Assembly (NCBI GenBank): GCA_002737625.1
Contig: NSIB01000004.1
Span: 1-45,478 of the forward strand
DNA length: 45,478 bases
DNA from: Flavobacteriales bacterium
Lineage (GTDB): Bacteria > Bacteroidota > Bacteroidia > NS11-12g > UBA955
Direction of reading: 5' to 3'
Below are positions 1 through 45,478 of this stretch, piece by piece. Every line of letters begins with the position of its first letter. The first letter of the stretch is position 1. Both the position numbers and the translations under genes were made by a program. The notes below the pieces were generated by a model. It saw nothing but the letters and a program-made list of their open reading frames with translations, was not told the origin of the DNA and made no database searches.

Positions 1-2
1 TC

Positions 3-386
3 GAAACCTTTATCGCTACCAACTTCCATCAAGTCAATTACGCTTTAACACGCATGCTCGGTGATTCCGGAGGCAGCAATTGGAACCTGCAACTCCCCAT
101 CGTATGGAAAGTGCAAACCTTTATCGCCTTCGCTTATACCTATCACTACCTCAACTGGTTTTCCAAAACATCTGTCATCCAATGGCATAAGGTCGATAAA
201 CGCAAAATGACCATCACGCTAACACTTTGGATATCATGCTGTTTGATGTTTTATTTCAACTATCGCATCGGCTTGGCCGCCATTTACGTGTTAAGCATGT
301 TGCACATCATCCTAGAATTCCCTCTCAATATCTCTTCGATTAAGAGTCTTTTTCAAGGCAATGGAAAAGCTGTAAAAACCCAATAG
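3..386 (+). CDS. 5'-truncated membrane protein of unknown function
   Basis: Frame is open to the window edge (ETFIATNFHQVNYALTR upstream of the listed Met at 54); several hydrophobic segments. Confidence 0.65.
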   Translation, partial: ETFIATNFHQVNYALTRMLGDSGGSNWNLQLPIVWKVQTFIAFAYTYHYLNWFSKTSVIQWHKVDKRKMTITLTLWISCCLMFYFNYRIGLAAIYVLSMLHIILEFPLNISSIKSLFQGNGKAVKTQ

Positions 387-418
387 ATTCTGTACGCGCT
401 TATTGATTGCAGGATGTG

Positions 419-426
419 TATCTTTG
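419..426 (+). promoter_or_regulatory. TAnnTTTG -7 box, 7 nt before ATG at 434
   Basis: TATCTTTG-aaatact-ATG. Confidence 0.6.
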
Positions 427-433
427 AAATACT

Positions 434-1375
434 ATGGCAACCACTTACATCTATTTAGGCATTGCAATTCTCGTATTGCTTGCATCCATCCAAACGATTC
501 AGCAAGGAAGCATTGCTATAATAACTATGTTTGGCAAATACCGCCGAATTCTATATCCCGGTTTAAACTTAAAGATTCCTTTTCTTGAGGTGATTTATCG
601 TAAAATATCCATCCAAAACAGGAGTATCGAGTTGGATTTCCAGGCGATTACACAAGACCAAGCAAATGTTTACTTTAAGGCGATGTTGCTTTATTCCGTA
701 TTCGACAATCGCGAAGAAACGTTGAAAAATGTGGCCTTTAAGTTTGTTAACGACCGTGATTTTATGACTGCTTTGATCAGAACGATTGAAGGTTCTATCC
801 GAGGTTTTGTTGCTACCAAAAAGCAGGCCGAGATCTTAGCCCTTCGCAAAGAAATTGTAGAATCGGTAAAGGAAGGCATCGATGCCGTGTTGGAGTCTTG
901 GGGTTACCATTTGATCGATTTGCAGTTGAACGATATCACTTTTGACGAAGTCATTACCAAGAGTATGGCTCAGGTGGTTGCATCATCCAACTTGAAAGCC
1001 GCTGCCGAAAACGAAGGACAGGCCTTATTGATCACCAAAACCAAAGCCGCAGAGGCAGACGGAAATGCCATCAAAATATCTGCAGAAGCCGAGAAAATAG
1101 CGGCTCAACTCCGGGGTGAAGGCATTGCCTTATTCCGCAAAGAGGTTGCAAAAGGCATGAGCGACGCTGCCAACGAAATGAAGGAGGCAGATTTGGATTC
1201 TTCTTTCTTGCTGTTTAGCATGTGGACGGAAGCGATCAAGAACTTTGCATCAGATGGCAAAGGCAACGTAATTTTCCTTGATGGATCTACCGACGGGATG
1301 AATAAAACCCTGAAGGAAATGATGGCGATGAATCAGATTGATGCAACCGCCGGAAAATCCACCAAGAAAAACTAA
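434..1375 (+). CDS. SPFH/band 7 (stomatin/prohibitin-like) protein
   Basis: N-terminal TM followed by GSIAIITMFGKYRRILYPGLNLKIPF...ISIQNRSIEL and an Ala/Glu-rich coiled coil (AAAENEGQALLITKTKAAEADGNA). Confidence 0.9.
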   Translation: MATTYIYLGIAILVLLASIQTIQQGSIAIITMFGKYRRILYPGLNLKIPFLEVIYRKISIQNRSIELDFQAITQDQANVYFKAMLLYSVFDNREETLKNVAFKFVNDRDFMTALIRTIEGSIRGFVATKKQAEILALRKEIVESVKEGIDAVLESWGYHLIDLQLNDITFDEVITKSMAQVVASSNLKAAAENEGQALLITKTKAAEADGNAIKISAEAEKIAAQLRGEGIALFRKEVAKGMSDAANEMKEADLDSSFLLFSMWTEAIKNFASDGKGNVIFLDGSTDGMNKTLKEMMAMNQIDATAGKSTKKN

Positions 1376-1576
1376 GGTTAAGCCGCTTGGGTATTTGAAT
1401 TGGGCCTTTAATACGATATCATATCAAAAGGTAAATGACAAAGGACGTCGGAGAGAAACGAATCGCAAAGGGAGTTCTATACTATTGACAGGGATGGTCC
1501 TACTTTCCTAATGCGGGACTGACATAAAAATGACAATAATTCCGAAATTCCGAAAACCTTAAAACCGATGCATTGT

Positions 1577-1584
1577 TAAATTTG
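1577..1584 (+). promoter_or_regulatory. TAnnTTTG -7 box, 4 nt before ATG at 1589
   Basis: TAAATTTG-cacc-ATG. Confidence 0.65.
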
Positions 1585-1588
1585 CACC

Positions 1589-2371
1589 ATGTCTGAAGCA
1601 GCATCTCAAAATCACCATTTACATCAGCTACAAACAAGCATCGAACCCCTTAGAACGAAGCTTGCACATCACCCACTTTACAACAAAATCAATTCGCGTG
1701 AAAAGCTTCAGACTTTCATGCAACACCACGTATATGCAGTTTGGGACTTCATGTCGTTGCTTAAATATTTACAAAACAACCTCACTTGCACTCAGGCTCC
1801 ATGGACACCCAAAAGCACGGCAGAATTGCGATTTTTCATCAATGAAATCGTCCTTGGAGAAGAGAGCGACGAAGACCCAACGGGCGGTCATATTAGCCAC
1901 TTTGAATTGTACAAAAGGGCGATGTCAGAAGCTGGCGCATCGTTCAAAGGCATCGACCAATTGGTCAATCGTATCGCAGAAGCTACAGAACTGAGACAGG
2001 CCATTGAGCAAAGCAATGTTCCAAGTTCAGCGGCGAAATTCATCGGCACCACCTTTGACATCATTGAAAGAGACAATCTTCACGAAGTGGCTGCGGCTTT
2101 TGCTTTTGGACGGGAAGATTTGATTCCCGATATGTTTTTGGCCATGGTGAAAGAACTCAATGCCAACGGCCAGAATTTCAATACCTTCATTTACTATTTG
2201 GAGAGACACATCGAATTGGATGGCGATCATCATGCGGGCCTATCGGCGTTGATGCTTTCCCATGTTTGTGGCGATGATTCAAGCAAATGGTTAGCGGCAA
2301 CAAAGACGGCCCAAGAAGCTTTATTGGCTAGAATTATATTTTGGGATGGGATTGCGGCAATACTAGATTAA
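1589..2371 (+). CDS. DUF3050 family protein (heme-oxygenase-like fold)
   Basis: Family-like motifs HPLYNKI, MQHHVYAVWDFMSLLKYLQ, EIVLGEESDED. Confidence 0.85.
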   Translation: MSEAASQNHHLHQLQTSIEPLRTKLAHHPLYNKINSREKLQTFMQHHVYAVWDFMSLLKYLQNNLTCTQAPWTPKSTAELRFFINEIVLGEESDEDPTGGHISHFELYKRAMSEAGASFKGIDQLVNRIAEATELRQAIEQSNVPSSAAKFIGTTFDIIERDNLHEVAAAFAFGREDLIPDMFLAMVKELNANGQNFNTFIYYLERHIELDGDHHAGLSALMLSHVCGDDSSKWLAATKTAQEALLARIIFWDGIAAILD

Positions 2372-2388
2372 ATCCCACCTTACTCCCC

Positions 2389-2396
2389 TATTTTTG
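2389..2396 (+). promoter_or_regulatory. TAnnTTTG -7 box, 4 nt before ATG at 2401
   Basis: TATTTTTG-accc-ATG. Confidence 0.65.
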
Positions 2397-2400
2397 ACCC

Positions 2401-4032
2401 ATGAAACTGCGGTGGGCAATAGCAATAATCATTTTACTACTCCCCGCAGCGATTCCGGTTTTTGGACAAAACACGAATGTCCGATCCAAGGAAATTGTTG
2501 ATACGCAAACTGCGGTAGATCCGGCGGTTGGGTATTACATCGCAAATTGGAAGAAAAGCGTTCGCACCTTAACCCAAGACTCCGCTGATTTCATTGGACT
2601 TCCCTACCCTTATTCCACACCCACATTGGCGGGCAATCAGATGTTCCGGGAAATGTATTACTGGGACAGCTATTTCATCAACAAAGGACTCATTGCCTAT
2701 CACAATTACGCGGTAAACACTACCCGATACACGGCCACAAAATCGAAACTAGGTCCGGTCCACATAGTATCCACGTTAGCAAAATTCGCGAAATCTAAAC
2801 CAGCGCCGCAATCCATAGCATCCGAGCCATTGCTTCAAGCGATCAACAACTGCAACAACCTAATAGCGCTTATCAACCGGTTCGGTTTTGTCCCCAATGC
2901 AAATCGGTTTTCAATGACCAATCGAAGTCAACCCCCTTTGCTTGCTGCCATGGTAAACGATATTTTCGAAATCACCGGTGATACGGCTTGGTTACGTGTG
3001 GCGCTAAAAGCATTAGAACAGGAACTGCGATGGTGGATGGAAAATCGCTCTCTCGCGCTATCACCCGCCGAATACCAAGGCGTAAAAGGTGCCCAAAAAA
3101 ATCCCAATTCACTTCAATTAAATCATTACGGAAACAATGCAACCGATGCTTTTTTACTTCGATTTGCCCAATTCTTAAAAGGCCGATTGGGTTTGGGTTT
3201 TGATTCGATGTATTCGGAGTTAAATCACGATACCATTATTAGCGGGGAAGGTAAAAAACAAGGCAAAGGCATCTTGTTATCCGACCACCTTTTGGCTGAA
3301 GCAGAGAGCGGATGGGATTTCACCACACGGTTTAACGCTAGGTGTGAAAGCATTGCACCCGTAGACCTAAACTGCTTACTATATTTGAGCGAAAAGACAC
3401 TAGCCAACGGCTACAAAATCCTACATGAGCGCAAACAATCAAAGTATTGGGAAAAGCGCGTATCCATGCGCAAACAATTGATTAACAAGATTTTATACAA
3501 CAAACATACTGGATGGTATTGGGATTATGACTTAGCAAAACGTGAAATTCACTTCAACCACAACGCGGCCCAATTCATGCCTTATTTTGTTGGCTTAGCA
3601 AATCACAATTCCCGAAAAAAAACGGCGTTAATGGAGTTATCAAACCTTTACATCGGAAGATTTGGCGTTTATCCTTGCCTACCGCTGTCTAAAGATTCTT
3701 CTTCGATATTGGCCAATCGGGTGCCCTGGAAAACCCAATGGGACAGTCCAAATGCTTGGCCTCCGTTGACGCATTTAGTAGCACAGGCCATCGACAATTA
3801 TTCCAACGGACATGGAAAATCATCCAGACTGCTGAAAGCGAAACGAAATCAACTCATCATGTCGTTTTTGGAATCCGTGGAAGTGCAATTTGCCAACACC
3901 CAGAAATTCTGGGAAAAATACAATTTGGATTATGGCACTTTGCAAGTGGTGAATGAATATCCGATGCCTGATTTCTTTGGGTGGACGGCCGGAGTCTATA
4001 TGGAATATCGCATTGAATTTGAGGGGCATTAA
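2401..4032 (+). CDS. Trehalase family (GH37) glycosidase with signal peptide
   Basis: GH37-type motifs MFREMYYWDSYF, SGWDFTTRF, QWDSPNAWPPLTHLV; hydrophobic N-terminus. Confidence 0.92.
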   Translation: MKLRWAIAIIILLLPAAIPVFGQNTNVRSKEIVDTQTAVDPAVGYYIANWKKSVRTLTQDSADFIGLPYPYSTPTLAGNQMFREMYYWDSYFINKGLIAYHNYAVNTTRYTATKSKLGPVHIVSTLAKFAKSKPAPQSIASEPLLQAINNCNNLIALINRFGFVPNANRFSMTNRSQPPLLAAMVNDIFEITGDTAWLRVALKALEQELRWWMENRSLALSPAEYQGVKGAQKNPNSLQLNHYGNNATDAFLLRFAQFLKGRLGLGFDSMYSELNHDTIISGEGKKQGKGILLSDHLLAEAESGWDFTTRFNARCESIAPVDLNCLLYLSEKTLANGYKILHERKQSKYWEKRVSMRKQLINKILYNKHTGWYWDYDLAKREIHFNHNAAQFMPYFVGLANHNSRKKTALMELSNLYIGRFGVYPCLPLSKDSSSILANRVPWKTQWDSPNAWPPLTHLVAQAIDNYSNGHGKSSRLLKAKRNQLIMSFLESVEVQFANTQKFWEKYNLDYGTLQVVNEYPMPDFFGWTAGVYMEYRIEFEGH

Positions 4033-4055
4033 ATGCAATCACCTATTTTCGTAGT

Positions 4056-4796
4056 ATGATTCACGGTAAAAAAGTTGTAGTTGTTCTTCCGGCCTACAAT
4101 GCGTCACTCACACTAGAGCAAACGTATCGTGAAATTCCTTTCGACATCGTAGATGAAGTTGTTTTGGTAGACGATGCTGGGGGCGACGATACATTATCTG
4201 TTGGGGCCAGCTTGGGCATAAAACATTTGATTCAACACGAGAAAAATTTGGGTTATGGGGGCAATCAAAAGACATGTTATCGCAAGGCATTGGATTTAGG
4301 GGCCGACATTATAATCATGCTCCATCCGGATTATCAATATACACCCACATTAATTCCAGCGATGGCACATTTGGTTGCTACAGGACTCTACCCAGTAGTA
4401 ATTGGGTCGAGGATTTTAGGAAAAGGCGCCATCGAAGGGGGAATGCCATGGATCAAATACATTTCTAATAGAATTCTCACGATGTTGCAAAACCTGCTCG
4501 TTAACCAGCATCTATCTGAATACCATTCGGGTTACAGGGCATTTTCGAGAGAAGTTTTAGAAAATACTTTATGGGAAAAAAATTCAAATGATTTTCTATT
4601 TGACAATCAAATCATGGCCCAATGTATCGATGCAAAGTATAAAATTGGTGAGATCAGCTGTCCTACCAAGTATTTTCCCGAAGCCAGTTCTATCAGCATA
4701 AAAAATAGCGTAATATATGGTTTGGGTTGTTTGGGGGTCTCCGTGAGATACCGATTTCACAAATGGGGAATTTGGAAGTATGCGCTACTGAAATAA
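4056..4796 (+). CDS. Glycosyltransferase family 2 (dolichol-phosphate-mannose-synthase-like)
   Basis: VVLPAYNASLTLEQTYREIP, VDDAGGDDT, GYGGNQKTCY motifs. Confidence 0.9.
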   Translation: MIHGKKVVVVLPAYNASLTLEQTYREIPFDIVDEVVLVDDAGGDDTLSVGASLGIKHLIQHEKNLGYGGNQKTCYRKALDLGADIIIMLHPDYQYTPTLIPAMAHLVATGLYPVVIGSRILGKGAIEGGMPWIKYISNRILTMLQNLLVNQHLSEYHSGYRAFSREVLENTLWEKNSNDFLFDNQIMAQCIDAKYKIGEISCPTKYFPEASSISIKNSVIYGLGCLGVSVRYRFHKWGIWKYALLK

Positions 4797-4839
4797 TTAA
4801 TATTTTTTTTTGCAAATCGACAATATGAAATTGCTAATA

Positions 4840-6255
4840 TTATAACAGTTTCTGCAATTTACTCTGGCATACAAAATCCGTCTTCGGCAACTGCGTTTTT
4901 GCAATTGCTGCAAACCCTCCATCCACTTCTTTGAAATTATGGACACCCCTAGATTTCAAGATAGATGCGGCAATCATACTGCGATATCCACCCGCGCAAT
5001 GTAAATAAAACGGCTTTGAATCATCCATTTCCATAAACCAGCTATTGATAGAATCCAAAGGTTTATTATAGGCTTCGTCTACATGTTCTGCCGCATATTC
5101 TGTCTCTTTTCTAACATCCAAAACATAGGTTTCCTTATTCCATTCTGCCTCAAAAATCTGTGGTGAAATACGATTTACCGTATCCACTTCCTTTCCAGCG
5201 CCCGCCCAAGTTTCAAAACCCCCACTTAAATGCCCCAACAAATGATCAAACCCAACACGTGTCAATCGCATTGCAGTTTCCTCTTCACGACCGGGTGCAG
5301 TGATTAACAAAATCGGAGTCTTCACATCCCCTAAAACCGAACCCACCCAAGGTGCAAATTGCCCATCGATGCCAATATTGATACTTCTAGGAACAAAACC
5401 ATTTGCAAATTCGCCTGGAGCGCGCGTATCCAAAATCACAACATCCATTGATTCCGCAGCCGCCTCAAATGCATCGACTCTCAATTTCCGCATACCATTT
5501 CCCATAACCACATCTACAGACTCATAGCCCGTTTTATTCATGGCAACATTCATCGGGAAATAGGATGGTGGAGGCAATAAACCGTCCAAAACTGCCTCTA
5601 TAAAAGCTTCCTTGGATGGCTGATTTAAAGCGTAATTCATTTCTTTTTGATGTCCCAACAAATCCATCGTTTCCTTCATCATATTTTTTCCGCAAGCACT
5701 TCCCGCACCATGCGCAGGATACACCATTACCTCATTTGGCAATGGCATGATTTTATTCAATAAGGAATCATACAACAGACCTGCCAAATCCTCTTGGGTC
5801 AAATGTGCTGCTTTTTGGGCCAGATCCGGACGACCTACATCGCCCAGGAACAAGGTATCACCGCTAAACAAACTGTGAGGCGTGCCATCCGCATCCAACA
5901 ATAAGTAACAAGTACTTTCCATCGTATGGCCTGGGGTATGCAACACCTGGATTTTCACGTTACCCACTGTGAACAGTTGATTGTCCTCAGCAATTATACA
6001 ATCAAATGATGGTGATGCCGTAGGACCAAAAACTATGGGAGCACCTGTCTTCTTGCTCAAATCCAAATGACCACTCACAAAATCCGCGTGGAAATGTGTT
6101 TCGAAAATATATTTCAGCACAACGCCGTCCTTTTCCAAACGATGCAAGTAGGGTTGTACTTCGCGAAGCGGATCAATAATAACAGATTCTCCAGCACTGT
6201 GAATGTAATAGGCACCTTGGGCTAAACAACCGGTATAAATTTGCTCTATTCTCAT
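4840..6255 (-). CDS. MBL-fold hydrolase with two C-terminal rhodanese domains (persulfide-dioxygenase-like)
   Basis: THFHADFVSGH, HTPGHTMEST, FSGDTLFLGDVGRPDL; second rhodanese domain has HCAGGYRS. Confidence 0.93.
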   Translation of the reverse strand: MRIEQIYTGCLAQGAYYIHSAGESVIIDPLREVQPYLHRLEKDGVVLKYIFETHFHADFVSGHLDLSKKTGAPIVFGPTASPSFDCIIAEDNQLFTVGNVKIQVLHTPGHTMESTCYLLLDADGTPHSLFSGDTLFLGDVGRPDLAQKAAHLTQEDLAGLLYDSLLNKIMPLPNEVMVYPAHGAGSACGKNMMKETMDLLGHQKEMNYALNQPSKEAFIEAVLDGLLPPPSYFPMNVAMNKTGYESVDVVMGNGMRKLRVDAFEAAAESMDVVILDTRAPGEFANGFVPRSINIGIDGQFAPWVGSVLGDVKTPILLITAPGREEETAMRLTRVGFDHLLGHLSGGFETWAGAGKEVDTVNRISPQIFEAEWNKETYVLDVRKETEYAAEHVDEAYNKPLDSINSWFMEMDDSKPFYLHCAGGYRSMIAASILKSRGVHNFKEVDGGFAAIAKTQLPKTDFVCQSKLQKLL

Positions 6256-6416
6256 AGTTTACTTTTTTTTTTGATGGGTTAAAATTACGCCAAACATATT
6301 TTACAGACAATGATTTTTGTGATCGATGCCAAAACCGACCATTTCAAAACGGATTACCGACAACCCCATTTGGGTGAGCAGAAACACCATGGGAATCCTA
6401 ATTAATGCATTTTGTC

Positions 6417-7187
6417 TCAAATTCCAAACAATTTCTCTGCATTTCTTGTGGTTATTTCAGCCACTTCCAACAATGAAACCCCCTTAACATCTGCCAATTT
6501 CTCTGCAACAAGTCGAGTATATGAAGGTTCATTTCGTTTGCCCCGATGCGGTACGGGCGACAAATATGGGCTATCGGTTTCTAATATGATGTGTTGTAAA
6601 TCAATCTTAGAAAGCACATCGCCTAAACCCGAATTTTTAAAGGTAAGAACCCCTCCAATTCCTAAAGAAAAACCTTCTAATTTTATTATTTCCTGTGCCA
6701 ATTCGTAACTCTCAGAAAAACAATGAAATACCCCTCGCAGTCCTTTCCCTTTGAAGGGCTTTAACAATTCGATAATTCTATGCGTTGCATTGCGAGAATG
6801 GATGGCAATGGGCATATCTTTTGAGAGGGCAAATTCAACCTGACGGATAAAAGCAGATTCCTGAATGCCTTGGGTGGTCTTATCCCAGTATAAATCCAAC
6901 CCTATTTCACCTACCGCGCAGTATGTATGCTTATCTGAAAAGTGGAATAATAGGGCTAATTCGCGCTCCCAGTCCTCACCAACATCACAGGGATGCAAAC
7001 CAATCATACCAAAACAAATCTCGGGATAATCTCGCATCAAAGCATGCATCCCATCCACCGTATCCAAATCTACGTTGGGCAACAAAATGCGATCCACACC
7101 CATTCTAATAGAACGAGAAATTACTTCTGCGCGATCCTCATCAAAATCTTTGCTGTATAAGTGACAATGGGTATCTACAATTCTCAT
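6417..7187 (-). CDS. TatD family hydrolase/DNase
   Basis: MRIVDTHCHL, GEIGLDLYWD, ETDSPYLSPVPHRGKRNEP. Confidence 0.95.
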   Translation of the reverse strand: MRIVDTHCHLYSKDFDEDRAEVISRSIRMGVDRILLPNVDLDTVDGMHALMRDYPEICFGMIGLHPCDVGEDWERELALLFHFSDKHTYCAVGEIGLDLYWDKTTQGIQESAFIRQVEFALSKDMPIAIHSRNATHRIIELLKPFKGKGLRGVFHCFSESYELAQEIIKLEGFSLGIGGVLTFKNSGLGDVLSKIDLQHIILETDSPYLSPVPHRGKRNEPSYTRLVAEKLADVKGVSLLEVAEITTRNAEKLFGI

Positions 7188-7200
7188 CGTAACAAATCAA

Positions 7201-7977
7201 TCACCATTTAAACGGTTGCTTTTGCAAAAACGCATCGATGCCTTTAATACAGTCTGAACTACCTCGGGCTACTGCATTTTGTTTGGCGGCATAATCCAAT
7301 GCCTCATCGCGCGACATACTTGGAATCCTGCACAACATTTCCTTTACCGATGCCACAGCCTGCTGCGACGTGCTTTCACTCAACTCTCGTGCCGTCTGAT
7401 TTACAAAAGACTCAATGGCATCCGCAGGTACCAATCGCTGCACCAGACCCAAATTAAACGCCTCTTCCGCTTTCAAGACCCTGCCCGTCAACATCAAATC
7501 CCTCAAAACGCCGCCACCCATTTTCTCCCGCAAATACACCATCACCAACGCAGGAATAAAACCAATTTTTACTTCCGTGTATCCAAATGTGGCTTCAGGG
7601 GTAGCTACGCACAAATCAGCCAATGTTGCCAAACCACAACCACCGGCCAACGCTGGACCTTCTACTTGCGATATCACAATCTTGGGCGATAAATAAATCA
7701 AATCAAACAATCTTCTTAATAATTGAGAATCGGCTTCATTTTCCTCCAAAGAAAAATTACGCAATTTGGCTAAGTACGATAAATCTGCCCCTGCACAAAA
7801 TGGCTTATCCGCAGAACGAATCACAATAACTCTAATCTCCTCATTGGCATTTGCAGAGACCATCGCAGCAGTCATCTCCGAGACCATCGCCGCACTTAAA
7901 GCATTTCTCTTCTCTGGACGATTGAGAATTAATGTCGCTATACGACCTTCCAATTGGGTGAGCAAAAATGAACTCAT
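7201..7977 (-). CDS. Enoyl-CoA hydratase/isomerase family protein
   Basis: RPEKRNALSAAM, DKPFCAGADLSYL, GPALAGGCGLATLADLCVA. Confidence 0.94.
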   Translation of the reverse strand: MSSFLLTQLEGRIATLILNRPEKRNALSAAMVSEMTAAMVSANANEEIRVIVIRSADKPFCAGADLSYLAKLRNFSLEENEADSQLLRRLFDLIYLSPKIVISQVEGPALAGGCGLATLADLCVATPEATFGYTEVKIGFIPALVMVYLREKMGGGVLRDLMLTGRVLKAEEAFNLGLVQRLVPADAIESFVNQTARELSESTSQQAVASVKEMLCRIPSMSRDEALDYAAKQNAVARGSSDCIKGIDAFLQKQPFKW

Positions 7978-7981
7978 TTCA

Positions 7982-7989
7982 CAAAGTTA
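7982..7989 (-). promoter_or_regulatory. TAnnTTTG -7 box, 4 nt before ATG at 7977
   Basis: TAACTTTG-tgaa-ATG on minus strand. Confidence 0.65.
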
Positions 7990-8043
7990 CATCACAAGCA
8001 ATGAAACCTCACTTTTTGATTCTACAGCTCCCATCAATACATT

Positions 8044-9930
8044 TCATGGCGAGTCACGACCACGATATCGCCATTCTATTGTTTCAATTCCCATTTGCTG
8101 TATATAATTTTTTAGTTTTTTACAGATTTTTTCTTGTGTTTTCGCATTTCGTATTTCTCCGTCTATGATTAATTTTTGATCAATTTTCACCACGGTAAAT
8201 GTGTTTTTATAATAACTCATAGTAAATGTTTCAGCCCGATTGTGATTCGACTGAATCTCCAATTCATGAACAACCAAAAAAGCCATTAACCCAAAAAAAA
8301 CACCCATCAAAGAGAATGAAATCTGGCGGTTCAATTGAGAATTTGACCGATCGTCTATTTTCATTAGCACCATAAAATACCTATCAATAAAGAATACAAG
8401 CATAATTAAACAGAATAACGACCCCATCCCCAACATCAGCGTATTTAACTGCGGCAATGGAAGTTGTTCAAACAATCCTAACAATTGCAAAACTGAATGA
8501 ATTAAGAAATCAAGAAACACAAATAGGCCTTCTGAAACGTACGGAACCCAAACCAACAATAGGCAAATCAATGACAAATAAACCATCAAAGAGAACAGGG
8601 GCAATAAAAACAGGTTGCCCAATAAAAACCATGTTGGGAACGACCCAAACTGAAACAAAATTAAGGGTAAGGTAAACAGTGTTGCGCTCAGCGTTAGGCT
8701 TAAACTCGATATCACAGCATTCAAAGCAGAAGAAGATTGCTCATACAAGGCGATCCATCGCGAATGCAATGAAGCGATTCCCAATACAGCCAAATAACTC
8801 AATTGAAATCCCAATTGCTCAACAATAAATGGATCTGAAATCCACTGTAAATAGGCAGAACCACACAAGACATGGGTTAGTTTTTGTCTGCGATGTACGG
8901 CAAATTTCCCCAACCAAACCCAAGACGCGCCAATCATTGCACGAATTACGGAGGCGGAACTACCACTCAAAAATGCATAAAACCACCCGGCGGCCATCAA
9001 CAAAAACAACGTTTTTATTGATGGCCGCCCCCGATATCCAAACCCTGTTAATATCCAAAGTAGCGCACCCATGATCAACGATACATGCATCCCCGAAACG
9101 GCCAGAACATGAAGCAACCCACCGACCCCAAATTGCTTTTCAATCACTATATCAAGTCCCGACTTATCTCCAATAAGCATAGCATAGGTTAACCCGGCAT
9201 TTGTCTCGTTCAATTTTGAATACAGTACTTTTCGAATCCAAATCAACAATTGATTTTTACAACGATACACTGTAGTAAATAAATCATTCATTGGCTCTTT
9301 CTCCAGAATAATCTCATCCGACTTCCAAGACATATGCCCATGGATACCAAGAGTTCTCATAATTCTGCGCCAATTTGGATCAAACGGAACTTCAGGCTCA
9401 GAATAGGATTGTATTAAATTCGTAGGTACCCAATATTTTCGCAATGCCTGAGGAACACTGATTACTTCAGCAGAATCCGAACGAGCGATTACACAACGTA
9501 AAACAAAAGATTCATCGTAAATTCTACCGAATTCATCTTTCCAGCCCACGCAATAAACTACACCTGCCCCTTTTTTTGTTGGTAGTAAACTATCCCTAAC
9601 TTCTATTAACGCCCAGCCCTTTGATTGCTGAGATTCCCATGGCAACGCTTCTACTGTTTTAACACCAAAAAATAACCACAATGCCACCCCACAATGCAAC
9701 GAAAACAAAGAAATCATCCGAATGAATGGGTTCCACTTTCTGTATTTGGGTTTATACATCCATAAGTAAAGTAGTCCACCAAGACACAGAGCGATCAGCG
9801 ATAGCAGATGGCATTGGGCTCCAAAAACCGATAATTGAGGATTAAAAAAACCCATCCGGTTCCAGACATAGCCGGTAAATAGCCCCAACAGGGGAATAAA
9901 AAAAGGATTGGATCGAATAAACTTCTGCAT
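8044..9930 (-). CDS. comEC: ComEC/Rec2 family DNA uptake channel protein
   Basis: Polytopic; LIGDKSGLDIVIEKQFGVGGLLHVLAVSGMHVSLI and SGSSASVIRAMI are ComEC core motifs. Confidence 0.92.
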   Translation of the reverse strand: MQKFIRSNPFFIPLLGLFTGYVWNRMGFFNPQLSVFGAQCHLLSLIALCLGGLLYLWMYKPKYRKWNPFIRMISLFSLHCGVALWLFFGVKTVEALPWESQQSKGWALIEVRDSLLPTKKGAGVVYCVGWKDEFGRIYDESFVLRCVIARSDSAEVISVPQALRKYWVPTNLIQSYSEPEVPFDPNWRRIMRTLGIHGHMSWKSDEIILEKEPMNDLFTTVYRCKNQLLIWIRKVLYSKLNETNAGLTYAMLIGDKSGLDIVIEKQFGVGGLLHVLAVSGMHVSLIMGALLWILTGFGYRGRPSIKTLFLLMAAGWFYAFLSGSSASVIRAMIGASWVWLGKFAVHRRQKLTHVLCGSAYLQWISDPFIVEQLGFQLSYLAVLGIASLHSRWIALYEQSSSALNAVISSLSLTLSATLFTLPLILFQFGSFPTWFLLGNLFLLPLFSLMVYLSLICLLLVWVPYVSEGLFVFLDFLIHSVLQLLGLFEQLPLPQLNTLMLGMGSLFCLIMLVFFIDRYFMVLMKIDDRSNSQLNRQISFSLMGVFFGLMAFLVVHELEIQSNHNRAETFTMSYYKNTFTVVKIDQKLIIDGEIRNAKTQEKICKKLKNYIQQMGIETIEWRYRGRDSP

Positions 9931-9963
9931 TGCTGGCCACCATGGGCGCCGAATGCAGTTGGC

Positions 9964-10620
9964 TTATTGGGTAAAGATTCGCTTAATCATCCGCCACATA
10001 TCACTTGCAGATTCATCACGTCTACGCCATTGTTTTTGTTCATACCAACGATCGTAAACATCCCCCCTCGCCGCCGCATTGGGCGCATCTATAATTTCTT
10101 GGACGAACAAACCCATATTATCCATATCACCCCCAAAAAGGATGTTAGAGAATTCAAACCTCCTACTCATCGGAAATTGACCAATGATTCCGGCTAAAGT
10201 GTGCGCACTCGAACCCCTATCATTAGGCTCAATAACGAGCGCTGGCTTTGGATCAGGCACCGCGACTTGAACTCCTTCAATGACCTCTGTTGCGATTTCC
10301 GCAAAAGGCAATTCGATATTTGCGATTTCCACCTCGGCAACAAATAGATCAATTACAAGGTCAGAAGTAGGCTCAACAATTGTATCACTTGAAGCATCTG
10401 AGGGCAATTCAGAATCCGTTTCAGAATCCGTTTCTTGTAACTCAGGAAACTCCATCGAAAGCAACTCTATATCCACTTCCATATACAATTGCGCTGCCAA
10501 TAATTTCAACCGACCCAACTTATCAATATCCAACAATTGGGTTTGGTCGTTTCGCATTTCATGGTGTATACTTGCTAAGTTATTTAGCACTTCTAAAAGG
10601 GGAGTTTTATTTGCTTCCAT
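9964..10620 (-). CDS. Hypothetical protein with acidic central region
   Basis: ORF listed from a TTG at 10632; first ATG (MEANKTP) is at 10620; no family recognised. Confidence 0.7.
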   Translation of the reverse strand: MEANKTPLLEVLNNLASIHHEMRNDQTQLLDIDKLGRLKLLAAQLYMEVDIELLSMEFPELQETDSETDSELPSDASSDTIVEPTSDLVIDLFVAEVEIANIELPFAEIATEVIEGVQVAVPDPKPALVIEPNDRGSSAHTLAGIIGQFPMSRRFEFSNILFGGDMDNMGLFVQEIIDAPNAAARGDVYDRWYEQKQWRRRDESASDMWRMIKRIFTQ

Positions 10621-10658
10621 TGATAGCGGCAAGTTACAACAGCCTTTGAAATTTTATC

Positions 10659-11225
10659 ATGAGAGAATTTACACTTATCCACGGTTGCATGTTTGCAGGA
10701 AAAACCACTCAGTTGATTGGTTTGTACAACGAAAGCATGTGTTTATCCGAGGAGAAATTGGCCGTAAAACCTCTGCTCGACAAACGCTATAACGCCACAA
10801 CCATCAATACACACAGCGGAATTCAAATGCTTGCCCATCGCATATCCAAGGCAGAAGAAATCTACCCATTAATCAATGAATTTACCAAAGAAATCTACAT
10901 AGACGAAGTCCAATTTTTTGGTCCATTCATCGTTGAGGTCATTGGTGAATTGATGATGAATCAAATCAAAATTATGGCTGCTGGCCTCGATAAAGACTAT
11001 AAGGCACGCGATTTTGGCCCCATGGCGGCGCTCAAAAAATTGGCCACTCAGAAAATTGAGTTACAAGCAAAATGTTCTGTTTGTAACAATCCCGCCAACC
11101 ACACCTTTAGAAAACCCGGCAATGAGGATTTACTCATGGTTGGACATGAAGACATTTACGAAGCCCGTTGTGAAGAGCATTGGCTGATTGGTATGAAAGA
11201 CCGCATCGAATCCCTTCCCCAATAA
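10659..11225 (+). CDS. tdk: Thymidine kinase (type II)
   Basis: HGCMFAGKTTQLI P-loop, IDEVQFF, KCSVCNNPANHTFR and RCEEHW Zn/lasso elements. Confidence 0.9.
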   Translation: MREFTLIHGCMFAGKTTQLIGLYNESMCLSEEKLAVKPLLDKRYNATTINTHSGIQMLAHRISKAEEIYPLINEFTKEIYIDEVQFFGPFIVEVIGELMMNQIKIMAAGLDKDYKARDFGPMAALKKLATQKIELQAKCSVCNNPANHTFRKPGNEDLLMVGHEDIYEARCEEHWLIGMKDRIESLPQ

Positions 11226-11241
11226 CTCCCAAATATCAAAA

Positions 11242-12447
11242 ATGAATCAACCCAACAAACTGAATAACACTTTTCGATTAACGGCCCTATTTAAGGAGTT
11301 TTTTCAAAGTCAGCAATCGGCGGGAATCCTTTTGATTGTTGCCACCATTACATCATTGTTATTGGCGAATTCACCCGTAGCTGAACAATATATATCATTC
11401 TGGAGAACAGAAATCGGTAGCAATTTGTACGGATTTCACTTAAAACATAGCCTTACAGGATGGATCAATGAGGCATTAATGACCGTTTTCTTCCTCCTGG
11501 TTGGACTCGAAATAGAAAGAGAACTTTATATCGGTGAGCTCAGCAGCCGAAAACGAGCCATGTTACCCGTGATGGCCGCCTTGGGGGGAATGATTTTCCC
11601 AGCTTTGGTTTACTTGTTATTCAATTTCAATCACCCCGAATCCATTTCAGGGATTGGGATTCCTACCGCCACCGACATAGCCTTTGCCATTGCAATCATG
11701 GGACTACTAGGCGATAGAGTTCCTCCCGCTTTAAAAGTATTTTTAACCGCCCTCGCCATCATTGACGATCTCGGTGCCATCATTGTGATTGGAATATTTT
11801 ATGGTAACGGATTTTCGGGGTTGTATTTATTACTCACTGCTCTCATTTGTTTCGCCCTGTATTTATTAAATCGAAAGGGAAATGAGAACTTTTGGATTTA
11901 CTTAATCTTGGGACTTTTTCTCTGGTTTTGTATGCTCCACAGTGGTATCCATGCAACATTGGCTGGAGTAATCCTTGCCTTTGCACTCCCCTTCAAATCT
12001 GGAAGCCCTGCAACACTTTCCTATCGCATCGAACACAAAATTCAGTGGCCCGTAACTTATATCATACTGCCTTTATTCGCACTTTCTAATACGGCAATTG
12101 CCATAAAATCCGAGATAACAGGTGCGCTATTTTCGCCCGAAAGTTTAGGAATTTTCTTTGGCTTACTCATCGGAAAACCCATTGGCATTTTCCTTTTCAG
12201 TCTGTTGGCAATTCGATTGGGAATCGCGAGTTTATCATCAAGCATCAACAAAACAATGATCTTTGGCGCAGGCATTTTAGGGGGAATTGGCTTTACGATG
12301 GCAATGTTCGTCGACAACCTAGCCTTTACCAATACCCAGCAAATTGATTTGGGAAAAATCAGCATTTTACTCGCTAGCACTACTGCCGCGATTCTTGGAT
12401 TCCTATGGCTTAACCTCGCCGAAAAAGCAAAGCATCGCGCAGTTTAA
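11242..12447 (+). CDS. nhaA: Na+/H+ antiporter NhaA
   Basis: ALMTVFFLLVGLEIERELYIGEL, PTATDIAFAIAIMGLLGDRVP, ALAIIDDLGAI. Confidence 0.96.
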   Translation: MNQPNKLNNTFRLTALFKEFFQSQQSAGILLIVATITSLLLANSPVAEQYISFWRTEIGSNLYGFHLKHSLTGWINEALMTVFFLLVGLEIERELYIGELSSRKRAMLPVMAALGGMIFPALVYLLFNFNHPESISGIGIPTATDIAFAIAIMGLLGDRVPPALKVFLTALAIIDDLGAIIVIGIFYGNGFSGLYLLLTALICFALYLLNRKGNENFWIYLILGLFLWFCMLHSGIHATLAGVILAFALPFKSGSPATLSYRIEHKIQWPVTYIILPLFALSNTAIAIKSEITGALFSPESLGIFFGLLIGKPIGIFLFSLLAIRLGIASLSSSINKTMIFGAGILGGIGFTMAMFVDNLAFTNTQQIDLGKISILLASTTAAILGFLWLNLAEKAKHRAV

Positions 12448-13310
12448 AGAAGCCATAAAACCAAGGCGATATCAATTAGAATCCGATACCATCGACCATA
12501 TCGGAACACAGTTGGGTAAAAGTACATAAATCCATACAACGCCATCAATAATACAACCCCAAGTTTGTCGCCGTTGAAATCATTAATTGCCACGCCAATG
12601 GTGATAGAAACAACCAAAAGAAGCGCCACAACCGGCAATTTATGAGCACCCCTCATCAACCAAAGATTGGGCAATTTTAGCACGATATCTTTGTCTTTCT
12701 CGAAATACTGCATCAGCAAAATATTTAACAGAAAAACACAAAACCCTTGGATCCAAAACATGAGGGAACCGGACGATGGCAAACCGCCAAAGACTGCAGA
12801 AGCGAATACGAAGGCGATTAAAACTGGACCAAAATAGGCCAATAGAAGTCCGCTGCGCCATTTTACATAACAATACAGAATACCACCAAAGATCAAATAT
12901 CGGAGGCTCCAAAGCAATTCTTTCAAACCGTTCAGGTCGCGTGTTCCAAAACCCAGCAACGGAAAAACCATTGTTAAACCGAGTACAACAAAACTCCCGA
13001 GTAAAATCCAAGCAATCGCCAACGTCCCCTGCCACGATTTAAAGTCAACCCCTGCCCGGTCCCACGTGATAGCATCCCAAATAAAATCCGATGCGTAAAC
13101 GATTAATATCAAACAGGCAACAATCCAATCCCAATCGGGGATATACGTTTCGTTAAACAAATTAAGAATTGTAGCTTTTTGCGTCAACTGCGAGCGAATC
13201 GTCAGAAAAACGAGCGCCACAACTGGAATCCCCAAGGCTTGAGTGCCCAAAAATGGTTTGCCCTCCGATGCACCCCAATTTTTCAAGGCACTACTCAGGC
13301 GGGTGAACAT
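12444..13310 (-). CDS. Polytopic membrane protein of unknown function
   Basis: 288-aa ORF with multiple hydrophobic helices; no family recognised. Confidence 0.7.
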   Translation of the reverse strand: MFTRLSSALKNWGASEGKPFLGTQALGIPVVALVFLTIRSQLTQKATILNLFNETYIPDWDWIVACLILIVYASDFIWDAITWDRAGVDFKSWQGTLAIAWILLGSFVVLGLTMVFPLLGFGTRDLNGLKELLWSLRYLIFGGILYCYVKWRSGLLLAYFGPVLIAFVFASAVFGGLPSSGSLMFWIQGFCVFLLNILLMQYFEKDKDIVLKLPNLWLMRGAHKLPVVALLLVVSITIGVAINDFNGDKLGVVLLMALYGFMYFYPTVFRYGRWYRILIDIALVLWLL

Positions 13311-13312
13311 AA

Positions 13313-13549
13313 CTAATTTTTTAACGCAGTAATTTTTCCAATATTCGGAATGGCACGTCTCAAACTTTCTTCAATACCGGCCGTCATAGTCATGTCGCTC
13401 ATGCTGCAAGTACTACAAGCACCTGTCAATCGCAAAACAACATCCAATTCCTGGTTCACCCCAACCAATTCAACATCCCCACCATCAGCATGCAAATACG
13501 GACGCATAGATTCAAGAACCTGTTCTACTTGCTGATTAATTTCACTCAT
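13313..13549 (-). CDS. NifU C-terminal-domain (Nfu-type) Fe-S scaffold protein
   Basis: MRPYLHADGGDVELVGV and LTGACSTCSMSDMTMTAGIE (CxxC); ATG at 13549 preferred over the listed TTG at 13558. Confidence 0.93.
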   Translation of the reverse strand: MSEINQQVEQVLESMRPYLHADGGDVELVGVNQELDVVLRLTGACSTCSMSDMTMTAGIEESLRRAIPNIGKITALKN

Positions 13550-13555
13550 GGTATG

Positions 13556-13563
13556 CAAAAGTA
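13556..13563 (-). promoter_or_regulatory. TAnnTTTG -7 box, 6 nt before ATG at 13549
   Basis: TTG-N18-TACTTTTG-catacc-ATG on minus strand. Confidence 0.65.
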
Positions 13564-13566
13564 ATA

Positions 13567-14616
13567 TTATTTTGTGATTTGCAACATACTCACTTGCTGA
13601 GCCAACGCGCCCGCCACTTGATAGTAGGGTTTTAGTTCGATGGCATCTGATGTTAAATGGCCCTCATCAATCAATTTCATCAATGCTGGATTTAAAGGCA
13701 ATTCTCCCAAAAATGGAACGCCATATTCTTCACTCAGCACTTTACCGCCACCCTCGCCAAAGAGTCTGTATTTCTTATCTGGCGCATCATCCGGCGTGAA
13801 ATAACTCATATTCTCCACCACACCAAGGATTTTTTTGTTGACCGCTTCCATCGAAAACATACCCATCGCCCTACGGGCATCTGTAAGCGCCATCTCCTGC
13901 GGCGTTGTAACGATCACAACCCCTGTTAACGGAACATTTTGCACCAAACTCAATTGAACATCCCCGGTACCTGGCGGCAAATCGATGATCAAATAATCCA
14001 AATCACCCCAATCCGTATCCTGAACAAACTGTTTAAATGCAGAGGAAACCATCGGCCCACGCCAAACAATTGCCTGACCGCGAGCTGTCATCAATCCAAT
14101 ACTCAACAACTTCACGCCCTTCGCCTCCACCGGAATCATGATCTGCTTTTCACCCTTCATGTACATTTCGGGCGATGCTGATATGCCAAACATTGTAGGA
14201 ACACTGGGCCCATAAATATCGGCATCCAACAATCCCACTTTTGCACCCATGCCGCTCAGGGCCAATGCCAAGCTAGCGGACAAAGTACTCTTTCCCACAC
14301 CGCCTTTACCAGAAGCCACGGCAATCACATGCTTTACCCCAGGCAAAGTCTCAGACATTGGAATGCTGCCTCTAACTCGACTTATAGTTGATACTTCCAC
14401 TGCAATTTCCGAATCAACCATCATCCGAATTGCAGTTTTACACGCATTCACCATCATGTCTTTCATCGGACAAGCGGGTGTAGTTAACACAATAGTAAAA
14501 CTGATTTTATCACCAATCACCAAATCCTCAATCATACCCAAGGACACCAAATCTTTTTTGAGATCTGGATCGTCTACATGAGACAGGGCTTTGAGAACTG
14601 ATTCGCGCGTGATCAT
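13567..14616 (-). CDS. mrp: Mrp/ApbC/NBP35-family ATP-binding iron-sulfur carrier protein
   Basis: SGKGGVGKST Walker A, DADIYGPSVPTMFG, DLPPGTGD. Confidence 0.96.
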   Translation of the reverse strand: MITRESVLKALSHVDDPDLKKDLVSLGMIEDLVIGDKISFTIVLTTPACPMKDMMVNACKTAIRMMVDSEIAVEVSTISRVRGSIPMSETLPGVKHVIAVASGKGGVGKSTLSASLALALSGMGAKVGLLDADIYGPSVPTMFGISASPEMYMKGEKQIMIPVEAKGVKLLSIGLMTARGQAIVWRGPMVSSAFKQFVQDTDWGDLDYLIIDLPPGTGDVQLSLVQNVPLTGVVIVTTPQEMALTDARRAMGMFSMEAVNKKILGVVENMSYFTPDDAPDKKYRLFGEGGGKVLSEEYGVPFLGELPLNPALMKLIDEGHLTSDAIELKPYYQVAGALAQQVSMLQITK

Positions 14617-14900
14617 TTTCCCCGACCAAACATTCGTTTAAAAAACCGCTGCTCAAATGCCCAAAAGTACTTGAACTGCCCCAAAATAAATCCGTAAAAC
14701 AACAATAGGAGATTATAAAAAGGCAATATCAATATGTAATAGACCAAATCAACCCACCAATCTTCACCCAAGTAAGGCTTAACATACTTCTTTAGATACA
14801 AAACCGTGCATCCCGTTAAGGCAAATACCAACAAGATCACCCAAACCATCCATGCTTTCTGCACGTTCCAACGCGCTTTCAGTCGATTTATAAAACTCAC
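14613..14900 (-). CDS. Small membrane protein of unknown function, GTG start
   Basis: GTG at 14900..14898; 3' end overlaps the mrp start (ATGA), consistent with translational coupling. Confidence 0.7.
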   Translation of the reverse strand: MSFINRLKARWNVQKAWMVWVILLVFALTGCTVLYLKKYVKPYLGEDWWVDLVYYILILPFYNLLLLFYGFILGQFKYFWAFEQRFFKRMFGRGK

Positions 14901-14904
14901 ATCG

Positions 14905-14912
14905 CAAAGTTA
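14905..14912 (-). promoter_or_regulatory. TAnnTTTG -7 box, 4 nt before GTG at 14900
   Basis: TAACTTTG-cgat-GTG on minus strand. Confidence 0.6.
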
Positions 14913-15001
14913 CTTGATAATCTCGAGCCAAGAAATTAAGCTTACAGTTAAATGACAATTTTCCACCGCAAAAGATAAATTGCAGACTTCCAACGATAAA
15001 G

Positions 15002-15808
15002 ATGAAATTTGCAGCAATGGATGATATAAACATCAACGATTTAAATTTGGATACCTCTGAATTGTCCCCTTTTGAGCAGGAATCCACCGCGGGGAACATG
15101 GGGAGCAACAACACACAACTTATTTTAGTACCTCTGCCCATTGGCGAACAAAGTTGGCTTTGGATGAACACGCCGCAGTACATTGATTCCATTAAACCCA
15201 TCATGCATTGGGTTGCTGAAGATGCGCGCACATTGAGACGTTTTCTTTCGAGTCTTAAAGTGGGTATACCGCTAAATGATCTCGACATATTTGAACTCAA
15301 TACAAGAACTCCCCAAAAACAATTGGAAGCCTTTTTGAAAGATATACAAAATATCAAATTAATTGGGGTTGCATCCGAGGCGGGGATGCCTTGCATTGCA
15401 GACCCAGGGGCGATGTTGGTGAAAATTGGCCATCAGCGGGGGTGGGATATCAAACCCATTATGGGACCCAATAGTTTGATGCTCGCCTTAGCCGGCAGCG
15501 GACTCAGCGGTCAGACATTTACATTTCATGGATATCCGCCCATCAATGAAAACGAACTCAAACAACTTACCTTACTGTTAAACAACAAGGCCACCGATAA
15601 ACACAGTCATTTGTTCATCGAGACCCCATATCGGACAGACAGATTGTTACAGTTTTTATGTAAAAATCTACCACAAGATATGCTACTCTGCATTGCCAAA
15701 GATCTACACGGACCCTCGGAACATATTTTAACCCAACCCATCAGCGCTTGGAAACGGAAAGTGGAGACCTTGGGCAAAAGCCCCTGCGTATTTATTGTAG
15801 GTAGATAA
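15002..15808 (+). CDS. SAM-dependent (tetrapyrrole-methylase fold) methyltransferase, RsmI-like
   Basis: LILVPLPIG, GVASEAGMPCIADPGAMLV, GPNSLMLALAGSGLSGQTFTFHGYPP, FIETPYR. Confidence 0.9.
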   Translation: MKFAAMDDININDLNLDTSELSPFEQESTAGNMGSNNTQLILVPLPIGEQSWLWMNTPQYIDSIKPIMHWVAEDARTLRRFLSSLKVGIPLNDLDIFELNTRTPQKQLEAFLKDIQNIKLIGVASEAGMPCIADPGAMLVKIGHQRGWDIKPIMGPNSLMLALAGSGLSGQTFTFHGYPPINENELKQLTLLLNNKATDKHSHLFIETPYRTDRLLQFLCKNLPQDMLLCIAKDLHGPSEHILTQPISAWKRKVETLGKSPCVFIVGR

Positions 15809-15935
15809 AATAATACATCCATTTTTTACCAATGATAAGTCCATTTTTACCTATTAGTAAACGGAGAATAACTTCTGAAACAATTATTATAATTACAATG
15901 TTACATTTGCATTTATCTATTTGTAGTCAATTAAC

Positions 15936-17183
15936 ATGAGAGACATATTCGACAAACTGCATGAGCGCATGGGTCCTTTGGGCCAATACGCCGACGATGC
16001 ACACGGTTATTTCGCGTTCCCCAAATTGGAAGGCCCTATAGGCCCACGCATGATTTTCCGCGGAAAAGAACGCCTCAACTGGAGTTTAAATAATTATTTG
16101 GGATTGGCAAATCACCCCGACGTGATGAAAGCAGATACCGATGCCGCCGCACAATTCGGAATGGCCTACCCCATGGGAGCCCGAATGATGAGTGGAAACA
16201 GCAATTACCATGAGCAGTTGGAACGCGACCTCGCTAATTTTGTTCAAAAACCCGATTGTATCCTTTTAAATTATGGATATCAAGGTGTTTTGAGTGCAAT
16301 TGACGCTTTGGTTGACCGCCATGATGTGATTGTTTACGATGCAGAATCGCATGCTTGTATCATTGATGGTGTTCGCCTTCACATGGGTAAAAGGTTTGTG
16401 TACAACCACAACAACATTGAAAGTTTAGAGCAACAACTTAAGCGCGCCACTAAAATGATTGAAACCACAGGTGGAGCGATTTTGGTAATTACTGAAGGTG
16501 TTTTCGGCATGACTGGCTCTCAAGGAAAATTAAAAGAAATTGTTGAGTTGAAGAGTAAATACAATTTCCGCCTATTGGTAGACGATGCCCATGGCTTCGG
16601 AACGATGGGTAAAACAGGTGCTGGAACTACAGAAGAGCAAGACTGCATCGAAGGCGTGGACATTTACTTCTCTACGTTTGCCAAATCGATGGCTGGTATT
16701 GGGGCATTTATCGCTTCTGAACCCCATGTCATTAAATTCTTGCGATATAATATGCGTTCTCAAATCTATGCAAAGGCATTGCCGATGCCACTGGTAATAG
16801 GATCAATCAAACGTTTAGAAATGATTCGCACACAACCCGAGTTAAGGGAGAAATTGTGGACCATCACCAATGCCTTACAAAACGGCCTAAAAGAGGCAGG
16901 TTTTAACATTGGAATCACTACAACGCCAGTCACCCCAGTGGTATTGAATGGAACAATTCCCGAAGCAACACACCTCATCAAAGATTTGCGCGAAAATTTT
17001 AACATTTTCTGTAGTATCGTGGTATATCCGGTTGTGCCAAAAGGTATGATTATTTTACGATTGATTCCTACAGCAATTCACTCTCTACAGGACGTTCAAG
17101 AAACAATTCAGGCTTTTAAATCTATCAAAAACAAATTGGACGCTGGCGAATATCGCAAAGAAAAATTGGCTGAGTTCGCCTAA
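15936..17183 (+). CDS. Alpha-oxoamine-synthase-family PLP enzyme (serine palmitoyltransferase / AONS / KBL-like)
   Basis: NNYLGLANHP, DDAHGFGTMG, FSTFAKSMAGIGAF with the expected Schiff-base Lys region. Confidence 0.9.
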   Translation: MRDIFDKLHERMGPLGQYADDAHGYFAFPKLEGPIGPRMIFRGKERLNWSLNNYLGLANHPDVMKADTDAAAQFGMAYPMGARMMSGNSNYHEQLERDLANFVQKPDCILLNYGYQGVLSAIDALVDRHDVIVYDAESHACIIDGVRLHMGKRFVYNHNNIESLEQQLKRATKMIETTGGAILVITEGVFGMTGSQGKLKEIVELKSKYNFRLLVDDAHGFGTMGKTGAGTTEEQDCIEGVDIYFSTFAKSMAGIGAFIASEPHVIKFLRYNMRSQIYAKALPMPLVIGSIKRLEMIRTQPELREKLWTITNALQNGLKEAGFNIGITTTPVTPVVLNGTIPEATHLIKDLRENFNIFCSIVVYPVVPKGMIILRLIPTAIHSLQDVQETIQAFKSIKNKLDAGEYRKEKLAEFA

Positions 17184-17198
17184 TTTCGCCTCTGTCTT

Positions 17199-17963
17199 TT
17201 GGACAGGGTTGCGGTGTTAGGATTACGAAAAAATATAACTCAAGGGTCGTTCTGGTTCGCCATAACGACCCTTTCTATTTTGGGAATTGTTCGATGTCAT
17301 TCCCAAGCCCAACGATTAAAGGTTTTGACTACACTCCAAGTACCAAAGGAATTCCCGAAATACACGAATAAAACCCGCTGGAAAGTTCCTCACCACAAAT
17401 ACAAAACACAGTATTGGGCTAATAAATCGAACCCAACAAAACCCTTATCAAATAAGTTGGCATTTGCCTTACTCATGGAATTGCGGAAATCGAAAGAAGG
17501 AAAAAATCATTTGCAGTATTTACAACCACAATTAACAGAAATCGTCAATCGCAAAAACCCATTTCCCACAAACATCAACATCAATAAGATCGACAGTTCG
17601 AGCCTCGACGAGCTGCCCGGAATTGGCCCCTCAACAGCGCGAAGAATATTAAAATATAGAGAAAAGCTTGGGGGATTTTATACAGCTAGCCAATTGATCG
17701 AAATTCCCAAAATCGACACGACTCTCATTGAATTTTTGGTACCTAAAATCAACATTGATATGTCAACTCTGGTCATGCTGAATGAGAAAGTAGATTATAA
17801 ACAGTTGTATAAACACCCATACATTGGACCCAATAAAGCCAAAATTTTAGGGCCCTTTTTTACACAACATCCGCAACTAACAAAACGCATTTGGCATGAT
17901 TTGCAAGGCCTTACCGTGGAAGAAAAATTAAAACTCGAGCCGTATTTGCGTTTTAGAGAATAA
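17199..17963 (+). CDS. Helix-hairpin-helix (ComEA-like) protein, start uncertain (TTG 17199 or GTG 17214)
   Basis: NININKIDSSSLDELPGIGPSTARRILKYREKLGGFYTASQLIEIPKID. Confidence 0.85.
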   Translation: MDRVAVLGLRKNITQGSFWFAITTLSILGIVRCHSQAQRLKVLTTLQVPKEFPKYTNKTRWKVPHHKYKTQYWANKSNPTKPLSNKLAFALLMELRKSKEGKNHLQYLQPQLTEIVNRKNPFPTNININKIDSSSLDELPGIGPSTARRILKYREKLGGFYTASQLIEIPKIDTTLIEFLVPKINIDMSTLVMLNEKVDYKQLYKHPYIGPNKAKILGPFFTQHPQLTKRIWHDLQGLTVEEKLKLEPYLRFRE

Positions 17964-18074
17964 GACATGTACCACTCTATCAAACACAACAAACATCCTA
18001 CAAATTTATTCAAAGAAATAGCCGTAGCTATTATCAGTTAAGGTCCATGTGTAATATCTTTGCACGCACTAAAC

Positions 18075-19220
18075 ATGATGAATTTCCAAGAAAGTGAAAG
18101 CGTATCAATGGTAAGACAAACCGTGCGCGATTTTGCCCACAAAAACATACTTCCACAATTGATGGAATGGGATGAATCTCAAACTTTTCCCATTCACATT
18201 TTCAAAGCACTGGGTGAATTGGGTTTGATGGGTGTATTGGTACCTGAAAAATACAATGGTTCCGGATTAACTTATTTTGAATATGTGGCTGCCATTGAAG
18301 AATTGTCAAAAGTTTGTGGCAGTATTGGTTTATCCATGGCGGCCCACAACAGCCTTTGTACGGGTCATATTTTGGCTTTTGCTAACGACGAACAAAAGCA
18401 AAGATGGCTTCCCAAATTGGCCACAGCAGAATGGATTGGAGCATGGGGACTTACTGAAGCCAATACAGGTTCCGATGCATTGCGTATGCAATGTGTTGCC
18501 AAAAAAGACGGAGATCATTGGGTTCTTAGCGGTGCAAAAAACTGGATCACTCATGGCATTACCGGCGATGTTGCGGTAGTTTTGGCAAGAACCGGTGAAC
18601 TTTTAGACTCAAGGGGCATCACTGCATTTGTTGTGGAAAGAGGCACTCCAGGATTTAGAGGGGGTAAAAAAGAAAATAAATTGGGGATGCGCGCCAGCGA
18701 AACAGCGGAGATGATTTTTGAAGAATGCAGAGTTCCAGAAACCAATATATTAGGAAACATCGGCGATGGATTTATCCAAGCCATGAAAATACTTGATGGA
18801 GGTAGGATTTCAATTGCCGCATTGTCGTTGGGTATCGCCAAAGGCGCTTATGAAGCCGCATTAAAATACTCCAAAGAAAGAGAACAATTTGGAAAATCTA
18901 TTTCCAATTTCCAGGCAATCGCGTTCAAATTGGCCGATATGGCCACAAAAATCGAGGCTGCCGAATTACTGACTCAAGAAGCTGCCGACAGAAAAAACAA
19001 AGGTCTCGGAATGACCAAAGAAGGAGCGATGGCAAAATACTACGCCTCGGAGGTGAGTGTTTATTGTGCAAACGAAGCCGTGCAAATATTTGGTGGTTAT
19101 GGATATACAAAAGATTTTCCAGTAGAAAAGTTCTACAGAGATTGTAAACTTTGTACCATCGGAGAAGGCACAAGTGAAATCCAAAAAATGGTCATTTCTA
19201 GAAACATTCTGAAAGATTAA
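18075..19220 (+). CDS. Acyl-CoA dehydrogenase (short-chain/butyryl type)
   Basis: GAWGLTEANTGSDA, REQFGKSISNFQAI, QIFGGYGYTKDFPVEKFYRDCKLCTIGEGTSEIQ; ATG at 18075/18078 preferred over TTG 18060. Confidence 0.96.
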   Translation: MMNFQESESVSMVRQTVRDFAHKNILPQLMEWDESQTFPIHIFKALGELGLMGVLVPEKYNGSGLTYFEYVAAIEELSKVCGSIGLSMAAHNSLCTGHILAFANDEQKQRWLPKLATAEWIGAWGLTEANTGSDALRMQCVAKKDGDHWVLSGAKNWITHGITGDVAVVLARTGELLDSRGITAFVVERGTPGFRGGKKENKLGMRASETAEMIFEECRVPETNILGNIGDGFIQAMKILDGGRISIAALSLGIAKGAYEAALKYSKEREQFGKSISNFQAIAFKLADMATKIEAAELLTQEAADRKNKGLGMTKEGAMAKYYASEVSVYCANEAVQIFGGYGYTKDFPVEKFYRDCKLCTIGEGTSEIQKMVISRNILKD

Positions 19221-19226
19221 AAGAAC

Positions 19227-19257
19227 TTGCCTTTATCGATAAAAACATCTATTTTTG
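19227..19257 (+). promoter_or_regulatory. rpsU promoter with normal leader
   Basis: TTG-N20-TATTTTTG, then 21 nt to the rpsU ATG. Confidence 0.75.
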
Positions 19258-19278
19258 TGACCCAAATAAAAATTTAAC

Positions 19279-19476
19279 ATGCTTATAATTAACGTAAAAG
19301 AAAACGATTCGCTAGAGAAGGCATTGAAGAAGTTCAAAAAGAAGTTTGAAAAAACGGGTGTTGTGAAAGCACTTCGTGCTCGTCAGGCATTCGAAAAGCC
19401 CTGTATTACTAAGCGTATGCAGAAAATTCGCGCTGCCTACAAGCAGAAAATGCAAATGGCCGACGTAGAAGCATAA
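19279..19476 (+). CDS. rpsU: 30S ribosomal protein bS21
   Basis: Small basic protein; ENDSLEKALKKFKKKFEKTGVVKALRARQAFEKP. Confidence 0.95.
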   Translation: MLIINVKENDSLEKALKKFKKKFEKTGVVKALRARQAFEKPCITKRMQKIRAAYKQKMQMADVEA

Positions 19477-19526
19477 GCGACTACTTTTTCAGTATACAAG
19501 ACCAATCGTATTTATCATAAACTTTC

Positions 19527-19554
19527 AAAAAGCCACCCTGCGGGTGGCTTTTTT
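19527..19554. terminator. Rho-independent terminator, likely bidirectional, between rpsU and the convergent recombinase gene
   Basis: Perfect stem AAAAAGCCACCC-tgc-GGGTGGCTTTTT with T tracts readable on both strands. Confidence 0.9.
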
Positions 19555-19573
19555 CATTCCCGCAAAAATCAAA

Positions 19574-20455
19574 TTATTTCCGAGGATGCAAAGCATGTAC
19601 CTGTTTCAACTTTTCAAATGAATTCTTTGTATACACTTGGGTGGCCGACAAATTTGCGTGGCCCAAAATATCCTTTATCGCCAATAAATTCGCCCCATTA
19701 TTCAACATATGCGTCGCAAAGCTATGACGTAACACATGGGGACTCGTCTTGGCCGCATGTGAGAACAACTTCAAATACCGATTCACCAACCGATACACCA
19801 ACATCGGGTACAAAGGATCGCCCTTCTCCGTCTCAAACAAATAAACCCCGCCGTGACTCGCCATATATTCTTTCAACCAATCCACCACCTCCGGATGCAT
19901 CGGAATAATTCTCTCCTTATTCCTTTTACCCAAAACACGCAAACTACCCCGGTGAAAATCAATATCGCCAGCCTTGAGCCCTATCAACTCACTCAAACGC
20001 ATCCCAGTGGTGTAAAACATCAAAAGCAACAATCGATCTCGCTCCCCCTGATCCACCTCGTTCCATGGGAAATTCGCAAACATATTACGTAAGTCCAACG
20101 CAGGAATGTCCTTTACCAACATCTTCGGCATCTTCGGCAGAATTATTTTACTCATCGGATCGCCTACCATCAACCCCTGCTTGCGTAAATATTTAAACCA
20201 TCCCCGTACGCTGGAAACCTTGCGATGCACACTTCGCGATGTTAAACCCGCAGCTAACAACATCGACATAAAACCTCGAATGTGAATCGCCTTGCAATCA
20301 GCCAACGAACCCACATACTGAGTCTCCAAAAAATCCTCAAACTGCTTTAAATCGCCGGTATAAGCCGATACCGTATGAATCGACATCCGCTTTGTCTTTG
20401 CGATGTAATCCAAAAATTGATTACGCAACGATTCAAAAGCGATACCCATGATCAA
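19574..20455 (-). CDS. Tyrosine recombinase of the XerC/XerD type
   Basis: N-terminal SAM-like domain; TGMRLSELIGL, HVLRHSFATHMLNNGANLLAIKDILGHANLSATQVYTK. Confidence 0.94.
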   Translation of the reverse strand: MIMGIAFESLRNQFLDYIAKTKRMSIHTVSAYTGDLKQFEDFLETQYVGSLADCKAIHIRGFMSMLLAAGLTSRSVHRKVSSVRGWFKYLRKQGLMVGDPMSKIILPKMPKMLVKDIPALDLRNMFANFPWNEVDQGERDRLLLLMFYTTGMRLSELIGLKAGDIDFHRGSLRVLGKRNKERIIPMHPEVVDWLKEYMASHGGVYLFETEKGDPLYPMLVYRLVNRYLKLFSHAAKTSPHVLRHSFATHMLNNGANLLAIKDILGHANLSATQVYTKNSFEKLKQVHALHPRK

Positions 20456-20469
20456 GAAATAAAATTATA

Positions 20470-20889
20470 TCAATCGATAGTAGCCAATACCTTCAACTCA
20501 ATCCCAATGGGCGTTGGCAAACAATTAATTTCCAAGGTTGTCCTACAAGGAGGATTCTGCCCAAAATATTCTTCCCACAAACGATTGTACGTAGGGAAAT
20601 CATCTTTCATATTGGTTAGAAATACCGTAACATCAACAATATTATCCCAACTGCTCCCCGCATCTTCTAAAATCCAACGCACATTCTGAAACACACTTCT
20701 GCATTGTGCCTCGATATCATAGAACTCAATCTCTCCCAACTCATTTAACGTTACACCAGGAATCTTTTTGGTCCCTCGTTCCCTGGGACCCACGCCACTC
20801 AAAAACAACAAATTACCTACGCGTTTAGCATGGGGATACAAACCCACTGGCTCAGGCGCTTTTCCGCTATTGATACTTTGGTCAGACAT
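20470..20889 (-). CDS. RidA/YjgF family protein
   Basis: GLYPHAKRVGNLLFLSGVGP; VDVTVFLTNMKDDFPTYNRLWEEYFGQNPPCRTTLEIN. Confidence 0.92.
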   Translation of the reverse strand: MSDQSINSGKAPEPVGLYPHAKRVGNLLFLSGVGPRERGTKKIPGVTLNELGEIEFYDIEAQCRSVFQNVRWILEDAGSSWDNIVDVTVFLTNMKDDFPTYNRLWEEYFGQNPPCRTTLEINCLPTPIGIELKVLATID

Positions 20890-20893
20890 AAGA

Positions 20894-20901
20894 CAAATGT
20901 A
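20894..20901 (-). promoter_or_regulatory. TAnnTTTG -7 box, 4 nt before ATG at 20889
   Basis: TACATTTG-tctt-ATG on minus strand. Confidence 0.65.
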
Positions 20902-20969
20902 AAGCGGGCGATTGGATCTTCACGAATCCAAATTTCAACATCTAAGAAACTGTCATTCTTTTAGACATG

Positions 20970-22217
20970 TTACTTCCTGGAACGCGCCGGAGTCGCCGAC
21001 TTTACCGGCGCTGGCTTCACTGGCGCAGGCTTTGCCTTAGTCCAAATTGGGGGAGTGCGATAAACAATTGCTCCAAATGTGGCGCCTTGGGCCGACATTT
21101 TTCCAGCAACGATCATCAATTTATTATTGGGTGTAAATTTTGCTTCTTTGGCTGTACTAATCAAGTTCTTTTGCACAGAAACACAAGCCCCCGTATTTAC
21201 ATCCCAAACCCTGATCTCACCATCATTACCGGTTGAAACCAAATATTGATCATCCTTGGTAAAGGCAACAGAATTGACTTTCCAGGTATGACCCAACAAT
21301 GTTCTTATAGGCTTACTCGTGGCAATATCCCATATCACCACAGATTTGTCGTTTCCACCTGTAACCATCATCTGCTTGTTGTTGGACAAACCCAAACAGT
21401 TCACTGGCATCGTATGATTACCCGCAAATATTTGATATACTTTACCCGTAAAATCAATCGATTCCACATCGTTATTCCCATTGTTTGCCACAAAAAACGT
21501 CTTGCCATTTGGCGCTGTAATCAAATCGTTTACTGGCTTTCCGTAAGTGTACAAACGTGGCTTTTGATTGTTTGTAGGATTTGCGATATCGTACAATCTA
21601 ATCGTACCATCCATAGAAGCCGACATGACAAACTTCCCCGTTGCTTCAAATTCCACCGCAGTAATTGCATCGCGATGATCCATCGTCTGAAAAACCAAAG
21701 ACCCATCCAAAATATTTACCACACGCAAAGAGAAATCTTTGGATCCAGAAGCCAACAAAGTACTGGCCGCATCAAATGTTAAGCATGTAACCGCACCATT
21801 ATGACCGGTAAACGTTTTTACCAATTTAAACATACCCAGCGTATCGATGGAATACAGCAATATTCTCCTATCCCAAGCGCCCGTGGCCAACCATTTGCCA
21901 TCGGGTGAAATAGCCAAGGATTCGGTTGAAGACGTATGACCCATCAATTTCTCCTGCACCGAAAAGACTGTATCCGTTGCCAAAATCACAGGCCCATTCA
22001 ACACTGCGGAAGAATCTTTTTTAGAATCCCCTGCCAACGTCGCACTGCTGGGGCCATTTTTCAACGATTCCCCCATTAGAATATCCGGATTTCCTTTCGA
22101 AGTTGCAGGCTTGGATTGGGCAGACAATCCATTCGATACACCCGTAGCCATTGCAAACAAACCAATCAATGCCAATGATTTAAGGCGTGCTAAAGAAAAA
22201 ATATAGAAATGTAACAT
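20970..22217 (-). CDS. WD40-repeat protein with N-terminal signal sequence
   Basis: Repeats such as GHTSSTESLAISPDGKWLATGAWDRRILLYS, GHTWKVNSVAFTKDDQYLVSTGNDGEIRVWD; likely ATG (MLHFYIF) at 22217. Confidence 0.9.
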   Translation of the reverse strand: MLHFYIFSLARLKSLALIGLFAMATGVSNGLSAQSKPATSKGNPDILMGESLKNGPSSATLAGDSKKDSSAVLNGPVILATDTVFSVQEKLMGHTSSTESLAISPDGKWLATGAWDRRILLYSIDTLGMFKLVKTFTGHNGAVTCLTFDAASTLLASGSKDFSLRVVNILDGSLVFQTMDHRDAITAVEFEATGKFVMSASMDGTIRLYDIANPTNNQKPRLYTYGKPVNDLITAPNGKTFFVANNGNNDVESIDFTGKVYQIFAGNHTMPVNCLGLSNNKQMMVTGGNDKSVVIWDIATSKPIRTLLGHTWKVNSVAFTKDDQYLVSTGNDGEIRVWDVNTGACVSVQKNLISTAKEAKFTPNNKLMIVAGKMSAQGATFGAIVYRTPPIWTKAKPAPVKPAPVKSATPARSRK

Positions 22218-22284
22218 ATTTGTAGAATTTGACAACCAAATTAAAGCCAAAAATTACCCCAAACACCGGTTGTGGATAATTGCC

Positions 22285-23700
22285 TTACATCAAGTGCTCC
22301 TCGAATATAATTCCGTGATGCTTAAGCTTTTCCAAAATTGGCGCGTACCATGATTTATCGAATGGCAAACACACACCATGGTCACCGTGTTTCTCCTCCA
22401 AAAATGTTTCCACACCCATCCCCAACGGCAATCCCACCATTTTTGCCATTGCTGTTCTATCGCCGCCTTCACCCATCACTTTCAACACCGAATACCAATG
22501 TTTTTCATTCCCCAATTTATCCATCACACCCAATTTGTGAACCATGACCACTTCATCGCGATGATTCGCCTCCAAGGCCCATCGATCAAGTAAAATCTGT
22601 TCCAAAATTTGAGCCACCGTTTTTCCCACAACCACTAAATTGAGACATCCCAATTCCAACTGCAAAAATCGCAAATGCCCCTCGATATTTGTCAAATCTA
22701 CACCCGAATCGCGAAGCGATTCAATCCACAATTCGGTACTTGAACAACCCGTGACTTTCAAAAACCACATTTGGGCATTTACCGCAGAATCAATGTTTGG
22801 ATTTCTCGCCACATTACTCATCGATTCAGACCCTAAGATCCTATCAGGATGTACATTTCCGGCAACACCTTCTTCAAACAAAATGGTTTGAGAATCCGTA
22901 AACCCTTGTACCACCAACACATCCCAAGCGGCGCAAAAATAACGTCGGCGCAGTGTCCCACGCAACAAAGTCCTCGCCTTGGTTAACCCGTATAATTTCT
23001 CATAGGTTAGACTATTCCGATTGGCATAGACATCAAAAACACCAATACCAGGAACCTCAATTTCTCTTGCATTGGCAAAAATCAAATGGCCGTCCAACTG
23101 CATCACCTCCCCTTCCTCCTTCCAAATGCTTGAACCGCCTTGACCGGCCAATACCACATTGGTAGGATTCCAAGTGAATTTATATTTCCAAGGATTTTTT
23201 TCACAACACGCCACATCAACGAGTCCGCCGCAATGACTTTCAAAGGTCACGACTTCCAATCCTAGTGATTTGGCGTGATCAAAGAGTTTGTTGGCCGACA
23301 AGTGATCAATACCGGGATCCAAACCCAATTCATTCATAAAGAGTAATCCCTTTTCTTTGGCTTGCGCATCAAGACCCAACATCCCTTCTGAAGTATAACT
23401 GGCCGTAAAAAGATGACATCCCTGCTTCAAACACAAATTAGCCACAGGCAAATGCATAGGCGGCGGCAGAACACTTACTACTACATCCAAATTCTTTAAA
23501 ATATCCGATACCACTTGTAAATCAGACAAATTTGCAATCACCAAATGTGTTTTATCGTTCACAAAAAATGATTGTTGTAATCGATGGAAATCTAAATCAT
23601 ACACATAAAGTTCTCGTCCTACGCGAGCACAATATTCACCCAAATATTCAACCAAATACCCTGCACTTCTACCCGCTCCCAAAATTCCAATCTGCTTCAT
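22285..23700 (-). CDS. Saccharopine dehydrogenase/reductase-like protein
   Basis: MKQIGILGAGRSAGYLVEYL Rossmann motif; VVVSVLPPPMHLPVANLCLKQGCHLFTASYTS, NELGLDPGIDHLSA; listed N-terminus overlaps the upstream gene, Met at 23700 preferred. Confidence 0.9.
   Translation of the reverse strand: MKQIGILGAGRSAGYLVEYLGEYCARVGRELYVYDLDFHRLQQSFFVNDKTHLVIANLSDLQVVSDILKNLDVVVSVLPPPMHLPVANLCLKQGCHLFTASYTSEGMLGLDAQAKEKGLLFMNELGLDPGIDHLSANKLFDHAKSLGLEVVTFESHCGGLVDVACCEKNPWKYKFTWNPTNVVLAGQGGSSIWKEEGEVMQLDGHLIFANAREIEVPGIGVFDVYANRNSLTYEKLYGLTKARTLLRGTLRRRYFCAAWDVLVVQGFTDSQTILFEEGVAGNVHPDRILGSESMSNVARNPNIDSAVNAQMWFLKVTGCSSTELWIESLRDSGVDLTNIEGHLRFLQLELGCLNLVVVGKTVAQILEQILLDRWALEANHRDEVVMVHKLGVMDKLGNEKHWYSVLKVMGEGGDRTAMAKMVGLPLGMGVETFLEEKHGDHGVCLPFDKSWYAPILEKLKHHGIIFEEHLM
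22706..22722. repeat. Intragenic palindrome with GAA loop
   Basis: GAATCGC-GAA-GCGATTC, perfect 7-bp stem inside CDS 22285..23700. Confidence 0.7.
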
Positions 23701-23704
23701 CGAA

Positions 23705-24511
23705 TTATAATTTTTTGGCTCTTTGTCGTTTCGCCTCATAAAGCATCAAGGAGGCTGCTACAGAAACATTTAAACTATCCACCTTGCCAAACATTGGAAC
23801 GTTAACATTAACGCCCTTATCTCGCCAAAATTCGGAGACACCCTGACTTTCCGTACCCACCAATATCGCCGTTGTCTCACAAAGGTCACTATCCCAAACA
23901 CTTGTTGAATTTTCCATAAAGGTTGTAAATAGTTTAACGCCGCTAGATTGAATTACTTCCCAAGCCTGCTGAATCGAAATTACAAACAAAGGAACCGTAA
24001 ACACTGTTCCAACGCTGTTGCGAATCACTTGGGGATGATAAGCATCGATACGCTCATCACAGATCACAACACCATCGGCAGCAGTGGCGTCGGCCGAACG
24101 AAGCAATGCACCCAAATTACCCGGCTTTTCTACAGATTCAACCAACAAATAGAGTCCGCCAGACTTTGGTTTCCATTCCAAAGGTTTTATTGGCATTTCA
24201 AAAATGGCTAAAGCATTTTGCCCACTCTCCCGAACAACAACCTTAGACCAAGCCGAGTTAAGCACTTCAATCATCCAAGTAGCATCCAACTCCATACCCA
24301 CGTTCAACAGGGTTTTTAATTCCTGCCAAGACATTTTATCGGGATTGATCGCCAATTGCTTTAGTACAAGACCCGATTTCATGGCCAGCCGAATCTCATT
24401 AATCCCTTCAACGGTAAATTTACCCGCAGCCCTGCGATTCTTGGCCTTTTCCTGCAGTGCCAAAACATCTTTTACCCAAGGATTTTGTGCGGAGGTAATT
24501 GATTTTATCAT
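23705..24511 (-). CDS. TrmH/SpoU-family RNA 2'-O-methyltransferase
   Basis: EKPGNLGALLRSADATAADGVVI, VGTESQGVSEFW, VDSLNVSVAASLMLYEAKRQR. Confidence 0.94.
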   Translation of the reverse strand: MIKSITSAQNPWVKDVLALQEKAKNRRAAGKFTVEGINEIRLAMKSGLVLKQLAINPDKMSWQELKTLLNVGMELDATWMIEVLNSAWSKVVVRESGQNALAIFEMPIKPLEWKPKSGGLYLLVESVEKPGNLGALLRSADATAADGVVICDERIDAYHPQVIRNSVGTVFTVPLFVISIQQAWEVIQSSGVKLFTTFMENSTSVWDSDLCETTAILVGTESQGVSEFWRDKGVNVNVPMFGKVDSLNVSVAASLMLYEAKRQRAKKL

Positions 24512-24549
24512 AACTCTTGGGATTCAAAAAAGTGAATTAAGGCAATGTA

Positions 24550-25128
24550 CTAGCCCATGGGACTGTTATCTTCCGAAAGCCAATCTGCTTCTTTTTTCAC
24601 TCGTAAGAATCGGGCAACCATCAAACCAAAAAACATATTGGCCAATACCAATCCTGGCAGACCTGAAATATAGCTCCAGAGAGTACCCATTTGAGCTGCT
24701 CTGATTTCCTTAACCAATTTATCAAAATCGTCGTTGCTCATAAATTTCATTTGCCCCAAACCGTCTTGCAACTGCTCAATCAGGATCCCTTTGGTTTGCT
24801 CAACCAAGGTCACATCAACCAAACTATAAAGCACGTAATCGGCGAAACTTCCTAGTAAAACCGCAAAAAACACCGCGCGAAAACAACTACTCAGCGCCTG
24901 CTTGTATTGATAATGACTGCCTTCTAATTGTTTTCTATCACCCATACCACCCATAATCATTGCAGACAGAATAATCAGAAATGAAAGGACCGTAAAAGCT
25001 GGCAAAAACCGATATTCCCAATGTTGGGTTAGATATACGATGACTTTAGCGACAAAAATAAACACCCCGGCCAACAACCCGTGAAACACCGAAGCGCGAT
25101 TCAATAACAACTTTATCCTATCAATCAT
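24550..25128 (-). CDS. DUF4199-like membrane protein
   Basis: Two pairs of TM segments with DUF4199-like layout. Confidence 0.75.
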   Translation of the reverse strand: MIDRIKLLLNRASVFHGLLAGVFIFVAKVIVYLTQHWEYRFLPAFTVLSFLIILSAMIMGGMGDRKQLEGSHYQYKQALSSCFRAVFFAVLLGSFADYVLYSLVDVTLVEQTKGILIEQLQDGLGQMKFMSNDDFDKLVKEIRAAQMGTLWSYISGLPGLVLANMFFGLMVARFLRVKKEADWLSEDNSPMG

Positions 25129-26395
25129 GATTTTTCATAAAACATCCTTTTCGTATGGTTCCCAAAACCCTACCTTTCAAAACATCCTCTTTTCTTGGCA
25201 CATTATACGCTTTACTTGGATTGCGCTCATTCATTAAACAATAGTCCCCCTCCAACGTGAACAATGTCAAATTGGCCTCTATACCTTCCCCCATCAACTC
25301 CACAGCAACGCCCATAAATTGTCGATTCCCCTGAAACAACAATGGGATCCACAATTCCGGCCTTTCGTATTGAAACGCTTTGCACATGAGCGAGAAAGTC
25401 TGCATCAAAGTACTAGCGCCCCAAGCGGCATAATCAAACTCAAGTTTCTTATTTTCAATATCTTCCGGATGATGATTGGACATCACAGCGGTGAGAGTCC
25501 CATCCAACAGCCCCAAAATCAAGGACTTTCGATCCGATTCAGCACGCAGCGGTGGCAGCACTTTTAAATTCTCATCAAAATCCGTCATCGCCTCGTCTGT
25601 ATACAACAAATTCAATACTGGCACCGCCGCAAAAATCTCAACACCTTCGGCTTTGGCTTTCCGGACAATTTCAACACTATCTGTCGAGCTAATACCCATA
25701 ACACGCAGTGGCGCCTTCAAATATTTAGCCAACTCAATATCCGCTAAAAGTTCCACCGTCTCACTCACAGATGGTATTCCTTTAAAACCCAAACTCGCAT
25801 TAACCAGACCTTCATGCACCTTACCATCAGGTGCCAACGCTTTTTGATAAGGAAAATGAATATAATTCAACCCCAAGGAATGCGCGTACTGCATCAATTT
25901 TATACGCAATCCCAAAGAAGCACTAGCGGTTATACCATCGGTGAAAGCCAACGCTCCGGACAAATGCATTTCGTACATTTCAGCCATTTCATTGCCTTCA
26001 CCGCCAACACTACTGAATCCCAGGGGGAGTATTTCTGCAGGCAAACTTTTACCCAATCCCTTCACCTGAGCAATCACAGACTCATTGTCGGGCTTTGGAT
26101 TACTGCCACACAAAGCAGCCACATGAGTAAACCCGCCTTTCTGTGCTGCATCACTATAAGATTGCAGGGTTTCCTTCCAAGGTTCACCCGGATCTGGACA
26201 AACACCAAATGGGTCCATCCACCCCAACGAAACAAAGGCCCCTTCACCATCGAGCAACTCCGAAGCCGCCAATCCAAGACCCTCACCCAATGCAGAAATC
26301 ACACCGTCCTGAATCAAAATTTCCACATTGCGGTTGTGCAACGGATGATCCGGAGAAAACAAAGTTACGTTTTGAAGCAATGTAGTATGAGTCAT
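25121..26395 (-). CDS. Dihydroorotase-like amidohydrolase homologue, apparently lacking the HxH metal motif
   Basis: Amidohydrolase layout, PDPGEPWKETLQSYSDAAQKGGFTHV, MSNHHPEDIENKKLEFDYAAWG; MDPFGVCPDPGEP where DxHxHxREPG is expected. Confidence 0.88.
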   Translation of the reverse strand: MTHTTLLQNVTLFSPDHPLHNRNVEILIQDGVISALGEGLGLAASELLDGEGAFVSLGWMDPFGVCPDPGEPWKETLQSYSDAAQKGGFTHVAALCGSNPKPDNESVIAQVKGLGKSLPAEILPLGFSSVGGEGNEMAEMYEMHLSGALAFTDGITASASLGLRIKLMQYAHSLGLNYIHFPYQKALAPDGKVHEGLVNASLGFKGIPSVSETVELLADIELAKYLKAPLRVMGISSTDSVEIVRKAKAEGVEIFAAVPVLNLLYTDEAMTDFDENLKVLPPLRAESDRKSLILGLLDGTLTAVMSNHHPEDIENKKLEFDYAAWGASTLMQTFSLMCKAFQYERPELWIPLLFQGNRQFMGVAVELMGEGIEANLTLFTLEGDYCLMNERNPSKAYNVPRKEDVLKGRVLGTIRKGCFMKNHD

Positions 26396-28497
26396 AATTT
26401 TACAGATTCAGATGTAATTATTCTATCTTTTAATAATATGATAACAACTTCTACTGCGAAGAAAAACGCAGCCCCCCATATAAACAAGCGCCAAGGCGTG
26501 TTTAATGGGGCATTGTGCATAATCGGTGTAATTCCGTTGCCTTGGGATAGCGTTAAACCATTTCCACCACCCAAAGATATCGATTTCCAATCAGCAAAAC
26601 TTCGCAAATCAGATTCTTGCTTTCCCAAATTTAACGCAATTTGCACACTGTCCTCGCCACTGCTACCAACCAACCAGAAATAGCCTGGATACTGGGGTTG
26701 AGACCCTACATACATAGAAGTATGTTGGCTAGAATTTTGTTGTAAATCTATCACGATGTTACCGGATTTGCCGCGCAGCTTCGCTGCGCGCTCATCTACT
26801 TGTACATTGCTTGGCAATGGCAACAAATTGCCGCTAAACAACTCACCATATAATGACTGTTCCACCACCGCCGATGAAGCAATAATCTGCGTAAAAATGG
26901 GTAGGAACCAAACCGAAGACTTTAAAGATTGACTTCCACTGCGCAAATCACTCAACCAAACCCAATAGCTACCAGTGCCCTGAACTCGCTGCAGCAAAAT
27001 TGGATTACCACTTTCTAATTGTAAAACGGTTTCAAAGTCCAACGACGATTCCAATTTGAAATGTCCACCCACCCAAGGCATCTCCGTCTTTTCCGAAATC
27101 GATTCACCAAACGCATTTTGAAATATTGGATGCTGAAACCCCGCTAACGCCAGCCGATCAACCTGTAAATCTCTATCCAAATTTGGCCCTTTATTCCTTG
27201 ATAAAACTCCCTTTCCAATCTGACCGCCCAACCACTCACCGCGCAAATCTCCAAAGCCCAAATTAAAATTCTTCCTACGTATTGGATCAGCAAAGAACTG
27301 TATAACACCCTTCCCCGAAGCAACAAAATCTCTCAATGAAGCCATTTCTTGAGCAGTGTAAACCGCATCGTTGATCAGAACAATTGCATGGGCGGATTGT
27401 AAAACCCCTTTATTTCCAGACAACAAATCGGCTCGTTTTAAATCCACTTTTTTTAATAATTGCTGAGATGCAAACAACGCAGTAAGCGCATCGTCAATGC
27501 CCAAAACACCCACTACAGTCTGATTTTGTTTGATGGGATGCAAATACTTTATATTGTCGTACCCAAACCCATCTTCATCCAACTGCAGCGCACTAGCCTG
27601 CGATAGTTCAATTTCTGACAGTGGGAATTCCACTTCAGCAACTCCTTGAGCCTCCAACTTCACAGACTTTACGTGCATCGTCTTGCCGTCACTGACCATA
27701 CGAAGTGATGTCTCCTTGGATGATTCAGTATAATTTCTAATCTTCGCCTTCAGCAACACATTGGCCCCAGCATCGGCATTTTGCCAAACACTCTCATACC
27801 AAACTGTATCAATTCCCACGTTGCCACCGCTTTGTGTTGGATCCAAAGGATACAAAACATATTCCCAATCCACAGCAGGTACCGATATCAATTGAGGTTT
27901 ATCTGCCATGGCCGACAATTGACCATCACCAAAGGCCATCACTTTCAGAGATGCAATCCCACCCTCATGAAGCAATTCATCCACCTGAGCAGTCCAATCA
28001 GACCATTTGCGCTGTTGCGGACAAAGAGGAATCGTATCGATAACGGATAAAGCTTGTGCGGGCGACATCCAGCCAGTGTTGGTCAATGGATCTTGGGTAA
28101 ACAACCTCACCTGCGCCTCCTGTGCCAAACCGGACAACATAGTTCTGGCTTGGGACCTAGCTTGTTCGATGATCACTCCATCCGCATTTTTGGTACCCAT
28201 AGAATAAGAGTTGTCAAACAACACAACCACATGGCTATATTCTTGATTGCGGTTGGATGAGCTACAACTCGGCATCGCAAAGGCGAAAACCAAACATGTG
28301 ATGGCCATCATACGAGCGAGCAAAACAATCCAATGCTGTACCTTCTTTTGCTGCCTTGCGTGTTGCAATCGCTGAATTAAGCGAAAAATACCGGGGAAGT
28401 AAATCGTTTGGGTTCTATGAAATTGAAAAAGGTGAATCAACAGCGGAATTGCCAGCAAAAGCAATCCCCAAAGCATATTTGGCTGTTGAAATTGCAT
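26392..28497 (-). CDS. BatA/VWA-type membrane protein
   Basis: N-terminal MLWGLLLLAIPLLIHLFQFHRTQTIYFPGIFRL (aerotolerance-regulator N-terminal domain); VVLFDNSYSMG VWA MIDAS-like motif. Confidence 0.88.
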   Translation of the reverse strand: MQFQQPNMLWGLLLLAIPLLIHLFQFHRTQTIYFPGIFRLIQRLQHARQQKKVQHWIVLLARMMAITCLVFAFAMPSCSSSNRNQEYSHVVVLFDNSYSMGTKNADGVIIEQARSQARTMLSGLAQEAQVRLFTQDPLTNTGWMSPAQALSVIDTIPLCPQQRKWSDWTAQVDELLHEGGIASLKVMAFGDGQLSAMADKPQLISVPAVDWEYVLYPLDPTQSGGNVGIDTVWYESVWQNADAGANVLLKAKIRNYTESSKETSLRMVSDGKTMHVKSVKLEAQGVAEVEFPLSEIELSQASALQLDEDGFGYDNIKYLHPIKQNQTVVGVLGIDDALTALFASQQLLKKVDLKRADLLSGNKGVLQSAHAIVLINDAVYTAQEMASLRDFVASGKGVIQFFADPIRRKNFNLGFGDLRGEWLGGQIGKGVLSRNKGPNLDRDLQVDRLALAGFQHPIFQNAFGESISEKTEMPWVGGHFKLESSLDFETVLQLESGNPILLQRVQGTGSYWVWLSDLRSGSQSLKSSVWFLPIFTQIIASSAVVEQSLYGELFSGNLLPLPSNVQVDERAAKLRGKSGNIVIDLQQNSSQHTSMYVGSQPQYPGYFWLVGSSGEDSVQIALNLGKQESDLRSFADWKSISLGGGNGLTLSQGNGITPIMHNAPLNTPWRLFIWGAAFFFAVEVVIILLKDRIITSESVKL
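26772..26790. repeat. Intragenic GC-rich palindrome with TTC/GAA loop
   Basis: CGCGCAGC-TTC-GCTGCGCG, perfect 8-bp stem inside CDS 26392..28497. Confidence 0.8.
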
Positions 28498-29114
28498 TAA
28501 AACAATCCGTTCAGTGTGCTCTCTACTTTTTGGATGATTTCTGCGGCGTGCTCGGGATTTTCTTGAAAATCAATATCGTCAACATTAAAAATCAATAGTT
28601 TACCTGTATAAGTTGCAATCCAAGCTTCGTAACGCTCATTCAAACGTTTCAAATAATCCAAACGGATGGCATCTTCATAGTCCCTACCCCGCATTTGAAT
28701 CTGATGTACCAACTTAGGAATCCCGGCCCGCAGGTAAATTAATAAATCTGGCGTTTCGATCTGATCACCAATCGCATCAAACAATTGCTTGTAGTTTTCA
28801 AAATCTCTGGTGCTCATTAAGCCCATCGCATGTAAGTTGGGTGCAAAAATGTATGCATCCTCATAAATGGTCCTGTCCTGAATCACAGTATTCTTTCCAC
28901 CGCGAATTTTTTGAATATCCTTCCACCGCGTAGTAAGGAAATACACCTGCAAGTTGAAACTCCAACGTTGCATGTCTTCGTAAAAATCAGAGATATACGG
29001 ATTATCATCCATATCCTCCAATTGAACCTCCCAACCGTAATGTTTTGAGAGCAAATTGGTGAGTGTGGTTTTACCCGCGCCGATGTTACCTGCAACCGCA
29101 ATGTGCTTAGCCAT
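28497..29114 (-). CDS. Deoxynucleoside kinase
   Basis: IAVAGNIGAGKTTLTNLL, QDRTIYEDAYIFA, DLLIYLRAGIPKLVHQIQMRGRDYE. Confidence 0.95.
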   Translation of the reverse strand: MAKHIAVAGNIGAGKTTLTNLLSKHYGWEVQLEDMDDNPYISDFYEDMQRWSFNLQVYFLTTRWKDIQKIRGGKNTVIQDRTIYEDAYIFAPNLHAMGLMSTRDFENYKQLFDAIGDQIETPDLLIYLRAGIPKLVHQIQMRGRDYEDAIRLDYLKRLNERYEAWIATYTGKLLIFNVDDIDFQENPEHAAEIIQKVESTLNGLF

Positions 29115-29251
29115 ACTGCAATAATACGAAGGTCTTGCACCCCCTTACAAATCATTACAAAACAAAAGTTTTACACAATCCATTTTAGGACATAATTCCC
29201 ATAAATTTTCCTTAAAAATCGTGGGTTTAGGCCTAATTTTGCAAGCAATTC

Positions 29252-31006
29252 ATGCCAATCAAAAAAATCGAGGCCACGGCCTCACAATGGGTACTTTTCA
29301 AAAGAATATTAGCCCTAGCCAAATTTCAACGCCATTGGATGATCATCGCTGTTGTATTAACCATCTTTCAAAGCGTAATTACCGCTTTCCAACCCTACCT
29401 CTACAAAACAGTAATTGACCAAGTCATCATCCCAAAACAGTTCCAATTGTTGGAAAAATGGGCCCTGATTTTACTCGTTTGGCTTATCGTTCAGGCCCTG
29501 CTAGGATTTGCAAATTCTTACCTTTCTGAATCCATCGCCCAATCTGTGATTCTCAAATTGCGCCAGTACATTTACGACCACCTTACGCGGTTAAAACTAT
29601 CTTTTTACGATAAAACCCCAGTGGGAACAGCCGTCACGAGATCCATTAGCGATGTCCAAACAATCACCGATTTGTTCTCCTCTGGTGTAATTACCATTGC
29701 CGGCGATCTCATACAAATCATCGTAATCATGAGTTGTATGTTCTACATGGACGTAAAACTCACACTCATCACCCTTACCGTAGTCCCTGTGCTTCTTTTT
29801 GCAGCAAACCGATTCCGTAAAGGCATCCGCGATACCTTCCAAGATGTGAGAAATCAAGTCGCCAAACTCAATGCCTTCCTTCAAGAACGTATCACAGGGA
29901 TGCAAATCGTGCAGCTATTTAACCGTGAAAAGGAAGAAAAACATCGGTTCGACCAAATCAATCAGGCACACCGCGACGCTAACATTCGCAGTATCTACTA
30001 CTACTCCATATTCTTCCCTATTGTAGAAGTCCTTGTCGCAGTGAGCTTTGCTCTGATAGTTTGGTATGGTAGCGGCTCCCTAGTAAGCGGCAGCATCGAA
30101 TTTGGAGAATTAACGGCCTTCATCATGTTCATCAACTTGTTTTTTAGACCGATACGAGCCATTGCCGACCGATTTAACAACATTCAAATGGGCATTGTTG
30201 CGGCCGACCGTATTTTCAAACTCATCGACGATATAGATAATATCGAACAAACAACGGAAGTGCCAGCGCCAAAATTCAGCGGCGATATAAAATTTAACCA
30301 CGTTTGGTTTGCCTATCAGAATGAGGAATGGGTACTCCGCGATGTGAGTTTTCATCTTCCGCAGGGAAAAACTATGGCCATTGTGGGCGCCACCGGATCA
30401 GGAAAAACCACAATCGCCAGTCTCGTGAACCAATTTTATCAGCAACAAAAGGGTGAAATATTACTAGACGATATCAATATCCAATCATTGAACATCACCT
30501 CGGTCCGCCAGCAAATTGCTTTGGTACTTCAGGATGTATTTCTTTTCAGTGGTAGCGTTAAAGACAACATTCGACTGCACAACGATGAAATAGACATTCA
30601 AAAAATGATTGATGCGGCCCGCTCGATTGGTGCCTACGAATTCATCGAAAAACTTCCAGGAGGATTTGATTACAATGTGATGGAACGCGGAATGACCCTC
30701 TCATTGGGACAACGCCAACTCGTAAGCTTTATCCGCGCTTTAGCCTTTGACCCAAGAATTATCTTATTGGACGAAGCCACCAGTTCCATTGATACGGAAA
30801 CGGAACAATTGATTCAGAAAGCCATCGACCAATTGTTAGAAAATCGCACAGCAATCGTGATCGCGCATCGTTTAAGCACCATTGCCAAAGCCGACGAAAT
30901 CCTAGTCCTCGAAAAAGGCGAAGTCAAAGAGCGAGGCAACCACGCCACTCTGATGGCCGCCGGCGGACATTACGCTCATTTGTATCAAACACAAATTGCC
31001 GAGTAA
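29252..31006 (+). CDS. ABC transporter, fused permease/ATPase (exporter type)
   Basis: VGATGSGKTTIASLV Walker A, LSLGQRQLVSFIRALAFDPRIILLDEATSSID, six-TM N-terminal domain. Confidence 0.96.
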   Translation: MPIKKIEATASQWVLFKRILALAKFQRHWMIIAVVLTIFQSVITAFQPYLYKTVIDQVIIPKQFQLLEKWALILLVWLIVQALLGFANSYLSESIAQSVILKLRQYIYDHLTRLKLSFYDKTPVGTAVTRSISDVQTITDLFSSGVITIAGDLIQIIVIMSCMFYMDVKLTLITLTVVPVLLFAANRFRKGIRDTFQDVRNQVAKLNAFLQERITGMQIVQLFNREKEEKHRFDQINQAHRDANIRSIYYYSIFFPIVEVLVAVSFALIVWYGSGSLVSGSIEFGELTAFIMFINLFFRPIRAIADRFNNIQMGIVAADRIFKLIDDIDNIEQTTEVPAPKFSGDIKFNHVWFAYQNEEWVLRDVSFHLPQGKTMAIVGATGSGKTTIASLVNQFYQQQKGEILLDDINIQSLNITSVRQQIALVLQDVFLFSGSVKDNIRLHNDEIDIQKMIDAARSIGAYEFIEKLPGGFDYNVMERGMTLSLGQRQLVSFIRALAFDPRIILLDEATSSIDTETEQLIQKAIDQLLENRTAIVIAHRLSTIAKADEILVLEKGEVKERGNHATLMAAGGHYAHLYQTQIAE

Positions 31007-31172
31007 TAAGAGCCGAACTCCTGCCACTTGCGGTTAGTCCAGCGCAATGAAATTTCCAACAATCAGCCATAAGGTATCTACGCACATAAAATACTCCCTT
31101 GAATAAGAATTCCTTACATCAAATACTGCTTTTTACATGGATTTCCGCGAAATAAAAATTCAATTTTAGTAT

Positions 31173-31217
31173 GTATTAACAGAGAGGGCGGCCATTGGCC
31201 GCCCTCTCTGTTAATAC
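31173..31217. terminator. Perfect 22-bp-stem palindrome between convergent ABC-exporter and rpoC genes; probable bidirectional terminator
   Basis: GTATTAACAGAGAGGGCGGCCA-T-TGGCCGCCCTCTCTGTTAATAC; followed by TATTTTTTAA on the plus strand. Confidence 0.8.
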
Positions 31218-31237
31218 TATTTTTTAACGATTGAAGA

Positions 31238-34200
31238 TTAAGCCTCTACAACTTCTTCTTCCACTTCATCATATTTAGCAGCCATCATACGCTCGTACTC
31301 TTCCTTAGAACCAGTAATTACTTCCTGGAATCTACGTAAGCCAGTACCCGCGGGAATTAAATGGCCTACAATTACGTTCTCTTTCAAACCTCTCAGTTCG
31401 TCGATCTTACCCGAAATTGCAGCTTCATTCAACACTTTTGTGGTTTCCTGGAACGATGCAGCACTCATGAAACTCTGCGTTCCTAGTGATGCCCTAGTGA
31501 TACCTTGTAACACCGGTGTAGCTGTGGCAGATACCGCATCGCGATATTGAACCAACTTTATATCCTGCCGACGCAATGTGCTGTTTTCCTGACGTAAATC
31601 CTTCAAACTCACAATTTGTCCGGCATGCATAGTTGTACTTTCACCTGGATCTGTTACAAACTTCTTATCCCAAATGTTATCATTTTCTAAACGCAATGTC
31701 CAACGGTCGGCGATTTCACCTTCCAAGAAACGTGTATCACCTGGATCAACGATTTCCATTTTTTGCATCATCTGACGAACAATAACTTCAATGTGCTTGT
31801 CGTTGATAGTTACACCCTGCAAACGATAAACTTCCTGAATCCCATTCAATACATAACGCTGCACTGATGCTGGTCCTTCAATACGAAGAATATCTTGAGG
31901 TGTAATTGCACCGTCACTCAACGGCTGACCTGCTCTCACATAGTCACCATCGTGAACCAAAATGTGCTTAGACAATGGAACTTGGTAATGTTTAACCTCA
32001 TCGTCTTTAGACGTAATGATGATTTCCTGGTTACCACGCTTAGACAAACCGTAAGTTACAACACCATCAATCTCAGCAACAACTGCTGGGTTAGAAGGAT
32101 TACGTGCTTCAAACAATTCTGTCACACGAGGAAGACCACCCGTGATATCACGAGTTCTAGTAGCCGAACGAGGAATTTTCGCCAAAACATCACCACCCTT
32201 AACGGTAGAACCCTTCTTGGCAACCAAGATGGCACCCATAGGCATGTTGAATATTTTGGTTACTTCATCGTCACCTTCTACACGGAACTGAGGCACCTTA
32301 GTCTTATCGCGACTTTCTACAATCACCAATTCAGACAATCCTGTTTGCTCATCACCTTCTTCACGCATGTTCACACCTTCAATGATGTTTTCGTAAGTCA
32401 CCTTACCATCAATGTCAGAAATAATCAACGTATTAAAAGGATCCCATGTGCACATCACATCGCCTTTTTTCGCTTTTTGTCCTTCTTTTACCATCAAAAC
32501 GGCACCATAAGGAATATTGTAAGTTGTGATTACAGTCTTGGTCTTAGGATCCAAAACTCTCACCTCACCAGAACGACCCAATACGATTTCCGAATTCTTG
32601 GCTTCGCCATTTTCATCGGTATCAAATTTGGTAACTGTACGCATTCCGTCGAAGCTAATCACACCTTCGTATTTGGTTGTCAATGTGTTTTCCGCAGCAA
32701 TGTTCAAAGCCGCACCACCCGTGTGGAAAGTACGCAACGTCAACTGAGTTCCTGGTTCACCAATAGACTGTGCAGCAATTACGCCCACTGCCTCACCGGC
32801 TTGTACCATTCTACCCGTAGACAAGTTACGACCATAACAAGCAGCACAAACACCTGTCAAAGTTTCGCAAGTCAATACCGAACGAATTTCCAACTCTTCA
32901 ATTCCAGCATGCTCAATGGCATGAGAAATTTCTTCTGTCAATTCCTGGCCTCCATTAACAATCAACTCACCCGTTTTAGGATGATAAACTCGATCCAAAG
33001 CAGTTCTTCCCAAAATACGTTCGTACAAAGGCTCCGCGATTTCGTCGTTATTCATCAATGCACTCATCGCAATACCTCTTAAAGTACCACAATCAGGCTC
33101 AGTAATTACAACATCCTGCGCAACGTCGTGCAAACGACGAGTCAAGTAACCCGCATCCGCAGTTTTCAACGCTGTATCCGCCAAACCTTTACGAGCACCG
33201 TGTGTAGATACGAAATACTCCAATACGTTCAAACCTTCTTTGAAGTTCGAAATAATGGGGTTTTCAATGGTATCACCACCAGAACCACCTGTGTTCTTTT
33301 GAGGCTTAGCCATCAAACCACGCATACCACCCAACTGACGAATTTGCTCCTTAGAACCACGGGCTCCAGAATCCAACATCATATAAATTGGGTTGAAACC
33401 TTGGTCTTCGTTTTGCAAATCGTTGATCAACACACGCGCCAATTGATTGTTTACACGTGTCCACAAATCAATTACCTGGTTGTAACGCTCATTGTTTGTA
33501 ATGAAACCCATATCGGCATTCGACTGAATTTCTAACACTTCTTCCATCGCCTTACTAACCAACTGTTCTTTCTCAACAGGGATTTTTACATAGCTCAAGT
33601 TAAAGCTCAATCCGCCTTTGAAAGCGTAGTGGAAACCTAAGTTTTTGATATTATCCAAGAAATCTGCAGCCTTAGCAACACCGCTCAAACGAATGATGTT
33701 GGTAATGATATCACGCAAATTCTTCTTCTTCAACAATTCGTTGATGTATCCAACCTCGCTAGGAACCACTTGGTTAAACAGGATACGACCAATGGTTGTG
33801 TCGATGATCTTTTCAACCAATTCACCATTTTCCAATACGGTGACCTTGCATTTCACTTTTGAATGCAATTCGGCACGACCTTCATTGTAAGCGATGATGG
33901 CTTCTTCAGCACCATAGAACGACAAACCTTCACCTTTTACAGGGTGTTCGGCGGTTGCCTTACGCTCTTTGGTGATGTAGTACAATCCCAAGATCATATC
34001 CTGAGAAGGAACGGTAATAGGTGCACCATTTGCAGGGTTCAAAATGTTGTGCGATGCCAACATCAACAACTGAGCTTCCGCTACAGCCGCATTGCCCAAA
34101 GGCACGTGAACCGCCATCTGGTCACCATCAAAATCCGCGTTAAATCCAGCACAAACCAATGGATGTAACTGAATGGCCTTACCTTCAATCAACTTAGGTT

Positions 34201-35551
34201 GGAAAGCTTGAATACCCAATCTGTGAAGCGTAGGAGCACGGTTCAACAACACTGGATGACCTTTTAAAATATTTTCTAAGATATCCCAAATCACCGGATC
34301 TTTTTTCTCTACGATTTTCTTCGCAGTTTTTACGGTTTTTACGATACCCCTTTCAATCAATTTACGAATGATAAACGGCTTGAACAATTCCGCAGCCATA
34401 TTCTTCGGCAATCCACACTCGTTCAATTTGAGTGTTGGACCTACCACGATAACAGAACGACCTGAATAATCAACACGCTTACCCAACAAGTTCTGGCGGA
34501 AACGACCTTGCTTACCTTTAAGCATATCACTCAAAGATTTCAATGGACGATTGCCTTCACTTTTCACAGCGCTTGCACGACGGGTATTATCCAACAATGA
34601 ATCCACCGCTTCCTGCAACATACGCTTTTCGTTACGCAAGATCACCTCAGGGGCTTTGATCTCAACCAAACGCTTCAAACGGTTGTTACGGATAATTACA
34701 CGGCGATACAAATCATTCAAATCTGAAGTCGCAAATCTTCCACCTTCCAAAGGGACCAAAGGACGCAATTCTGGTGGAATCACCGGCAACATCTTCATAA
34801 TCATCCATTCAGGACGATTTTCACCTGTTAACTGAGCACCGCGGAAACTTTCGATTACTTTCAAACGCTTCAACGCTTCTTGCTTACGTTGTTGAGAAGT
34901 CTCCGTTGCGGCTTGGTTACGCAAGTCGTAGCTCAACGTATCCAAGTTTACACGCTTCAACAATTCTTCCAACGCTTCAGCACCCATCATGGCTACAAAT
35001 TTGTTAGGATCGGAATTCTCCAACATCTGATTTTCTTTTGGCAAAGAATCAACGATGTCTAAATATTCTTCCTCCGTTAACAAATCCAAATAATTCACAT
35101 TGCTCGCTGCACCGATTTGAATAACCACGTAGCGCTCATAGTAAATTACCATGTCCAATTTCTTGGTAGGAATACCCAATAAATAACCAATTTTGTTTGG
35201 CAATGAACGGAAGTACCAAATATGCGCAACAGGTACCACCAAATTGATGTGACCCATACGCTCTCTACGTACCTTTTTTTCAGTTACCTCAACACCACAG
35301 CGGTCGCAAACGATACCCTTGTAACGGATACGCTTGTATTTTCCGCAATGGCATTCATAATCCTTGATAGGACCAAATATGCGCTCACAGAACAACCCGC
35401 CCATTTCGGGCTTATAACTGCGATAGTTGATGGTTTCGGGTTTGACCACCTCACCGAAACTGCGACGTAATATGTTTTCAGGAGAAGCAAGCGAGATACG
35501 AATCTTGCTAAAGTTACTCCCTTGTTTTTGTATTTTCTTTTGAAGTTGCAT
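31238..35551 (-). CDS. rpoC: DNA-directed RNA polymerase subunit beta'
   Basis: [46 protein letters not shown]. Confidence 0.99.
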
Positions 35552-35567
35552 GATTGGTTTCTAGGTA

Positions 35568-38500
35568 TTAATCCATAAATGTTACTTCCAAGCCCAAACC
35601 GCGGAGCTCGTGCAGCAATACGTTAAATGACTCAGGGGTTCCAATGTTAGTAATGTTATCACCTTTTACGATCGCTTCGTACGCTTTTGCCCTACCTGTA
35701 ATGTCATCCGACTTCACAGTTAAGATTTCACGCAAGATATTGGCGGCACCAAATGCTTCCAATGCCCAAACTTCCATCTCACCAAAACGCTGACCACCAA
35801 ACTGCGCTTTACCACCCAATGGCTGTTGCGTAATCAATGAATATGGACCGATTGAACGAGCGTGCATCTTATCATCAACCATGTGACCCAATTTTAGCAT
35901 ATAACTTATGCCTACTGTGGTTGGTTGATCAAATCTATCGCCACTCAAACCATCGTTCAAATACACCAAACCGTTCTTAGGAATACCTGCTTTTTCAGTT
36001 ACCTCATCGATTTCAGCCATGGTAGCACCATCAAAGATCGGCGTTGCGAATCGAACACCCATTTCTTTTCCAGCCCAAGCCAATACCGTTTCGTAAATCT
36101 GACCCAAGTTCATACGTGAGGGTACACCCAATGGATTCAACACGATGTCCATTGGCGTTCCATCATCCAAGAATGGCATATCTTCCTCACGAACAATACG
36201 AGCAACAATGCCCTTATTTCCATGACGACCCGCCATCTTATCTCCCACTTTCAATTTACGTTTATTGGCAACATATACTTTTGCCAATTGAAGGATTCCC
36301 GTTGGCAATTCATCACCCACACTGATTGAATAATGTTCACGCTTATAATTGGTAACCTTTTCGTTATTTACATTGACAAAGTTGGTTAAACAACGAACAA
36401 CAAAATTGTTTTTCCCCGCGTCGCTGGTCCAATTGTGGTAGTTCACATTGCTGTAATCAATGCTCATCAAGTTCTTTTGAGTAAACTTGGTTCCCTTTGG
36501 AATCAACTCTTCGCTGTACATATTGTAAACACCTTGAGAAGTTTTTCCGCCCACCAATTGGAACAATTTCTTCACCAATTCGTCTTTCAACATGCCCAAT
36601 TCCTTGCGATGATCATCATCCATCTTAGACAAGCGAGATTTATCGCCAATACGTGTAGACTTATCCTTCTTACTCTTAGAAAATAATTTCTTATCAATTA
36701 CAACACCTTGAGCACCTGGAGAAGCTTTCAAAGAAGCGTCTTTCACGTCACCAGCTTTGTCACCAAAGATCGCACGCAAAAGTTTTTCTTCTGGAGATGG
36801 CTCAGTCTCACCTTTTGGTGTGATTTTACCAATCAGAATGTCGCCTTCTTTTACCTCAGCTCCTACGCGGATCAAACCGTTTTCATCCAAGTTACGAGTC
36901 ATTTCCTCGCTCACGTTTGGAATGTCATTCGTCAACTCTTCTTCACCACGTTTTGTATCGCGAACTTCTAATTCATATTCAGTAATGTAAACGGTTGTAT
37001 ACCAATCGTCTTTTACTACCTTCTCGGAAATTACGATCGCATCCTCAAAGTTATAACCCTGCCATGGCATGTAAGCCACGCGCAAGTTTCTACCCAATGC
37101 CAATTCACCACCTTGGGTTGCATAACCCTCACAAAGGACTTCACCTTTGCTCACTCTTTCGCCTTTTTTTACGATGGGTCGTAAGTTGATACAAGAATTT
37201 TGGTTGGTTCTGCGGAATTTAATCAAATGATACGTTTTGGTATCTCCAGTGAAGCTCACCAAATCATCAAAATCATTGTGATCGTAGCGAATGCGAATCT
37301 CACGAGAATCAACATACACTACTTCACCATCGCCTTCGGCATTGATTAAGGAACGACTGTCGCGAGCTACTTTCTCTTCCAAACCTGTTCCAACAATCGG
37401 AGCTTCAGGGCGCAACAATGGAACCGCCTGACGTTGCATGTTAGATCCCATCAACGCACGGTTTGCATCATCATGCTCCAAAAAGGGAATCAATGATGCC
37501 GCAATCGATACAATTTGGTTTGGCGCTACGTCCATATATTCTATCTGCGCTGGATTCACCAATGGGAAGTCACCTTCCTTACGGCTCTTCACCAACGTAG
37601 TCATAAAGTTTCCTTTTTCGTCTAACTCAGCATTGGCCTGGGCGATTGTTTTACCATCCTCTTCCTCTGCGGAAAGATAAACGATACCACTTTCCACTTT
37701 CCCGTTAACTACCTTACGATAAGGAGTTTCCAAGAAGCCCATTCCATTAATCTTTGCGTGTACACACAAGGAAGAAATCAAACCAATGTTAGGTCCTTCA
37801 GGCGTTTCAATAGTACACAAACGACCGTAGTGCGTGTAGTGTACGTCACGAACCTCAAAACCGGCACGTTCACGACTCAAACCACCCGGACCAAGTGCGC
37901 TCAAACGACGTTTGTGCGTAATTTCTGCCAAAGGATTGATTTGATCTAAGAACTGACTCAGTTGGTTGGTACCGAAGAATGAGTTAATTACACTCGACAA
38001 TGTACGAGCGTTCACCAAATCCTGAGGTGTGAATACTTCGTTGTCACGAATATTCATTTTCTCACGAATAGTTCTTGCCATACGCGCCAAACCAACACCA
38101 AACTGAGCATACAATTGCTCACCCACGGTGCGGACACGACGGTTGCTTAAGTGGTCAATATCATCCAAGATTTCTGAACCGTTATACAATTCAATCAAAT
38201 ACTTGATGATGCTGATAATATCGTCTTTCGTTAATACGCGTACTTCCATCGGAGTATTAATCTCCAATTTCATATTGATACGGTAACGACCTACTTCACC
38301 CAAGTCATAACGCTTGTCTGAGAAGAACAAACGCTCAATAATTCCACGGGCAGTTTCTTCATCCGGTGGATCTGCATTCCGCAACTGACGGTAGATTACT
38401 TCCAACGCTTCTTTTCCGTTGTTCGAAGTATCTTTTTGCAATGTGTTATAAATCACATCATAACTGATTCCGTTTTCAGTTTCAGCGTTCAAAATGATTG

Positions 38501-39371
38501 ATTTAACACCTGCTTCAACTATCACATCAATATGATCTTCAGCCAATAATGTATCGCGCTCCAAGATTACCTCGTTGCGCTCAATACTCACTACTTCACC
38601 CGTATCTTCATCCACAAAATCCTCAATCCAAGTACGCAAAACCCTTGCTGCCAATTTTCTACCAATCACACGCTTTAGGCCTGCTTTTGATACTTTCACT
38701 TCTTCGCTCAATCCGAAGATGTCAAGAATATCCTTATCACTTTCAAAACCAATAGCGCGCAACAAAGTTGTTACCGGGAATTTCTTCTTCCGGTCAATGT
38801 AAGCATACATTACTGCATTTACATCCGTTGCAAATTCAATCCAAGAACCCTTGAAAGGAATTACACGTGCTGAATACAATTTTGTCCCGTTGCTGTGAAC
38901 ACTTTGGCCAAAGAATACGCCAGGCGAACGGTGCAACTGACTTACGATTACGCGTTCAGCACCATTGATGATAAAAGTTCCATTGGGCGACATATAAGGG
39001 ATTGTTCCCAAATAAACGTCTTGAACAATGGTTTGGAAGTCTTCATGCTCCGGGTCGTTACAACTCAACTTCAACTTGGCCTTCAAAGGCACCGCATAAG
39101 TTAAACCTCGTTCGATACACTCATTGATGACATATCTTGGGGGATCCACGAAATAATCAAGGAATTCCAACACAAAGATGTTGCGGGTATCGGTAATAGG
39201 GAAGTTCTCACGAAAAACTTCAAACAATCCCTCTCCTTCACGCTTGTCAGCGGGTGTGTCTAACTGGAAAAACTCTTGAAAAGATTGGAGTTGTATGTCC
39301 AGAAAATCAGGGTACTCAATTGCATGTTTTACCTTGCCAAATGAGATCCTTTTGTTGTGTGTGGTGCTCAA
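35568..39371 (-). CDS. rpoB: DNA-directed RNA polymerase subunit beta, TTG start
   Basis: [51 protein letters not shown]; starts TTG-AGC-ACC. Confidence 0.99.
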
Positions 39372-39410
39372 TTTTTTTGTTGTTAATGGTTTGACATTAG
39401 TGTTGGTAAT

Positions 39411-39450
39411 AAAAAAACGCCCAAAAGGCCCTCGGAATATCCGGGGCCTT
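39411..39450 (-). terminator. Hairpin plus T-tract between rplL and rpoB (candidate attenuator)
   Basis: Minus strand AAGGCCCCGG-atatt-CCGaGGGCCTT followed by TTGGGCGTTTTTTT. Confidence 0.8.
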
Positions 39451-39470
39451 AGGGTTAAATGTGGGTGTGC

Positions 39471-39848
39471 TTACTTAATTTCAACTGTAGCACCGGCGTC
39501 TTTCAATTTAGCTGCAAAATCTTCGGCTTCTGCTTTAGAAACTTTCTCTTTTACTGCCTTAGGAGCACCGTCTACTAAGTCTTTTGCTTCTTTCAAGCCC
39601 AAGCCTGTCAAATCTTTAACGATCTTTACGATCTGTAATTTGGCAGCACCTGCGCTTACCAAGATTACATCAAATTCTGTTTGCTCAGCAGCAGCGGCTT
39701 CGCCGCCACCTGCTGCAGGCGCAGCCACAGCCACAGCTGCTGCTGCAGGCTCAATACCATGCTCATCTTTCAAAATTTGAGCAAGCTCGTTAACCTCTTT
39801 TACAGTAAGGTTTACCAACTGGTTCGCGAATTCTTTTAAATCTACCAT
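39471..39848 (-). CDS. rplL: 50S ribosomal protein bL12
   Basis: [50 protein letters not shown]. Confidence 0.99.
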
Positions 39849-39876
39849 TGTTATTTAATTTAAGTGTTTTTTTTGT

Positions 39877-40398
39877 TTAATTTCTTTCTTCAAGCGCCTT
39901 TATTAAGCCGCCAATTTTTTGTGGTCCGTTCGCTTGCAATGCACCAATAACATTCTTGATGGGTGATTGCAACAAACCGATGATTTCGCCGATTAATTCT
40001 TCTCTTGATTTCAATTTTATCAAAGCGGCCAATTGGTCGTCCCCAATAAATACTGCACTATCAATCCAAGCACCTTTCAATAAAACATTTGGAGAAGTAG
40101 CGCGGAAATCATTAATCGATTCAGCCGGTACCTTTTGAAACTCCGCTGTCATTACACAAGTAGTTCCTTTCAATATGCCCTTCAAATCACCAAAATCTTT
40201 GCCGCTTTGCTCCATTGCAATGCGCAACAAAGTATTCTTTACCATACGCATTTCTACACCACGTTCAAACAGCATGCGACGCAATTTGTTGGTTTGGTTT
40301 GCAGTGAGTCCGGTAGTATCTGTAAGATAAACAAAACTGTTCGTCTTAAAGGTTTCGGTTAACTCTGCAACCACTGTTGATTTATCTGCCTTATTCAT
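39877..40398 (-). CDS. rplJ: 50S ribosomal protein uL10
   Basis: L10 layout; LTANQTNKLRRMLFERGVEMRMVKNTLLRIA; position between rplA and rplL. Confidence 0.98.
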   Translation of the reverse strand: MNKADKSTVVAELTETFKTNSFVYLTDTTGLTANQTNKLRRMLFERGVEMRMVKNTLLRIAMEQSGKDFGDLKGILKGTTCVMTAEFQKVPAESINDFRATSPNVLLKGAWIDSAVFIGDDQLAALIKLKSREELIGEIIGLLQSPIKNVIGALQANGPQKIGGLIKALEERN

Positions 40399-40401
40399 CG
40401 C

Positions 40402-41097
40402 TTATAATCCTGAGATTGATTTAATGTCTATACTCACACTGGGACTCATAGTACTGCTCATGTAGATACTGCGGAAATATGTTCCTTTTGCAGCACTTGG
40501 CTTCAATCGTTGCAATACTTGTACCAATTCCAATGCATTTTCGCTCAACTTGTCTGATTCGAAAGATACTTTTCCTATCGAAGTATGGATGATTCCAGTT
40601 TTGTCAACCTTGAAGTCGATTTTACCCGCCTTAACCTCCGTAACTGCTTTTCCTACTTCTAAAGTCACTGTTCCGCTCTTAGGATTTGGCATCAAGTTAC
40701 GAGGTCCTAAAATTTTACCCAAACGACCCAACTTTGCCATTACACTAGGTACAGCAATGATAATATCGATGTCGGTCCAACCTCCTGAAATCTTCTCGAT
40801 ATAATCGTCCAATCCCACGTGATCTGCTCCTGCGTCACGCGCTTCTTGTTCTTTATCAGAAGTACAAAGTACCAATGTACGAACCACCTTCCCCAAACCG
40901 TGAGGCAAAGATGCAACGCCACGTACCATTTGATTGGCCTGACGGGGATCTACACCCAAACGAACATCGATATCTACCGATGCATCAAATTTGGTGGATG
41001 AAATTTGCTTGAGGATGTTACTCGCCTCAAGCAAAGTATACGACTTGGTGTTGTCGTATTTAGCTTCTGCTTCTTTTCTTTTTTTACCAACTTTCAT
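40402..41097 (-). CDS. rplA: 50S ribosomal protein uL1
   Basis: [47 protein letters not shown]. Confidence 0.99.
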
Positions 41098-41109
41098 AAT
41101 TCAAATCAA

Positions 41110-41547
41110 TTAAAATGGGGCATCCCCTGTTACCGTGATACCCATACTGCGGGCTGTACCTGCAACCAATTTCATGGCAGACGCTACAGTGAAGCAATTC
41201 AAATCTGGCATTTTATCCTGAGCGATGGTTTTCACCACTTCCCATGAAACTGAACCTACCTTAATACGGTTGGGTTCTGTTGAGCCTTTCTGGAGCTTGG
41301 TAGCTTCCAACAATTGAGTTGCCACTGGGGGCGTTTTGATGATGAAGTCAAATGATTTGTCCGAATATACGGAAATCACGACTGGCAACACTTTCCCCAT
41401 TTTGTCCTGCGTGCGCGCATTGAATTGTTTGCAAAAATCCATAATGTTCAAACCTTTTGAACCCAAAGCTGGACCGATTGGAGGCGCTGGATTTGCTTGA
41501 CCACCTTTTACCTGGAGCTTGACGAAACCTGTTATTTCTTTTGCCAT
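41110..41547 (-). CDS. rplK: 50S ribosomal protein uL11
   Basis: [37 protein letters not shown]. Confidence 0.99.
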
Positions 41548-41555
41548 TGTTACTG

Positions 41556-42107
41556 TTACAATTTTTGTATTTGGTTATAATTTAACTCAAGAGGTGTACG
41601 GCGACCGAAAATCTTCACCATAACCTTGAGCTTGCGCTTTTCTTCGTTTACTTCTTCGATTACACCGTCGAAATCATTGAACGGTCCATCTACCACTTTC
41701 ACCGACTCTCCTACTAAGAAGTGTTCTTCATCCATTGCTTCCGCATCACTCAAACTATCGGCGGTACCCAAAATACGATTTAACTCGTTCGGACGCAGAG
41801 GAACGGGCTGGCCTTTGGATCCCAGGAAGCCAACTACACCCGTAACACTCTTAATCAAAGGCATGATTTCTGGATCTGACAAATCAGCATGAACCAAAAT
41901 GTATCCTGGGAATGCATTTCTCTCCTTGATTGCTTTTTTACCATTCTTAATAACATAAACCTTTTCTGTAGGGATCAGAATTTCAGGCACAAAGTCGCTC
42001 TTACGATCGCGCTCGAGCTCAACCGTAATACTGTGCTTTACCTTCTTTTCCTGTCCGGTAATTGCACGAACCACGTACCACTTGTGTCTGTCTTCTGCCG
42101 TTGTCAT
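41556..42107 (-). CDS. nusG: Transcription termination/antitermination factor NusG
   Basis: [62 protein letters not shown]. Confidence 0.98.
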
Positions 42108-42109
42108 GT

Positions 42110-42307
42110 CTATTTAAATAATTTATAAAATTGGGTTAAACTCACACCCAATACGCTGTCAAGCCCCCATATTACTAGGGCAAATAATAATGAAGCGACG
42201 AGCACAATCCATGTGCTTTCCCTCAATTCTTCCCATGTGGGCCAGCTGACTTTGTTAACCAACTCGTCTCTGGTCTCACGGAAATAGTTATTTATTCTTC
42301 CAAACAT
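42110..42307 (-). CDS. secE: Preprotein translocase subunit SecE
   Basis: NYFRETRDELVNKVSWPTWEELRESTWIVL plus one TM; adjacent to nusG. Confidence 0.96.
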   Translation of the reverse strand: MFGRINNYFRETRDELVNKVSWPTWEELRESTWIVLVASLLFALVIWGLDSVLGVSLTQFYKLFK

Positions 42308-42321
42308 TGCGCTTTTATTAG

Positions 42322-42392
42322 CACGGGCACAAGGATTCGAACCCTGATCAAAGGTTTTGGAGACCTCTATTCTACCATTGAACTATGCCCGT
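42322..42392 (-). tRNA. tRNA-Trp (CCA)
   Basis: Minus strand ACGGGCATAGTTCAATGGTAGAATAGAGGTCTCCAAAACCT...GGTTCGAATCC...TGCCCGTG; anticodon CCA in a 7-nt loop. Confidence 0.95.
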
Positions 42393-42444
42393 ATAAATGT
42401 GAGCATCTTACAATGCCCTCATTATATTCTTAATAGCTCGGCTA

Positions 42445-43626
42445 TTACTCGATAATCTCAGTTACCTGACCAGCACCTACAGTTCTTCCACCCTCACGGA
42501 TAGCAAAACGTAAGTTCTTTTCCATAGCGATAGGCTGAATCAATTCAACTGTAATTGATACGTTATCACCAGGCATGATCATTTCTGTACCTGCAGGCAA
42601 ACTGATTTCACCAGTTACGTCTGTAGTACGGAAGTAAAACTGTGGACGATACTTGTTGAAGAATGGAGTATGACGTCCACCTTCTTCTTTGCTCAATACA
42701 TAAACCTCAGCTTTGAACTTCTTGTGAGGAGTAACTGACTTAGGAGCACAGATAACCATACCGCGACGGATATCATTTTTGTCGACACCACGGAGCAAGA
42801 TACCTGCGTTATCACCTGCTTCACCACGATCCAACAACTTACGGAACATTTCTACTCCAGTACAAGTTGAGGTCAAAGTTGAACCATATCCAATGATTTC
42901 TACAGAATCTTGAACGTTGATCACACCACGCTCGATACGACCAGTAGCGACGGTACCACGACCAGTGATCGAGAATACATCTTCTACAGGCATCAAGAAA
43001 GGCTGATCCACCAAACGCGGTGGAATAGGGATCCACTCATCTACAGCAGTCATCAATTCCATGATCGTAGAAACCCACTTCTCATCTCCGTTCAATCCAC
43101 CCAAGGCAGATCCACGAATAATTGGGGTGTCCGCTGAGAATTCGTAGAATTCCAACAATTCACGCATCTCCATTTCAACTAAATCCAACATTTCTGGATC
43201 GTCTACCATGTCGACTTTGTTCATAAATACAACCAAACGAGGTACACCAACCTGACGAGCCAACAAGATGTGTTCGCGAGTCTGTGGCATTGGACCGTCT
43301 GTAGAGGCAACCACCAAAATTGCACCGTCCATCTGTGCAGCACCCGTTACCATGTTCTTTACATAGTCGGCGTGACCTGGACAGTCAACGTGAGCGTAGT
43401 GACGGTTGGCCGTTGAATACTCAACGTGAGCCGTGTTAATTGTGATACCGCGCTCTTTCTCCTCAGGAGCAGAGTCGATTGACTCGAATGAACGCATTTC
43501 AGACAGACCAGCCTTAGCCAGTACAGTAGTGATGGCCGCAGTCAAAGTGGTCTTACCGTGGTCTACGTGACCAATGGTACCAATGTTCAAGTGCGGCTTG
43601 GAACGGTCAAATGTTTCTTTTGCCAT
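42445..43626 (-). CDS. tuf: Elongation factor Tu
   Basis: [30 protein letters not shown]. Confidence 0.99.
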
Positions 43627-43657
43627 AGTTGTTTGTTTTGTGTTGTTTTTGTTTTTG

Positions 43658-43729
43658 AGCCAATGAGGGGAATTGAACCCCTGACCTTTTCCTTACCAAG
43701 GAAACGCTCTACCCCTGAGCTACATCGGC
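43658..43729 (-). tRNA. tRNA-Thr (GGT)
   Basis: GCCGATGTAGCTCAGGGGTAGAGCGTTTCCTTGGTAAGGAAAAGGTCAGGGGTTCAATTCCCCTCATTGGCT. Confidence 0.96.
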
Positions 43730-43764
43730 TTATCCCCACAAAAGTTGCCTCTTGTTTCGATGCG

Positions 43765-43837
43765 AGCGGGAGACGAGGCTCGAACTCGCGACCTACAGCT
43801 TGGAAGGCTGTCGCTCTACCAACTGAGCTACTCCCGC
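43765..43837 (-). tRNA. tRNA-Gly (TCC)
   Basis: GCGGGAGTAGCTCAGTTGGTAGAGCGACAGCCTTCCAAGCTGTAGGTCGCGAGTTCGAGCCTCGTCTCCCGCT. Confidence 0.96.
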
Positions 43838-43858
43838 ATTTTTGATATAAAAGTGTAG

Positions 43859-43938
43859 TGGGGGCAAGTGGACTCGAACCACTGGACCCGAAGGAGCGGA
43901 TTTACAGTCCGCCGCAATTGCCGCTATGCGATGCCCCC
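43859..43938 (-). tRNA. tRNA-Tyr (GTA), long variable arm
   Basis: GGGGGCATCGCATAGCGGCAATTGCGGCGGACTGTAAATCCGCTCCTTCGGGTCCAGTGGTTCGAGTCCACTTGCCCCCA. Confidence 0.95.
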
Positions 43939-43984
43939 AATAAATCCAGGGTCTCCCCACAATCGGTTGCACTTTTATATCTTG

Positions 43985-44057
<73 letters not shown>

Positions 44058-44108
44058 CTTTAACCTTAAGAACGCGTGTGACCGAAGCCACTATCCCAAA
44101 AAGGACTG

Positions 44109-44139
44109 CAAAAATAGTACTTATTTATGAATTGACAAA
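44109..44139 (-). promoter_or_regulatory. Primary-sigma-type promoter for the tRNA-tuf cluster
   Basis: Minus strand TTTG-N19-TATTTTTG, matching the Bacteroidota TTTG / TAnnTTTG consensus; about 51 nt upstream of tRNA-Thr(TGT). Confidence 0.85.
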
Positions 44140-44241
44140 CCCTTCTTGCATTTTTTGCACATAAATTTTACTGTCCATTTCTTCCATCCTCCAAAAATAC
44201 CATTTACTCAAATCCTAAACCGCCCTCAACAATTTCTGTTA

Positions 44242-44249
44242 TACCTTTG
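44242..44249 (+). promoter_or_regulatory. TAnnTTTG -7 box, 6 nt before ATG at 44256
   Basis: TACCTTTG-tgactt-ATG. Confidence 0.65.
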
Positions 44250-44255
44250 TGACTT

Positions 44256-45290
44256 ATGCAAAAACGCATCCTTATTGCTGCAACCATCTTGGTCTCTGCC
44301 CTCTTCATTGCCTTTGTGTTTTGGCGTAATATCAATAGTACTACCGCTATTTCCCACGACTTATTTGCGCTCAAATCGCCACAGAGAGTCACCAAAATCA
44401 CCTTTTCTCCGAACAATACAAAACTCCCCTTCCTTTCCATAGAAAAAATCAATGATCATTGGATTGTTCGAACAGAAACTCAATCTTTCCCTGCCGATAC
44501 ACACGCAATTCATGAATTACTCTACTGGGCAATGCCACAATTACAAGTAAAATGCCCCGTAGCCGACGCCTCAAAAGAAACCGTAACTAAAGATATCGCC
44601 CTAAACGGCACCAAAGTCATCTTTTCAAAAGACAATAAAGAAGTACATACTCTATACGTAGGATTCCCCACACCCACCCAAGACGCTACCTATATGTATT
44701 TCCCCGGCACGGAACGACCCTGCGAAATCACAGTACCCGGCTTTATTGGCTACCTCACACCCTATTTCAATACCAATATTCAACTCTGGAGGTCGATGTT
44801 TATGATCGATGCGTCCGTATCAGACATCAACTCAATAAAAGTCACTTATCCCAATCAGCCCCAAGAATCTTTTATGATCACTCAGGTCCATGACCGTATT
44901 GAATTAAAAAACCTAAACAACCAACCCATTGCCGCCAACCAAAGCTTAATCGCGGGGTATTTGGAGTTGTCCAAGACGCTCGCCCGCGAAGCGGGCGAGC
45001 CAGCCGTTATTAACAACAGCGACCTCGCAGTGAAAAAAATCACACAATCCCAACCCGTAGTAGTTTTCGAATACACCTTCACTTCTAAAGCCGCCAAAAC
45101 CATTACCATCTATCCCATGGACATTACCGCCGGCGAAACCTATAGCATGGAAGAAAAAAATGGAAAACTCAAAACCAAAGAAACCAATATTTACTGGGCC
45201 AAGGAATCGGGCGACCCTCTATTATGGGTGATACAAGATATTATATTACACAACCGTCTCAAAAAATTAAGCGATTTCACAAACCATTAA
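44256..45290 (+). CDS. DUF4340-like membrane-anchored protein
   Basis: N-terminal TM; VTKITFSPNNTKLPFLSIEKINDHWIVRTETQSFPAD resembles DUF4340 layout. Confidence 0.65.
   Translation: MQKRILIAATILVSALFIAFVFWRNINSTTAISHDLFALKSPQRVTKITFSPNNTKLPFLSIEKINDHWIVRTETQSFPADTHAIHELLYWAMPQLQVKCPVADASKETVTKDIALNGTKVIFSKDNKEVHTLYVGFPTPTQDATYMYFPGTERPCEITVPGFIGYLTPYFNTNIQLWRSMFMIDASVSDINSIKVTYPNQPQESFMITQVHDRIELKNLNNQPIAANQSLIAGYLELSKTLAREAGEPAVINNSDLAVKKITQSQPVVVFEYTFTSKAAKTITIYPMDITAGETYSMEEKNGKLKTKETNIYWAKESGDPLLWVIQDIILHNRLKKLSDFTNH
44978..45000. repeat. Intragenic GC-rich palindrome with GAA loop
   Basis: GCTCGCCCGC-GAA-GCGGGCGAGC, perfect 10-bp stem inside CDS 44256..45290. Confidence 0.85.
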
Positions 45291-45356
45291 TATTGATTCC
45301 TTCGAACCTATTTTCCCCCGTTATACAAATTCATCCAACCCAACCCCAATCAAAAA

Positions 45357-45478
45357 GTGAAATTTCAGTTTTCCATTGCCGGTGCCGTTCTCGGCCTCAC
45401 AACTTCAGGGCCCACAGGCGCAGTTATAGGTTTTCTCGTTGGTATGTATATCGATTTTGTAAACACCCCTGAAAGCCC
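45357..45478 (+). CDS. 3'-truncated CDS with a possible DjlA/TerB-type N-terminal glycine-rich membrane motif, GTG start
   Basis: GTG AAA TTT CAG... = (M)KFQFSIAGAVLGLTTSGPTGAVIGFLVGMYIDFVNTPES, open to the window edge; not in the supplied ORF list. Confidence 0.55.
   Translation, partial: MKFQFSIAGAVLGLTTSGPTGAVIGFLVGMYIDFVNTPES

Follow-up and report, generated by a model that had tools for sequence, protein, structure and literature searches.

Sequences of the type d(GCGNAGC) form extraordinarily stable DNA mini-hairpins, known as a property of oligonucleotides and as an engineering tool; in the open-access papers searched, GCGAAGC is used as such a tool and is not presented as seeding palindromes genome-wide in bacterial genes. 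Coding palindromes have been reported in the mitochondrial genes of Nematomorpha, as perfect inverted repeats of up to 284 bp, and a conversion of the template-switch type has been suggested for them (PMC6649704). Homogenisation of the arms and inversion of the loop or spacer are recognised signatures of template switching (PMC8604942, PMC8794818), and template-switch mutations in yeast coding genes (PMC8604942) and RNA genes (PMC8794818) include multinucleotide and nonsynonymous changes. REP and Rickettsia palindromic elements are also short palindromes, the latter occurring inside ORFs as well, but they form repeated or inserted families.

The palindromes described here, in a bacterial genus, resemble those of Nematomorpha in being perfect repeats in conserved, functional protein genes, more frequent than expected, with both arms coding and with gains and losses between species; they differ in being far shorter (arms of up to 20 bp in CDS) and in their strong preference for a C(GNA)G cap. 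They share arm homogenisation, loop inversion and multinucleotide and nonsynonymous changes with the template-switch mutations cited above, but whereas those are rare events detected by comparing lineages, the palindromes constitute a standing, genus-wide load with a single loop class. Unlike REP and Rickettsia palindromic elements, they are unique sequences present without insertion. The open-access literature, to which the search was confined, did not reveal any bacterial genus with such a class, or any account of the GNA cap as a seed. The dependence on a GNA cap in a bacterial genus appears to be new, the closest precedents being Nematomorpha mitochondria and template switching in yeast.

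The window, a stretch of 45,478 nucleotides, is contig C34 of an assembly of 1.46 Mb (73.6% complete). The public records closest to it are MAGs that carry the labels Bacteroidetes or Flavobacteriales, and their isolate names suggest a freshwater habitat. The focal palindrome, GCTCGCCCGC-GAA-GCGGGCGAGC, was confirmed as the earlier note had described it: a perfect, GC-rich palindrome of 23 bases (GCTCGCCCGCGAAGCGGGCGAGC), with a GCGAAGC core and encoding LAREAGE. Its GC content reaches 90% in the arms, versus 40-46% in the window. It lies in frame in the middle of its host gene (Table 1), encoding (T)LAREAGE(P). For the peptide KTLAREAGEPA encoded with the genome's codon usage, arms of at least 10 bp have a probability of ~2e-5. 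The 31-mer around the palindrome, when folded as DNA, gave -14.3 kcal/mol (z -4.1), and the core, capped by C(GAA)G on the coding strand, is exactly a d(GCGNAGC) mini-hairpin sequence. A pattern search of the genome matched the site itself alone, with no second copy even when three mismatches were allowed, and the bare 7-mer GCGAAGC was not enriched (135 occurrences, versus 129 for the reversed control). The two companion sites named in the earlier note, at 26772 and 22706, are also real.

Table 1. Palindromes in the window and the genes that contain them (positions on the window).
Feature	Position	Strand	Remarks
Focal palindrome	44978..45000	+	10-bp arms capped by C(GAA)G (coding strand); arm length 9-10 bp in 6/6 clade species
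Host gene of the focal palindrome, DUF4340-domain protein, 344 aa	44256..45290	+	LAREAGE within conserved block GYLELSKTLAREAGEPA
Palindrome in BatA-domain gene	26772..26790	-	8-bp arms, identical in five clade species
BatA-domain gene, host of the 26772 palindrome	26392..28497	-	
Palindrome GAATCGC-GAA-GCGATTC	22706..22722	-	7-bp arms; in saccharopine dehydrogenase-family gene; window species only
Saccharopine dehydrogenase-family gene, host of the 22706 palindrome	22285..23739	-	
Weak member, could be chance	39694..39706	.	5-bp arms, GCTTCGC core; inside ORF 39471-39848 (-)
Intergenic terminator-like palindrome	19527..19553	.	12-bp arms; loop C(TGC)G, reading GCA on the opposite strand; same sequence in G004
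Very long perfect intergenic palindrome	31173..31217	.	22-bp arms; flanked by converging genes, downstream of rpoC

The LAREAGE block aligned without gaps in all 30 orthologues aligned, down to an identity of ~38%, with R-E and G as its core. The palindrome was present in all six species of one clade (~90% protein identity), with 10-bp arms in five of them and 9-bp arms in the sixth, and the same palindrome was found in independently assembled MAGs. In the sister clade (~65% identity), the same residues are specified by other codons (for example, CTC GCA CGC GAG GCT GGC GAA) and the palindrome is absent; it must therefore have formed through synonymous codon changes. Conservation of the residues without the palindrome, named in the earlier note as an outcome against its proposal, is thus seen outside the six-species clade; within it the palindrome is intact. 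In these six species, eight successive codons are invariant, the longest such run in the gene (permutation P ~0.04). A record labelled Chryseobacterium gleum (CAMBTR010000008.1) contains a 90%-identical orthologue from this clade and is, for this reason, probably mislabelled.

We sampled 424 kb of the window's own genome (the window and 20 further stretches), including 358 kb of CDS. In this CDS, eight hairpins with a GNA triloop on either strand and arms of at least 9 bp were found, versus 0.17 in synonymous-codon shuffles, and hairpins with non-GNA loops were at the null level. The GNA class was defined after this first genome and then held in genomes G014, G004, G007 and G013. In nine species of the genus (1.19 Mb of CDS), 23 GNA-triloop hairpins with arms of at least 10 bp were counted, versus 0.6 expected from synonymous-codon shuffles, and 11 versus 0 with arms of at least 12 bp; these counts were obtained on sampled stretches, using simple ORF calling and five to six codon shuffles, and they are not independent, as the species are related and some of the palindromes are orthologous. 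Other loops, again with arms of at least 10 bp, remained at the null level (7 versus 5.4). Outside the genus, no GNA-triloop hairpin with arms of this length was found in 0.70 Mb from ten genomes (0.2 expected). The enrichment proposed in the earlier note therefore applies to the GNA-capped hairpins and not to the bare GCGAAGC; the family of short ORF palindromes that it had envisaged is real in the sense that its three sites belong to this wider class, enriched over shuffled controls, but its members are neither inserted nor repeated elements.

The GNA loop was closed by a C-G pair on the GNA strand in 38 of the 45 hairpins with arms of at least 9 bp, versus 157 of 846 with arms of 4-6 bp. 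This closing pair is the signature of the extra-stable d(GCGNAGC) mini-hairpin, and the importance that the earlier note attached to the GCGAAGC core was borne out, as the C(GNA)G cap is common to the class, whereas the arm sequences differ from site to site. The density of such hairpins (arms of at least 9 bp) was 21 per Mb within CDS, compared with 178 per Mb elsewhere. The GNA loop was on the coding strand in 10 cases and on the template strand in 18; the bias between replication strands was weak (30 versus 15 on the G-rich strand). In the window's own genome, members with perfect arms of 18 and 20 bp lie within dprA, a WD40 gene and the gene for DNA polymerase III alpha. Pfam, which covers part of the ORFs of the other species, confirmed DinB, DprA, MiaE, Pol III alpha, WD40 and histidine kinase host genes.

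Codon alignments of orthologues showed no gap or length change at the palindromes examined, and the outgroups were palindrome-free; the arms have thus become complementary without net insertion. The 18-bp palindrome of dprA is perfect in five of the six species, with paired changes in different species (GGT/CAC, GGA/CTC and GAA/CTT), some of them nonsynonymous. The Pol III alpha gene of G014 has a paired T-A to C-G change (ATT...AAA to ACT...AAG), and that of G006 has a different, 16-bp palindrome around the same core. Concerted arm changes were therefore observed in DprA and Pol III alpha; the focal site shows the final state alone. At 26772, the loop on the coding strand reads GAA in the window but TTC in four relatives (Lys versus Ser), with identical arms; these three adjacent changes equal the reverse complement, an inversion that has no counterpart at the focal site. 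At 22706, clustered changes that match the left arm distinguish the right arm from that of the relatives, and the stem at 31173 extends to 22 bp in the window, with a central T, versus 17 bp and a central A in G004 and G005. The loop remained within the GNA class despite base changes in MiaE (TTC to TGC) and in Pol III alpha (TGC versus GAA and GGA). The 22706 palindrome and that of MiaE in G004 represent gains or losses between close species. Single-sided arm changes also occur, with ten uncompensated sequence cells versus three compensatory; on the coding strand, these ten comprise six A-C pairs and no G-T pair, a comparison based on small numbers. Synonymous codons were identical throughout the clade at 72 of 86 positions in palindromes versus 384 of 786 in flanking sequence (odds ratio 5.4, P ~2e-10).

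We consider it probable that the focal palindrome is a persisting product of template switching (quasipalindrome correction), and that template switching is both the origin and the main source of maintenance of such palindromes. Nascent or single-stranded DNA would adopt the C(GNA)G mini-hairpin, with its exceptional stability, and the polymerase would copy one arm from the other before returning to the normal template. This copying would both create and repair near-perfect palindromes, and changes tolerated by the protein would be retained. Repeated correction, possibly together with selection against disruption, would keep the arms matched. The enrichment specific to GNA loops and the C-G closing pair support template switching, as do the compensatory arm changes, the loop inversion at 26772, the clustered changes at 22706, the stem extension at 31173, the confirmed identity of the host genes and the gap-free alignments. 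Against it, the uncompensated arm changes outnumber the compensatory ones, and the high synonymous conservation within palindromes would also be produced by selection; either repeated correction or selection could be its source. For the focal palindrome itself, template switching is read from the outcome, in present-day sequences.

The main rival, which we regard as unlikely, is that selection preserves the C(GNA)G-capped DNA hairpin because it has a function, such as that of a site for a hairpin-binding nuclease, a primase or a single-strand promoter, with codon choice bent to this end. The strong synonymous conservation, the retention of the GNA class despite loop-base changes and the restriction of an Mre11/Rad50-like gene pair to the genus, among the genomes searched, are all consistent with such selection. 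The sites nevertheless lie in unrelated genes, with no common arm sequence, position or orientation, some of them have been gained or lost between close species, and compensation even alters amino acids, for which template switching is a simpler source. Selection on hairpins in mRNA, acting on translation, stability or transcription attenuation, seems very unlikely: the same hairpins would form in mRNA and the intergenic members look like terminators, but the loops are of the DNA-type GNA class on either strand, the single-sided changes include no G-T pair on the coding strand although RNA should tolerate G-U, and the focal site has no U-tract after it. An intrinsic terminator, which would be a hairpin outside CDS with a T-run after it, was rejected at the focal site, which lies in mid-gene and is followed by CAGCCGTT.

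A chance coding palindrome or an assembly artefact is still less probable. Complementary codons can indeed encode the peptide LAR-E-AGE, but the codon-usage probability given above and the genome-wide excess in several genomes argue against chance, and the recurrence of the palindrome in independent assemblies argues against an artefact. The earlier note had likened the palindromes to mobile or repeated elements of the REP or Rickettsia type, an explanation that we consider practically untenable: several palindromes do lie inside ORFs, but their arms are site-specific and the gap-free alignments contradict insertion. REP elements would require many similar, mainly extragenic copies, and the focal sequence is single-copy at up to three mismatches, with its 7-mer at background frequency; a Rickettsia palindromic element would require an insertion relative to orthologues, and LAREAGE has none.

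Template switching at hairpins has so far been known from reporter genes and sparse comparative traces. If template switching is indeed the source, the genus provides a standing, genome-wide record of the process in conserved genes, tied to one loop chemistry, in which it can be asked which hairpins seed it and which repair genes permit it. The extent of the amino-acid changes that it forces could also be addressed, as compensatory nonsynonymous substitutions can pass for positive selection; likewise, covariation in coding DNA need not indicate RNA structure.

With respect to repair genes, a gene for an Mre11/SbcD-like phosphoesterase (385 aa) adjoins that of a Rad50-like ATPase (813 aa) in G014 (L212:10398-13990). 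This pair was present in 11 of the 15 genomes of the genus, and a search of 41 further genomes from the family and order did not find it. The window's own assembly, which is incomplete, yielded no such pair, but all five close relatives have it. The one sampled lineage within the genus that lacks the pair, represented by G008 and G012, was also devoid of C(GNA)G hairpins with arms of 6 bp or longer in the 152 kb sampled. The link between the pair and the hairpins is only suggestive, because G011 has the pair but few hairpins; as phylogeny is a confounding factor, we treat this link as a lead rather than a result. That a lineage-specific hairpin-processing system, with this pair as the candidate, actively makes or keeps the C(GNA)G palindromes is unlikely. 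In no genome of the family was SbcD detected above the cut-off; absence of SbcD may permit palindromes, but its loss was rejected as the cause, since a family-wide condition does not account for restriction to the genus. Loss of the ExoVII subunit XseA was likewise rejected as a genus-specific cause: the gene is missing from most genomes of the genus, but also from many others.

Several additional features were observed. Upstream of the 22706 palindrome, the saccharopine dehydrogenase-family protein has a stretch of variable length that is weakly conserved among relatives. In the window's own genome, the gene for DNA polymerase III alpha contains two perfect palindromes in immediate succession (L086:1244-1316), with arms of 18 and 13 bp. 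The WD40 gene of G011 (L133) contains a palindrome with 19-bp arms and one mismatch, the arm sequence of which has changed relative to the six-species clade, and a second palindrome of 13 bp, with a GAA loop, lies just downstream. A predicted ORF of the same genome (L254:14469-15284) also contains a palindrome with 19-bp arms, in this case with a TCT loop that places it outside the GNA class.
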